DNA of 64,000 bases from assembly GCF_003992595.1 (NCBI RefSeq), contig NZ_RZNA01000040.1:331603-395602 (forward strand), in the 5' to 3' direction. The stretch comes from Flagellimonas oceanensis (GTDB taxonomy: Bacteria > Bacteroidota > Bacteroidia > Flavobacteriales > Flavobacteriaceae). Shown here in pieces: positions 1 to 64,000 of the stretch (position 1 is its first letter; the number at the start of each line of letters is the position of its first letter). The notes under the pieces were generated by a model. It searched no databases. It was not told the DNA's origin and saw only the letters and a program-made list of their open reading frames with translations. The position numbers were made by a program, and so were the translations under genes.

Positions 1-2252
1 TCGAACAGGTTTACCTTTTTAAGCAACTTTTTTTCTGTGCTCCAAGCGATATCGTACACTTTTTGGAAAGAGACCGACTCGTCCAGCAATAGGGCAAAGT
101 CCCTGGTTACTTCCGGGAATTTCGGAATCTCCTTGAAAACTACGTTTTGTGTGCTCACGGATTCCAAAATGACATCCCAGTTCAAATCGGCATAGAACAC
201 CTCTTGCTTAATGTCGAATCGCTTAAGGGCAGCCTTGCCGACCAAGCCAATCGACACCAAAACGTTGTCGTTTTTCACATAGGAAACCCCTTCGGCATAA
301 TCTGAATCAGATAATGGCTTTGTGTCAATGTCTCGAAGCCCCAAGCGTTCAAAAACATTGTCAACAATACCTTTTAGATAGAAAAATTCAGATTTTTTGG
401 AGGCAACGGCCCAACTGTTCTGTTTACGGTCACCAGAGATAAATATAGCCAAATGCTGATTTTCCTGATGCTCTCCGTCCACTTTGTGGTAGGTCTTTCC
501 GAACTCGAACAGCTTCAGGTCGGTTTTTTGCCTATTGTGGTTGTAGCTCACTGTTTGCAAACCAGAATGAAGCATGGAGGTCCGTAGCACTGATAAATCC
601 GAACTCAAGGGGTTCATCATTTGAACAGCGCTATCATCATCCGAAGTAATGTCAGATGAAACCAAACTGTTGGTCATTATTTCGTAAAAACCTTTGGATG
701 CCAACATACTTCCGACCACGTCTTGAATTCTGTAATTCTCAAAGCGTGATGTTTTTGCAATGGAAGCGTTCAACTTTTCCTTGAAGTCAATGTTGTTGTA
801 ACCGTAGACCCTTAAAATCTCCTCGATCACATCAACTTCTCGGGTAACATCGACCCTATACGTGGGAATGGTCAATCCAAGACCGGATTCCGTTACGTTG
901 TTGATTCTGATTTCCAAAGAGGAAAGAATGGATTTGATGGTATCCCGCGGTATTTCCTGACCAATCAAGGAATTGATTTTGCTAAAAGTCAAGAATACCT
1001 GTCTTTCTTGTGGTTTTTTCGGGTAAAGATCAGCGATTTCAGAAGTGATATAGCCTCCTGCAATCTCCCTGATCAAAAGAGCCGCCCTTTTAAGGGCGTA
1101 TTTCGTCATGTTGATGTCGATACCTCTCTCAAACCTGAATGATGCATCGGTGTTCAAACCATGCCTTTTGGCCGTTTTTCTTATGGAAACAGGGTCAAAA
1201 TAGGCACTTTCCAAAAATATGGAGGTGGTGTGTTCTGTAACTCCTGAGTGAAGTCCACCAAAGACTCCGGCAATGCACATGGGACTGTTTGCGTCACAAA
1301 TCATCAAATCATCTTCATGCAACTCACGTTCCACTTCGTCCAATGTGGTGAACTTGGTTCCGGCGGGCAGAGTTTTCACCTCAACTTTGCTCCCTTTTAT
1401 CTTGGAGGCATCAAAAGCGTGCAAGGGCTGACCCAATTCGTGAAGTACGTAGTTAGTCACATCCACGATGTTGTTTATCGGGGCCAATCCAATCGCCTTC
1501 AATCTATTTTTCAGCCAATCTGGGGAATCCTGCACCACAAGGTTGCTAATGGTAACCCCGCAATATCTTGGTGCAAGATCACTCTCCATAACCTCCACAT
1601 CGACCTTCAACGAGCGATTGTCAATGGAAAAGTTACTTACGGAAGGAGTGACCAATTCCTTTTGTATCTCTTTTTGTTCCAACCCTGCCTTGAGGTCGCG
1701 TGCCACACCAAAATGACTCATCGCATCCGCTCGGTTAGGGGTAAGACCTATTTCAAAAACTTCGTCATTCTCAACGTCAAAGACCTTGGAACAGGGAGTG
1801 CCCGGAACCAACTCTTCATTGAGTACCATAATGCCGTCGTGACTTTCGCCAACCCCGATTTCATCTTCTGCACAGATCATACCTTGGCTCACTTCTCCAC
1901 GGATTTTCCCTTTTTTGATCATCCAGGCTTCCCCTTCTTTGGTGTATAGGGTAGTGCCAACAGTGGCTACGGGTACTTTTTGGCCTGCTGCCACATTGGG
2001 CGCGCCACAAACAATCTGTAAAGGAGCTTCTTGCCCTACATCAACAGTGGTTAACTTCAATCTATCGGCATTTGGGTGTTTGTCGCAAGTGAGCACGTGT
2101 CCGACCACGATACCCTTTAATCCACCCTTAACTGATTCAAATTGTGATATACCCTCAACTTCCAGACCTAAATCTGTTAAAAGCTCGCCAGTTTTTTGAG
2201 CATCCCAATCAATTTGCAAAAATTGCTTCAACCAGTTGTAAGAAATCTTCAT
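1..2252 (-). CDS. pheT: Phenylalanyl-tRNA synthetase beta subunit, C-terminus beyond window start
   Basis: Reverse translation from ATG at 2252 reads MKISYNWLKQFLQIDWDAQKTGELLTDLGLEVEG...; open to window edge, so absent from ORF track. Confidence 0.95.
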   Translation of the reverse strand, partial: MKISYNWLKQFLQIDWDAQKTGELLTDLGLEVEGISQFESVKGGLKGIVVGHVLTCDKHPNADRLKLTTVDVGQEAPLQIVCGAPNVAAGQKVPVATVGTTLYTKEGEAWMIKKGKIRGEVSQGMICAEDEIGVGESHDGIMVLNEELVPGTPCSKVFDVENDEVFEIGLTPNRADAMSHFGVARDLKAGLEQKEIQKELVTPSVSNFSIDNRSLKVDVEVMESDLAPRYCGVTISNLVVQDSPDWLKNRLKAIGLAPINNIVDVTNYVLHELGQPLHAFDASKIKGSKVEVKTLPAGTKFTTLDEVERELHEDDLMICDANSPMCIAGVFGGLHSGVTEHTTSIFLESAYFDPVSIRKTAKRHGLNTDASFRFERGIDINMTKYALKRAALLIREIAGGYITSEIADLYPKKPQERQVFLTFSKINSLIGQEIPRDTIKSILSSLEIRINNVTESGLGLTIPTYRVDVTREVDVIEEILRVYGYNNIDFKEKLNASIAKTSRFENYRIQDVVGSMLASKGFYEIMTNSLVSSDITSDDDSAVQMMNPLSSDLSVLRTSMLHSGLQTVSYNHNRQKTDLKLFEFGKTYHKVDGEHQENQHLAIFISGDRKQNSWAVASKKSEFFYLKGIVDNVFERLGLRDIDTKPLSDSDYAEGVSYVKNDNVLVSIGLVGKAALKRFDIKQEVFYADLNWDVILESVSTQNVVFKEIPKFPEVTRDFALLLDESVSFQKVYDIAWSTEKKLLKKVNLF

Positions 2253-2381
2253 ACCCCATTTTTAGAGGGCACAAATATATAACAATAGGGTAACAGATTC
2301 AACGATAATAATGACCTTAAATCGTAAGGAGTGTTTTGTTTTAAAACCAATTTCCTACATTTAAGTAAAATCTTTTGATTC

Positions 2382-3629
2382 ATGAATAAAATAGGCGCAG
2401 CAATAGTAGGGCTTTTGGTCATATTTACTTCTTGTAAAAAAGAAGAAAAAATTGAACTCAAGAAGGGTCATTGGTTGGGGACCATGGAAGTTTCCGAATC
2501 ACAACAATTGCCTTTTGAGTTCATAATCAACCAGAACGAAGAGGGCGGGTATGTGATGCAGGTCTATAATGCAGAGGAAGTTGTTACCATAGATGAGTTT
2601 ACCTTCAATGGGGATTCCATCGATATTCGAATGCCCATATTTGAAGGTCATATTGCCGGGACCTATACCGCTACTGAAATCACTGGTCAATTCATTGAAG
2701 AGGGTAAAGAGCGCAGTGTTCCTTTTAGAGCTGTCCAAGGGAAGTTGGATCGTTTTGAAGCCAAAGAACCGGCTGCAGTGAACCTATCGGGTATTTGGGA
2801 GACCTATTTCCATATCAATACGGCGGATGAATATCCTGCAAAAGGTATTTTTATGCAGAATGGAAACAATGTCAAAGGAACTTTTAGAACCAAGACAGGG
2901 GATTACCGCTATCTGGAAGGCGTTGTCACGGGGGATAGCATGAAGCTGTCCGCTTTTGATGGTTCGCACGTATTCCTTTTTTTGGCCCAAGTGACCGATA
3001 GTACCTTAAACGGAAAATTTTATTCAGGAAAGCATGCGGTTCAAGAATTCATGGGTGCGCGGAACGAGGCTTTTGAACTTCCCGATTCCGATGGACTTAC
3101 CTATTTGCGCGAAGGTTACGATAAATTTGATTTCTCTTTTCCAAATTCTGATGGGAAGATGGTGGATTTGGACGACCCAATGTTCGAGGATAAGGCGGTT
3201 CTTGTACAGATTATGGGTACTTGGTGTACCAATTGCTTGGACGAAACACGGTTTTACGTGGATTTCATCAAAAATAACCCAGACTTAGACCTTCAGTTTG
3301 TTGGGTTGGCCTTTGAATATGCAAAGACCGAGGAAAAAGCTTTTGAAGGAATCAAAAGGCTCAAGGAGCGCGAAGAAGTGCCCTATCCGATTCTTTTGGC
3401 TCAGTATGGCACATCCAACAAGCAAAAGGCCAATGAAAAACTACCGATGCTGAACCATATTCTTTCTTATCCCACGACCATCTATATTGATAAAGCTGGA
3501 GAAGTTCACAAAATCCATACGGGTTTCAACGGACCGGCAACAGGCCAAAAATTTGTTGAATTCAAGGAAGAGTTCCATAGGACCATTGATGAAATGACCA
3601 AGGGAGAAGTATTGGAAAGTGAAGGTTGA
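2382..3629 (+). CDS. TlpA/thioredoxin-like lipoprotein
   Basis: Lipobox-like N-terminus (VIFTSCKK), C-terminal thioredoxin-like motif GTWCTNCLDE. Confidence 0.8.
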   Translation: MNKIGAAIVGLLVIFTSCKKEEKIELKKGHWLGTMEVSESQQLPFEFIINQNEEGGYVMQVYNAEEVVTIDEFTFNGDSIDIRMPIFEGHIAGTYTATEITGQFIEEGKERSVPFRAVQGKLDRFEAKEPAAVNLSGIWETYFHINTADEYPAKGIFMQNGNNVKGTFRTKTGDYRYLEGVVTGDSMKLSAFDGSHVFLFLAQVTDSTLNGKFYSGKHAVQEFMGARNEAFELPDSDGLTYLREGYDKFDFSFPNSDGKMVDLDDPMFEDKAVLVQIMGTWCTNCLDETRFYVDFIKNNPDLDLQFVGLAFEYAKTEEKAFEGIKRLKEREEVPYPILLAQYGTSNKQKANEKLPMLNHILSYPTTIYIDKAGEVHKIHTGFNGPATGQKFVEFKEEFHRTIDEMTKGEVLESEG

Positions 3630-3630
3630 T

Positions 3631-4749
3631 TTAGATGATGGTTGACTTGCCCAAATCGATGTTCTCATCGTTCATGAGAGTATCATCTTCGATATCCACA
3701 ATGTTGTGGGCTATAAAGTCCCCAACTTGATTGGTTCCGTACTGACTGTTTTCCTTTAAATCTGGAGTGACAATTCCTTTTTTCAGGGATTTATCCACCG
3801 CTTTTTTAACGGCCCAAGCTTCTTCGGCCAGTCCAAAATGCTCCAACAGCATAGCTGCGGATAGAATCGATGCAATCGGGTTGGCAATATCTTTGCCCTT
3901 AGCTTGAGGATAGGAGCCGTGAATAGGCTCAAACATTGCGTTTTCATCGCCCACCGAGGCGGAAGCCAATAAACCAATGGAACCACCGATAACACTGCCT
4001 TCATCGGAAATAATGTCGCCGAACATATTTTCGGTCAAAATAACATCAAACTGTTTGGGGTCGAGTATGATTTGCATTGCGGCATTGTCCACAAACATAA
4101 AGTCCAAGTCAACTTCGGGATAGCTTTCCCCGATTTTCGTAACCACCTTGCGCCAAAGTCTAGAAGATTCCAGCACATTGGCCTTGTCAATCAAAGTAAG
4201 CTTCTTTTTTCTGACTTTTGCGGCTTTGAACGCCAAATGTGCTATTCGGCTTATCTCATCCTCGGTGTATTCGCAAAGATCGGAAGCTTTGGTGCCTTCC
4301 TCGTTCAATTTTTTCTCTCCGAAATATATGCCGCCCGTAAGTTCACGGTAGATGACAAAATCAGTACCGTTGATTACGTTTTTTTTCAAAGGGGATTTAT
4401 CCAACAAAGTTGGATGGGAAAGAACGGGTCTGATGTTTGCAAACAAGCCCAATTCTTTTCGTAATTGTAACAAACCTTGTTCGGGTCGCACTTTTGCGTC
4501 AGGGTCATTATCATATTTAGGGTCGCCAATGGCTCCGAAAAGTACGGCGTCCGACTCTTTGCATAATTTTAGTGTGGCATCGGGTAGGGGAGTTCCCTTT
4601 TTGTCGATGGCAATGGCACCAACAGGAGCTTCTTTAAAAATAAAATGCTGATTGAAGGTTTCTTCCACAGCCTCCAAACATTTTACTGCCTGGGCCAACA
4701 CTTCGGGTCCTACACCATCCCCAGGAAGTAATGCAATTTTCAATGCCAT
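3631..4749 (-). CDS. leuB: 3-isopropylmalate dehydrogenase
   Basis: MALKIALLPGDGVGPEV..., TENMFGDIISDE, EPIHGSYPQAKGKDIANP. Confidence 0.95.
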   Translation of the reverse strand: MALKIALLPGDGVGPEVLAQAVKCLEAVEETFNQHFIFKEAPVGAIAIDKKGTPLPDATLKLCKESDAVLFGAIGDPKYDNDPDAKVRPEQGLLQLRKELGLFANIRPVLSHPTLLDKSPLKKNVINGTDFVIYRELTGGIYFGEKKLNEEGTKASDLCEYTEDEISRIAHLAFKAAKVRKKKLTLIDKANVLESSRLWRKVVTKIGESYPEVDLDFMFVDNAAMQIILDPKQFDVILTENMFGDIISDEGSVIGGSIGLLASASVGDENAMFEPIHGSYPQAKGKDIANPIASILSAAMLLEHFGLAEEAWAVKKAVDKSLKKGIVTPDLKENSQYGTNQVGDFIAHNIVDIEDDTLMNDENIDLGKSTII

Positions 4750-4763
4750 AAAATAACCGTGAT

Positions 4764-5936
4764 TTAAGCTAGGCTTTTCATTCCGATATTGCTGGTCTCA
4801 ACAATTTCGTGAATATCCTCGTCCATGATTTCTTTTTTCACATCGGCGTACTTCAAGAAGTTTTCGTAAACCGTATCCAATTGAAGTTTTGTGAGTTCGT
4901 ACCCAACATTTTTGGCTCGGTAGGCCAAAGCGGCACGCCCACTTCGTGCAGTTAATACAATGGAGGATTCGCTTACCCCAACATCTTTTGGGTCTATGAT
5001 TTCATAGGTTTCACGACGCTTGATTACCCCATCTTGGTGAATTCCGGAACTATGGGCAAACGCATTGGAACCTACGATAGCTTTATTGGGCTGCACAGGC
5101 ATTCCCATTTTTTGAGAAACCATGGTACTGGTATCCCAAAGTAATTGGCTGTTGATGTTGGTATCCAAGTTTAAGTGCGGATGTTGTCTCATGATCATTA
5201 CCACTTCTTCCAAAGAAGTGTTTCCAGCTCGTTCGCCGATACCGTTGATGGTACATTCGATTTGTCGAGCTCCATTGGCAACACCTGCGATGGAATTGGC
5301 AGTGGCCAAACCTAAATCATTATGGCAGTGACAGGATAGGATAGCTTTATCGATGCCTTTTACATTTTCTTTCAAGTATTTCATCTTGGCACCGTACTCT
5401 TCGGGCAAGCAATAGCCTGTTGTATCTGGAATGTTCAGCACTGTTGCTCCGACTTTGATTACCTCTTCACAGATTCGAGCTAAAAATTCATTGTCGGTAC
5501 GGCCTGCATCCTCAGCATAGAATTCCACATCTTCCACAAAGGTTTTGGCGTAGGCCACAGCTGCTACGGCACGCTCAATAATCTTATCTTGGGTAGAATT
5601 GAATTTGTATTTGATATGCGATTCGGAAGTTCCGATTCCCGTATGTATTCGTGGTTTTTTGGCATCCTTAATGGCTTCTGCGGCCACTTCAATGTCTTTC
5701 TTCACGGCGCGGGTCAATCCACAGACCGTTGCATTTTTGACCAATTTGGCGATTTCGTTTACGGACTTAAAATCACCGGGGCTAGATATGGGGAACCCTG
5801 CCTCGATTACATCAACTCCCAATTGATCTAATCGTTCGGCAATGATTAATTTTTGTTCGGTATCCAGTTTGCAACCAGGTACCTGTTCTCCATCTCTTAG
5901 TGTTGTGTCAAAAATTTCTACCTTATCTTTACCCAT
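4764..5936 (-). CDS. leuA: 2-isopropylmalate synthase
   Basis: [37 protein letters not shown]; adjacent to leuB. Confidence 0.93.
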
Positions 5937-6083
5937 TATTTCAACCTGTTTTTTTCTATGACTTACGAAAATAGGGAAGGTAGGCTGAAGAGGAAAAGCG
6001 ACTCTGGTAACGTTACAACGTTTAATTGCTTTTTGATAGAACTAAATAACTGAAAAACAATTGTTTAAACAATATTTTTTACG

Positions 6084-7628
6084 ATGACAAATGCCCATAA
6101 GGATGCTTTGTTTGTACTGGTAAAATCGCTGTCCAAGTCCGAAAAACGTCAATTTAAGCTCTATGTTGGTCGTTTGGGGGTCAATACGGATGCCAAGTTT
6201 TTGGCACTTTTCAACCTCTTGGATAAGATGCGGAAGTACGATGAGAAGCAGATTTTGGATAGCGGCATCGTCAAAAAATCCCAGCTTTCCAACCTCAAGG
6301 CGCACTTGTACAAGCAGATTTTGGTAAGTCTCAGGCTGAACCCAGTGAATCAAAATGTACGTATTCAAATCAGGGAGCAACTCGATTTTGCCACCATTCT
6401 CTATCAAAAAGGGCTGTATAAGCAAAGCTTGAAGATTTTGGAGAAAGCCAAAAGTTTCGCGATAGAGAACGAGGAAAAGAACGTGGCCTACGAAATCGTT
6501 GAGTTGGAGAAGGTTATCGAAACCCAGTATATTACCCGAAGTATACCTGATAGGGCTGATGAACTTGCCGTTGAGGCCAAGGAACTTTCTGCGCAAAATG
6601 TGATGACAAGCAAGCTTTCCAATCTTTCGTTACAGTTGTATGGAATGATGTTGAAAGTTGGGTATGTGCGCAGTGATGAGGATTTGCAAAAAGTAAAAAA
6701 CTACTTTGAAGAACATCTGCCAAAATACGATATTGAAAAGTTGGGTTTCCGTGAAAAATTATGGCTCTACAAAGCGCATTTATGGTATAGTCTTTTGATT
6801 CAGGACTTTTTGTCAGCCTACAAATACGCCAGTAAATGGGTGGACCTGTTTTATGAGAACGACCATATGATTCCACTGAATCCCGTGTTCTTTTTAAAAG
6901 GTAACCACTATTTGTTGGAGTCACTTTTCTTTGTGAAATATGCCTCCCAGTTCAGGGAAACTTTGGAAAAGTTGGAAGAGCAGGTAAAGGATTCAAAGTT
7001 CCCTAAAAATGATAACATCAGTTCGCTAGCCTTTTTGTACATCAACACCAACAAGCTGAATCTTCATTTTCTGGAGGGCACTTTTGACAAAGGAATTTAT
7101 TTGGTCAACATCATCGAGTATGGCATCAAAAAACATCGACAGCAGATTGATGAACACCACATTATGCTGCTCTATTACAAAATCGCTTGTTTGTATTTTG
7201 GAAATGGGGACAACAAAAACTGTATTGCCTACCTGAAGAAAATCATTTCCAACAAAAAATTGAAGATGCGTGAAGATTTGATGTGTTTTGCGAGGGTGTT
7301 AAGCCTTGTTGCGCATTACGAAGCAGGAATGGATTATCATTTGGAAGTGCAGCTTAAAAGCACCTATAAGTTCTTGTTGAAAATGAACGATTTACATGAG
7401 GTGCAAAAGGAAATGATCAAGTTCCTACGGAATCTTGGGGACATCTACCCGACGGATCTAAAAGGTGAGTTCCAGAAATTGTACAACGAGCTAAAAAAGT
7501 ACGAAAACCACCCCTACGAAAAACGGGCATTTTTGTATTTGGATATCCTCTCGTGGTTGGAAAGTCATCTGCAGAACAAACCTGTTTCCGAGATTATTAG
7601 GGAAAAAGCCTTGGCACTTACTCGCTAA
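6084..7628 (+). CDS. Hypothetical protein, helical repeat-like
   Basis: Long ORF, 514 aa, no recognised motif. Confidence 0.75.
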   Translation: MTNAHKDALFVLVKSLSKSEKRQFKLYVGRLGVNTDAKFLALFNLLDKMRKYDEKQILDSGIVKKSQLSNLKAHLYKQILVSLRLNPVNQNVRIQIREQLDFATILYQKGLYKQSLKILEKAKSFAIENEEKNVAYEIVELEKVIETQYITRSIPDRADELAVEAKELSAQNVMTSKLSNLSLQLYGMMLKVGYVRSDEDLQKVKNYFEEHLPKYDIEKLGFREKLWLYKAHLWYSLLIQDFLSAYKYASKWVDLFYENDHMIPLNPVFFLKGNHYLLESLFFVKYASQFRETLEKLEEQVKDSKFPKNDNISSLAFLYINTNKLNLHFLEGTFDKGIYLVNIIEYGIKKHRQQIDEHHIMLLYYKIACLYFGNGDNKNCIAYLKKIISNKKLKMREDLMCFARVLSLVAHYEAGMDYHLEVQLKSTYKFLLKMNDLHEVQKEMIKFLRNLGDIYPTDLKGEFQKLYNELKKYENHPYEKRAFLYLDILSWLESHLQNKPVSEIIREKALALTR

Positions 7629-8328
7629 GACAGGCGTTCCAAATGGGATCCTCTGGTGGGGCTCCCAAAAATGCAATAGGTTCTTTTTGCACGGGATGCA
7701 CAAGAGCCAAACTTCGTGCGTGTAGATGAATTCCACCATCCTTGTTGCTACGGTCGGCACCGTATTTTAAATCTCCTTTTATGGTACAGCCTATGGCCGC
7801 CAACTGGGCCCTGATTTGGTGGTGTCTACCGGTTTTCAAATCAATTTCCAACAAATAATAGTTGTCGAGTTTCTTTATGATCTTATAATCCAACTCAGCT
7901 TTTTTGCTATTAGGAACTTCGTTGTTGTGTGCATAGGACTTATTCTGCTTTGGATTTCGTACCAACCAATGGATTAAAGTACCGCTTTCCTGGGGAGGTG
8001 CGTTTTTTACAACTGCCCAGTACATTTTTTTGGTCTCTCCCTGAGCAAACAATTTATTGAGACGCGGGAGGGCCTTGGATGTCTTGGAAAAGAGCACAAT
8101 GCCCGATGTAGGGCGGTCCAAGCGATGCACGACGCCCAAATACACATTACCCGGTTTGTTGTACTTTTCTTTTAAATACTGTTTTACGACCTCACTCAAA
8201 GGGACGTCCCCCGTTTTATCGCCTTGTACAATATCACCTACGCGCTTATTGACCACGATTAGGTGGTTGTCTTCAAAAAGAACTTGAAGGTTGGAAGGAT
8301 TGGAATGTTGGCTATTGTTGATTGACAA
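7618..8328 (-). CDS. RluA-family pseudouridine synthase
   Basis: VLFEDNHLIVVNKRVGDIVQGDK, HRLDRPTSGIVLFSKT; TTG start. Confidence 0.9.
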   Translation of the reverse strand: MSINNSQHSNPSNLQVLFEDNHLIVVNKRVGDIVQGDKTGDVPLSEVVKQYLKEKYNKPGNVYLGVVHRLDRPTSGIVLFSKTSKALPRLNKLFAQGETKKMYWAVVKNAPPQESGTLIHWLVRNPKQNKSYAHNNEVPNSKKAELDYKIIKKLDNYYLLEIDLKTGRHHQIRAQLAAIGCTIKGDLKYGADRSNKDGGIHLHARSLALVHPVQKEPIAFLGAPPEDPIWNACLSE

Positions 8329-8342
8329 TTGTTAATTGAAGT

Positions 8343-9161
8343 TTAGTAAGATTCTTCGTCATTGGGAAAATCCTGGCTTTTCACATCATCCACATATTGG
8401 GAAATGGCATTGCTCATCTCATCGTATAGATTGAGATATCTTCTTAAGAACCTTGGGTGGAACTCGTGGGTCATGCCTAACATATCGTGCACAACCAACA
8501 CTTGTCCGTCCACGTGGTTGCCAGCTCCAATTCCGATAATAGGTATGGAAACGCTCTCCGCGACCTCTTTGGCCAATTTGGCTGGAATTTTTTCCAGAAC
8601 AATGGCAAAACAGCCCAATTCCTCCAATAGTTTGGCATCGGATTTTAGTTTTTCAGCTTCCTCTTCTTCCTTGGCACGGACCGTGTAGGTACCAAATTTG
8701 TAGATGGATTGTGGGGTAAGTCCCAAGTGGCCCATCACTGGAATGCCTGCTTCCAAAATTCGGCTGATGGATATTTTGATTTCTTCACCACCTTCCACTT
8801 TTACGGCGTGAGCACCACTTTCCTTCATAATTCGGATAGCTGAGCGTAAGGCTTCCTTGGAATCGCCCTGATAACTTCCAAAAGGAATGTCCACCACAAC
8901 CAAGGCCCTTTTTGCGGCTCTGACTACGGAGGTAGCGTGATAGATCATTTGATCCAGGGTAATGGGCAATGTGGTTTCATGGCCGGCCATAACGTTACTG
9001 GCGGAATCTCCTACCAAAATGGCATCCACATTGGCACCATCCACAATTTTGGCCATAGAGTAATCGTAGGAAGTGAGCATACTGATTTTCTCACCAGTCT
9101 TTTTCATATCCACCAACGATTTTACCGTTACCCTTTTATATTCTTTTTTAGCTGTAGACAT
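8343..9161 (-). CDS. panB: 3-methyl-2-oxobutanoate hydroxymethyltransferase
   Basis: [42 protein letters not shown]. Confidence 0.95.
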
Positions 9162-9232
9162 CGTAATTTTATTTGATGGCTAAAAGTAAGCAGATTTGTT
9201 TAATTTAGGCTTCAATCAAAAAAACTAATCAA

Positions 9233-9715
9233 ATGAGAAAACTGTTCAGTTGTGTAGTGTTGTTTGCTTTGGGTACACTGGGGTATGCCCAAGGTCCAAA
9301 TCCTTCAAACGAAGAAGCCAAAGCAAAAATCAAACAAGTTGTTGAAACTTTTTTCGACGGTTTCCACAAGCAAGACTCGACTATCATAAAGAGTACCGTG
9401 GCCGACGAGATTGTACTTCAAACCACGGGAAGAAACCCTGAGGGCAAGACGATTTTCAAGACTGAGGAATTTCCGAAATTTTTAAAATCCATTGTAGGTA
9501 TTCCAGAAACCACAAAGTTTGAGGAAAAGCTGACCTCTTTCTCTATTCAAGTGGATAGAACCATGGCCAATGCCTGGGTAGGATACGAGTTTTGGGTAAA
9601 TGGTGAGTTCAGTCATTGCGGCATCAATTCCTTTCAGTTTATCAATTTTGATGGAGAATGGAAAATCATCTACCTGATTGATACCAGGGGCAAAGAGGGG
9701 TGCATGCAAGAGTGA
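9233..9715 (+). CDS. NTF2/SnoaL-like secreted protein
   Basis: Signal peptide plus SnoaL-like fold pattern. Confidence 0.6.
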   Translation: MRKLFSCVVLFALGTLGYAQGPNPSNEEAKAKIKQVVETFFDGFHKQDSTIIKSTVADEIVLQTTGRNPEGKTIFKTEEFPKFLKSIVGIPETTKFEEKLTSFSIQVDRTMANAWVGYEFWVNGEFSHCGINSFQFINFDGEWKIIYLIDTRGKEGCMQE

Positions 9716-9717
9716 TT

Positions 9718-10827
9718 TTATTTGCCTCCGTACAATTTATAAACTTCTGAACCAGCACTAAGAAAGGCACCTGCGCCATATACTTCGGTTTTGTTTGGCC
9801 AAGCTTTTCCCGGAGCCGCCCCAATAGGTTGTACATATCCGAGCATACCTTTTTCATTCACATGGTTCACTAATGCTTTCCAAGCTTTTTCAATAGCAGG
9901 GCCGTAGGTTTTTTTGTCCAATATACCTCTGTTAATGCCCCAAGCAAGTCCGTATACATAAAACGAAGTACCACTTGTTTCTGGGGTGGGATAATATTTC
10001 TGGCCTAATAAACTCATTGCCCAATGCCCTTCAGGTGTCTGTATCTTCAACAGTTTGGCAGCCATTTTTTCGAAAATATCCCTAAAATAAAGGTGTTCTT
10101 CGCTCCCAGGTTCTAGTTCGTTCATGATGTTTGCCAATCCCGCAAAAACCCAACCATTGCCACGAGACCAAAATATTTTGGTGCCATTATTCAATTGGCC
10201 CATATAACTTTCATCACGATAGTAAAGATGCTCTTCTTCATCAAACAGAAAATCAGTGGTCGCCTTGAATTCATTCATCATAAAGTCAAGGTATTTCCTT
10301 TCTCCTGTAATGTTGTACAGTTTAGCCCAAACAGGAGGGGACATAAAGAGCGCATCGCACCAATTCCAACGAGATTGGTGGTATGGGGTTCTCCATTTCA
10401 ATGAAGTTTTGGCCGGATGGTACATGATAAAGTTGAACTGCTCTTTTGTGGGTTCCATCATTTTTGAGTCTTTATATTTCCTGTACAGTTCCAAATAAAG
10501 CTGTCCTACAGTATGATCATCCGCATGATAGATCCGATTGTGCAACTTCCAATCACTGAATTCGCCAATGGTTTTTAGCCATACGTAGTATTTGTCATTT
10601 TCCGCCATTGCAGCCCACTTTACCATACCAACGTAGAGAGCTCCATTTGTCCAATCGAGAGGATGGTGTGGATTATCATAGGTGTAAGCGTCCCGATAAT
10701 GGTCAATTTGCCAATCCGCGACTTTTTTCATGGTGGCCTTGACCTCTTCTGGTTTGATTTTTTGTGAAAAAGACAAACTTGAAATGAGTAGCATGCATCC
10801 TACTAAGGCGGTTTTAAGGTTGGTCAT
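9718..10827 (-). CDS. Glycoside hydrolase family 88/105-like (unsaturated rhamnogalacturonyl hydrolase)
   Basis: Signal peptide, DHTVGQLYLELYRKY, FWSRGNGWVFAGLA. Confidence 0.85.
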   Translation of the reverse strand: MTNLKTALVGCMLLISSLSFSQKIKPEEVKATMKKVADWQIDHYRDAYTYDNPHHPLDWTNGALYVGMVKWAAMAENDKYYVWLKTIGEFSDWKLHNRIYHADDHTVGQLYLELYRKYKDSKMMEPTKEQFNFIMYHPAKTSLKWRTPYHQSRWNWCDALFMSPPVWAKLYNITGERKYLDFMMNEFKATTDFLFDEEEHLYYRDESYMGQLNNGTKIFWSRGNGWVFAGLANIMNELEPGSEEHLYFRDIFEKMAAKLLKIQTPEGHWAMSLLGQKYYPTPETSGTSFYVYGLAWGINRGILDKKTYGPAIEKAWKALVNHVNEKGMLGYVQPIGAAPGKAWPNKTEVYGAGAFLSAGSEVYKLYGGK

Positions 10828-10874
10828 TTTATATTCTTTTTTATGTCAATGGTTGTGTTTGACAATTTAATACT

Positions 10875-12299
10875 TTAACAATCACTCAAAAACACACCGA
10901 CAGCAAGACCCCCTTCGGAGGTTTCTTTGTATTTAGAGTTCATGTCTTTTGCGGTCTCCCACATCGTGTTCACTACCTTGTCCAAAGGAACTTTAGCTTC
11001 TTTTGGGTCGGTGTCCAGAGCCAATTCCGCTGCATTTATCGCTTTAATGGCTCCCATGGCATTACGTTCTATACAAGGAACCTGAACCAAACCGCCAATA
11101 GGGTCACAGGTGAGACCTAAATGATGTTCCATCGCAATTTCGGCAGCTATCAATACTTGCTCGGGAGTGCCTCCCATCAATTCCGTTAATCCAGCGGCGG
11201 CCATGGCGGATGATACGCCTATTTCGGCTTGGCACCCTCCCATAGCTGCGGAGATGGTAGCGCCTTTTTTAAAAATGCTGCCCACTTCACTGGCCACTAG
11301 AAGGAACTGTTTCACGTCATCAAAATTGGCATCATGGTTTTCGATGACCATGTAATACATCAATACAGCGGGAATAACGCCAGCGCTTCCGTTGGTTGGC
11401 GCGGTAACCACTCGTCCCAAGGAGGCATTCACTTCATTTACGCTGAGCGCAAAACAGCTTACCCATTTAATTATTTGTCGGAACCTGACCTCTGTATCGC
11501 GAATACTTTCCAACCACTCCTGCGGAGTGGAGTAGGAGACGTCCCCTTTTAGTTTTTGATGCATTTCATAGGCACGACGTTTAACATTCAACCCACCAGG
11601 AAGCTTTCCTTCGGTATGGCAGCCTGTAAACATGCATTCCAACATGGTATTCCAGATTCGGGCAATACCTTCGTCAATTTCGGTGTCTGTCCGAAGTGAT
11701 AGTTCATTTTCCATCACAATGGTGGAAATGGATTTATTTTGGGCATTGCAATGCCGGAGTAACTCATCCCCAGTTTTTACGGGATGTGGAAAGGTTTTGA
11801 ATGTTTCTTTGTTCTCTTTGGCATGGATACGCTCTTCCTTAACAACAAATCCACCTCCAATGGAATAGTACGTTTCGGATATGGTTTTGCCGTTGGACAG
11901 TTCGGCTTCAAATAGCATTCCGTTGGCATGGAAGGGAAGAAATTCCTTTTTAAAGAGGATATCATGCTGAAAACTGAAGGGAATCTCTCTTTTTCCACCG
12001 AAATTGAGTTTGTTTTCAGCCTTGATGCTGTCAATTCTTCCTGAAATGCTGTCAATCTCTACAGTCTCCGGGTCGGTGCCCAATAGACCCATGACCACGG
12101 CAATATCGGTGGCGTGCCCTTTCCCGGTAAGGCAAAGGGAGCCGTACAGGTATGCCTTGATGGTTTGCACATCATCAAAAACATGCTGCTCTTCAAGTTC
12201 GGCAATCCAGCGTTCAGCGGCACGCCAAGGACCAAGGGTATGAGAGCTGGAAGGCCCTACACCAATTTTCAGCATATCAAACACACTAATACACTCCAT
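10875..12299 (-). CDS. sdaA: L-serine ammonia-lyase
   Basis: [56 protein letters not shown]. Confidence 0.93.
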
Positions 12300-12530
12300 A
12301 AACTCAATTTACAGTTTCAAATATAGGAAGCTAAACGGGATAAAATCGCGGATTTTTAAATATACAAGTCGCTTTTTCAATATTCGTTTTGACATCTTCA
12401 AGAGAGTCAAGGTATTCAAGGGTTTTGGCAATAATCTGACACCTTGTCATATTCTAGGCCATGGCATAATCATTGACATTTTATGAGCGAGATAAAAAAG
12501 AATTTTTAAACAGATATAACTTTAGATACG

Positions 12531-14459
12531 ATGAGCAAGATTATAGGTATAGACTTAGGTACAACCAACTCCTGCGTCTCTGTAATGGAAGGTAACGAGC
12601 CCGTGGTAATTCCAAATGCCGAAGGTAAGCGAACTACTCCATCGATGATCGCATTTGTTGAAGGTGGGGAAATCAAGGTCGGTGACCCAGCAAAAAGACA
12701 AGCGGTGACCAACCCTCACAAAACGATTTATTCCATCAAGCGATTTATGGGTAACAAATACTCAGAATCCAGCAAGGAGGCACAAAGGGTACCTTATAAG
12801 GTAACAAAAGGTGACAACGATACGCCACGAGTGGACGTGGACGGTCGTTTGTACACCCCACAAGAATTGTCTGCCATGATTCTTCAAAAAATGAAGAAGA
12901 CCGCAGAAGATTACTTGGGACAAGATGTAACGAGAGCGGTAATTACGGTTCCTGCATACTTTAACGATTCACAAAGACAGGCCACCAAAGAAGCTGGTGA
13001 AATCGCAGGTCTTACTGTAGAGCGTATTATCAACGAACCAACGGCCGCATCTTTGGCATACGGACTTGATAAAAAAGACACAGAACAAAAAATAGTGGTG
13101 TTTGACTTTGGTGGTGGTACGCACGACGTTTCCATTTTGGAATTGGGTGACGGTGTATTCGAAGTATTGGCCACAGATGGTGATACCCACTTGGGTGGTG
13201 ACGACGTTGACCAAAAAATCATTGATTGGTTAGCCGAAGAGTTCAAGAAAGATGAAGATATGGACCTTCGTGAAGACCCCATGGCGCTTCAGCGTTTGCG
13301 GGAAGCTGCCGAAAAGGCCAAAATTGAGTTGTCTTCTTCTGCACAGACAGAAATCAACTTGCCTTACGTTACAGCGACGTCTTCAGGACCAAAACACTTG
13401 GTAAGAACATTGTCCCGTTCCAAATTTGAGCAATTGATCGCCGATTTGGTAAAAAGAACAATTGATCCCTGTGAGAAAGCATTGAAGTCTGCAGGACTTT
13501 CAAAAAGCGATATAGACGAGATTATCTTGGTAGGTGGTTCTACCCGTATCCCTGCGGTACAGGAAGCCGTTGAGAAGTTCTTCGGTAAAAAACCATCAAA
13601 AGGTGTAAACCCAGATGAGGTTGTGGCCATTGGTGCCGCTATCCAGGGTGGTGTATTGACGGGAGACGTGAAAGACGTGCTTTTGTTGGATGTTACCCCA
13701 CTTTCTTTGGGTATCGAAACCATGGGAAGTGTGTTCACGAAATTGATCGAGGCGAACACGACAATCCCGACCAAGAAATCACAGGTATTCTCTACTGCAG
13801 CGGATAACCAACCTTCGGTTGAAATCCACGTACTGCAAGGGGAAAGACCGATGGCAGCGGATAACAAGACCATTGGTAGGTTCCACTTGGATGGTATTCC
13901 ACCAGCACCAAGAGGTACACCTCAAATTGAAGTGACCTTTGATATTGATGCGAACGGTATCATCAAGGTTTCTGCAACGGATAAAGCTACTGGTAAGTCG
14001 CAAGACATCCGAATCGAGGCTTCTTCCGGTTTGACCGAGGAAGAAATCGAAAAGATGAAAGCAGAAGCTGAGGCCAATGCCGATGCGGATAAAAAGGCCA
14101 AGGAGACTGCCGATAAATTGAACGAGGCTGATGCCATGATCTTCCAAACGGAAAAGCAATTGAGCGAGTTTGGCGATAAATTGTCCGATGACAAGAAAAA
14201 GCCAATCGAAGAGGCTTTGGAAGAGTTGAAGAAAGCTTATGAAGGCAAAGACCTAGCGGTTATTGAGCCTGCTTTGGAAAAAATCAACGAAGCTTGGAAA
14301 GTAGCTTCTGAGGAAATGTACAAAGCACAGGCTGAAGCACAAGGTGGTGCAGCTGGAGCGGGAGCTTCTGGTGATGCTGCCGGTGGTGATACGGCCAATA
14401 ACGGTGGTGCCTCTGAAGGTGACAACGTGGAAGATGTCGACTTCGAAGAAGTGAAATAA
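12531..14459 (+). CDS. dnaK: Molecular chaperone DnaK
   Basis: [21 protein letters not shown], full-length Hsp70 sequence. Confidence 0.98.
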
Positions 14460-14482
14460 TTCAAATACATTGAATATATAAA

Positions 14483-14516
14483 AAAGCCCTGGCGATTTCG
14501 CCAGGGCTTTTTTGTT
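14483..14516 (+). terminator. Intrinsic terminator after dnaK
   Basis: AAGCCCTGGCgatttcGCCAGGGCTT followed by TTTT. Confidence 0.85.
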
Positions 14517-14672
14517 TTCAACCCCCATCAATCTCAGTTTTGCAGGTTCAAAAGGATGAAGGCCACCTAACTATTTTTCTTTATATTTAAACAATACAGT
14601 AATAGTTGATAACAGCTTCTTTTTATCTTTTTCAAAATTTACCCCTTTATTTGAGAAGCCATAACTGATACG

Positions 14673-17075
14673 ATGAAAAACAACAGGGAAAGACCTTTTA
14701 CATTTTTTATTATTTGTTTCCTGACAATGGTTATTGGTTCGGCTTCGGCTCAAAACTCAGTTTTTGACCATAAAAATGCTCGCTGGGATGAGTTTTCATT
14801 CAATTTTCAGGATAATTTCCAAGATTCACTGGCATTGTGGCCTGAGCGTGTCCTACTACAATTGGCCAATAGGAGGACAAACACTTACACACCTATCTTT
14901 TTTAAGGCTTATCTTTTCTCTGGGAACCTATCTGTACAAAATGGTAAAAGTGGAGTTCTGAATATAGAACTATTGGATGATGACGGGGCTTTGCTGAAGC
15001 GACAATTCCATAAAATAGTAAATGGAATGGTTCAGGGCCAGCTTGAATTGCCCAGGAACATAGTTTCGGGAAGGTATACTCTAAAAGCTTATACACGTTG
15101 GTCGCAAAACTATGGCCCTGATTTTGCCGCAAAGGAACAATTTCAAATCGGCGAATTGTCGCAAGATGAAAAATCGAATGGTGTTTCCGAAGTTTTTATC
15201 CTTCCAGAAGGAGGTACGTTTTTATCTGATCAAAAGAATAGACTTGTTATTGGAACTTCTGATGATTCCTCGGGAAAGGGAAGAATTGTAGATGAAAACA
15301 ATAGAGAAGTGGCTAAGGTATCCTTTTACTCATCCGATTTGGGCACGGCTATTCTTCAACCAAAACAAGGTAAAAGATATCGGCTACAGATGGAAGACGG
15401 CACCTTTTTTATGCTTCCAAAGGCAGAAACAGAGGGTTGTCTGCTGCATGTAAATAATTTGGATGAGGAATATGCCAAAATACATATTACCGCCTCAGAC
15501 AAAGTCCTTGAACAAGAAGTTACCTTGATCGGTACATCTGGCGGGATAAAATATTTCGAAAAAAAATTGAATTTTGATGATGGAAACACATTGGATGTGG
15601 AACTTCTCAAAACCAATTTTCCAGCAGGCATTTTTACTTTAAGGTTAGTTGATAATCTTGGTGCTGAATTGGCAAAAAGGCCCATTTTCATAAAAGGGAA
15701 AAAGCTTCAAATAGCTGTTGAGCCTATAGGTCTTGATAGTGAAACAGATATGAAAACTTACAGAATCAAGGTAAGGGATTTAAATAACAAACCTGTTAAG
15801 TCGAGATTGGCCATCAGTGTCAATGAGTATGATGCTGATTACGAAGGGTATTTGGATTTAGAGACTGTAAGACATAAGGATTCATCTACCAATACCTCGG
15901 GTAGTACCCATGCCTTAAGTAGAAGGAAGGAATCTTTTCTCAAAGACCTTGAAGCGCTATTGTCAAATGCGAAGGAGGGAGAACAGACATTGACTGAGGG
16001 TAATACGAGATTTCCATTTCAAAAAGGGTTGGAAATCGTTGGCCATGCCTATGACTTGAACAACCAGCTTTTAAGCAATACGACAATTCAATTTTTCGCC
16101 AAAAGCGAGGAAGAGATTTGGTTGGGCGAAGCCCAAAGTGATGCTCAGGGAATAGTGAGGTTAGAAGATATCCAAATAGAGGGTAGAGCTACGTTGGTTA
16201 CCAGAACCAAAGGTAGTGATGTTGCATCGAGATTGGTGCAGATTGTACCAATCGATATGATGGAGGAAAGGAAAAACGTCCTACTTCCCTATATGAAAAA
16301 AAATAAAGAACAGGCTAACACTGAGCCGTATATGGATGTAGAGCCTTTTGGTGGCAATTCTGAAAAAACAATTGAGCTTGAAGAAATTGAGATAGTGGAA
16401 AAAGCTCCTGAAAGGAAAAAAATGTCACCCTCCATTTATGGAATTGATGTGCCTTCAAACCGTATAAAACTTCAAGATCCCGTGAGACCTAAAAGTTTTG
16501 TGCAATTGCTTGCTGAGTTGCCCGGGGTTGTTGTAAGTGGAGCTGAAACACTGAATCCATCGGTTAGGGTTACAAGTGCTTCGGGGCCAATTTTATGGGT
16601 GTTGGATGGTTTTCCTTTATCTCAAGGAGGAGGAAAGAGAATAGACAGGGGTTATGGCGGAAATACCCAAAACCAATTGATGGATGTCATGGCGTTGACA
16701 AGCGCGAGAGATATTGAACGAATTGAGTTGCTGGTGGGAGCAGATGCATCCATTTATGGAACTAGGGGCTCTGGAGGAGTTATCGCAATTTACACTAGAA
16801 GAGGAGACGAATTGGAATATGTTCCACGAAAAGAAAGCGAATTGGTTTTTGAGGGATATATGCCCACACTTGATTTCAATGACTATGTAAATGAGCTTTC
16901 CAAAAGGAAGGAAAATAAATTGAACCTGTCATACTGGAATCCAAATTTGGAAACTGATGATAATGGGGAAGCGATTATTCAAGTGCCCAAGAAGAAAGAT
17001 CTCTCTAGAATAAAGGTAGAGATAAGTGCAATTTCGACTAAGGGAAGGATAGGAATGGCGAGTAAAGTTTTTTGA
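14673..17075 (+). CDS. TonB-dependent receptor plug-domain protein with MG2-like N-terminal region
   Basis: Signal peptide; plug-like FVQLLAELPGVVVSG...RDIERIELLVGADASIYGTRGSGGVIAIYTRRG; no room for a barrel. Confidence 0.8.
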   Translation: MKNNRERPFTFFIICFLTMVIGSASAQNSVFDHKNARWDEFSFNFQDNFQDSLALWPERVLLQLANRRTNTYTPIFFKAYLFSGNLSVQNGKSGVLNIELLDDDGALLKRQFHKIVNGMVQGQLELPRNIVSGRYTLKAYTRWSQNYGPDFAAKEQFQIGELSQDEKSNGVSEVFILPEGGTFLSDQKNRLVIGTSDDSSGKGRIVDENNREVAKVSFYSSDLGTAILQPKQGKRYRLQMEDGTFFMLPKAETEGCLLHVNNLDEEYAKIHITASDKVLEQEVTLIGTSGGIKYFEKKLNFDDGNTLDVELLKTNFPAGIFTLRLVDNLGAELAKRPIFIKGKKLQIAVEPIGLDSETDMKTYRIKVRDLNNKPVKSRLAISVNEYDADYEGYLDLETVRHKDSSTNTSGSTHALSRRKESFLKDLEALLSNAKEGEQTLTEGNTRFPFQKGLEIVGHAYDLNNQLLSNTTIQFFAKSEEEIWLGEAQSDAQGIVRLEDIQIEGRATLVTRTKGSDVASRLVQIVPIDMMEERKNVLLPYMKKNKEQANTEPYMDVEPFGGNSEKTIELEEIEIVEKAPERKKMSPSIYGIDVPSNRIKLQDPVRPKSFVQLLAELPGVVVSGAETLNPSVRVTSASGPILWVLDGFPLSQGGGKRIDRGYGGNTQNQLMDVMALTSARDIERIELLVGADASIYGTRGSGGVIAIYTRRGDELEYVPRKESELVFEGYMPTLDFNDYVNELSKRKENKLNLSYWNPNLETDDNGEAIIQVPKKKDLSRIKVEISAISTKGRIGMASKVF

Positions 17076-17095
17076 AACCCATGGATATAACAATA

Positions 17096-17124
17096 AAACC
17101 CTGACGATTTCGTCAGGGTTTTTA
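17096..17124. terminator. Intrinsic terminator
   Basis: AACCCTGACgatttcGTCAGGGTT followed by T run. Confidence 0.8.
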
Positions 17125-17143
17125 CGTGAATTACGTTTTTAAG

Positions 17144-17788
17144 TTAGGCCGCATTCAACTGCTGCATTTCCATTTCCTTGAGTTTTCGCAACGCCTCCGA
17201 TTTGGAGTTCACGTTGAGTTTAACGTAGATGTTCTGTATATGAAAATTGACCGCGCTAGGGGTCACAAAAAGCTTGTCAGCAATCATTTTGTAAGTAAAG
17301 CCCTGAGTGAGTAGCTCAATGATTTCGTTTTCTTTTTTCGAGAACACATCAAAAGACTTGGTCTGGAATGAATCAATGATTTTTTTTGCCACATCCAGTT
17401 CCAAAGCAATGCCATGTTGCCCAAGGGCATCCAGCGCATTGAACAATCGGTCCTTGGTCATGGGTTTGATCAAGTAACCACTGGCCCCTTTTTTAAAGGC
17501 CTCTTTAATGAGCTTGAAATCATTTTTTTGGCTCATCATCAACACTTTGAGGTCTTTGTTCTTTCGATAAAAGTACTCTAAGCCATCAATGCCGGAAATT
17601 CCGTTCAATATGGCCTCACAGATGATAATATCTGGGTGGGACCGTCCAAAATTGGACAAAAGACCGTGAACGGAGCTGTAAACACCGTGGAGTTCGTACT
17701 GCTCATTATCAGTAAAGTACTGATGGTAAATGCCGCCAAGCGTATCATCGTTGTCGATGATGGCAATTTTTAAAACATTCGTTTTCAT
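17144..17788 (-). CDS. LuxR-family DNA-binding response regulator
   Basis: Receiver domain and C-terminal HTH (ENEIIELLTQGFTYKMIADKLFVTPSAVNFHIQNIYVKLNV). Confidence 0.9.
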   Translation of the reverse strand: MKTNVLKIAIIDNDDTLGGIYHQYFTDNEQYELHGVYSSVHGLLSNFGRSHPDIIICEAILNGISGIDGLEYFYRKNKDLKVLMMSQKNDFKLIKEAFKKGASGYLIKPMTKDRLFNALDALGQHGIALELDVAKKIIDSFQTKSFDVFSKKENEIIELLTQGFTYKMIADKLFVTPSAVNFHIQNIYVKLNVNSKSEALRKLKEMEMQQLNAA

Positions 17789-18271
17789 GATAAGAAAGAT
17801 TTGGGGGATTAATACTGTTACATAAGTGTATTGTAGGTTAAGTTTTGGACAATATCGTCCGTCGCCACATTTTTGAAGTTGGGATAAACCAAGGAAGTTT
17901 TGCTGATACGTTCACAATGAACAAAAGCAAGTCCTCCATTAAGGTTTTCTCCAAAAATGGGTGTAACCCTTTAAGGGGTTAAGTGCTGAAATCTGTGTTT
18001 GGTTGAGGTGTTACCTCATTAAAAAAGTAAGGTGAAAAGAGGTTTTGGGACGCCTTTTTTTCGTGTGTTGTAGTTTTTGTTCATGACATAATAGATTTGG
18101 GATTGTATTATTTCAATAGTGAATTTAGAATTTTTTAACTATTGAGCAGAATTTTTGTAGTGGTTTTCGTTCAAATGCACTTTTGGATACAATCCATCAG
18201 CTTGAAATGGAAGAGGAAGGAAGTGAATGTTTTAGGTGTAAAAAGTTGTTTTTCAACTAATTAAACAAAAA

Positions 18272-18301
18272 AATAGGATGCCGTCCCATCAGCATCCTAT
18301 T
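18272..18301 (-). terminator. Intrinsic terminator, minus strand
   Basis: AATAGGATGC/GCATCCTATT stem, T run on the minus strand. Confidence 0.7.
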
Positions 18302-18472
18302 CTTGAAGTAAATCGGTCAGATTGAAATAATACAACCCGCTTTCTATGATAGTCTGTCAGTTTCCCCCTGTCTTTCTTATCATTGTCATGAGTGTTTCGA
18401 AACTCGGCTATGAAACAACATCAATGGACACTTCAGGTTTATTGACCGATTCAATAAGTATTTTAAGCAATT

Positions 18473-19321
18473 TTATTCTTCGTCTTGGAATGATGTGTCT
18501 ACGTATTCGTAGGCTTTCTCATTCATTGCGGTTTGGAGTCCTGTATCTCCCTCAGCTACATCGTTGTACTGATCCCGCTTACTTGAACGTCCATACGCTA
18601 CGGTATATTGTGCTACTGTATTGTTATAACCTCTATTGGACACCACAAATCCCATCTTTTTCTCCGGGCTCAACTGAATGGCATACTCATCGCTATTACT
18701 GTTGATGTGCGCTCCTAAATTTACCGATGTAGTCAGGGAGTTCTTAACCACTTGTGAAGCATAAAGGTCCAGTCCGCCAAAACCATCTCTTCCTTCGGAA
18801 GCGAAGAACAACAGTGTTTCGTTATAGATGCTTGGGTAAAGCTCATCTTCCTTCGTGTTTACTTTGGGGCCAAGGTTCTTGGATACGCCCAAGCTTCCGT
18901 CTGCGGCAATGTCGGCCACATAGATATCATATTTACCAAAGGTTCCTTTCATATTGGAGGCAAAGAACAAGCGTGTTCCATCAGCGGTTACCGTAGGGTG
19001 TTTGGCTGAGTAGTGTTTTGGACATACTTCCAATTGGGTAATGTTGGTCCATTCGCCGTTTACTTTTTCGGCACGGTAAACGTGGTAAATCAATTCTTTT
19101 TTGGAGAACACACCGTAAAGTGGCTTTTCGTAGGTGCCTTTGCTAAAGTAGGCCGTTTTGCCATCTTTGGTAATCGACATGGAGGGAACATAACCATCAA
19201 CGGTGGAAACACTTCCTTCCATAGTGTCGTTGATCATTTTTTCATCTGCCTGTGCAAAAGTATTTTGACTGGCAAGTATCATTCCTGTAACAAGTAGACT
19301 GTAAATCGTAGATCGTGTCAT
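18473..19321 (-). CDS. PD40 (TolB-like beta-propeller) protein
   Basis: Signal peptide and WD40-like repeats (PTVTADGTRLFFASNMKG...YPSIYNETLLFFASEGRDGFGGLDLY). Confidence 0.8.
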   Translation of the reverse strand: MTRSTIYSLLVTGMILASQNTFAQADEKMINDTMEGSVSTVDGYVPSMSITKDGKTAYFSKGTYEKPLYGVFSKKELIYHVYRAEKVNGEWTNITQLEVCPKHYSAKHPTVTADGTRLFFASNMKGTFGKYDIYVADIAADGSLGVSKNLGPKVNTKEDELYPSIYNETLLFFASEGRDGFGGLDLYASQVVKNSLTTSVNLGAHINSNSDEYAIQLSPEKKMGFVVSNRGYNNTVAQYTVAYGRSSKRDQYNDVAEGDTGLQTAMNEKAYEYVDTSFQDEE

Positions 19322-19703
19322 GATGTATAGATTTGGGGGTTAATACATGGCAAAGATCAAAAACAATCAGCGCGAATACTTATCAATTTTTCATAGGTTT
19401 TCACTTTTAACGACTAAAAAGTGCAGTTTATCGAATATTTTTTAGCTGTTTAACACTCGAACAATCTAAAAAATGCATTTAAACGTTCCTTTTGTGTTTT
19501 TGAACGGATACTCAAATTATAGAACTATTCTTCTAAAAGTAACTTCTTACTATTGATTTTGTGACATGATCGTACTCGTTTTTATCCTATAAATCAGACA
19601 AATTGAATTATCTTCGCCTTTGCTGAAAATGCATCGATCTTTTCAGGATTGCTTTTCGTCTACTCTTGATTATCAACCTCAAACCCTAATTCACGGTCAC
19701 TGT

Positions 19704-21197
19704 ATGAACATTACCATAGAAAACATCATATTAATCGGTTCGGTACTATTGCTCATCAGTATTTTGGCGGGTAAAACAACCTATCGCTTTGGAATTCCGA
19801 CCTTATTGTTGTTTTTGACCATTGGGATGTTGGCCGGATCTGATGGAATAGTTGGTATTTATTTTGACAATCCCAAGATTGCGCAGTTTGTGGGGGTGGT
19901 TTCCTTGAACTTTATTCTTTTTTCAGGTGGATTGGATACGAGTTGGCAGTCCGTAAAACCGGTTCTTAAAGAGGGAATCGTACTTTCAACCTTGGGAGTT
20001 TTACTTACTGCTATGGGTTTGGGGTACTTTGTATATCTGATCACGGATTTTACTTTATATGAAAGCCTGCTTTTGGGAGCTATTGTTTCCTCTACCGATG
20101 CCGCTGCCGTATTTTCCATACTCAGGGGCAAGAACTTGGCTCTGAAGAAGAACTTAAGGCCCACTTTGGAGTTGGAGAGTGGTAGTAACGATCCCATGGC
20201 CTACGTACTGACCATTGCATTTTTGACCCTGGTGCAGTTTCCCGAAAAGAACATTTTGTCCGTGTTGCCCATGTTTTTTCTTCAAATGGCGCTTGGAGGA
20301 GCAGCAGGGTTCTTGTTCGGAAAACTCAGTAAAATAATCATCAACAGGATTCGACTTGATTTTGAGGGACTTTACCCTGTGTTGACCATCGCTTTGATGT
20401 TCATTACCTTCTCGGCCACCGATTTTATAGGGGGCAATGGGTTTTTGGCCATCTATATCTGTTCCGTGTACTTGGGCAATCAAAATTTGATACACAAGAA
20501 AACTATTATGCGCATGTTCGATGGGTTGGCCTGGCTCATGCAGATTGTACTTTTCCTTACCTTGGGATTACTGGTATTCCCCTCGGAGATTGTTCCATTT
20601 ATGGGTGTTGGCCTGTTGATTTCCCTCTTTTTGATATTTGTGGCCCGTCCGCTGGCGGTTATGATATCTCTATCCCCATTCCGAATGAAAATGAGGCGTA
20701 GGTTTTACATTTCGTGGGTAGGGTTACGGGGAGCTGTACCTATTGTTTTTGCGACCTATCCGCTTTTAGCGGGGGTGGATAAGGCCCATATGATTTTCAA
20801 TATCGTATTTTTTGTGTCGTTGACCTCGGTATTGATTCAGGGAAGCACCCTGTCCATCGTTGCCAAGTGGTTGCATGTGGGATTGCCCGAAAGTGCCAAG
20901 CCCCTTTCCCCCACAGATGAACTATTGTCGGAACATCCAAAAGCCTTGATGAAGGAAATAACCATTAGTGAGTCTTGTCCCGCTACAGGGGTTAAAATAG
21001 TAAACCTGAACTTTCCCAAGAAGGCGATTATTGCGATGATTGAGCGCGATGGCAACTACCTTACCCCAAACGGTTTGACGGAAATAAAAGCCAACGATAC
21101 TTTAGTAGTGCTTACGGACAAACCTGAAATTCTGGACAAAGTCTACGATTCCCTTCACCTTAAAAGAGCCAAAGAAAAGGAGACTGCCTCAGAATAG
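19704..21197 (+). CDS. Potassium/proton antiporter (CPA1 family)
   Basis: Multi-TM transporter, SSTDAAAVFSILRG, C-terminal TrkA_C-like domain; ORF track start 19620, ATG at 19704 more likely. Confidence 0.9.
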   Translation: MNITIENIILIGSVLLLISILAGKTTYRFGIPTLLLFLTIGMLAGSDGIVGIYFDNPKIAQFVGVVSLNFILFSGGLDTSWQSVKPVLKEGIVLSTLGVLLTAMGLGYFVYLITDFTLYESLLLGAIVSSTDAAAVFSILRGKNLALKKNLRPTLELESGSNDPMAYVLTIAFLTLVQFPEKNILSVLPMFFLQMALGGAAGFLFGKLSKIIINRIRLDFEGLYPVLTIALMFITFSATDFIGGNGFLAIYICSVYLGNQNLIHKKTIMRMFDGLAWLMQIVLFLTLGLLVFPSEIVPFMGVGLLISLFLIFVARPLAVMISLSPFRMKMRRRFYISWVGLRGAVPIVFATYPLLAGVDKAHMIFNIVFFVSLTSVLIQGSTLSIVAKWLHVGLPESAKPLSPTDELLSEHPKALMKEITISESCPATGVKIVNLNFPKKAIIAMIERDGNYLTPNGLTEIKANDTLVVLTDKPEILDKVYDSLHLKRAKEKETASE

Positions 21198-21578
21198 TTT
21201 TTTGATATAGGGTATTTGAGTTCGCTGTTGCCATGCCAGTACCAGACAGAAAATCAAAGTAACCAGAGCTAGGATGAACAAGGTGCCGCCATCGTTTTGT
21301 ACTGCGATGCCCAATTGGGTAAGGTGTGAAAATAGGGCGCCTAACATTATGCCAATGCCCAATAGGGCGCCAATCCAAGTGGTTTTAGGGATAAGGATCA
21401 GAAGTGCTATGATCAACTCAATAACTCCCAAACCTATTCTTCCCCAAGGTTCCAATCCGAGTTGTTCAAAAATATAGACGGATTCTGGAGCTGCGGAAAA
21501 TTTAAAAAACAAGGTCTGTAGTAAAATCACGGCCGGAACTATCCGTAAAACTGCGTGTATGATCTTTTTTGTTGTCAT
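21189..21578 (-). CDS. DoxX family membrane protein
   Basis: Four TM helices, DoxX-like pattern. Confidence 0.75.
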   Translation of the reverse strand: MTTKKIIHAVLRIVPAVILLQTLFFKFSAAPESVYIFEQLGLEPWGRIGLGVIELIIALLILIPKTTWIGALLGIGIMLGALFSHLTQLGIAVQNDGGTLFILALVTLIFCLVLAWQQRTQIPYIKKLF

Positions 21579-21734
21579 CGTTGTTTGTTTTGATAAGGTT
21601 GTGTGGTTATGGTCGGAATATTTCAGGTTAAATAACTTTTAATGAAGAAATTATCTTGGAATAGATTGGTTTTATATGCCGTACTGATGAGTTTCGTCAT
21701 AAAATCATCTGAGGAAATAGTTAATTTTATGCAC

Positions 21735-22925
21735 ATGAAAAACGTTTTGAAGTTTACTTTGCTTTTCGTGTTGATGATGCAATCCTGTTCCGAAAATGCT
21801 GAGCTTTCGGTAACCATTGATTTGGATGCTGGAGCAGATTGGAAACCAACGGTATATTTGATTCAACCAGAGAAATTTGACAATGTGGCACAGAGCTTTG
21901 TTGGAAAAGTGCTGGATTCAGCACAAGTATCCAAAAACGGTCATTTCGAATTCATCAACCTTCCAGCATATGAGGAACCCGTTTTATTGGAACTTGCGGT
22001 TCAGCGAAAGGGAGAGAAATACCCCAATCGATTAACAAATGAAAACCCCAAAACGGATAATTACTTTCCTTTAATCTATCAACCAGGTTCACAAATAAGG
22101 ATTGAAGCTGATATTGCCCATTTTCAATCCACTTTTGCTATTGAAGAACCATCAGCAACAAATAAAGCGCTGTTGCAATTGCGGGATATACGTTTGGAGG
22201 CCTATGAAAGATATTTGGCAGGTCAAATGGAGAATCATGGTGTGGATGAGGATTTACTGCAACGTGAAAAGAACTTGTATAATTTTAAAAAGGAGTTGAT
22301 TGATTTTTCGGATAGCACAGCAAAACTATTACCTGCGATGGTTGCTTTGCGTTGGGCCAGCCCTGAAGGGAACTATGAACGTGTTGCGGAACTGGTGTAC
22401 AAACAGTCTGAAAAGTGGAATGCGCTCTACCCAGAACATGCTTGGGTAAAGGAACTGGCTACGGTGGCCGATAAACGAAATCTACCCATTTTGGTTGGCG
22501 ATCTTATCCCAGAGACACAATTCCCCATGAAAGATGGGGTAACTACATCTTTGCAAACGTTACTTGAAAATCAAAAAATGGTGCTATTGGATGTTTGGGC
22601 CTCTTGGTGCGCACCTTGCAGAGTGGAAAACAGAAATGTGCTAGTGCCACTCTGGGAAGAGCACCATGAAAACGGTTTTCAAATTGTTGCCTATGGATTG
22701 GAAAGTAGTGAAAAGGCTTGGAGCAATGCCATTACAAAGGATGGAGCACACCGGTGGTTGCATGCATCACATTTACAAGGGGACCAAAACCCTTTTATGG
22801 ACGCGCTACGTTTGACTACGATTCCTGCAAATTTTCTATTGGATGAAAAGGGTAGGGTGTTGGCCAAAAACCTGCATGGGGATGATTTGGCTAATTTTGT
22901 AGATAAGTATATGTCCAAGAAGTAA
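21735..22925 (+). CDS. TlpA family disulfide reductase lipoprotein
   Basis: Lipobox LLFVLMMQSC and WASWCAPCRVENR; likely start at 21735. Confidence 0.88.
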   Translation: MKNVLKFTLLFVLMMQSCSENAELSVTIDLDAGADWKPTVYLIQPEKFDNVAQSFVGKVLDSAQVSKNGHFEFINLPAYEEPVLLELAVQRKGEKYPNRLTNENPKTDNYFPLIYQPGSQIRIEADIAHFQSTFAIEEPSATNKALLQLRDIRLEAYERYLAGQMENHGVDEDLLQREKNLYNFKKELIDFSDSTAKLLPAMVALRWASPEGNYERVAELVYKQSEKWNALYPEHAWVKELATVADKRNLPILVGDLIPETQFPMKDGVTTSLQTLLENQKMVLLDVWASWCAPCRVENRNVLVPLWEEHHENGFQIVAYGLESSEKAWSNAITKDGAHRWLHASHLQGDQNPFMDALRLTTIPANFLLDEKGRVLAKNLHGDDLANFVDKYMSKK

Positions 22926-22933
22926 AGCCATCG

Positions 22934-23383
22934 TTACAAAAATTGGAAAAGATAATTGAACGAAAGTTCGAGGGTAGCTCCTAAAATAAAGCTTCCAAGT
23001 ACCTCTAACAAAGAAATCCTTCCAAGATTATAGGTGTTGGAAAAAGCCAGATACAGGGACCAAATAGCGCAGACCACAAAAATAATGGTTGCATAAATAG
23101 GAACATTGGAGTCAAAGAGCCCTATTAGATTAAAAATAGGGTCTAATAATGCGTTAAAGGCGAAAAGGGCTAGGGTGAAATTACTTTTTTTGTGGCCTTG
23201 AAAAAGATATATACCTGCTATAAATAACTCAACACATATTGCAATAGGGCCAAATTGATAATAATATTTGGAGTTGAAGTAAGCCTCTGGATTGTTCGGA
23301 AAAACACTGTTTTGATAGAATACTATCGCCAAAACCAAAGCGATGGCCATAAAAATAAGAGCGTTGGATTTTCTTTTTGTCAT
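22934..23383 (-). CDS. Hypothetical membrane protein
   Basis: TM-rich ORF. Confidence 0.6.
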   Translation of the reverse strand: MTKRKSNALIFMAIALVLAIVFYQNSVFPNNPEAYFNSKYYYQFGPIAICVELFIAGIYLFQGHKKSNFTLALFAFNALLDPIFNLIGLFDSNVPIYATIIFVVCAIWSLYLAFSNTYNLGRISLLEVLGSFILGATLELSFNYLFQFL

Positions 23384-23425
23384 GATTTGAATAAAGTTAT
23401 ACCAAAAATTAATTGGAATGTAGAG

Positions 23426-24379
23426 TTAATCTGTTGATTTCCAAATAAAACTTGGTGCTTGTTGATATTGGAAGGTATCATCGGTCAAGATTTCCATTTC
23501 CTTGGTTTCCCAATTCATCAAACCAATATGAAATTGGGATTGTTCATCATCGAACAGTTCAATGGCGAGCCATTTCCCATGCGGACTCCAATCATGCCAG
23601 CCTTCGTTTTGGGTGTTTTCGGTCAGTTTCCAGGTTTTGCTGCCATCCAAACTAACGGCATACAAACTGTACTTGCCGTTTTGTTTACTTTGGTAGGTTA
23701 CAAAGTTTTCTGTTGGATGCAATTTAGGCGCTCCGGCACGGTACCCAAATCTTCCAGCAGTTGAGTCTTTTTCCGGATAATGGGTCAGTTGCTTTCGGTT
23801 TTGACCATCTTCATCAATAATGTATAGTTCTTCATCAAACCCAGTTATATTTTTTCCACTGGTCTTACCACCCCTGAAAACCACTTGCTTTCCATCGTTT
23901 ACAAATAGAGGGTCTGCGGCAAAAGGCAATCCAGTATCCAATTGATCAATGATTTTTCCATTTCCATCAAGGATATAAAAGGTGGATTCTATTATCAGTT
24001 TGGGTTTAACGATTAGCTCAGAGCCGTCTTTTCGGGTGCTCATCCAGCTATCAGCCAATTCCAGATTGGAAACTTTCTTGACATTTTCTCCTTTGAAATT
24101 GCTTTTGTACAGAAAATAGCATCGTTTGCAAGCCCCTCTGTCAGAAATAAAATAAAGCGTGTCTTGGTACGAATAATAGGTCCACTCCACATTGTAAAGA
24201 TCTGTGATGTTTTTCTTATCCGTACCATCCAGATTCATGGAGAACACCTCGTAATTGTCAATATCAACATCCCTTAGAACATTGTAAACCAGTCCCAATT
24301 CGTGTTCGGAGGTGTCATTTTCAGATTTACAGGATAACAACAATACTAAAAGCCCAAGAATAGTTACTCCTTTTGTCAT
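23426..24379 (-). CDS. TolB-like PD40 lipoprotein
   Basis: Lipobox LVLLLSCKS; propeller motifs. Confidence 0.75.
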   Translation of the reverse strand: MTKGVTILGLLVLLLSCKSENDTSEHELGLVYNVLRDVDIDNYEVFSMNLDGTDKKNITDLYNVEWTYYSYQDTLYFISDRGACKRCYFLYKSNFKGENVKKVSNLELADSWMSTRKDGSELIVKPKLIIESTFYILDGNGKIIDQLDTGLPFAADPLFVNDGKQVVFRGGKTSGKNITGFDEELYIIDEDGQNRKQLTHYPEKDSTAGRFGYRAGAPKLHPTENFVTYQSKQNGKYSLYAVSLDGSKTWKLTENTQNEGWHDWSPHGKWLAIELFDDEQSQFHIGLMNWETKEMEILTDDTFQYQQAPSFIWKSTD

Positions 24380-24520
24380 AATGTGTTTAGTTTGATTGAA
24401 TTTTATGCAATGTTGAAGATACTAAACTATCTGAAATTTTAAACCTGTCATATTTTATAGTTTATTTGTAATGAACACTGTTTTTCCCATAGGGAACAGA
24501 CCGACTTAAACCAACCAACT

Positions 24521-26056
24521 ATGCTTTCCAGATTTCTTTCTTTTTTACTATTGACTTGTTTGTTTTTCTCTTGTAATGAAGCTCAAAAAACCGATGATAC
24601 CACATATGACCTATGGATTAAAAACGCCAAGGTAATTGACGGGACCGGGTCAGAAAGCTACAGGGCACATGTCTTGGTCTTGAATGACACAATAGCAAAG
24701 ATTGAAAAGGATACTACACTAGAGTTTCTGGCACAAGAGCAGGTAGATGCTGCGAAAAAGGTGTTGACTCCCGGTTTTATAGATACGCACGGCCATGGCG
24801 ACCCTATAGAAAGTCCCGAATTCAAGAATTTTCTTGCCATGGGCGTTACCACCATTGCACTCGGACAAGATGGATATAGCCCCAGAGAGAAAGATTTATC
24901 CGGCTGGATGCAAAAAGTGGATTCCGTGAATGCCGGCGTAAACATTGCAATGTTCGTGGGGCATAATTCCATACGCCAACTCTCAGGGGTAAATTATGAG
25001 GAAGTTCCTTCGGAAGAAGGTCTCGCTGAAATGAAAAGTTTGTTGAACAATGCCTTTGATGCCGGTGTTTTTGGTATGACCTCTGGCTTGGAATACAACC
25101 CCGGTAGTTTCTCTAAGAAAGAGGAACTGGAGGAATTGGCAAAGGTAGTAGGGGAGCGTGATGGACTTATCATGAGCCACATGCGGGACGAAGATGATAC
25201 AGAAGTGGAGCAATCCATAAGGGAACTGCTGAGCCAGGGTAAGTATTGCCCAGTGCACGTTTCACATATTAAATCCGTTTACGGAAAAGGAGAGGAACGA
25301 GGGAAAGAGATTTTGAGCCTACTTGATAGCGCCAAGGCCGAAGGTGTAGAGGTCACGGCGGATTTGTATCCCTACACGGCCAGTTATACGGGTATTGCCA
25401 TTGTTTTCCCGGACTGGGCCAAAAAGCCCCATGATTTTGATGAGGTGGTAGCGAATAGAAAAACGGAACTACAGGAATTTCTTCGGAACAAAATTGCACA
25501 ACGCAACGGCCCTGAGGCTACCTTGATTGGCTCCGGAGAATTCGCAGGGAAAAATCTAAAGGAGATTTCAGAGGAATTGAACAAGCCATTTGAAGATGTA
25601 TTAATTGAGGATATTGGCCCTTATGGTGCCAGTGGGGCTTATTTTATTATGGATGAAACCCTGCAAAAAACTTTGGTGCAAAGCGATTTGGTCAACATTT
25701 GTAGCGACGGAAGCCCAACTATGCGACATCCCCGCGGCTACGGTAGTTTCGCTAAAGTAATCGAAACCTACGTGAATGATGATGGATTATTCACTTTGGA
25801 AGAAGCAGTTCATAAAATGACAGGGCTTGCGGCCAAAACAATGGGTTTGCAAAGCAGGGGACTGATTCAAGAGGGTTTGAAGGCTGACCTCTTGCTTTTT
25901 GATCCTGCAAAAGTAAAAGCAACAGCAACGTTCGAAAATCCACATCAACTTGCAGAAGGGTTTGATGAAGTTTGGGTCAACGGAAAAAGAGCCGTTACAA
26001 ATGCTCAGTTCTCCGAGGAACGATTCGGTCAAATGCTGCGGAAACAAATACCCTAA
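24521..26056 (+). CDS. D-aminoacylase / amidohydrolase family
   Basis: LWIKNAKVIDGTGSESYRAHVLV, PGFIDTHGHGD, ICSDGSPTMRHPRGYGSF. Confidence 0.88.
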   Translation: MLSRFLSFLLLTCLFFSCNEAQKTDDTTYDLWIKNAKVIDGTGSESYRAHVLVLNDTIAKIEKDTTLEFLAQEQVDAAKKVLTPGFIDTHGHGDPIESPEFKNFLAMGVTTIALGQDGYSPREKDLSGWMQKVDSVNAGVNIAMFVGHNSIRQLSGVNYEEVPSEEGLAEMKSLLNNAFDAGVFGMTSGLEYNPGSFSKKEELEELAKVVGERDGLIMSHMRDEDDTEVEQSIRELLSQGKYCPVHVSHIKSVYGKGEERGKEILSLLDSAKAEGVEVTADLYPYTASYTGIAIVFPDWAKKPHDFDEVVANRKTELQEFLRNKIAQRNGPEATLIGSGEFAGKNLKEISEELNKPFEDVLIEDIGPYGASGAYFIMDETLQKTLVQSDLVNICSDGSPTMRHPRGYGSFAKVIETYVNDDGLFTLEEAVHKMTGLAAKTMGLQSRGLIQEGLKADLLLFDPAKVKATATFENPHQLAEGFDEVWVNGKRAVTNAQFSEERFGQMLRKQIP

Positions 26057-26064
26057 GAATAACC

Positions 26065-27117
26065 TTAAGCTTTTGATGTATTAAAGCCAAAATACTTCTT
26101 TCTCAACCAAAAAGAAACCTTTACCAATAAGATCAAGGCCGGAACTTCCACCAATGGGCCTATGACACCAGCAAAGGCTTGACCTGAGTTTAGTCCAAAG
26201 ACAGCTATAGCAACGGCTATGGCCAGTTCAAAATTATTTCCAGCCGCCGTAAATGCCACCGAAGCAGTTTTGTCGTACTCGGCACCCATAGCCTTTGTGG
26301 TAAAGAAACCGATAAGGAACATCAAAGCAAAATAGATCAGCAGGGGAACGGCAATAATCAACACATCCATCGGAATCTCAACAATCAACTCTCCTTTTAA
26401 GGAAAACATGATCACAATGGTAAACAAGAGGGCTATCAAAGTCATCGGGGAAACAGCAGGGATAAACCTTGAGGTATACCAAGCTTCGCCTTTTGATTTC
26501 ACCAAAATCTGACGACTCAAAATTCCCATTAAAAAAGGAATGCCAAGATAGATGGCCACACTTTCGGCAATGGTACCAATGGAGATATCGACAATGGCTC
26601 CTTCAAAACCAAAATGGGGTGGGAGTACAGTAATGAATATCCAAGCGTAAAAACTATAAGCAAAAACTTGAAAAATACTGTTCAATGCCACCAAACCGGC
26701 ACCATATTCGCTGCTTCCTTCGGCCAAATCGTTCCAGACGAGCACCATGGCTATGCATCGCGCCAAACCGATCAGAATAAGCCCAACCATATATTCCGGG
26801 TAGTCCCGGAGAAATATGATGGCAAGGGCAAACATTAAAATAGGGCCCACAATCCAGTTCAACACAAGGGAGATGGATAGGATTTTAGTGTTTTTGAACA
26901 CTTTTGGCAGCAAAGAATATTTGACCTTGGCCAAGGGTGGGTACATCATCAAAATCAATCCGATGGCAATGGGGATATTGGTGGTTCCGCTACTAAAAGA
27001 ATTGACAAAATCAGGAAAGTTGGGAAAAAAGTATCCAATCCCGACCCCAAGGGCCATGGCTACAAAAATCCAAAGGGTCAGGTTCTTATCTAAAAAGCTC
27101 AATTTTTTGATGGCCAT
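26065..27117 (-). CDS. arsB: ACR3-family arsenite efflux transporter
   Basis: [25 protein letters not shown]..., ten-TM ACR3 pattern; ars context. Confidence 0.9.
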
Positions 27118-27734
27118 TAGTTTTGAATTTTGGAGAAAACATAAAACATTTCGGTGGCAATCTGTTTGCTTCGCTCGCTGTATTTTTCAGCTTGTTGAGG
27201 CGTGTCGTCGAACGCTTTTGGATCGTCGTAGGTAATCGGGATTCGTTTTTCAGCTCCGGGCACAAACGGGCAACCTTCATCGGCTTGCGAACAGGTCATA
27301 ATGGCGGCAAAGTCCGATTTCGGGTTAAAATCATCATCCATTCGTTTGGATAAACAGATAACGGGGTGTTCGTTCTCCGAAAACTTGATGCCATACACTG
27401 GGTTTTTTCCTTCGGAAAGCATCTGTACCTCAAAACCTGTGTTCGCTAGGGTAGAGGCTACCATGGGAAATAAGGCGGTTGCCTCCGTTCCTCCCGAATA
27501 GCAACTCACATTCCTAACTCCAAAATGATACGCTATCGTCTGAGCCCAAATTTGGGACAAATGACTCCGTCGGGAATTATGGGTACAGATAAAGTTGAGA
27601 CGAATGGATTTTCCATTGCTGACTTTTTCCTGAACATACTCCACAAGAGGAGATAAGGTTTGTTTTCTCTCCGATGTGATGGTTGTGATATCCAGATTTG
27701 AAATATAATCGTTCAACACCTTGTAATGTGACAT
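27117..27734 (-). CDS. Low-molecular-weight phosphatase/arsenate reductase-like
   Basis: [19 protein letters not shown]-loop-like motif; ATG at 27734 preferred over ORF-track start 27851. Confidence 0.8.
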
Positions 27735-27748
27735 AAGCTTTGAATTTT

Positions 27749-28213
27749 TTAGCAACACCCACTTCCTGGAACACATCCAGAATTTTGAAGCTCGGAAAGT
27801 TTTACTTTGGGCTTTTCTTCTGGAATACCACATTTGTCCTTGGCTAAACAATCGGTTTGTTTGGTGGTCAATAAAAAGTTGGTGCCATCAAAATCAAGTG
27901 CGAATTTCTCAATGGTTTGCCCTTGATACTCCACTTCAACTTCTAAATTTCCGATATCCAATGTTTTTTGAGACAATTCGATGATATGTACCAATTTTTC
28001 AGGATGAAGCCTATGGTCGTAGTCATTGGCGTTCCAGAGTTGGAAATTGACCACTTCTTCGTTACGGACAGTTCCACCACAGTCAATAAAATGCTTGGTG
28101 ATTTTACCCACTTCGGTTACGTGAAAATGATTGGGAACCAACTCCCCGTTTGGTAATTGGAACGCTATGGTCTCCAATTGCGCCAATGCTGATTTAACTT
28201 CTTCTAATTTCAT
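27749..28213 (-). CDS. DUF6428-like protein in ars operon
   Basis: Position in operon; HFHVTEVGKITKHFIDCGG. Confidence 0.65.
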   Translation of the reverse strand: MKLEEVKSALAQLETIAFQLPNGELVPNHFHVTEVGKITKHFIDCGGTVRNEEVVNFQLWNANDYDHRLHPEKLVHIIELSQKTLDIGNLEVEVEYQGQTIEKFALDFDGTNFLLTTKQTDCLAKDKCGIPEEKPKVKLSELQNSGCVPGSGCC

Positions 28214-28259
28214 ATCTCTATATTTATTGTAATATTACGATTAATGAACTCAAATTTTT

Positions 28260-28589
28260 TTAGCAACATTCCTTTTTGTCCAGGTCCTGATCTAAGAATT
28301 CCGACATAACGCTCTTCATTTTCTTCCAGTTCTCGGCATCAATGCAGTAACAAACACTGGTGCCTTCTACATTGCCCTTGATCAAACCTAGATGCTTCAA
28401 TTCCTTTAAATGTTGGGAAATCGTGGGTTGTGCCAAACCGATTTCATCCACCAAGTCGCCACAAACACAAGCATTCAACTTGTACAAATACTGTAAAATC
28501 GCAACGCGTGCTGGATGCCCAAAAACCTTGGCGTACTGCGCAATTTGATTTTGCTTATCGGTGAATATTTCAGTTTTGGCTAAGCCCAT
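28260..28589 (-). CDS. arsR: ArsR-family transcriptional regulator
   Basis: FGHPARVAILQYLYKLNACVCGDLVDEIGLAQPTISQHLKELK. Confidence 0.92.
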   Translation of the reverse strand: MGLAKTEIFTDKQNQIAQYAKVFGHPARVAILQYLYKLNACVCGDLVDEIGLAQPTISQHLKELKHLGLIKGNVEGTSVCYCIDAENWKKMKSVMSEFLDQDLDKKECC

Positions 28590-28741
28590 AGATAATTTTG
28601 TTCATTGCAATATTACGATTAATAGAGTTGTCGCCAAAGGTTTTATCGAGTTTTATTTCATAATCGTTTGAAAAACATAGGTAAATACTGATTCTTTCTT
28701 ATTACATTGCGTTATGCACGCTTAAACATAACGATTGTAAT

Positions 28742-29896
28742 TTGTCGCTAAACGGAAAAATATATTTGGATTACAATGCAACCACACCTACAAATCCAAA
28801 AGTGGTGGAGGCAATGCTGCCGTATTTTACCGAGAACTTTGGCAATGCAAGCAGTGATCACTCCTATGGATGGTATGCCGATGATGCAGTTGAAACAGCA
28901 CGTATTCAGGTAGCGAAGCTGGTAAATTGTAGACCAACGGAAATCACTTTTACCTCCGGAGCTACTGAGGCCGCTAATTTGGCCTTGTTCGGATTTTGCA
29001 AAAAAAACAGGAGCAAGGGCAACCACATTATTTCCTGTAAAACGGAGCACAAAGCAGTCGTGGATACTTTGGAGGCTTTGGAATCCGATGGTTTTGAAGT
29101 CACGTATTTAAATGTGGATGGACAAGGAAACATCGATTTGAATGTGTTGGAGGAAGAAATAAACCCATCCACAATTTTGGTCTGCTTGATGCTTGCCAAC
29201 AACGAGACAGGTCTGATTCATCCGATAAAAACGATAACCGAAATAGCGCATTCCAAGAGTGTTCCTGTAATGTCCGACATTACACAGGCAGTGGGTAAAA
29301 TCCCAATTGATTTACAGGATTCGGGAATCGACATAGCTGTTTTTTCTTCACACAAACTTTATGGCCCCAAAGGTGTTGGTGCACTTTATTTAAATAAAAA
29401 CAATAACATTTCCATTGACAAACATCTTTTTGGTGGCAGCCACGAAAAAGGATTGCGACCTGGTACTTTGAATGTTCCTGGTATTGTTGGTTTTGGCAAA
29501 GCTAGTGAAATTGCAAAGCAAAGCTTGAAAGAGAATCACCAAAGATTTAAAAGGCTTCAAAACCAATTGGAGGAGGGGCTGTTGACCATAGATGAGGCAA
29601 CCATCAATTGCCAAAATGAAGAGCGGTTGCCTAATACCACAAATGTATCGTTCAAAGCAGTGGATGGCACCAAGTTGCTTCGTTATTTGAATGCCTTGGC
29701 TGTTTCTCGGGGTTCCGCCTGTACCGCGAATCAAGTGAATCCATCACACGTATTAAAAGCGATGGGAGTTGATGATGAAGTTGCCTTGGCCAGTCTACGA
29801 ATCAGTACAGGCCGAGACACCTCTTCGGAAGATATTGAAAAAGCGGTGTTTGAAATTAAAAAAGCAGTCAACCAACTAAAAACTAGTGTTGTATGA
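28742..29896 (+). CDS. Cysteine desulfurase (NifS/IscS-like)
   Basis: IYLDYNATTPTNP; SSHKLYGPKGVGALY; RGSACTAN; TTG start. Confidence 0.9.
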   Translation: MSLNGKIYLDYNATTPTNPKVVEAMLPYFTENFGNASSDHSYGWYADDAVETARIQVAKLVNCRPTEITFTSGATEAANLALFGFCKKNRSKGNHIISCKTEHKAVVDTLEALESDGFEVTYLNVDGQGNIDLNVLEEEINPSTILVCLMLANNETGLIHPIKTITEIAHSKSVPVMSDITQAVGKIPIDLQDSGIDIAVFSSHKLYGPKGVGALYLNKNNNISIDKHLFGGSHEKGLRPGTLNVPGIVGFGKASEIAKQSLKENHQRFKRLQNQLEEGLLTIDEATINCQNEERLPNTTNVSFKAVDGTKLLRYLNALAVSRGSACTANQVNPSHVLKAMGVDDEVALASLRISTGRDTSSEDIEKAVFEIKKAVNQLKTSVV

Positions 29897-31047
29897 GGGA
29901 GTTGGATGTCATCATATCAAAATATAAAGAGCTAAAATTGCAGGATGTACGCTGTATTTTGGCTACTGTTGTCCATGTTGAAGGCTCATCGTACCGAAGA
30001 GCCGGTGCACGAATGTTGGTGGACGAATACGGAAATATTACAGGGGCCATAAGCGGAGGTTGCTTAGAGGGTGATGCGCTCAGAAAAGCACTTTTTGCGT
30101 TGGATAGACAAGAAAACAAGCTGGTCACTTACGATACCAGTGATGAGGATGATGCGGTTATCGGCGCACAATTAGGCTGTAATGGTATTATTCAGGTGCT
30201 CTTTGAACCCATAAATTATACCGATGGGAACAATCCATGCGAACTTTTGAGAACCATTACCGAACAGGAAGTTCCCATGGCGGTCTCGGTCGTTTTTAAT
30301 TTGGATAAATCCCAACAACAACTGGGAACCAGTTTGGTTACGGATGAAAATCAGGCAGTTTCGGGTCAGCAGCTTTGCGATGATTTACAACAAGCTTTGC
30401 TTGTTAAAAGTAGAGAGGTCATCAATGAAAATGCATCTTGTTTTGCAGAGCTCACAACGGAAGAGAAAACACATTTTGTGTTCATCCAAATCCATCAACC
30501 ACCTGTAAAATTGGTATTGGTAGGAGCAGGGAACGATGCCCAAATCTTGGCGCAACAAACCGATTTACTAGGTTGGAAAGTGACCGTTACCGATGGGCGT
30601 CCCACGCATGCCAACAAAGAACGTTTTGTGGGATCTTGCGAAGTGATTGTTACCAAACCAGAGGAAACGCTAAAAAATATCAACATAGATAATCGAACTT
30701 GTTTTGTGTTGATGAGCCATAATTACAACTACGATTTATCGGTGCTTAAGTTATTGCTCGGAAATCCCGAGACACCTTACATTGGCATTTTGGGTCCATT
30801 GAAAAAATATGAGCGCATGCTTAACGAGTTGGCAGATGGAGGCATCGAAGTATCCAAAGAGGATTTGGCCAAGATTCACGCACCTGTAGGCTTGGAAATA
30901 GGCGCAGAGACACCGGCCGAAATTGGATTGTCCATTTTGGCAGAGATACAAAGTGTGCTAACCGACAAAGAGGCTCGACCTTTAAAGCAGAAAACTGAGC
31001 CGATTCACGATACGAAACAGAATCAATTTCAAAAAATAACCCTTTGA
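29893..31047 (+). CDS. XdhC-family protein
   Basis: ATVVHVEGSSYRRAGARMLVDEYGNITGAISGGCLEGD. Confidence 0.92.
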   Translation: MRELDVIISKYKELKLQDVRCILATVVHVEGSSYRRAGARMLVDEYGNITGAISGGCLEGDALRKALFALDRQENKLVTYDTSDEDDAVIGAQLGCNGIIQVLFEPINYTDGNNPCELLRTITEQEVPMAVSVVFNLDKSQQQLGTSLVTDENQAVSGQQLCDDLQQALLVKSREVINENASCFAELTTEEKTHFVFIQIHQPPVKLVLVGAGNDAQILAQQTDLLGWKVTVTDGRPTHANKERFVGSCEVIVTKPEETLKNINIDNRTCFVLMSHNYNYDLSVLKLLLGNPETPYIGILGPLKKYERMLNELADGGIEVSKEDLAKIHAPVGLEIGAETPAEIGLSILAEIQSVLTDKEARPLKQKTEPIHDTKQNQFQKITL

Positions 31048-31649
31048 GTGCAGAAGAAAACATAGCGGTGGTTGTTTTGGCAGCAGGTGGCTCTACTCGT
31101 TTGGGGCGACCAAAGCAATTGGTGGAATATAAGGGAAAAACCCTTTTGGACCATGCATTGGATAAAGTGGACCTACTGGGTTTCCAAACCAAAATTTTGG
31201 TTTTAGGCGGAGAGCGGGAGGAGATTGTCGATAAAATTAATCCCAATGACTTTAAAGTGGTCGTTAATACCCATTGGGAGCAAGGAATGGCGTCTAGCAT
31301 CAAGGTTGGGCTGGAAGCTGCGATGGCGAAGGAAGAAGGATTGGACTATGTATTGTTTCTGGTATCCGACCAACCCTTTTTGGAACGCACCAACTTAATC
31401 AAACTGGTGCATACCCAACTGACACAACATCCAAAAGCAACCTATTCCAAATATGGGGATAATATTGGAGTGCCGGCCATCTTTAGTAAGGAAGCATTTC
31501 CATTGTTATTGCAGCTGGAAGGAGACGAAGGAGCTAAGAAACTAACTCGCATGGAAGATTTTAATTACTGTGCGGAAACCTTTAAAAAGGGAGGTTTTGA
31601 TGTGGATACCGAAGAAGATGTGAAGCAACTAAAGCAAATGGAAGAATGA
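31044..31649 (+). CDS. MobA/MocA-like nucleotidyltransferase
   Basis: VVVLAAGGSTRLGRPKQLVEYKGKTLLDHAL. Confidence 0.9.
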   Translation: MSAEENIAVVVLAAGGSTRLGRPKQLVEYKGKTLLDHALDKVDLLGFQTKILVLGGEREEIVDKINPNDFKVVVNTHWEQGMASSIKVGLEAAMAKEEGLDYVLFLVSDQPFLERTNLIKLVHTQLTQHPKATYSKYGDNIGVPAIFSKEAFPLLLQLEGDEGAKKLTRMEDFNYCAETFKKGGFDVDTEEDVKQLKQMEE

Positions 31650-31882
31650 AAGTGACCGTTAAATATTTTGGTTTGGTAGCCGAAGCTACTGAAAAGTCCG
31701 AAGAGGTTTTGGACCTCAATGGAACGCTTACCGCTTTGGAACTAAAGGTACAATGCTTGAACGGCTTGGCTATAGCGGACAAAGAGTCCGTACAGATAGC
31801 CGTAAACCAAAATTTGGATGATACAATAACCTTAAAAGACGGGGACGAAGTGGCCTTGTTGCCACCATTCGCTGGAGGATGA
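31646..31882 (+). CDS. moaD: Molybdopterin synthase small subunit MoaD
   Basis: Ubiquitin-like, ends LLPPFAGG. Confidence 0.9.
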   Translation: MKVTVKYFGLVAEATEKSEEVLDLNGTLTALELKVQCLNGLAIADKESVQIAVNQNLDDTITLKDGDEVALLPPFAGG

Positions 31883-32892
31883 GCAGATACGACAGACAAA
31901 TAAAACTCACGGAAGTTGGGCCTGGAGGTCAGGGAAAGCTTCGCAATGCCAAAGTATTGATTGTTGGTGTTGGGGGGCTGGGCTGTCCTGCTGCGATGTA
32001 TTTGGCAGGCGCAGGAGTCGGCAAAATTGGTTTGATGGACCATGATAAGGTCGATATGTCCAATTTGCATAGACAAGTCCTCTTTCAAGAATCGGATGTG
32101 GCAAGGTCAAAAGCTGTTGTTGCCAAGGAACGTTTGGAAAAACAGAACAGTGAGGTACGGTTTGAAGTGTTCGAAGTGCCGTTGACCGTTGAAAACGCGG
32201 AAAACATCATCAATCAATACGACGTCGTTTTGGATGGCACGGACAATTTTGAAACCAAGTACCTTATCAATGATGCGTGCATATTGACGAATAAACCTTG
32301 GGTTTTTGCCTCTATTTATAAAAATGAAGGACAATTATCGGTCTTCAATTACAAGAATGGGCCTACGTATCGGTGTGTGTTCCCAAAAAGCACACGGCAG
32401 AACATCAGTTGTGAGGCCACGGGCGTATTGGGTGTATTACCGGGCATTCTCGGAACGCTGCAGGCAGCGGAAGTACTTAAAATTATTTTGGGGGCGGGCG
32501 AAGTAATGTCGGGTAGGTTAAAACTCATCAATATGATGCGGGCCAGCGAGCAGATCATCAAAATAAACAAGCGCCCCGAAGAAGTGGAAAAAATTCGCAA
32601 GAATGGAATAGCTCCCGTTTACATTGATTGCGATTTAAAAAATAAGGAACAGTGGTATCTCGATGTACGCGAAGTGTTCGAACAGCCCAAACCAAAGGGT
32701 AAAAAAGTGCTCAGTATTCCGATGAGTGATTTAACATTACGATACCAAGAAATACCCAATAATCAGGAGGTTTTTGTATTCTGCCAATCTGGAAAACGAA
32801 GCAAAAACGCCATAGAAATCCTTAAAAACGAATTTGGCTTTCACAATTTGAAAAACGTGGAAGGCGGTATAGAAACAATTATTGATGGATAA
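31879..32892 (+). CDS. moeB: MoeB/ThiF adenylyltransferase with C-terminal rhodanese domain
   Basis: SRYDRQIKLTEVGPGGQGKLRNAKVLIVGVGGLGCP; VFVFCQSGKRSKNAIEIL. Confidence 0.92.
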   Translation: MSRYDRQIKLTEVGPGGQGKLRNAKVLIVGVGGLGCPAAMYLAGAGVGKIGLMDHDKVDMSNLHRQVLFQESDVARSKAVVAKERLEKQNSEVRFEVFEVPLTVENAENIINQYDVVLDGTDNFETKYLINDACILTNKPWVFASIYKNEGQLSVFNYKNGPTYRCVFPKSTRQNISCEATGVLGVLPGILGTLQAAEVLKIILGAGEVMSGRLKLINMMRASEQIIKINKRPEEVEKIRKNGIAPVYIDCDLKNKEQWYLDVREVFEQPKPKGKKVLSIPMSDLTLRYQEIPNNQEVFVFCQSGKRSKNAIEILKNEFGFHNLKNVEGGIETIIDG

Positions 32893-33328
32893 GAAGAAAC
32901 CAAAAAAAGTATTTGTACAAGGAGCGATTCCTCCCGAAAAAATAGCCAATTCGGTGGCTAACCACCAAAGCAAGACGAATATTGGCGCGCACAGTATTTT
33001 TTTGGGACAGATAAGGGCCGACGAGGTAGAAGGTAAAACCGTGACTGCCATCGATTACACAGCATATGAAGAAATGGCTGAGAAAGTCTTCCACGAAATA
33101 CGCGAAGCAGCTTTTGCCAAGTTCGACATTACCTGTGCTCATATTTATCACAGTTTGGGTAAGGTAAACGTTGGGGAGTTGTGTTTGTTCGTGTTCACAT
33201 CATCGGCACACCGAAAGATTGCGATAGAGGCGACCAACTTTTTTGTGGAGGAAATCAAAGCGAAAGTACCTGTGTTCGGTAAAGAGATTTTTGAGGACGA
33301 AACTCATCAATGGAAAGTAAATAAGTAA
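32882..33328 (+). CDS. moaE: Molybdopterin synthase catalytic subunit MoaE
   Basis: GAHSIFLGQIRADEVEGKTVTAIDYTAYEEMAEK. Confidence 0.92.
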   Translation: MMDKKKPKKVFVQGAIPPEKIANSVANHQSKTNIGAHSIFLGQIRADEVEGKTVTAIDYTAYEEMAEKVFHEIREAAFAKFDITCAHIYHSLGKVNVGELCLFVFTSSAHRKIAIEATNFFVEEIKAKVPVFGKEIFEDETHQWKVNK

Positions 33329-34225
33329 ATGGTAGACATTACACATAAAGTGACGACTTTGCGGGAAGCTACCGCTGAAGCTATCGTAAAAACAAGTAGC
33401 CAAGCTACGATAGATGCGATACAAAACAATGAAGTTCCCAAAGGGAATGTGTTTGAAATGGCCAAAGCGGCTGGTTTGTTGGGCGTCAAGAAAACACCGG
33501 ACCTATTGCCTGATTGTCATCCGTTACCCATTGAATACACGGGCATCGATTATGAAATTGACGGGTTGGACATTACCATTTCCATGACGGTAAAGACCAT
33601 ATATAAAACAGGGGTAGAGGTAGAGGCGATGCACGGAGCAAGTGTTGTGGCCCTTACCATGTACGATATGCTAAAACCGATTGACAAAAACGTGGAAATC
33701 GGCACTATTCGCCTTAAATCCAAAAAAGGAGGGAAATCTTCCTATAAAATCAATTCGGAAGGGTTGACCGCTGATGTTGTTGTTTGTTCGGATACCATTT
33801 CCAAAGGAAAAGGCGAGGATAGGGCAGGAGAGGCTATCATTGAGAAATTGAAGTCTCTGGGTGTGCCATCCCAAAAAAGCATTATTCCCGATGAAGCTGA
33901 AGCAATCATCAAAAAAGTGGAAAACACTTTTGCTGACTTGCTGATTTTTACCGGAGGAACAGGCGTGGGACCTCGAGATGTCACCCCGCAGACCTTGGAA
34001 CCCATGTTGGACATCAAACTAAAAGGAGTAGAAGAACAAATGCGAAGCTACGGGCAAAACAGGATGCCGTATGCGATGTTCTCGCGTTCCATCGCGGGCA
34101 TTAAAGACGGTAAATTGATATTGGCACTTCCAGGTTCCACAAAGGGAGCAGCGGAATCCATGGACGCGATTTTCCCGCATGTGCTGCATGCATTTAAAGT
34201 GATAGAAGGAAAAAGACATGATTGA
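33329..34225 (+). CDS. Bifunctional MoaC-MogA/MoaB fusion
   Basis: MVDITHKVTTLREATAEA (MoaC) followed by VVCSDTISKGKGEDRAG...FTGGTGVGPRDVTP. Confidence 0.92.
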   Translation: MVDITHKVTTLREATAEAIVKTSSQATIDAIQNNEVPKGNVFEMAKAAGLLGVKKTPDLLPDCHPLPIEYTGIDYEIDGLDITISMTVKTIYKTGVEVEAMHGASVVALTMYDMLKPIDKNVEIGTIRLKSKKGGKSSYKINSEGLTADVVVCSDTISKGKGEDRAGEAIIEKLKSLGVPSQKSIIPDEAEAIIKKVENTFADLLIFTGGTGVGPRDVTPQTLEPMLDIKLKGVEEQMRSYGQNRMPYAMFSRSIAGIKDGKLILALPGSTKGAAESMDAIFPHVLHAFKVIEGKRHD

Positions 34226-35210
34226 CAAAAAACCACAAATAATAGACAACTTCGGTAGGCCACATACCTATCTGCGCATTTCATTGACGGATCGGTGCAA
34301 CCTGCGGTGCTTTTACTGTATGCCGGAAGAAGGCATTGAGCTGATGGAAAAACCGAGTATCATGACGCTGGAGGAAATCATTGAAATGACACGGACATTT
34401 CGGGATTTGGGCGTGGATACGGTGCGGCTGACGGGCGGCGAACCTTTGGTTCGGAAGAATTTCGGCTATTTGGTCGAGGAGCTTGCCAAACTGGGCGTGA
34501 CCCTAAAATTGACCACAAACGGAATTGTACTTGATAAATATTTGGACCTTTTCAATAAAATTGGGCTGCGCAAAATTAATTTCAGTCTGGATACACTGGA
34601 CAAGGCCAAATCCATTTTCATCACCAAGCGGGACTATTATGAGCGCATTATGCGAAACTTGAACATGGCCTTGGACATGGATATGGATATCAAGCTCAAT
34701 ATTGTGTTGGTCAAGGGAGTGAATGATAAGGAAATCAATGATTTTATCGCATTGACCAAGGATAAAAACATTACACCCAAATTTATTGAGTTTATGCCTT
34801 TTAAGGGGAATAAATGGGACTGGAGCAAGGGCGTTTCCAAAGAAGAAATCTTAAAGACCGTAGGCGACAAGTTCGGGGAAATCGAAACGTTACAAAATCC
34901 AAAGCACAGTACCTCCACAAATTTTAGAGTGAAGGGTCACAAGGGCAGTTTTGGCATTGTAAGCACGATTACCAATCCGTTTTGCGATGAATGCAACCGT
35001 ATTCGCTTGACCGCCGATGGCAAAATGAAAAACTGTCTTTTTACCACCTCAGAAACTGATTTATTGACGCCGCTTCGAAAAGGAGAACAAATTGAAAGCA
35101 CCATTCTGGAGGCCATAAAATCCAAAAAGCATTCCCGTGATGGCATGGATGTTAAAATGGACGCCGACCACTACGAGCAAAACCGTTCAATGATTTCAAT
35201 AGGAGGCTAA
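34218..35210 (+). CDS. moaA: GTP 3',8-cyclase MoaA
   Basis: DRCNLRCFYCMPEEGIEL radical SAM motif; NPFCDECNRIRLTADGKMKNCLF. Confidence 0.96.
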   Translation: MIDKKPQIIDNFGRPHTYLRISLTDRCNLRCFYCMPEEGIELMEKPSIMTLEEIIEMTRTFRDLGVDTVRLTGGEPLVRKNFGYLVEELAKLGVTLKLTTNGIVLDKYLDLFNKIGLRKINFSLDTLDKAKSIFITKRDYYERIMRNLNMALDMDMDIKLNIVLVKGVNDKEINDFIALTKDKNITPKFIEFMPFKGNKWDWSKGVSKEEILKTVGDKFGEIETLQNPKHSTSTNFRVKGHKGSFGIVSTITNPFCDECNRIRLTADGKMKNCLFTTSETDLLTPLRKGEQIESTILEAIKSKKHSRDGMDVKMDADHYEQNRSMISIGG

Positions 35211-36376
35211 TGGTTACGATTGAAGAAGCCCTTCGTATTATCGAAGATCAAAACATCTGTTTAAAAAGTGAATCAAAACCTTTGGCGAAGGCATTGGGTT
35301 ATGCATTGGCAACAGACACGGTATCACCCTTTGATGTACCTGAGTTTGATAATTCGGCGATGGACGGATATGCCCTTTCCGGACTTTATCAAGAATACCA
35401 ATTGATAGGGGAGGTCGCTGCTGGCGATTCCGAGGATGTCTCGTTGCAAGATGGAGAAGCCGTTCGGATTTTTACTGGAGCAAAAGTGCCCAAAAACACC
35501 ACTGCTGTGATGATGCAAGAGAAAACCTCCGTAAAAGACAGCACGCTGTTTCTTGATGAGGTGCCCAAAGCTGGACAGAATATCCGAAAAAAGGGCGGTC
35601 AGTTGACGGAAGGGCAAGCGGTATTTGAAAAAGGGCACATTTTGAACCCACCTTCTTTGGCTTTGATGGGCAGTTTGGGATTATCGCAATTGGAAGTGTT
35701 TTCCAAACCACAAATCAATATCATCACCACGGGAAATGAACTCGTAAAACCGGGAGAACCCAAAACCGAAGGACAGATATACGAATCCAACAGCTACGCG
35801 ATTTCTGGGGCACTTCAGCAATTTGGATTTCAGCATCATCAAAAAACGCAGATAAAAGATGATTTTGAGGCCACGAAAGCAGGCATTAAAACGGCATTGG
35901 AGTCTTGCGATGTACTGATTATCTCGGGAGGGATATCGGTCGGTGATTACGATTTTGTAAAACAATCCCTCGAAGAAAACGAGGTCAATGAATTGTTTTA
36001 CAAGGTGTTTCAAAAACCAGGAAAACCTTTGTATTTTGGAAGGAAAGAAAATCAGTTTGTGTTTGCCTTGCCTGGGAACCCAGCATCTTCACTGACCTGT
36101 TTTTATGTGTACGTACTTCCGTTATTACAAAAACTATCAGGATATGAGAACGTAGGTTTGACCACTTATCAATTCCCGATAAAGCATGCATATGAAAACC
36201 GTTTTGGACGGCCATCCTTTTTAAAAGCCGCTGTTGTTAATGGAAAAGTAGAGATTCTTGATGGACAAGGGTCTTCCATGATTCAATCCATGGCCAAGGG
36301 CAATGCACTAGCTTTTGTGGCTGATGGGGAAGCATTCAACGAAGGCGATTTCATCAAGTGTAAACTAATTTCATAA
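35210..36376 (+). CDS. moeA: Molybdopterin molybdotransferase MoeA
   Basis: FDVPEFDNSAMDGYAL; IITTGNELVKPGEP; ALPGNPASSLTCFYVYV. Confidence 0.94.
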   Translation: MVTIEEALRIIEDQNICLKSESKPLAKALGYALATDTVSPFDVPEFDNSAMDGYALSGLYQEYQLIGEVAAGDSEDVSLQDGEAVRIFTGAKVPKNTTAVMMQEKTSVKDSTLFLDEVPKAGQNIRKKGGQLTEGQAVFEKGHILNPPSLALMGSLGLSQLEVFSKPQINIITTGNELVKPGEPKTEGQIYESNSYAISGALQQFGFQHHQKTQIKDDFEATKAGIKTALESCDVLIISGGISVGDYDFVKQSLEENEVNELFYKVFQKPGKPLYFGRKENQFVFALPGNPASSLTCFYVYVLPLLQKLSGYENVGLTTYQFPIKHAYENRFGRPSFLKAAVVNGKVEILDGQGSSMIQSMAKGNALAFVADGEAFNEGDFIKCKLIS

Positions 36377-37135
36377 TTGATGACGGTTGAATATCTTCCC
36401 ATAGTCTTCTTTCTGATTGCATTATTCTACAGTTCTGTTGGATTCGGAGGTGGTTCTAGCTACTTGGCCATATTAAGTCTTTTCCTGACCGATTTTTATG
36501 AAATTCGTTCCACCGCACTCGTTCTTAATATTTGCGTTGTGACCATAGGAACGTTATTCTTCATCAAGAACAGGGTGTTTGACCTTAAAAAGTTTTGGCC
36601 TTTCTTGGTAGCTAGCATTCCTTTGGCTTATCTGGGAGCTCAGTTGCGACTTTCCAAAACTTCTTTCTTTTTAATTTTGGGTAGTGCCTTGGTTTTGGCA
36701 GGTATTTTCATGCTATTGCGTTTTGTAAAGAAAAAAATGGACACCAAGGAGTTTTCCAACCCTAAAAAGCTCTTGTTGGGAGGGAGTATAGGCTTGCTCT
36801 CGGGCATATCTGGGATAGGAGGAGGTATTTTCCTGTCGCCCGTATTGAATCTTTTAAAATGGGCCAATCCTAGGATAATTGCTTCATTGGCTTCCGTATT
36901 TATATTGGTAAATTCCGTGTCGGGTTTAATCGGTCTCAATGTAGCGGGAACTTTCAAACTGAACAATGCATTGATGCTACAGCTTATTGTTGCTGTTGTG
37001 ATTGGAGGAAGTATTGGTTCTTATTTATCCAATAAAAAGTTCAATCTCAAGTTTTTAGGTGTGCTTACCAGTATTTTGGTGCTGTACGTAGGGTTCCGAC
37101 TAATTTTGTTGCACGGATTTGGGGTAAAGATTTAA
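36377..37135 (+). CDS. TauE/SafE family permease
   Basis: Multi-TM, SSVGFGGGSSYLAIL, SGISGIGGGIFLSPVL. Confidence 0.88.
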   Translation: MMTVEYLPIVFFLIALFYSSVGFGGGSSYLAILSLFLTDFYEIRSTALVLNICVVTIGTLFFIKNRVFDLKKFWPFLVASIPLAYLGAQLRLSKTSFFLILGSALVLAGIFMLLRFVKKKMDTKEFSNPKKLLLGGSIGLLSGISGIGGGIFLSPVLNLLKWANPRIIASLASVFILVNSVSGLIGLNVAGTFKLNNALMLQLIVAVVIGGSIGSYLSNKKFNLKFLGVLTSILVLYVGFRLILLHGFGVKI

Positions 37136-37479
37136 ATGAGTCCCAAAAGTTCTTCCGTATGCTGCTGAACGGTTTCATTAATTTTATCGTTCATTTTTTG
37201 AAAGGTGGATAGCACTATCTTGCCAGTCTCCGTTAATTCTGCTCCACCTCCTTGGGTTCCGCCTTTGTGGAGTTTCACATAGGGTTGCTGGCCTCGTTGG
37301 TTCATATCTTCCACCATCGCCCATGCTTTACGATAGGACATGCCCATTTCCTTGGCCGCTTTGGATAAAGAACCGTTCTTTTCAATCATTACTAGCAATT
37401 GAGCACGTCCGGTGCCAAAGAATTTCTTTCCGTCAATATCTATCCAGCATCGTAGTTTAAGCTCTTTATTTGAGTCCAT
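37132..37479 (-). CDS. ModE-type winged-helix regulator lacking the molybdate-binding domain
   Basis: GRAQLLVMIEKNGSLSKAAKEMGMSYRKAWAMVEDMNQR. Confidence 0.88.
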   Translation of the reverse strand: MDSNKELKLRCWIDIDGKKFFGTGRAQLLVMIEKNGSLSKAAKEMGMSYRKAWAMVEDMNQRGQQPYVKLHKGGTQGGGAELTETGKIVLSTFQKMNDKINETVQQHTEELLGLI

Positions 37480-37642
37480 GGGTACCTTTTATCTTCCTTC
37501 AAGATAACCAAAACTCTTCAATTTTTTAATGTTAAGGTTTGACCTACGGGAAATCATGGATTTTTACATTCTATAAGATTTGATGGATAAACAACTAGGT
37601 ATTGGTTTCTACTTTGCGAGCGTAACATTTAAAACATTCAAA

Positions 37643-38188
37643 ATGAAAAAATCAATCCTCGTATGTGCTCTTGTGATGGTTGTGATTAGCTTCAATGCAA
37701 ATGCTCAAAACTGTAATCAAGGGAAAAAACTTGCAGAAAAGACATGGGAACAGTTTGGCCCGTGGAAACCTAATTTCACACTGATTCCTTTTAAAAATAA
37801 GGTTCAAAAGGTTAAAAGGGCCTGGAACTGGATTTCATCTAATAGTGGCGCCAATATTGGACCACGGTTTTTGGAAACCGACGGAGGTAATGAAAGCGGC
37901 AGCATAACAGGTCAGACGAAAAGGACTTTTGTAACCCCTCCATCCTTCAACAATACCATGAAAATCACGATCAATAAATATGATGGACGGGCAGAAACCG
38001 GTGTGGTCATCTGTTCCCATGGTAGAGATGGGATAACGAAAACACTGAAAACCTATACTTTTCCGAATGATAGGAACGGAAAGACCAAGGTATTCACATT
38101 AACTGGCGTAAAGGGAAAAATCGTTAGCGTGGCCATGAGAAACAAGTCGGTTGCCAATAGGTTCAAATACCGAATCAACGCTAAATAG
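37643..38188 (+). CDS. Hypothetical secreted protein
   Basis: Signal peptide MKKSILVCALVMVVISFNANAQ; likely start 37643. Confidence 0.6.
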   Translation: MKKSILVCALVMVVISFNANAQNCNQGKKLAEKTWEQFGPWKPNFTLIPFKNKVQKVKRAWNWISSNSGANIGPRFLETDGGNESGSITGQTKRTFVTPPSFNNTMKITINKYDGRAETGVVICSHGRDGITKTLKTYTFPNDRNGKTKVFTLTGVKGKIVSVAMRNKSVANRFKYRINAK

Positions 38189-38304
38189 CTTAGAGAAAGT
38201 TCCCTCGGGGGCGACATTCCTTATCAGCTTTGGATGTCGGCATTTTGCAAGTGACCCAACCCTCTTAATTATTGGGCACGATTCACCTTAAAATACAATA
38301 CATT

Positions 38305-38709
38305 ATGAAACAAATCACACTTTTGGTAGTGGCAGTGCTATCCTTGACCTTTTTTTCATTTCAGGGTAGTCAAGAAAAGAAATTGGTTCGATTGAAAGAT
38401 GGTACCTATCAAATGTCCCAGGTCGATTTAAAACCGGAGACTCTTAAAGAGCTTATGACCTACAAAGGATGGAAGGAAGCCAAACATGTTCAACCCACGA
38501 AAGAGTTCGATTTTTCTGAGTTTAGAGATGCCAAGGGGTGGAAAGAAACTGCGGTCTTGCACGAAAACGGTAGAACACTTGTTGTTCACAAGGAAGCGAA
38601 GAGTAAAAATTTTACGAAGACTTTGTACAAAACTAAAAATGTTCGTGTCCAGAACGAAGCTGAAGCTAGGGAATTCATTGATAAAACAATGGAATCCTAT
38701 TTGAGATAG
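38305..38709 (+). CDS. Hypothetical secreted protein
   Basis: Signal peptide MKQITLLVVAVLSLTFFSF; likely start 38305. Confidence 0.6.
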   Translation: MKQITLLVVAVLSLTFFSFQGSQEKKLVRLKDGTYQMSQVDLKPETLKELMTYKGWKEAKHVQPTKEFDFSEFRDAKGWKETAVLHENGRTLVVHKEAKSKNFTKTLYKTKNVRVQNEAEAREFIDKTMESYLR

Positions 38710-38715
38710 TTGTTT

Positions 38716-38746
38716 GCCAGGGTCCTAAAAGACCCTGGCTCTTTTT
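38716..38746 (+). terminator. Intrinsic terminator
   Basis: GCCAGGGTCctaaaaGACCCTGGC followed by TCTTTTTG. Confidence 0.85.
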
Positions 38747-38754
38747 GTATTGCC

Positions 38755-39366
38755 ATGCGAATATTGAACAAAATCTACGTAGCTCTCTTCGGGCTTATTT
38801 TTATGACCACACTGGTGGTCAATGTCAGGGGGACTATCTCTTCGTATACAGAGTTCTATCATACAGAGGATGCTGAAAAAAGAAAGCAGGAAAATATATT
38901 GTACCGTTCTCTTGGGTTTGTGGAAAATAAGGCTGTTTCAACTTTTTTATCCTACACCGGGATGGATACCGGATTTGGTTTTTTTGCACCAAACGTTGCC
39001 AGCGAATACCTTACCGAATTTACGTTGTTCTCAACAGACAGTACATTGATTGAGACTACTTATTTTCCTAACATGCACCAAAAGGAGAGTGTTTCGAGAA
39101 TTAGGACGGCCTATTCCATGTTCGAGAAATATATGGAATCAGACCCGGATTCGCTTGAAATCAAGAGATGTGATATTTTTTTGAAAGGGCTGGCCTCCAA
39201 GGTACTGTTGGATAATGAACAAGCTGAATTTGTTAATGCAAAGGTTCAACTGTATCACTACCCAACTTTGGAACAATTGAAAAGCAATAAGACTATGGCT
39301 CCCATATATGTGTTTTTGAAATCAAAAAACTATACGCGCGATGAACTTTGGGAAAACTATAAATAA
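38755..39366 (+). CDS. Hypothetical protein
   Basis: ATG at 38755; ORF-track TTG start at 38710 overlaps the terminator. Confidence 0.65.
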   Translation: MRILNKIYVALFGLIFMTTLVVNVRGTISSYTEFYHTEDAEKRKQENILYRSLGFVENKAVSTFLSYTGMDTGFGFFAPNVASEYLTEFTLFSTDSTLIETTYFPNMHQKESVSRIRTAYSMFEKYMESDPDSLEIKRCDIFLKGLASKVLLDNEQAEFVNAKVQLYHYPTLEQLKSNKTMAPIYVFLKSKNYTRDELWENYK

Positions 39367-40282
39367 TCAAGTTTCTAAAAACGCCATGTTCTTGGTGTTC
39401 TTTAGAGTTTCGGTGGCCATATTTGTCCTAGTGCATTTAATGGCCTTTTATAAAGATTTGCCCTATCTGTTCAGAGACATGGCCTTACTGCCCAACCCCA
39501 TATCCGATTTGTTTGTTTTCGATACAATTTTGACCCATTTCCGGTTATCAGAGAGTTTGGGTTTCCCAATGGACGTTTATTTGAATTCCATCACATTGAT
39601 TTTTCTATTGTTTACCCTATTATTGGCGATGGGGTGTATTACCCAATTTTCAGCTTTGGTCTTATTGATACTGCATATTGCCTTGCTCAAAACCAATGTG
39701 TTTTTCAATTATGGGGTGGATTACTTTACCAATATAAGTCTATTCTTTTTATGTTTTTTACCCTCTAATCTTTACGGTTCTTTGGATGCTATTTTATTTA
39801 AAAGGATGGTACTAAAGTTGCGGCCCAAAGTAGATTTCCAACTTTTGCGAAGACTATTTGGGATATTTATTTGCATTGCCTATTTCTTTTCTGGTTTTGA
39901 TAAGCTTCTGGGCTATAACTGGCGGAACGGGGAAGCTATTTGGAAAACAATTACATTGCCCTACTTTAACTTGGATTTTAATTTGGGTGTTGAATGGTTG
40001 TCCGAACACCAATGGCTTTTGGCACTAATCGGTTGGTCCGTAATCCTTGTTGAAATGCTTTACTTTTTAATCAATGTGAAAGCGCTTCGAAAGTATTGGT
40101 TGGCCACCACCATAGGAATGCATTTGGGAATTGCATTATTGCTTAACCTATATTTCTTTTCAACCCTGATGATTATTTTGAATCTTACCGCGTATTATGA
40201 CTTCAGTGTAAATAAATCCTACAACTTTCACTTTGTTAAGTTGTTGAACGAAAAATACGCTTCACTTCTTAGGATTCGTTAG
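39341..40282 (+). CDS. HTTM-like (vitamin K-dependent gamma-carboxylase-like) membrane protein
   Basis: Multi-TM, YFFSGFDKLLGYNWRNGEAIW. Confidence 0.65.
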   Translation: MNFGKTINNQVSKNAMFLVFFRVSVAIFVLVHLMAFYKDLPYLFRDMALLPNPISDLFVFDTILTHFRLSESLGFPMDVYLNSITLIFLLFTLLLAMGCITQFSALVLLILHIALLKTNVFFNYGVDYFTNISLFFLCFLPSNLYGSLDAILFKRMVLKLRPKVDFQLLRRLFGIFICIAYFFSGFDKLLGYNWRNGEAIWKTITLPYFNLDFNLGVEWLSEHQWLLALIGWSVILVEMLYFLINVKALRKYWLATTIGMHLGIALLLNLYFFSTLMIILNLTAYYDFSVNKSYNFHFVKLLNEKYASLLRIR

Positions 40283-42273
40283 GCCAAGAAATTAATATTG
40301 ATAGTGGTTCCTCGTCCTTCCTCACTATCCCAGTCAATTTCTCCATTCAGGTAGGCAACGCGACTTTCGATATTCTTAAGTCCAAGGCCCTCTTTGTTTT
40401 TGGACTGTTGGGGATTAAATCCGACTCCATCATCCTCAACGGTCAGGAATACCTGCTCGTTGTGCGCATATAGCTGAATAAATATGGACTTTGCATTGGC
40501 GTGTTTTTTAATATTGGAAACGATTTCTTGTACCAGTCGGTATACCATGACTTCCTTGGTGGCATCCAATTTTGGGAGCTTGTTTATTTCCAGGGTTACC
40601 TCATAATTGTCGATGGTCAATCTATCGGCCAAATCCTTGATTCCATCCCTTAACCCAGAAACTGCTAAGGTGTGCGGCACCATATTGTGCGAGATTCTAC
40701 GAACTTCATTGCAAGCATAGTCAATAAGTTGTTCGGTTTTGTCCACCGTTTCTTTGTTGGTTGAATGGTTTTCGGTAACCGCGATATAATGGGACTTAAC
40801 GGAGCTCAGTAGGCTTCCCAATCCATCGTGAAGGTCCTTGGCAATGCGGGCACGCTCCTTTTCTTGACCTTCGATCATACTGTTCATGGTTGTGATTCTG
40901 TTCTGTTGTCGCAGTTTCACGATTTCTTGTTCCTGAATCGCTTGTCGTTGCGCAGTGATGGTTTTTTGGTAGATCAAGCGCTTTCTAAGGAAAATGGAGG
41001 CCAATAGACCAAAAACCACCAAAACACCAACTCCCCATAACATAAGCTTCTGTTGTCGGTTTTTCTTGGCAATCAACAACTCTTGCTCCGCTTCCCTTTT
41101 ATCAAATTCGTACTGCATGCCCAACCGGGTAATTTTTCTAACGTTCTTCTCGTTGAAAAGGGAATCCTTTAACTGCGTGTACATTTCAAAATTCCTAAGG
41201 GATGCTTCATAGTTTCCCAACTTGCTTTCGGTTTTGTAAAGACAATCACACGCTTCAATTTTTGTTTCTATTTCATCCATGGCTTCTGCGAACTCCAGGG
41301 ATCGTCTACAATCGGTCAAGGCTTTTTCAAGGTTGCCTTGCTCCAGATAAAGCAATCCTCTTTCGGCAAGGGCAAGCATTTCTCCATGGGCATATTGTTT
41401 GTCCCGACTGGTGGTAAGGGCCTTGTTGAAATAATTCAGCGCACTGCCCACACTATCAAGCTGATAAAGCGCCCTACCGATATGATAGTTGGAGACCGCT
41501 ACAAATCGCTCTGGAAGCTTTGCCTCAATTTTCATTTTTTTGGCATCGTAAGCAGTTTGAAGGGCTTCCTCATAGCGTTTCATTTTATATAGCAGTTCCC
41601 CTTTATTACTTAGGATTATAGCCGTGTTGGGAAGCGCACGCTCGTCCTTAGTGGCTAAATTATAGGCTTCATCATAATTTTTCAGCGCGTTTTCGTAATC
41701 ATCGATTTTAAGATACAGATTGGCCAGACTATTGTAAAGCACCAGTTTTTTACCCGTCAATTGGTTCTTTGCACTATCATCCAAACCACTTTCATCAATC
41801 TGTTCCAAAATGGCTTTGGCTTCCAATTGCGTTGCCAAGGCAAGTGTAACATCGCCGGACTTACTATAAATGCCGCCCCGAGTTGAAAGTATGGATGCTT
41901 TGAGCATTTGATCTTTGGTTCCTAAATATTCGTCTGCAAGGTCCAAAGAGGTAAGGCTGGAATCGATGTTGGCATTAAAAAAATGGTAGTTCCCCAAGGC
42001 ATAGTAACTATTGGCCAGTAACAGTGCATCTTCATTTGTTTTTGAAATTTGAACGGCCTTCGCTATCAATTTTTTGGTGGGTGGTACATATCGGTTTTGC
42101 CCTGAATAACGCAATAGCCCCAACACTTTTTTAGAGGTGTCTTCCTCATGTGTCAAAATGGAATCCAAAAATTCCGAAACTGGATCTTGGGAGAATGAAC
42201 TGTTAATGGCTAAAAGGAACAACAAAAAAGTAAAAAACAACTGTTTTTTACGTTGGGGAAGAACGAGCATCAT
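40279..42273 (-). CDS. TPR-containing sensor histidine kinase (HisKA_3/HATPase)
   Basis: TPR repeats, TM, ARIAKDLHDGLGSLLSSVKSH, VEDDGVGFNPQQSKNKEGLGLKNIESRV. Confidence 0.93.
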   Translation of the reverse strand: MMLVLPQRKKQLFFTFLLFLLAINSSFSQDPVSEFLDSILTHEEDTSKKVLGLLRYSGQNRYVPPTKKLIAKAVQISKTNEDALLLANSYYALGNYHFFNANIDSSLTSLDLADEYLGTKDQMLKASILSTRGGIYSKSGDVTLALATQLEAKAILEQIDESGLDDSAKNQLTGKKLVLYNSLANLYLKIDDYENALKNYDEAYNLATKDERALPNTAIILSNKGELLYKMKRYEEALQTAYDAKKMKIEAKLPERFVAVSNYHIGRALYQLDSVGSALNYFNKALTTSRDKQYAHGEMLALAERGLLYLEQGNLEKALTDCRRSLEFAEAMDEIETKIEACDCLYKTESKLGNYEASLRNFEMYTQLKDSLFNEKNVRKITRLGMQYEFDKREAEQELLIAKKNRQQKLMLWGVGVLVVFGLLASIFLRKRLIYQKTITAQRQAIQEQEIVKLRQQNRITTMNSMIEGQEKERARIAKDLHDGLGSLLSSVKSHYIAVTENHSTNKETVDKTEQLIDYACNEVRRISHNMVPHTLAVSGLRDGIKDLADRLTIDNYEVTLEINKLPKLDATKEVMVYRLVQEIVSNIKKHANAKSIFIQLYAHNEQVFLTVEDDGVGFNPQQSKNKEGLGLKNIESRVAYLNGEIDWDSEEGRGTTININFLA

Positions 42274-42473
42274 TAATATTCGGTATGAGGTTGGTTTGAA
42301 CGGTCAATTTAAAAAAATATCAGTAGTAGCTGCTGTATAAATCGTCCAACCCCCAAAAATCTATGATTTCATGGATTTTTTTGGAGTACAAGAATTGAGG
42401 GAGACCGAATCAATGAGGTTGGTATAGTTTGCCGTTGTTTTTAAAATATTAGATAACCATTAAAACCTCAACC

Positions 42474-42818
42474 ATGGAATTGTCACTGAACCAAACCGCA
42501 GATGTGGAACAATTAAAACAAAAATTGACCACGGCTTTCCCTAACTATAAAATAAAAAGTCCTTTACTGAACAAAAAAATAATCAATGTGGTCAATGGTC
42601 CCGTTATGGCCATTATAATCCCAAAAAATAATAAGGTAAAGGTAGTGGGGAACATTAATTTAATGCTACCATGGATGTTCGTGCTTTTTGTGATTTTAAT
42701 GGCTTTGACCTTAATTGGCGGGCTCATTTTTTATGGGGTAATGTATTATGTGAAAAAAGAGGATTTCAAGTCTCTTGAAACCGAAGTATCCCAATTTATC
42801 TCCAAAGAATATATTTAA
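42474..42818 (+). CDS. Hypothetical membrane protein
   Basis: One or two TM segments, ATG. Confidence 0.55.
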   Translation: MELSLNQTADVEQLKQKLTTAFPNYKIKSPLLNKKIINVVNGPVMAIIIPKNNKVKVVGNINLMLPWMFVLFVILMALTLIGGLIFYGVMYYVKKEDFKSLETEVSQFISKEYI

Positions 42819-42848
42819 AACCAAGCTATACTAAATACTTACCAAAAA

Positions 42849-43541
42849 ATGAGAACTCTTTTTATATTGCCCATATTGGGGCTACTGCTAATTTCGTGCA
42901 ATACGGACAACCAAAATGCTACCTTGGACAAGATTGCTGAAAACTATGAAGCCAGTGTGTCCTCCTCAAGAGAATTCCAAATGAACGATGAAAACAACGA
43001 AAGTTATGAAGCTTTTAAAATAAAGCTTACCAATAGCAAGATGTTGGATACCTTACGCCCCGATTTGGTAAGCCCATCCGTGGCCATGATGTTGCTTGAT
43101 GGATTTACGAATGAGGAGAAGGAAGAGTTCGGATACATTATCGTGGAAACGGTAAACTCGGAGACCGGAGAATCCACCGTTTACAGATACGAACCGGAAA
43201 CTCTTGGACCTTACTTGCAAAAGGCGAAGGTTTTCACAGAGTTTTCCAAGAACATTGTTGAGGAAAATTATGAAGCGGTAGTAAAAAACGTAATCGAAGA
43301 GTACCGGAAACCAACTTTGGGGGTTGAATTGGGCAATTTCATGAAAGCCCTCATCGATGAGCATGGGAAGATTACAGACTATAAACGAACCACATTGAGA
43401 TTGCACACCGGCTCGGACGGGGAGGAGCTTTGGGTGTATGATGGGGTGCTCAATTTTGATGATGGATTCAAAAGACCTTACCATATAACCACATCCACCA
43501 AGGTTGGAGAACCCTATGTGTCTGGTTATCAGTTAGACTAG
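42849..43541 (+). CDS. Hypothetical lipoprotein
   Basis: Lipobox LLLISCNTD. Confidence 0.6.
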   Translation: MRTLFILPILGLLLISCNTDNQNATLDKIAENYEASVSSSREFQMNDENNESYEAFKIKLTNSKMLDTLRPDLVSPSVAMMLLDGFTNEEKEEFGYIIVETVNSETGESTVYRYEPETLGPYLQKAKVFTEFSKNIVEENYEAVVKNVIEEYRKPTLGVELGNFMKALIDEHGKITDYKRTTLRLHTGSDGEELWVYDGVLNFDDGFKRPYHITTSTKVGEPYVSGYQLD

Positions 43542-43567
43542 AAAGAGTTTTTATTTTAACCAACGGT

Positions 43568-44269
43568 ATGTCTATATTTAATGGGAAAACCATCAACCAA
43601 CCACTTAAGATCGCCAACCGACCAATGATCAATGTTTTTATTATTGATGACCATCAAATGGTTATCGAAGGATTCAAGTTATTGCTGCAGAATGAAGATG
43701 ACATCAAAGTTGTTGGTTCTGAACTAGACGCTAAAAAAGCACTTCACAAATTACCCGAAATCAATCCCGATGTAATTCTGTTGGACATCAATATGCCCGG
43801 TTTAAATGGTATTGAGGCCTGCAAAAAAATAACCAAGTTAGGCCTGGAATCCAAAATTATAGCCATAACCATGCATAAAGAAAGTAGCCTGATCAGACAA
43901 ATGCTCAATAATGGATCAAAGGGCTATGTATTGAAGAATGCAGGGAAAACGGAATTGGTGGAAGCCATAGAATCCGTTTTTGCAGGAAAGACCTATTTGG
44001 ATGAAACATCCAAGGAGATTGTATTCAATATGATGACCAACGACAAGAAAATCAAGGAGACTTCGAGTCTGTTCCCAAAACTTTCCCGAAGGGAAAAGGA
44101 AGTACTTCAATTGATTTTGGAGGAACATACCACCCAAGAAATAGCGGACAAGCTCTTTATTAGTTTTGGTACCGTGGAAACCCACCGCAGAAACATGCTC
44201 ATTAAAACCGGTACACGAAACACCGCCGGTTTGGTAAAGGTGGCTTTGGAATACGCCCTACTTACCTAG
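43568..44269 (+). CDS. NarL/LuxR-family response regulator
   Basis: FIIDDHQMVIEGFK, DVILLDINMPGLNG, LSRREKEVLQLILEEHTTQEIADKLFISFGTVETHR. Confidence 0.93.
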   Translation: MSIFNGKTINQPLKIANRPMINVFIIDDHQMVIEGFKLLLQNEDDIKVVGSELDAKKALHKLPEINPDVILLDINMPGLNGIEACKKITKLGLESKIIAITMHKESSLIRQMLNNGSKGYVLKNAGKTELVEAIESVFAGKTYLDETSKEIVFNMMTNDKKIKETSSLFPKLSRREKEVLQLILEEHTTQEIADKLFISFGTVETHRRNMLIKTGTRNTAGLVKVALEYALLT

Positions 44270-44383
44270 GAGATATGTGCCGTCCATAAAAAATTACCTG
44301 TTTTCATAGATTTTTTCGCCCCAATGGAATTCTTGGATATCCCAAAAGCGGCAACATCCTAATTTGCGGTAAACAGCAAATCA

Positions 44384-45001
44384 ATGGATATTAAAATTAT
44401 TGGAATCGTCGGTGCTGCCGCGATATTGTGTTATCGACTTTACTCAGCCTATCAAAACTATGCCCGGCAGCGAAAAGAAAGGGCGACGGGGACGACTACA
44501 AATCGTTCCCGGAACATGAAAGGAACCATTGGCATACCGCAGAAGTATTCCCTGGACCTTCCCGTACATATGGAAAAGGTATACGATCTAAATGACACTG
44601 CGAACCTACAGCTTCTGAATGAAGAAAAAGAGCTTTACGCCATAGTTATCGATGAATCTGCAGGGGAATTTCAAACTGCACAGCGTAAGTATGGAGCTTA
44701 CCAAGATGGACTTTCCGTATTGGAAAACTATGAACAGATTCAGCTGGCATCGTTCAGACACGACATGAAGGTTATTTCGGAAGAAGAATTGTCCATAGGA
44801 ATCGTCAATGCCAATAACAGAGGGCTGCAATTTGATGCTCAAATAGCTGACATTCCCTTTCCTATATCTTACTACACGCTGTTCGTTGAAAAAAATGATG
44901 ACCTATACTTTTTGGTCGCTTGGACACCCATTGGCATGAAAAAAGAGAACTGTACAAATATCCTGAACCTATTAAGGTCCTTTCGTCCATATCAACAATA
45001 A
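44384..45001 (+). CDS. Hypothetical protein
   Basis: ORF with N-terminal TM segment. Confidence 0.6.
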   Translation: MDIKIIGIVGAAAILCYRLYSAYQNYARQRKERATGTTTNRSRNMKGTIGIPQKYSLDLPVHMEKVYDLNDTANLQLLNEEKELYAIVIDESAGEFQTAQRKYGAYQDGLSVLENYEQIQLASFRHDMKVISEEELSIGIVNANNRGLQFDAQIADIPFPISYYTLFVEKNDDLYFLVAWTPIGMKKENCTNILNLLRSFRPYQQ

Positions 45002-45025
45002 TCAAATACTAATATTAAATATAAA

Positions 45026-46351
45026 ATGAAGAATCAAATTTCAACCGCAATCATTCTTTTAGTAACGTTGAACTGGGGTGTATCCCAAAACACATCTCCC
45101 AATTTTTCCAATGAGGGCAGGGATTGGTTTATAAGCAAAACAACCGGTTCAGGTCAAATGGGGACAAAAGAGCGTCCCGCCAAAGATTTGGGTAACATTA
45201 TACATCATCTTAAACCCAATGATCGCATTCACATAGCAGAAGGGATTTATTTGAGCAAAGGTTCCAGTGGGGCCGATGAAATCAATGTGCCCGTTAAAAT
45301 TTACGGAGGTTACGATACGTCTTTTACTACGCGCGATCCCTGGGATGCCCACAAGACCATTTTTACGGGAACCAACGAGTATATGAAATCCACACAGCCA
45401 CGGATCTATATCCGCACTGATCAGCAACGGGAGAACAATGGGCAAAAGTCAACAGGGTCCGAGATTGTTGTGGACGGTATTATCGTGGACCATGGGCCGC
45501 GAAACCGTTATCATTTGGACAAGAATTTGGCAATAAGGAGAAAGGCAAGTCCTAAAACCCAACAGAACCCATCTCCCGAATCAGGAGGTATTGTTATTGT
45601 AGGTAGCAATTTCACTAACGTTGCTGTTCAAAATTGTGTGGTCATGAATACGGCACCGACCGAGGGAGCTATTTCCGTACGTGTTTTTAAAGGAGGACAA
45701 GGCATTATCCAGAACAATTTTTGCATCAACAACACTGGCTATGGCATCCAAGCCCGCACAGGTTATATGGGTTCGGACGAATCCCTATTGCCTAAATTTC
45801 AAATCAAGCACAATACCGTACTCTTTACTTGGAAACATGACCCCATTGCTTCTTACGGAGGGGATGCCCTCGCCATAGATCAAAATTTGGTGGCTTCGAT
45901 AGAAAACAATGCCTTAGGCTACGGACACATGGGTGGCTTGTACAATAAAGGAGCCAAAATCACTATGAAGAACAATCTGTTCACAGGTAACGGAAAATAC
46001 GATTATCGTGAAATCAATGATAAAATGGCTGTCGCCGACATATTGGACGAAGCAATGTATTTAGACCCAATGAGTGATGGAAACCAAGGTTTATTGATAA
46101 AGATTCCCGTGGCAGAACGTTGGGCAGAGATTTATGCTAGTAGACAAGAAATCAGTAGGGAAGAAGTGGATGCTGCTGTGACAGTACCCAATACAGGTGC
46201 CAATCAATTACGAAGTATTTTCGGCCTTAACCTTCAAGGTTCTGGAGTTGCGATGGATGCAGAAATATTTTTGCCTCTTATTACTATTGATGAAGCGCTA
46301 CCAGCCGGACGTTATCCTTGGGATGAAATGGGATGCAACATACCAAAATAG
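45026..46351 (+). CDS. Secreted right-handed beta-helix protein
   Basis: Signal peptide, DUF1565-like beta-helix repeats (NCVVMNTAPTEGAISVRVFKGG). Confidence 0.75.
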   Translation: MKNQISTAIILLVTLNWGVSQNTSPNFSNEGRDWFISKTTGSGQMGTKERPAKDLGNIIHHLKPNDRIHIAEGIYLSKGSSGADEINVPVKIYGGYDTSFTTRDPWDAHKTIFTGTNEYMKSTQPRIYIRTDQQRENNGQKSTGSEIVVDGIIVDHGPRNRYHLDKNLAIRRKASPKTQQNPSPESGGIVIVGSNFTNVAVQNCVVMNTAPTEGAISVRVFKGGQGIIQNNFCINNTGYGIQARTGYMGSDESLLPKFQIKHNTVLFTWKHDPIASYGGDALAIDQNLVASIENNALGYGHMGGLYNKGAKITMKNNLFTGNGKYDYREINDKMAVADILDEAMYLDPMSDGNQGLLIKIPVAERWAEIYASRQEISREEVDAAVTVPNTGANQLRSIFGLNLQGSGVAMDAEIFLPLITIDEALPAGRYPWDEMGCNIPK

Positions 46352-46370
46352 ATAGCCCTAAAAATTGTGA

Positions 46371-46404
46371 TAAAGGCCTTGTGTATAGCAACACAAGGCC
46401 TTTA
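46371..46404. terminator. Bidirectional intrinsic terminator
   Basis: TAAAGGCCTTGTG/CACAAGGCCTTTA stem between convergent genes. Confidence 0.75.
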
Positions 46405-46504
46405 TTTGTTTATGGAACAGTTTGTACTTCGCCGCGTACCAAACTTTGTGCTAAGCTATGCGATATCATACAATAAAACTCTCCTAAGAAACTTCTTATA
46501 TTGC

Positions 46505-49500
46505 TTATTCCTCTGTCTTTAGGTTGCTTAAATACTCGATGAGGTCGCGTAGTTCCCTTTTACTGATCATTTTACCCATCGCAGGCATTCCCGAAGGTAA
46601 ATTTCGCCTTGTTTGAATACGTGAGTGTGCTACTTCAAGCGGTTCGGCATCCGAAGTGCGCAGTACTAGGCTTCCTTCGTTCTCTTCCTCCAAAAGCCCT
46701 GTAACTTCCTGTCCGTTGGTCAATGTCAAGGCTACGCTTCCGTAACCTGGAGCTATTCGTTTGGAGGGTTCGATCAAAGCTTCCAATATTTGCTCCCGGG
46801 TCAACCTGTTGCCGATATCGTCCATGGGTGGACCTACTTGTCCGCCAGAGCCGTTCAATGCATGACAACGCACACATTGTGCCGTGGGGTTGCTTGTGAA
46901 CACGCTTTGTCCGTTCCACCAACTGCCGCCATACAAGGTTTCTGCATAAGCATCCGTACCATAGCCCTGATTGTTTAATGCGGCTAGCTCTTTTTTGACC
47001 ATTTCCGAGTCTTTGTTGGATGCAGCTTCCATTACATCGAGCATTACAGCTTCATCAATACCTCCGCGTGCAGCTTTTTGTAGGACTTCGGATAATACCA
47101 CTTCGCTTTTTTCCACGGGCATTTCTGCGAGGACTTGCAGTAAGGCTTGTTGTTCACCAACCCCACCTTTACTGAATATTGGATTTACCACGGCGGGCAA
47201 TTCCTCTTTTGTCAATGAAAGGTCGCCAATCAACGTCACGGCAGTTCGTCTAACCTGTGCATTTTCATCGTTCATCCCCATGCGCATTACCTGAGCTAAT
47301 TGATCGTAGTCTATACTGCCCAATGCATTCAGGGCCTCCGCTCTCGCTTCGGGAGAAGAGTTTGTGCGAAGGAGTTGTACCAATCGGTCTTCATGTCCTT
47401 TTAGTTGCAAGGCGGACAACAACTTCAATGCGCCTACAAGTACTTCTGGATTATCGTCAGCCAAAAAATCGGACATACTACCTGATACTTTGTCTTGTAT
47501 GGGTTCCAATGGTCTTTCTTTTTCTCCCAAATGATAGCCGTCCACGCGGTCCATTACAGATGGCGATGTCCACGTACTCAAAGCGGCCAAGGACTCACCT
47601 CGTAATTCGGAAGGAGCATCTTCATTCTTGGCATATGAAATCAAATTATCAAGTTGATTTTCGCCACCCACTCGAAGCGAAGCATTAATAACACGCCGCA
47701 TTAAGGGTTCGGAACTGAATTTTGGGTTTTCCAATAGTGCCGCCAAATCGCCAAGGGCTTCTTGAATCCCCTTATCATCATTAATGGCTCGTGCAGCTTC
47801 GGTAACAATGTATTCATCTGAATCCTTTAGAAACTGAGCTACTTCTGGGCGTTTCATTCGGCGTAAAGCCAAAACCGCAGCAATTTTCAGGGAACGATTA
47901 TCACTATTGGCCAATTCAACCAAAGGTTGGTAGGTTCCGATTCTGGATAGTGCCAAAACAGCAGCATGACGTAGATAGACATCTTCATCCGCATTTTCCA
48001 CTACCAGATCCAACAATGGTTGGACGGCATTTTCCGCTTCAATTCGTCCCAATGCCTGGGCAGCAAAAAACTGTACCCGAGGATTTTCGGAATCGAGTAA
48101 GGCTATCATTTTATCACTTCCTTCTGAATGATACACATCGCCAAGAACCTTTAAGCTTTGTGCTACAATTTCTGGGTCGTCATCATTTAAGAGCTCCACT
48201 AAGAGGTCAGCCTTATCGATATCATCGCCTGCTTGTTGACCAAGACCCCAAATGGCGTGGATACGAGCCAATTGATTCTCGTCTTCTTGAGCGACTTGTT
48301 TTAATTTGCGATGACCCCAGAAGGTGCTTTTTGCCAATTCAAACTGTGCTTTTTGGCGGATGCGCATATCCGGATAATGCAATAGGTCTACAAGTTTATC
48401 ATTGTCCAAATCAGAAAAATCAGTGGTCATCCATTTTTGGGTCTCTTTGCGTTCTTCGGCCAAATCGTTTTCCGAATCGGTAACATCCAGTTTCCAAACT
48501 CTTCCAGAGTTTTTGGTGTCCCATCCATTGATCCAATCGGCGAGGTAAAGGGCGCCATCAGGGCCAAACTTGATAGCTGTTGGCAAGATGCCACTCAACA
48601 TATCCACTTCGGATTTAAGTTCGAACGAAGCTCCTTTTGGTTTTAAATCGAAAGACCATATATGGGATAGGGCGGGGTCGCCCACAAATTCCACCAAAAA
48701 GAATTTATCTACCCAATCGGAACCCAAAGCGGTACCTGGGTTAAAAAGCATTCCTGTAGGCCCATTGTGGTAATTCATGATAGGAGGGATGATATGGGCC
48801 GCTTGACCTTCCCATCTGGGTAGGTATAGTTTTTCGTCCATCCAAACCTTGTACTCGTTGTTTTTTGGGTCGGTGTACTTTCCATATTGCCAATTGGAGC
48901 GCCATCCTGCATCCGAACCTTCAACAATATGTACAAGGCGTTCACTTTCTCCTCTGTGATCCCCATCATTATCGGAGGAAATGATATTACCGTATTTATC
49001 AAACACAAATTCATGGGTGTTTCGAAGTCCGTGGGCGAATACCTCAAAATCGGAACCATCAGGATTACTGCGTACAATCACACCTTGGTTAGAGTAAGGA
49101 TATCGATTTCCATCTTTGTCGGTAATATTGGCTCCAATATCGCCTATACCCCAGTAAAGTTTGCCATCTGGGCCCATTACGGCACCTGACATGCCGTGAC
49201 CGCCAAAACCAATATGGACGCCAAAACCGGTGGCCAAGGAAGTTTTGGCATCAAATACTTCATCGCCATTGGTATCTTCCATCAGCCACATATCAGGAGC
49301 AATTCCAACGAACAACTTTTCGCCATCAACCGCCAAAGCGTTGGCCACATCGCTTTCCTCGGAATTAAAATCGTGAACGACACGAGTCGCTTTCTCTGCA
49401 ACACCGTCATGGTCGGCATCTTCCAAGCGCCAAACTTCATCTTCTTCCACTGCTAAATCCATCCAATCGTGACTGCCATCATTATTGAGGTCTGGCAACC

Positions 49501-49909
49501 AAGAGTTTTCTTCACTTTTTTCAGGAGCGAAGGTTTCGTGCAGAAAGGCTTTTCTATCTGCGACGGTTTCAAAACTGTTGGATGCTGTCATCCAATCTCG
49601 ATAACCTCTAATATCGAATTCAGAGTTTTTTTGTCGGTTGGTACGGGTAAAAAAGATACGACCTTGTGCATCGATATCCATCGCGATGGGGTCGGGAGCA
49701 AGGGTGTCGGGAGCCCAGAGATTGAGTTGAAGCCCTTCCGCTAATTGTACAGAGCCTATATTTTCCGCTTCAGCAACCTCATTATTGAGATAAGCTGAGT
49801 CCAATTCGATAGTAATAGGGGTTTCGGTTGGTTTTGTTGGTTGTTTTTTACAGGAAACTATAATGAGCAATCCAAGCAACGTGATTGCAAACACAGGTTT
49901 TATGCGCAT
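46505..49909 (-). CDS. PVC-type heme-binding dehydrogenase with HEAT repeats and C-terminal cytochrome c
   Basis: Lipobox; GGHGMSGAVMGPDGKLYWGIGD; HEAT repeats; CVRCH heme motif. Confidence 0.88.
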   Translation of the reverse strand: MRIKPVFAITLLGLLIIVSCKKQPTKPTETPITIELDSAYLNNEVAEAENIGSVQLAEGLQLNLWAPDTLAPDPIAMDIDAQGRIFFTRTNRQKNSEFDIRGYRDWMTASNSFETVADRKAFLHETFAPEKSEENSWLPDLNNDGSHDWMDLAVEEDEVWRLEDADHDGVAEKATRVVHDFNSEESDVANALAVDGEKLFVGIAPDMWLMEDTNGDEVFDAKTSLATGFGVHIGFGGHGMSGAVMGPDGKLYWGIGDIGANITDKDGNRYPYSNQGVIVRSNPDGSDFEVFAHGLRNTHEFVFDKYGNIISSDNDGDHRGESERLVHIVEGSDAGWRSNWQYGKYTDPKNNEYKVWMDEKLYLPRWEGQAAHIIPPIMNYHNGPTGMLFNPGTALGSDWVDKFFLVEFVGDPALSHIWSFDLKPKGASFELKSEVDMLSGILPTAIKFGPDGALYLADWINGWDTKNSGRVWKLDVTDSENDLAEERKETQKWMTTDFSDLDNDKLVDLLHYPDMRIRQKAQFELAKSTFWGHRKLKQVAQEDENQLARIHAIWGLGQQAGDDIDKADLLVELLNDDDPEIVAQSLKVLGDVYHSEGSDKMIALLDSENPRVQFFAAQALGRIEAENAVQPLLDLVVENADEDVYLRHAAVLALSRIGTYQPLVELANSDNRSLKIAAVLALRRMKRPEVAQFLKDSDEYIVTEAARAINDDKGIQEALGDLAALLENPKFSSEPLMRRVINASLRVGGENQLDNLISYAKNEDAPSELRGESLAALSTWTSPSVMDRVDGYHLGEKERPLEPIQDKVSGSMSDFLADDNPEVLVGALKLLSALQLKGHEDRLVQLLRTNSSPEARAEALNALGSIDYDQLAQVMRMGMNDENAQVRRTAVTLIGDLSLTKEELPAVVNPIFSKGGVGEQQALLQVLAEMPVEKSEVVLSEVLQKAARGGIDEAVMLDVMEAASNKDSEMVKKELAALNNQGYGTDAYAETLYGGSWWNGQSVFTSNPTAQCVRCHALNGSGGQVGPPMDDIGNRLTREQILEALIEPSKRIAPGYGSVALTLTNGQEVTGLLEEENEGSLVLRTSDAEPLEVAHSRIQTRRNLPSGMPAMGKMISKRELRDLIEYLSNLKTEE

Positions 49910-50042
49910 CGTTTTTTATGGTTTGATTTAATTATGACGGAAAAGGTATAAAAAATGGGCAAACACCCTAGCATTGATTTGTTAGTATTTTGGTTTGGCT
50001 TGAAAACAACTTGCCTTAGAGATGTAAAAGAAACTAATGAGA

Positions 50043-50063
50043 AAAGCCCCAAAACGGGGCTTT
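50043..50063 (-). terminator. Intrinsic terminator of sulfatase gene
   Basis: AAAGCCCC/GGGGCTTT stem. Confidence 0.7.
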
Positions 50064-50084
50064 CCAAATGATGGTTATTTGTTG

Positions 50085-51812
50085 TTATTCCTCCTTCTTG
50101 GAACTTTCCCATTTTTCCACAATGGGTTCCAATATATCGTCTTCCACGCCCCATACCTTGCCTTCTTTGGCGAGTGGCATAAATTCATCAATATATTGCT
50201 GACTTATGGCTTCAGAATCGCCGTATTGTTCGCGTAGTGCATCAAGTTTTTGGTGCAAGTCTTTTTGAATATCGGCGTAGGCGGGGTCATCATAATAATT
50301 TTGCTGCTCCAATGGGTCTTTTTTTCTGTCGATAAGCTCCCAATAGTCCAAGTCGAAATAATAATGAATCAATTTGTAGTCCTTGGTAATAACGGCATAG
50401 TGCCTGTTCACATTATGTTCCGAAGGATGTTCGTAATAATGGTAATATACAGCATCTCTGTCCCAGTTCTCCATATCGCCCGTTAGCACGGGAACCAAGC
50501 TCTTTCCCTGCATGTCGCTAGGCTGTGGAGCTCCAGCAATATCTAGGAATGTTTGGGCAAAATCCAAGTTTTGGACCAGCTCATCCGATACACTCCCTGC
50601 CTTTACACGATTGGGCCAAGAAACCAACAATGGTGTTTTTAGGCTTTCGTCGTAGACAAATCTTTTATCGAACCAACCGTGCTCGCCCAAATAGAATCCT
50701 TGGTCGGAGGTATACACGATAATGGTATTCTCCATCATATTGTTGGCTTCCAAGTAATCCAAAACACGACCTACGTTTTCATCCACGGATTTGATGGTGC
50801 CCAAATAGTCTTGCATATATCGTTGATAGCGCCATTTGGCGATATCCTTATCCGTCATGTTGGGATATTGTTCTATAAAGTCTTCGGCAACTTTTTCGTA
50901 GGCGGCATCAAAATTGGCTCTTTGGATGGAATCCATTCGTTCCAAGGAGTTTTCAAACCTGCCCCTGTCAAAACCAATCACTTCTTCCAAGCCTAGTTGA
51001 TCCATAACTTCTGGATATAGTTTGCTATCGTTGGCCCAGCCCATATTACCGTCAATCTTCATTTGGGCAACTTTCGCAGCTGGCATACCTTCGTGGTCAT
51101 CGAACAAAGTGGCGGGCTCTTCAAATGTTTTTTGGGTGTATTCCTGCATGTGTCTTTCCGCCATAAACCAAGAACGGTGCGGTGCTTTGTGAAGGTACAT
51201 GAGCATAAAGGGTTTATCCTCTTGGCGCTCATTGTCCAGCCAGTCTAGGGTCATATCCGTAACAATGTCGGTCACGTAACCTTTGACGTTGATTTCCCCT
51301 TCATCTTTTGTGATAAAGTCAGGGTTGTAGTAAGCACCTTGTCCGGGTAAAATTTTAAACTGGTCAAATCCTTTAGGATTGTTTCCAAAATGCAATTTTC
51401 CGAACATAGCGGTTTGGTAGCCTGCTTTTTGAAGTAATTGCGGGAAAGTTACGTTGGTGGTATCAAAAGGGGATACATTGTCCACTTTACCGTTAACGTG
51501 AGAGTGTTTTCCAGTCAATATAGTGGCTCTGGAGGGTGCACAGATAGAGTTGGTAACACTTGCATTGGTAAATAACATCCCCATTTCCGCAATTCTATCA
51601 ATGTTCGGGGTTTCTATCAAACTGTTGTCATAAGCAGAAATCGCTTGGTATGCATGATCGTCTGACATAATGAAGACGATGTTGGGTCTTTGCGTTTCTT
51701 CCTCTTTGACCTCGGATTTACATCCTATTTGCAGGCTCAGACAGAAAGCGAAAAAAAAGAGGATTGGAATTTTTATTTTCAGGGTTTTTGGTCGGTTGAT
51801 TTTTAAAGACAT
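50085..51812 (-). CDS. Type I formylglycine-dependent sulfatase
   Basis: NIVFIMSDDHAYQAIS; SICAPSRATILTGKH (C-x-P-S-R). Confidence 0.95.
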   Translation of the reverse strand: MSLKINRPKTLKIKIPILFFFAFCLSLQIGCKSEVKEEETQRPNIVFIMSDDHAYQAISAYDNSLIETPNIDRIAEMGMLFTNASVTNSICAPSRATILTGKHSHVNGKVDNVSPFDTTNVTFPQLLQKAGYQTAMFGKLHFGNNPKGFDQFKILPGQGAYYNPDFITKDEGEINVKGYVTDIVTDMTLDWLDNERQEDKPFMLMYLHKAPHRSWFMAERHMQEYTQKTFEEPATLFDDHEGMPAAKVAQMKIDGNMGWANDSKLYPEVMDQLGLEEVIGFDRGRFENSLERMDSIQRANFDAAYEKVAEDFIEQYPNMTDKDIAKWRYQRYMQDYLGTIKSVDENVGRVLDYLEANNMMENTIIVYTSDQGFYLGEHGWFDKRFVYDESLKTPLLVSWPNRVKAGSVSDELVQNLDFAQTFLDIAGAPQPSDMQGKSLVPVLTGDMENWDRDAVYYHYYEHPSEHNVNRHYAVITKDYKLIHYYFDLDYWELIDRKKDPLEQQNYYDDPAYADIQKDLHQKLDALREQYGDSEAISQQYIDEFMPLAKEGKVWGVEDDILEPIVEKWESSKKEE

Positions 51813-52105
51813 ATTAGTTTGTTTAAGCTAATCACGTATTTTGGGTAAAAGATAGGCAATTCAACATTGTTTTATTGCGAATAACCCAAAATTTAAATGA
51901 TTGCTTTGGAAACTGGTGAATACACGGGCTGCGTTGCAATAAAGAAGATTCCTTTCCCAAGCTTATTTTTTAGAAAGTGTCATCAAAGCATTAGAAACGA
52001 TCCAGGTATAATCAGCGAAAGCTTTCTCTGATTTAACAGCAATTTCACTAAAAACAAAAAGCGTTTAACTATTTTTAAATAACATTGAACAATAAAAAGA
52101 AAAAC

Positions 52106-52333
52106 ATGAGAATCTCTGTAATGGACTGGATTGGTTTGACCACCCTGATTTTAGTAACGGTCACCATTTTTGCCGCGATGGACTTGGCCTTCAATTGGAT
52201 ATTTTATTTGACCGTATTGGGGCAGGTATTTCTAGTTATTACTGTTTATAGGGTCTTGAGGGACGATTACACCACCGAAAAGACCTTCAAGGATTTTTAT
52301 GAAGATAAACCCATGCCTGGAAATGACCCTTAA
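52106..52333 (+). CDS. Small hypothetical membrane protein
   Basis: TM-rich; ATG at 52106 (ORF-track TTG at 52085). Confidence 0.55.
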   Translation: MRISVMDWIGLTTLILVTVTIFAAMDLAFNWIFYLTVLGQVFLVITVYRVLRDDYTTEKTFKDFYEDKPMPGNDP

Positions 52334-52371
52334 AAAAATTCCCAGATGAACCGCATTTCCAATACAAACAA

Positions 52372-52397
52372 AAAGCCCGACATAATTGTCGGGCTTT
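52372..52397 (+). terminator. Intrinsic terminator
   Basis: AAAGCCCGACataattGTCGGGCTTT. Confidence 0.8.
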
Positions 52398-52541
52398 CTT
52401 TTGCGGAGGAAGAGGGTCTGGTTGAAATGGAAAAAATCCCATGTTTTTAGGCTCTTTCAATGGGTCAAAATTTTGGCACTACCGAAAGGGACACCTTTTT
52501 AACTATTTTTTAACATTTTAAGGCAAAAATAAGCCAAATCT

Positions 52542-53306
52542 CTACAAATCGTATCCTTTGGGTTTTGGATATTCCAATCCCAACTCCCTGTATAATGCTC
52601 TAACCTTTCTTAACCAGCTATATCGTGATTCCTTCCATGTTTTACTTTCTTCCATAATCTGTATTAGATCCTGTGAATGGGATGGACGTGAGCCGGAAAC
52701 CTTTCTAATTTCATCAAAGGCGATCAACAGCTCTGGTCGTTCAATAGGACTTGTTTCTTTGTCCAAATCAAAAATGGTTTGATATTCCTCTTTATTAAAT
52801 TTCTTTTGCTTGACTTCAAGATGGGTATATAGATTTGGTAACGGTATGGTATCGGTTATGAAGTCCAAATCGAAAATATCTTTTTTGGATGGTCTGTTAC
52901 TGGCACTCATCAATTTTAAAAGACCTACATCTTTGGCGGATAGCAGTTTGACGCCATCAATGATCTCTATGTCATCCAATCGTTGAAAATTCTGTAAAAC
53001 CTCAACTTTGATAAAGGCATCTTTCTGTTTTATAAAAAAACGCAGAAAAACAAATTGGTCATTTATTTTACAAGGATAATCGATGCCAGTCACATTATTA
53101 CCATAAAATTGGGTTGCTTCTTCGGCGATTTTCTTAAACCCATTTATGCCAATAATTTCATTTGTGAAAAGGTCAATATCAACTGAAACACGGTGTTTAT
53201 AGCGCAAAGCCAGATTGGTGCCTCCTCCCAAGGCAAATTTCTCTAGGGTTTTGAGTAGTTGTAGTTCTGTTATGGTTTTGGCAAGTGCAGGACTAACGGC
53301 ACTCAT
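52542..53306 (-). CDS. AbiEii/AbiGii-family nucleotidyltransferase toxin-like protein
   Basis: ALGGGTNLALRYKHRVSVDIDLF; ATGA overlap with preceding gene. Confidence 0.85.
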   Translation of the reverse strand: MSAVSPALAKTITELQLLKTLEKFALGGGTNLALRYKHRVSVDIDLFTNEIIGINGFKKIAEEATQFYGNNVTGIDYPCKINDQFVFLRFFIKQKDAFIKVEVLQNFQRLDDIEIIDGVKLLSAKDVGLLKLMSASNRPSKKDIFDLDFITDTIPLPNLYTHLEVKQKKFNKEEYQTIFDLDKETSPIERPELLIAFDEIRKVSGSRPSHSQDLIQIMEESKTWKESRYSWLRKVRALYRELGLEYPKPKGYDL

Positions 53307-53590
53307 AAAGCAAAGCGAGCGAAGGATTTGGCATGGTATCTTTTGGCAACCAATTCACAAACGGTGTTACTGATACGTTCTTTGGTGCTTCTTAGCGTTT
53401 GTAAAATCTCATTTTTAGAATATAGTTCTTCCAGACGCTCAATATCATCAATAAAAGTATCTTCGGTAGAGGCAAATAAAGCTCTGGGGATAATAAGGTT
53501 TTTATCCCTTTGAGGATTTAACCTGGTCATATCCACGTCCCAAAAAAGGTATTTTGGGAAAATAGCGGTTATATTTTGCCTTCTGTTCAT
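53303..53590 (-). CDS. Small AbiE-partner protein, DUF6922-like (putative antitoxin)
   Basis: Translationally coupled to the AbiEii-like gene; MNRRQNITAIFPKYLFWDVDMTRLNPQRDK; start likely 53590. Confidence 0.65.
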   Translation of the reverse strand: MNRRQNITAIFPKYLFWDVDMTRLNPQRDKNLIIPRALFASTEDTFIDDIERLEELYSKNEILQTLRSTKERISNTVCELVAKRYHAKSFARFAL

Positions 53591-53766
53591 GACGTAAAGG
53601 TACAAATCAATTTCTTATTTAACGTAAATCCATCAAATTCAGTGCCATGGTCATATTGTAAAATGAATTAATGAAACGATATGATGCGAAAAAATACGGT
53701 AATGATACGATGATTGAAAACTATCTTTGACAAATGTGTATTGAAAGAGGCAATAAACTTTGCTAC

Positions 53767-53840
53767 TTTCCACAAAGTGGAAATTCAAGATGTGTCATTG
53801 TCATGACAAATCTTGCTTTTGCTCCCGAAGGTTGCAAAAG
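53767..53840. other. Three consecutive intergenic hairpins (candidate structured element)
   Basis: TTTCCAC-aaa-GTGGAAA (53767-53783); CAAGATgTGTCAT-tgtc-ATGACAaATCTTG (53786-53815); CTTTTGC...GCAAAAG (53816-53840). Confidence 0.5.
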
Positions 53841-54039
53841 ATAAAGTAAAAAAGGAACAACTAAAGTCAATAAAACTAGGCTAGCCAATATTACAATCTC
53901 TCTTTTTTAGGTTGATGTACTTTCTATTGGTTTTTCCATTTTTGATTGGTGCAATGCCATACAGTTCCGAAAGTGCGTAAGAATTATCTTTGAATGGAAC
54001 AGTTTATTATTTTGGTTGGCACTATAAAGGGTTTTTATA

Positions 54040-54636
54040 ATGAAAGAAAGCGTTTATGTAATGGCAATGGAAATTGGAAGTGAATTTCCAGATGGAATTA
54101 CTTTTGATGAGTTAATAGAGAAAATCGAGAAAAAGTCGGGAAAAACAATATCAATCAATGCAAAGTATGGCCTTGTGGAATGGTTCGTGGAAGCATTTAC
54201 AACTGATGACCGTATTAGAGCAAGTTCACATAAGCCGTTTGAAACTTACCGTACTATGATTCCATCATATTTTAGAGATAAACGAGACTTTTACTTACCG
54301 GCATTTCAGGATTTTCAACGAGCAAAGTTTGTGCTGTCAGGAAAGACCTTTAAACAATACATAGATTATTTGGAGTTAAAAGAGTCAAGAGAGCAGGCTT
54401 TGAAAGCGAATAGGACAGCTAAAGTTTCCATATGGATTGCTATGATTACTTTACTTGCATCTACAATTATTCCATTGTTTTCAAAGCCAATCCCGCAGCC
54501 TCCCTTTGAAGTTGAGGTAATTGATGATAAGACACAAAACCAAGCTTTGGAACTAGAAATAAGAGCATTGAAGGAGGAATTACAAAGGGTCGAGACGCTA
54601 ATTCAAACTTATAAATCTGATACATTGAATGATTAA
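54040..54636 (+). CDS. Hypothetical protein with one TM and C-terminal coiled coil
   Basis: TM WIAMITLLASTIIPLF; heptad-like C-terminus. Confidence 0.65.
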   Translation: MKESVYVMAMEIGSEFPDGITFDELIEKIEKKSGKTISINAKYGLVEWFVEAFTTDDRIRASSHKPFETYRTMIPSYFRDKRDFYLPAFQDFQRAKFVLSGKTFKQYIDYLELKESREQALKANRTAKVSIWIAMITLLASTIIPLFSKPIPQPPFEVEVIDDKTQNQALELEIRALKEELQRVETLIQTYKSDTLND

Positions 54637-54717
54637 ATCTAAGATAAAGCGAACGAAACGAAGTGAAGTGTTGCAAGCCCAAATCTTACCGAAACTAATT
54701 TACTGAGCGAGGCAAAA

Positions 54718-55113
54718 TCACTTTTTATTTAGAAGCTTCTCCAAGTAAGCAACTTTATCTTTTTCAGCTTGGACAAGACGTTCATACAATTCAACCACTT
54801 TATCCAATGGATTAAAATTTGGCTGAACATTTATTGCGTTGATTGTAGAACTGTCGTTACTGGTAAAAGTATTTGAAATAATGTTCAGAACATTCTCTTC
54901 AGAAAAATTTTCAATACCTTCTTTAGTAACCCCCAAAGCCTTGGCAATCTCTTCCAGTTTCACATCATCCACCTTCTCGCTGTTCTCAATGTTGGAAACG
55001 GCCTGTTGGCTGATACCCAGTTCCTCTGCAAGGGTTTCCTGTTTCATCCCACGGAGTTCCCTGATCCTGCTGATCTTTCTGCCTATATGGTTGTTCTTGG
55101 TCTTTGTCTGCAT
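54718..55113 (-). CDS. XRE-family HTH regulator
   Basis: ISRIRELRGMKQETLAEELGISQQAVSNIENSEKV. Confidence 0.9.
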   Translation of the reverse strand: MQTKTKNNHIGRKISRIRELRGMKQETLAEELGISQQAVSNIENSEKVDDVKLEEIAKALGVTKEGIENFSEENVLNIISNTFTSNDSSTINAINVQPNFNPLDKVVELYERLVQAEKDKVAYLEKLLNKK

Positions 55114-55257
55114 ATCTCAAATATAGGGTGTTTCGTACAATAATCCGGTTGTAAAATACAAAACAGTTTCAATAAAATACAAGTGTCCATGGTGGGGTAC
55201 TTGGGAATGTGGCCTTAATATGGTCAGTGATTCTCGAACCCTTTAAAACACAATTTT

Positions 55258-56469
55258 ATGAAATATGACACAAACATACCCGAAAACTTTGAAAAAGCGG
55301 AAGAGCTGTCCGAATTGCTCGACAGCATCCTGAACATCATTACCATTGACAGTGCTTTTTTGTCCAGCAAGCAGAAGGAGGGCAATACCGAATACTATTT
55401 TCTTACCCTATTTGTGGATGTCAACAATGATCCTCTCCCTAATGAGATCCGTTCCCTAGTAGCCAAAAAAGGGAAAAAGCATCCCGATTTCAGGATAAGG
55501 GTCTACACGGAAAGCCAATCCGAGATAGGCCTTGAAAGGGGTTCGCTCTATTTCTTGGAACACTGCTGTCTGGGGGAAACTGTTTTTGCTCGCTTACAAG
55601 GAGGAAACATTATGGATTACCCCTCAATGGCATATGAGACCCTTGTCAAGAGGGCCATTCGATATCATAAATCGGAATTGGCAAAAGTAAATGCCTTTGC
55701 CAATACTGCCGACATCCTGATAAAGGAAGGGGATCATGCCATTGCCACCTTCAACATGCACCAGGCCTTTGAGCTTTCGTTCCGCTTCATTGAACAGATG
55801 TGCATAGGAAGGAGCATGGTAACACACAGTATCATCAGCCATATCAATTACTGCAAACATTTCTTTCCCACCCTACAGCCTTTTTTGGAATCTTCTGAGC
55901 CAAACAGCAATGAACTGTTGCTCCTATTGGAACATGCCTATAGCGTTGCCCGATATGGCAATGAATTTGAGATCACAAAGGTACAGGCCAAGGCCATCCA
56001 AACACAAATGAAGGATTTCATCCAAGAAGTCGAATCCATTTTCCATAGGCATCTTGATCAGTGCAAAGACCAAATTGAGGGAATCGGAAAGGATTTTGAG
56101 AAAGAATTCCCGAAAGCGATCGAGAACGCGGGGAACAATGATGAGACATCATTTGTTCGTCAATTGAAGGAACTGGAAAAAATGTGTTTCCATGCCTTGA
56201 AGCCCTATCTCCCTGAAAAGGGATTGTACAGCACGGAACTCATTACCGAGGGATACTGTGAAACCTCCTATATGATCTCGGATCTGATCAAGGTCTGTAT
56301 CACAGCTTTGGAAAACGAGAATTTCTCGACACGTTCCGTTCCCCAACCCCACAGTAATATTAGCGGGGTTCTCGGATATATACTTGACCTGATCCCCCAT
56401 GATGAAATGGAATTCTTGGACAAGGCCAGAAAACTGCTTTCGGAACAAAAGACAACCACAATCCAATAA
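55258..56469 (+). CDS. HEPN-domain protein with degenerate nucleotidyltransferase-like N-terminus and C-terminal helical module
   Basis: HQAFELSFRFIEQMCIGRSMVTHSI and AYSVARYGNEFEIT resemble the HEPN core of Bacteroidota MNT-HEPN proteins. Confidence 0.65.
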   Translation: MKYDTNIPENFEKAEELSELLDSILNIITIDSAFLSSKQKEGNTEYYFLTLFVDVNNDPLPNEIRSLVAKKGKKHPDFRIRVYTESQSEIGLERGSLYFLEHCCLGETVFARLQGGNIMDYPSMAYETLVKRAIRYHKSELAKVNAFANTADILIKEGDHAIATFNMHQAFELSFRFIEQMCIGRSMVTHSIISHINYCKHFFPTLQPFLESSEPNSNELLLLLEHAYSVARYGNEFEITKVQAKAIQTQMKDFIQEVESIFHRHLDQCKDQIEGIGKDFEKEFPKAIENAGNNDETSFVRQLKELEKMCFHALKPYLPEKGLYSTELITEGYCETSYMISDLIKVCITALENENFSTRSVPQPHSNISGVLGYILDLIPHDEMEFLDKARKLLSEQKTTTIQ

Positions 56470-56479
56470 ATCCATTTCC

Positions 56480-56836
56480 ATGAAATCAAAGAAGAAAAGG
56501 TTAAAGACCTTGGAAGAGATACAACAGCTCAGGAACAATCTTTCGGGACTGTTGGGGAACAAAAAATCCATCGATCCCAATAGAAATTATGTGACTTTCG
56601 AGGTCAGGGACAACAACCATCTTTTGACGCAGATCATCAGTCTTTTGGAGGTTTGCGTGTTTGCCCTTGATGGAGAGGGAATGATGTTGTTTCCTGCCAA
56701 CCAAAATGCATCAAAAGAGGACAGTGTGATCCAAGTATTGGAAATGGTATTGAGCATCCTTCCGGATAGCCAATTGTACTTTATGGACAAGCTGGACGAA
56801 AAGCTGTCAGAACTTGAAAACAAAAAAAATCCATGA
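56480..56836 (+). CDS. Small helical protein sharing a module with the upstream HEPN protein
   Basis: ATG at 56480 (MKSKKKRLKTLEEIQQLRNNL); ORF-track start 56399 overlaps upstream gene. Confidence 0.6.
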   Translation: MKSKKKRLKTLEEIQQLRNNLSGLLGNKKSIDPNRNYVTFEVRDNNHLLTQIISLLEVCVFALDGEGMMLFPANQNASKEDSVIQVLEMVLSILPDSQLYFMDKLDEKLSELENKKNP

Positions 56837-57180
56837 ACCCAAACGAAGAAAAGCTCCTAAAGGATTTAAGATTCCACGGGAGCGACCATACTCCAACATT
56901 GGTTCCCCACCCATGGTTCAAGAACAAGTTCCAACCCACGTTCTTTTACCTTGACGGTCATGCCGACCTATTGTTGACCGTGCGAGCATTGCTATACCTT
57001 TCCATGAGGGCAATAAATCCAGAGCTTGGCTCGGATGAAGTAATGGAAAGGAACGAAGAGGAATTCATCCATCAGGCGATGACCATTGCAAACCGATTGA
57101 TGCCGGTCGGGGAAGAAGCTTTGATGGATCATTTGAACCTATTTTATCGGGAAGAAAAGAAAGCCAAAGGAGACGTTTGA
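56833..57180 (+). CDS. Small hypothetical protein, translationally coupled to previous gene
   Basis: ATGA overlap at 56833; DLLLTVRALLYLSMRAINPE. Confidence 0.6.
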   Translation: MNPNEEKLLKDLRFHGSDHTPTLVPHPWFKNKFQPTFFYLDGHADLLLTVRALLYLSMRAINPELGSDEVMERNEEEFIHQAMTIANRLMPVGEEALMDHLNLFYREEKKAKGDV

Positions 57181-57230
57181 TCTAGGAATTACAAAAGCAT
57201 TTTTACCTCAAACAAGCAGTTGTTTTTATG

Positions 57231-57556
57231 ATTTTTATGCTAAAAATTCCTTGATTTTACTGGGCTAAGAGCATTTTTACGCTAAAAATGGGCTTAACCC
57301 TTAAATTTCAGATGGTTAAAAGATTGAAGACATATCCATGCTTGATCCTAACGCCAAATAATCATTTTTTCATCAAAAATTCCTTGATTTTACTGGGCTG
57401 AGAGCATTTTTTCACCAAAAATGGGAAAATGGTCGCTAAAATGAATACCCCCATCGTGATACTGCTATAGATATTCTTGAACAAACCTCAAAAAAGCATT
57501 TTTCCGTGAAAAATTCATTGATTTTACTGGGCCGAGAGTACTTTTCCGTGAAAAAC
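57231..57556. repeat. Three 59-nt repeat units (17-25-17) at 133/134-nt period
   Basis: Units 57231-57289, 57364-57422, 57498-57556; core TCCTTGATTTTACTGGGCTGAGAGC flanked by ATTTTT-N-AAAAAT 17-mers. Confidence 0.9.
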
Positions 57557-57937
57557 TCTTTAATTCCAATTAAATAATATTTTCAAAAATCTCACTAAAA
57601 ATGGGCTTTTCCGAAGGAAAATGAATCAATAGCATCGCGCCAGCGTGCTATCCTCTTGCTTTACATTTTTCTTTTGCGAAGCAAAACAAAAAAGAAAGCG
57701 ATCAAGTTTGGAATCCAAATCATCCATTCGATGGAATTATTCAACCTCTTACGGAATTCCACATTTTCTAGTTTATTGAAAATTCTTACATTTAGCTCAA
57801 TCCCCTATAATTATAGTGAGCCAAGTAAAACTATGCTTTATTTAAAGCTTGGGCATAGCCAACTAAATTGGTAGTAGATGCCGATAAAGTAGTATATATA
57901 ATCAAGGTGTGTTTAATTCTGAGGAACATTCTGCTAA

Positions 57938-59230
57938 ATGAAAATTGGAAGAAATGATATATGTCCATGTGGAAGTGGATTGAAATACAAAAAATGCTGT
58001 ATGAAAAAGGATTCAACATTAGCTATTCCCAAAAATGATTTCTCGGTAGATGAAATCATATCATTTCTAGAGATTGGATTAAAAAACATTAATTCCGTTA
58101 ACAGTAAGGTTTCGAATATTTCTGTTAAGCAGATTAAACTACTTAATGGAAAAACATTGGAATGTCAATTTTATGCAGAATCGGAGAATTCAATTGATCT
58201 TAAGGCTGAGATTAGTTCTGTAATGGGAGCTCTTCATGGCTTTTTTAAGGATGATTCATTCAGGAATATTCAACTTGATTATTATGCAGTTAGAGCATAT
58301 AATAGCTCAGATATTGAAATAATGCATGCTATTTCATCAACGGAATCTGCAGCTATGATTGGGAATGGAAAAGCAATTGATTGGATGAAATCTACAATAT
58401 TTCAAGAAAATACAAAAGATTACAGATTGGCAATTGCTAAACGACAAATTTCTGATATCGAAAATGCACTAAGGAAAGTTATTGTAAATAGGTTGTCCTC
58501 AAAGCACGGTTCTGACTGGTTTAGGTTATCATTGGGTAAGAAGCTCTTTGAAATTATCAAAGGAACTTATAAAAATCAATTTGGAGAAGAAATTGAAGAT
58601 GGTAAAGTTCTGATAGAGTATACATTTGTTCTACAGTTAAAGAAAATAATTTGCACCAATTGGAAAGACTTTTCTGACTTATTTGCAAATAAGATTGAGT
58701 TTGAAAACCTTATTAGTGAGTTAAACGAAATTAGAAGAGAAGAGGCTCACAATCGAGATGTTTCTGTGATCCATTTGGATAGGCTTAAAATAATCTATGA
58801 GTTTATGCTTCTTGGAATAACTGAAAAATATTCAGGAATAATTCCAAATTACTTAATAGATAACTGGAAAATCCAATTAAAAGAAATTATGCTTCCAAAA
58901 CCAGATTTACCATATTCTGATTCGGACGTGCTTAATGAAACAAATCAGCAATTGAAGCTTATAAAATCGCTAACAAATCTTCAATGTTTGATAAATCATA
59001 TAAAAAATCGGGAAGATAAAGTAAAAAGTGTAGTTGTTCCTGTGCAAAAGAAAAAAACGCATGATGAACTTTTGACGATTCTTTTAAATTATAGAATACT
59101 ACATGAAGAATTACTGGAAAGTGGAAAAAAAGGAGTTTTATCGATTGTGGAGAATAAACAAAAAGAGATAGATGAGTATAGTAAAAAACTGCATGAATTC
59201 TCGAAAAGATATGTATTTGAAGAGTCCTGA
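57938..59230 (+). CDS. SEC-C zinc-motif protein with Swt1/HEPN-like domain
   Basis: N-terminal [16 protein letters not shown]; Rx4H motif in [13 protein letters not shown]. Confidence 0.75.
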
Positions 59231-59384
59231 GAATGAATTAAACATGACAAAAATATAGGTCATTTAGCGGATGGTGTTAAGTTTGAGTATGTTAACATAT
59301 AATAAAATATATAGTGGTTAGACAAGTTGACGTTTCAAAATGCCAAACGCCCCATAATCAAACCGTTGGCGCTAATATGTATTT

Positions 59385-60341
59385 ATGAGCAACACAAGAT
59401 CAGAACAAGAAGTAATAGGACTAAGAGTTGTTGGTCAGTTTGTCCGTGAAAAATGGAAATGTAGATTTCAAGAACTTGATGCAAGAAATGATGACGGTAT
59501 TGATGGAATAGTTTTTTTTGCGAAGAACGGAGAAGCAAGTGGTGAAACGGCCTTTGTTCAAGTAAAATGCGGGCCTAGCTATAAAGTTGATCAAAAGAAA
59601 AATCAAAATAGCTTCAAGTTAAGACTAGGCATTGATTATATTGAAACACATAGGCCTAGATGGCATAGATACCCTGGACCAGTGATTTTAATTTATGTTG
59701 ATTCTTCAACTAATGACATTCTTCCGCACGCTTGGTGGGCTGACCTTAAACAAAACGACACATACGATCTTTACTACAAGTCCTATTTAACCATAGATAA
59801 GTTATCTCGATTTGGGGAGCATTCTAAAGGTTTTATTAAAAACCTTTGCACTCATCACCTTGATCACGATTTGGAGAGTGTAGAGCTTAAACCAAAAGAT
59901 TTTGAATATATCGATTTAACCCAACCACTCAAGAAAACTGCATGGAAAGAATATAAAAATATAGCAGGCGTTTATAACAACCCCACATTAGGAAAAATAA
60001 CTGTGAATAGAGTAGGGTGGAAGCATATTACGAGAAAAGGAAGAAAGCCGCTTCATATACATCAATCCTTCGAACTCTTAGGTGCTTTGAAATCGATACT
60101 TACTTCTACGAAACGATATGAATACACTAAATTATTAGAGAAATATGAGAAACATTCAAATACAATAATCATTGATAATATTAGCTTAAGGGCAAAAGTT
60201 ACATTTCCCCACAGATATCAAGGAGTAGTTGTGGTAATGCTAAAAAGGAAAAGGCTTTTCAATAAAAATGGAAAAGCAAATACAGCGAAAATTTGGTTTT
60301 ATTCAATTTTTGAATCAAGAAGGGGGAAAGGGGTTTTTTAA
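59385..60341 (+). CDS. DUF4365-like nuclease-fold protein
   Basis: SEQEVIGLRVVGQFVREKWKCRFQELDARNDDGIDG...FVQVKCG: D...QxK arrangement of the PD-(D/E)xK superfamily. Confidence 0.72.
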   Translation: MSNTRSEQEVIGLRVVGQFVREKWKCRFQELDARNDDGIDGIVFFAKNGEASGETAFVQVKCGPSYKVDQKKNQNSFKLRLGIDYIETHRPRWHRYPGPVILIYVDSSTNDILPHAWWADLKQNDTYDLYYKSYLTIDKLSRFGEHSKGFIKNLCTHHLDHDLESVELKPKDFEYIDLTQPLKKTAWKEYKNIAGVYNNPTLGKITVNRVGWKHITRKGRKPLHIHQSFELLGALKSILTSTKRYEYTKLLEKYEKHSNTIIIDNISLRAKVTFPHRYQGVVVVMLKRKRLFNKNGKANTAKIWFYSIFESRRGKGVF

Positions 60342-60472
60342 TAAAAAAGGCCACTAAATGCTTCTAAGAACTAAAACGTCTTTTCGGAAGAATTACGCAA
60401 AGTGACCTAAAAAGGTCTTTACTCTTCTTGTATGCATCAGTGGCCCGGCCAACGACAAAGATAAAAAAATAC

Positions 60473-60611
60473 TAGCGCCAACAAATACTATACGTAATGG
60501 GGGTCTTGGTACTAAAATGAAATAAAAGTAACATCAACAAACATTTAGGTGAGTCAACTGTAAAGTGCTTTTTAATCTAGCACTACGTATAGCCAAACCG
60601 TTGTAGTGAAT
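60473..60611. repeat. attC-like imperfect palindrome between accessory genes
   Basis: CTATACGTA (60488-60496) pairs with TACGTATAG (60584-60592); TAGCGCCAAC outer left arm; CAAACCGTTG at right. Confidence 0.5.
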
Positions 60612-60627
60612 TTGACAAAAGAACAAG

Positions 60628-61323
60628 ATGAGATTAAATAATAAAGAATTATTTGAATTGTTAAGCGAAAAAGGAATACATCATCTCTATCACGCTAACA
60701 CAGTTAGAACATCGAGGACTTTTATTGAACAAGGGGGATTATTGTCAAGAGGAGCTGTTGAATCAAAAGGATTAGAACAAACGCCACAATCTTCAGATGA
60801 AATTGACAAAATTTTTGAAGTATGGAATGATGTCTTTTTAGACACTGTTGATTTACACACCTATTTCAATCGTCAAAATTATTATGGCCCCGTTTTGTTC
60901 AAATTGACGACTGAATTTTTGAATGAACTTGATATAGAAATATGGGTAACTAAGGACAATCCCATAAATTGGAACCAAGAAATGACAACAGAGGAAAAAT
61001 ATTTTTCCTCTTTAGCTGAATTAAAGAAAAACTGGGATTCCTATGCTCGTCAAAGGAAAATGACTACGATTAAAAATAATACAGAGCCCATACTTTTGGA
61101 TTACGTTGAAGAAGTAATTTATGACAATCCAGGAGTTATGAACGAAGAAACAGGTGTTGTTTTCTTTAATCAAGGAATGGCTGACTTAAAAGAATCTTTA
61201 AAAGTTAATCCACCATTTAAAAATAAATTTAAGACAAGAAACTGTAGCGGATGTTTTTGCAGGAGTAATTATCTGTACCAACATACAATACCCGAATTGA
61301 ATAGACTTTTCTTATCAAATTAA
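60628..61323 (+). CDS. DarT/ADP-ribosyltransferase-like protein (distant)
   Basis: HLYHANTVRTSRTFIEQGGLLSRGAVE resembles ART-type 'LYH...GGLLSR' N-termini; C-terminal Cys-rich NCSGCFCRSNY. Confidence 0.45.
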   Translation: MRLNNKELFELLSEKGIHHLYHANTVRTSRTFIEQGGLLSRGAVESKGLEQTPQSSDEIDKIFEVWNDVFLDTVDLHTYFNRQNYYGPVLFKLTTEFLNELDIEIWVTKDNPINWNQEMTTEEKYFSSLAELKKNWDSYARQRKMTTIKNNTEPILLDYVEEVIYDNPGVMNEETGVVFFNQGMADLKESLKVNPPFKNKFKTRNCSGCFCRSNYLYQHTIPELNRLFLSN

Positions 61324-61328
61324 AAATT

Positions 61329-61544
61329 ATGGAAAAAATTAATGTAGAATGCAAAAATTGTCATTCAGAATCGGAAATCCGAGAGGAAAAATTGATGTTT
61401 TCAGAAATAAAAATAATGGAAGAAGCCTACTGTCCAGAATGTGAGGAAAAAATTTATGAGGGAGAAACAGATGGATGGTTTCACGTTCAAAAATTAGGAA
61501 AAAAAGATAGAGCTGACGAGGAATGTGTTTATCCAATGCCTTAA
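61329..61544 (+). CDS. Small zinc-ribbon-like protein
   Basis: CKNC...CPEC motif. Confidence 0.6.
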   Translation: MEKINVECKNCHSESEIREEKLMFSEIKIMEEAYCPECEEKIYEGETDGWFHVQKLGKKDRADEECVYPMP

Positions 61545-61699
61545 AAAAAATGAACTAAAACAAAGATGGCTGTAATTCATTGTAGTTTTTTGCCACGCCA
61601 AAATAAAAGCATAAATCAGACTGCTGGATTTCGAGGCAATAATCGTGCGGATAATTCCACAACGAAGCCACAGAGACCATTGCACATAATCCTTAAAAA

Positions 61700-62413
61700 A
61701 TGAACGCTAATTCAAAAATCAAATCTGAAGACAGATGCTATTGGTGCGGAAAACAGGCAGTAGGATATGATCACGTTCCACCTCAAAATTTATTTCCTAA
61801 AGGACATCGAAATGAATTAATAACCGTTACAGCTTGTAAAGAGCATAATCAAGAACTATCAAAAATTGATGAAAGAATGAGAATAAATTTAATAATGCTT
61901 TCTCATAAATCAAATGCTGCTCGAAAACTCTTTAATGAGAAAATTTTAAAAGGAATTCAGAGAAAAGAAAGTAAGGGATTAGGAATAGATATTGCGAATA
62001 ATATATTTGAAAAGCCAGAAGGAGGTGGCTATATTCGTGTGAATTCAAAACATTTGCACATCTATTTTGAAAAAATAATCCGTGGACTTTATTTCAACAT
62101 TTACAGAAAACATTTTCAAGGTAGCACACATCATTTTTGGAATGGATTTAACGATTTAAGCTTATCCGCAAATACACATTTTTATTATTTCGAAATTGAA
62201 AAAAAGTACTCTGAAAACTGGATTAACGGAAAATGCAAGAACAAAGAGGTTTTTGATTACAAATATTATTACTGCAATATTGAAAAGCAATTCTTTGTGA
62301 TTATGGACTTTTACGAAACCCATAAAGTTATTGGAATTAGTATTCCAGAAGGAAGGGATATAGAAGATTATGGATTGGACATTGAAAAACATTTGAATAT
62401 AAAATTGCAGTAA
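61700..62413 (+). CDS. HNH-like zinc-binding protein
   Basis: CYWCGKQAVGYDHVPPQNLFPKGHRNELITVTACKEHN. Confidence 0.65.
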   Translation: MNANSKIKSEDRCYWCGKQAVGYDHVPPQNLFPKGHRNELITVTACKEHNQELSKIDERMRINLIMLSHKSNAARKLFNEKILKGIQRKESKGLGIDIANNIFEKPEGGGYIRVNSKHLHIYFEKIIRGLYFNIYRKHFQGSTHHFWNGFNDLSLSANTHFYYFEIEKKYSENWINGKCKNKEVFDYKYYYCNIEKQFFVIMDFYETHKVIGISIPEGRDIEDYGLDIEKHLNIKLQ

Positions 62414-62419
62414 GGTACA

Positions 62420-62785
62420 ATGAGCAAAATGTTAAATAAATGGTATTTAAGTATGTTCATCATTCCAATTGTTCTTACTTATCTTACCACCTATATCAAG
62501 CTACCAGACATATTTAGTAATTGGGAATATTCAATTATTGCCTCACTGACCATCTTAAGTGGTATTTTATTTTACGAGATTATAACTCTTAAAAGAGAAT
62601 TAACAAGATTAAGTGAAAAACCAAAAAAATCCGATAAAAAAATAGTTCGTGAATTATTGGAAACACTGAATATTGACAAATTTCACGAAGATATTGTAAG
62701 ACAAGATGCTTGGAATGGATATCATCGAGAGGATATTTATAGAATAATTGAGTTTCAAGAAAAAGCAAAACTCATCGGATTGTAG
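62420..62785 (+). CDS. Small membrane protein, 3' end interrupted by IS3 element
   Basis: Two TM segments; stop codon TAG (62783-62785) lies inside the IS left inverted repeat. Confidence 0.6.
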   Translation: MSKMLNKWYLSMFIIPIVLTYLTTYIKLPDIFSNWEYSIIASLTILSGILFYEIITLKRELTRLSEKPKKSDKKIVRELLETLNIDKFHEDIVRQDAWNGYHREDIYRIIEFQEKAKLIGL

Positions 62786-62833
62786 ATACCCCAAAAATTA
62801 GGGCAGTAAGTTTAATCATTAAATTTACTGAAT

Positions 62834-63109
62834 ATGACACGAAGAAAGTTTACCCCGAAGTTCAAGACCAAGGTGGTATTGGAAGCCTTGAAAGAGCGGC
62901 ATAGCCTTGCCGAACTTGCCCAGAAGTACGAGATACACCCGACCCAGATCAGCGCATGGAAGCGCGATTTCCTCGATGGGGCCGAGCAGGTGTTCGAATC
63001 GGGCAAGAAGGATGCCCGCAGCGAGACCGAAAGGGAGAAGGACAAACTTCTAAAGGCCATAGGCCAGTTGAAGGTCGAGAACGATTTTTTAAAGGACGCC
63101 TTGCGCTGA
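62834..63109 (+). CDS. IS3-family transposase OrfA (HTH)
   Basis: MTRRKFTPKFKTKVVLEALKERHSLAELAQKYEIHPTQISAWK. Confidence 0.93.
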   Translation: MTRRKFTPKFKTKVVLEALKERHSLAELAQKYEIHPTQISAWKRDFLDGAEQVFESGKKDARSETEREKDKLLKAIGQLKVENDFLKDALR

Positions 63110-63951
63110 GACCACTCTCCGAACGCAGAAAAATGATACGCAAGGGTCATTCCAAGATGAGCATTGTAAAACAATGCGAAACATTGTCGGTCCATCGTTC
63201 CGGGCTGTACTATAAGCCCAGGGGCGAGACCGAACTGAACCTGAAGCTCATGCGGGAGATGGACGAACATTATCTCCACCACCCTTTCAAAGGGGCCAAG
63301 CGGATGCACATCTGGCTGACCAAAGACAAAGGCTATAAAGTGAGCAGGAACCGGATCGAACGGCTCTATTACAAGGTAATGGGGCTTAGGGCGGTACTTC
63401 CGGGAAAGCACACCTCCCGAAGGTGCAAGGACCACAAAACGTATCCCTACCTGCTACGCAACCTGACAGTTGACAGGCCCAATCAGGTATGGGCAACCGA
63501 CATCACCTATATCCCCATGCAACAGGGATATCTCTACCTGGTGGCCATCATCGACCTGCACAGCCGCTATGTCCTGAACTGGAGCGTGTCCAATTCCATG
63601 GATGCCCAATGGTGCAGGGAAACATTGGAAGAGGCCATAGGTGAGCACGGGACACCTGAGATCCTCAATACGGACCAGGGGAGCCAGTTCACCGCCGAGG
63701 AGTTCGCCAATTATGTTTTGGGCCAGGGAATACGCCTGAGCATGGACGGTAAGGGAAGGGCCACGGACAATGCCTTTATCGAAAGGCTATGGAGGAATGT
63801 AAAATACGAGAAGATATACCTGAACCCTCCAAGGGACGGTATGGACCTTTATCTGTTATTGGCAGAGTACTTTGATTATTACAACCATGAAAGAAGACAC
63901 CAGTCCATCGACTATGAAAGACCTATCGATCTATTTAAGAGAGCGGCTTGA
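63086..63951 (+). CDS. IS3-family transposase OrfB (DDE integrase core), made by -1 frameshift
   Basis: ATDITYIPM, LNTDQGSQFTAEEFA, FIERLWRNVKYE catalytic D, D, E; -1 frame relative to OrfA. Confidence 0.92.
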
Positions 63952-64000
63952 ATTATATTAGTTTTGTAGAGAAACTGTCCTAAAGATCGGGGTATCTACA

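Follow-up and report, generated by a model that had tools for sequence, protein, structure and literature searches.

The stretch of Flagellimonas oceanensis DNA analyzed here spans 64,000 nucleotides, hereafter the window, and contains a gene for a DUF4365 protein flanked by repeated and inverted motifs, which raises the question of whether this gene and its neighbors are mobile cassettes and, if so, of which system. The first-pass annotation had suggested a divergent or undescribed cassette system in Bacteroidota, and every motif and coordinate that it gave proved right. The 10-mer CAAACCGTTG occurs at 59359-59368 and 60594-60603, the sequence GTTGGCGCTA (59365) at the start of the DUF4365 unit returns as its exact reverse complement TAGCGCCAAC at 60473-60482, both being unique in the window, and an inner inverted repeat, CTATACGTA/TACGTATAG, is located after the gene at 60488-60496 and 60584-60592. 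The proposal that CAAACCGTTG marks the boundary did not hold beyond its position: this 10-mer was found 20 times in the genome compared with 19 times for the reversed control, and was rejected as the family signature, which is instead the whole attC-like hairpin of about 123 nucleotides. Furthermore, the folding of the single window site was no better than that of shuffled sequences, for which reason covariation in alignments was used and significance was sought by comparison. The chance-level count and the folding result both speak for an ordinary intergenic repeat, or for inverted repeats arisen by chance, with no cassette function.

A scan for the arrangement CAAC-spacer-L''...L'-spacer-GTTG recovered the window site along with strikingly similar 123-nucleotide elements in congeners, several of which adjoin a gene for a tyrosine recombinase. 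Locus L057 was found to represent a complete array, in which the recombinase is followed by successive cassettes that start with GTTNNNNNN...ATTT and end with the reverse complement of their own start, followed by the hairpin. A covariance model inferred from 28 sites, R1, whose training set included the window site at 60470 but not the other two in the window, had a consensus stem in which 10 of the 13 pairs showed compensatory changes. A second model, R2, was built from 30 sites in other genera only, and the covariation in its alignment was 0.392, versus 0.120±0.015 after shuffling. Since R2 matched the site downstream of the DUF4365 gene (46.6 bits, E 7e-9) as well as a second site in the window (E 2.6e-5), the nested arrangement in the window exceeds chance. 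No attC-like family was matched in an Rfam search of the array.

The R1 scan of the window identified three attC-like hairpin sites, all on the plus strand, and the region from 57911 to approximately 62790 is a run of cassettes on the same strand, here called A, B, C, and then D. The boundaries noted in the first-pass annotation are thus real, but the gene upstream, for a protein with SEC-C and HEPN_Swt1 domains (57938-59230; Pfam), had been overlooked as part of a further cassette. This cassette A (57911-59364) extends from its R' sequence GTTTAATTC at 57911 to its own attC-like site at 59234-59380, with the R' GTT at 59365 (R1 match at 59237-59380, 39.2 bits; the second of the R2 matches, at 59234-59380). 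Its ends, GTTTAATTC and GAATTAAAC (59235-59243), are exact reverse complements and each is present once in the window. Cassette B (59365-60599) contains the DUF4365 gene (59385-60341; Pfam E 9e-20), and its site at 60468-60615 consists of R'' at 60473-60482, L'' at 60488-60496, L' at 60584-60592, and the R' GTT at 60600. The R1 score of 83.5 bits for this site includes the advantage of belonging to the training set of that model, whereas R2 is independent of the genus. No homologs of the DUF4365 cassette were found in the 72 congeners or in the family, as expected of an accessory cassette. The genes of cassettes A and B showed weak matches to candidate defense models (PDC-M34B; Class I Ago-associated REase), and may be defense genes.

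Cassette C (60600-61678) is located between two attC-like sites and contains a gene for a protein of 231 amino acids without an assigned function (60628-61323) and a small open reading frame downstream of it. Its own end, GAACTAAAAC, matches the start at only 7 of 10 positions, and the attC-like site at 61547-61694 (R1, 44.4 bits) is degenerate, with an R' that has decayed to ATT at 61679. The probable cassette D (61679-62790) follows this third site and contains genes for proteins of 237 amino acids (61700-62413), with a CxxC/HNH-like start, and 121 amino acids (62420-62785); it is not closed by an attC and is cut by an IS3-like element. A pair of IS3-like transposase genes occupies 62834-63951, at the end of the contig.

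As stated in the first-pass annotation, no tyrosine recombinase was identified in the window, but the absence does not extend to the genome, as contig C32 encodes such an enzyme and has an attI-like site beside it. The window array, located at a contig end and on another contig than the integrase, is either a detached cluster or a part of the array of this integrase that was split by the assembly. It was also noted that the assembly of this genome breaks at cassette boundaries, at the ends of contigs C32, C33, C34, and C35 (L091, L125, and L127).

Across the family, the sites are approximately 80 to 210 nucleotides long and, as in attC, contain an R and an L box, which are nested inverted repeats and form a hairpin. 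The GTT/AAC is nearly invariant and the core consists of GTT plus about 7 variable nucleotides, rather than the GTTRRRY (R') and RYYYAAC (R'') of integrons; only 7 of the 92 cassettes examined fit GTTRRRY, which bears out the remark in the first-pass annotation that the 7-mers fall outside this consensus. Among the 145 sites in which the L stem was clear, the usual spacer length was 3 nucleotides on the R''-L'' side and 5 to 6 nucleotides on the L'-R' side, the latter being the longer in 137 sites. Beyond the L stem, pairing continued over 1x1 or 2x2 mismatches in 96 of the 145 sites, while a one-base bulge was observed in a single site. Given this spacer asymmetry and the mismatches in place of a conserved one-base bulge, nothing in the sites evidently corresponds to the extrahelical bases docked by the I2 helix of IntI; the sites have an asymmetric 3x6 loop in their stead.

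The suggestion that each cassette starts with a sequence complementary to its own end was confirmed on a broad sample. The 92 cassettes, which were taken from many genomes, had complementary runs between their own ends with a mean length of 5.61 bp, not counting GTT/AAC, compared with 1.08±0.13 bp when the ends were shuffled among cassettes (1.55 bp at most in 2000 shuffles) and 1.12 bp between the two sides of one chromosomal site. Such a relation would be expected of a site that the circular cassette itself forms. Genes with similar boundaries were found to be numerous, both in the genome of the window and in its relatives, and the same cassettes were observed in different contexts, outcomes that favor the first-pass annotation. 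A cassette of 735 bp was present in two copies in one array, 100% identical and with unrelated neighbors, and cassettes of 796 bp and 967 bp were shared between a congener and Algibacter onchidii with 97.5% and 91.5% identity. Beyond the GTT boundaries of the shared cassettes, the similarity dropped to about 60% to 65%, the exception being the attC portion of the left-hand neighbor, which is conserved. In the genome of the window, a 410-bp unit with cassette boundaries of the GTT type was identified at six contig ends in C32 to C35, 100% identical in sequence; in C32 it comes after the attI-like site and in C35 after an attC, and the cassettes to its right differ between C34 and C35. On a Chryseobacterium plasmid (NZ_CP041688; L247:8950-11200), a short GTTGGGAAAA... 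unit was observed by eye after both an attI-like site and an attC.

The own-end complementarity and the exchange of cassettes contradict the reading of the motifs as an ordinary or chance repeat, as do the independent R2 matches, the linkage to an attI-like site and an integrase, and the fact that whole cassettes are exchanged with limits at GTT; we regard this reading as practically eliminated.

R1 sites were identified in all 73 genomes of the genus, and in 148 of 396 genomes and 88 of 172 genera of Bacteroidota, whereas none was found in 37 genomes from other phyla. A tyrosine recombinase, which the first-pass annotation had proposed to seek near an array end, was present at the ends of arrays in two layouts. 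The long forms of about 355 to 400 amino acids have an extra N-terminal domain and are mostly co-directional with the cassettes, whereas the short forms of about 272 to 289 amino acids are divergent from the array. The N-terminal segment of the long form, about 70 amino acids, was predicted to fold as strand-strand-helix-strand-strand-helix (L128:10001-10240 and homologs), and had no credible match in Pfam; a HARP-like fold was considered for this domain and found to be unsupported. The structural model of the A. onchidii integrase (L128) had the integron integrase 2a3v as its best fold match, followed by XerA.

The distance from the DR to the HxLRH motif was 58 to 63 amino acids in these enzymes, versus 100 amino acids in every measurable canonical IntI, which were taken from other phyla and from other classes of Bacteroidota. 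The enzymes thus lack the insert of about 42 residues that bears the I2 helix in every canonical IntI measured, and we refer to them as insert-less integrases. According to the literature, the I2 helix is necessary for IntI activity and cassette capture, confers recombination of single-stranded DNA, and occurs in no other protein (PMC7790495). The insert-less integrases scored on the XerA and integron-integrase models, with the best-scoring family being XerA (NF040815); on TIGR02249 they fell below the cut-off, with a split match that skipped positions ~180-239. The attI-like boundary was located by predicting the start of the first cassette from its end, and was found 47 to 153 nucleotides past the stop codon of the integrase gene for 17 of the 19 co-directional loci, C32 in the genome of the window being among them (125 nucleotides), and beside all 8 divergent integrases tested.

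Of the 52 loci with an insert-less integrase, 35 had R1 sites, compared with 0 of 25 canonical IntI loci (Fisher 2e-9, a value that overstates independence as the loci are related). Contig ends account for some of the 17 insert-less loci without a site, while L092, L101, and L115 are unexplained. The distribution also bears on the proposal that a canonical I2-bearing IntI moves the cassettes in trans or in other hosts, and that the insert-less neighbor is incidental. Canonical IntI was identified in 107 of the 396 genomes of the phylum as defined in GTDB, in other classes (e.g., L233 and L234), and the exchange of cassettes between genera is compatible with such a source. However, it is nearly absent from the class of the window genome, with no strong match in the sampled family members and 0 of 60 relatives over the cut-off, and, besides the lack of R1 sites at its own loci, the attI-like sites were in most loci found beside the insert-less enzyme, which makes this proposal very unlikely. 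In family f38, which belongs to another class, an integrase was within reach of two R1 arrays, and both of these arrays adjoin an insert-less enzyme (L228 and L238); the other members of the family carry canonical IntI.

A second proposal is that the host XerC/XerD system moves the cassettes, as for the pdif modules. The integrases at the arrays resemble Xer enzymes, which are present in all genomes, and share with the XerA/Xer recombinases a domain layout without the IntI insert. They nevertheless differ from these by their cassette arrays and attI-like sites, and many of them by the extra N-terminal domain. Rather than the short dif-like double-strand core of the 28-bp modules, the boundaries are long covarying hairpins with own-end complementarity; moreover, the Xer loci examined (L121 to L123) contained none of the attC-like sites, and attI and the arrays adjoin a separate integrase. 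We therefore consider movement by the host Xer system to be highly improbable.

Based on these comparisons, the region very probably belongs to the cassette array of an integron-type system in Bacteroidota, in which an insert-less recombinase would act on attI-like and attC-like sites; weighing against this are the 17 insert-less integrase loci without an R1 site, the published view that IntI needs I2 for its activity, the lack of an integrase in the window, and the decay of its third site. The recombinase, devoid of the I2 helix, would act on the attI-like site beside its own gene and on the hairpins of about 80 to 210 nucleotides, one at each cassette end. In the circular cassette, the first ~10 nucleotides (GTT plus 7) would pair with the last ~10 nucleotides (7 plus AAC) and thereby rebuild the outer stem, which would enclose the asymmetric 3x6 loop along with two further stems, the L stem and a variable one. 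Recombination at GTT would then insert circular cassettes at attI or attC, and excise them. We infer from the sequence comparisons that cassettes recombine and that the insert-less recombinase catalyzes the exchange; the substrate is presumably folded single-stranded DNA, and the 3x6 loop may provide the choice of strand, in place of extrahelical bases.

In common with the IntI/attC integrons of class 1, the Vibrio superintegron, and Treponema, the system has a tyrosine recombinase, an adjacent attI, tandem cassettes of one or two genes, hairpins of the R''-L''-L'-R' type, a GTT crossover, and the logic of a cassette circle. It differs in the integrase, which groups apart from IntI, and in the core, the spacers of 3 and 6 nucleotides, and the bulge. 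By its anatomy and comparative behavior it appears to work like an integron, yet it falls outside the IntI/attC definition, and since it lacks the IntI domain, the attC core, and conserved extrahelical bases, its classification as an ordinary integron would not be appropriate. The integron-like logic and the divergent system proposed in the first-pass annotation are thus both supported by the comparative tests.

In the phylogeny, IntI formed one clade with 100% SH-aLRT support, and the support for a grouping of the insert-less enzymes was weak to moderate, with a value of 93 in a build that also included two MAG sequences from other phyla and of 65 in another. A clade of insert-less integrases and IntI was neither demonstrated nor rejected (AU p 0.35). 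We lean slightly towards an integron lineage of its own in Bacteroidota, with a Xer-like integrase without I2 that recombines folded attC by a different strand selection, for which the 3x6 loop and, in the long form, the extra N-terminal domain might be responsible. If such a lineage is real, either I2 was not needed for cassette capture on folded DNA to arise, or the gain of I2 came after the divergence of these enzymes. A widespread integron-like system without I2 opens the origin of integrons to direct testing. It was also noted that the integrases in two MAGs labeled Spirochaetota and Undinarchaeales (L145 and L154) were placed inside the Bacteroidota group and had no R1 sites, which may reflect transfer, divergent sites, or a binning error.

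Although common in Bacteroidota, the system has gone almost unrecorded in published surveys. Reviews list Bacteroidota among the integron phyla without detail (PMC8618304), and a single complete integron was recorded in Bacteroidetes proper in the IntegronFinder 2.0 survey (PMC9024848). The Bacteroidetes integrons known from that work (Salinibacter ruber M1, and earlier In0s) resemble the system in that integron parts occur in the phylum, whereas here more than a third of the sampled genomes of the phylum are concerned and the integrase is of another type. No description of an insert-less system in Bacteroidota was found in the searchable literature, which does not cover bioRxiv and most subscription papers. 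Compared with that one surveyed integron, the occurrence of sites throughout the genus and in half of the sampled genera of the phylum reveals a large hidden pool of cassettes.

Resistance genes also ride on the system. On a Flagellimonas marinaquae plasmid (NZ_CP092416; L249:5894-8816), the short-form integrase is identical to that of two congeners, and the first cassette contains erm(F), in antisense orientation to the array, and has ends that match by eye; R1 sites were found at 6603-6753 and 5894-6042 on this plasmid. In Acinetobacter, the tpnF-tet(X3)-hp-hp-ISCR2 segment has been described as an ISCR2 transposition unit, with no mention of integrons or attC (PMC7722449). The tpnF gene, which precedes tet(X3) in NZ_CP041297 (L245:5028-7150) and pHH1107 (L246) and had lacked an explanation, is a shortened integrase of the insert-less family. 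Between the two genes is an attI-like palindrome that ends at a GTT located 18 nucleotides before the ATG of tet(X3), and downstream of tet(X3) is a truncated attC of the R1-type family, with an alignment score of 56 versus a maximum of 37 for shuffled sequences. The shortened integrase, the attI-like site, and the truncated attC suggest that tet(X3) probably entered as the first cassette of the tpnF integrase; it is considered no more than probable because the start and end boxes match by eye at only 7 of 10 positions.
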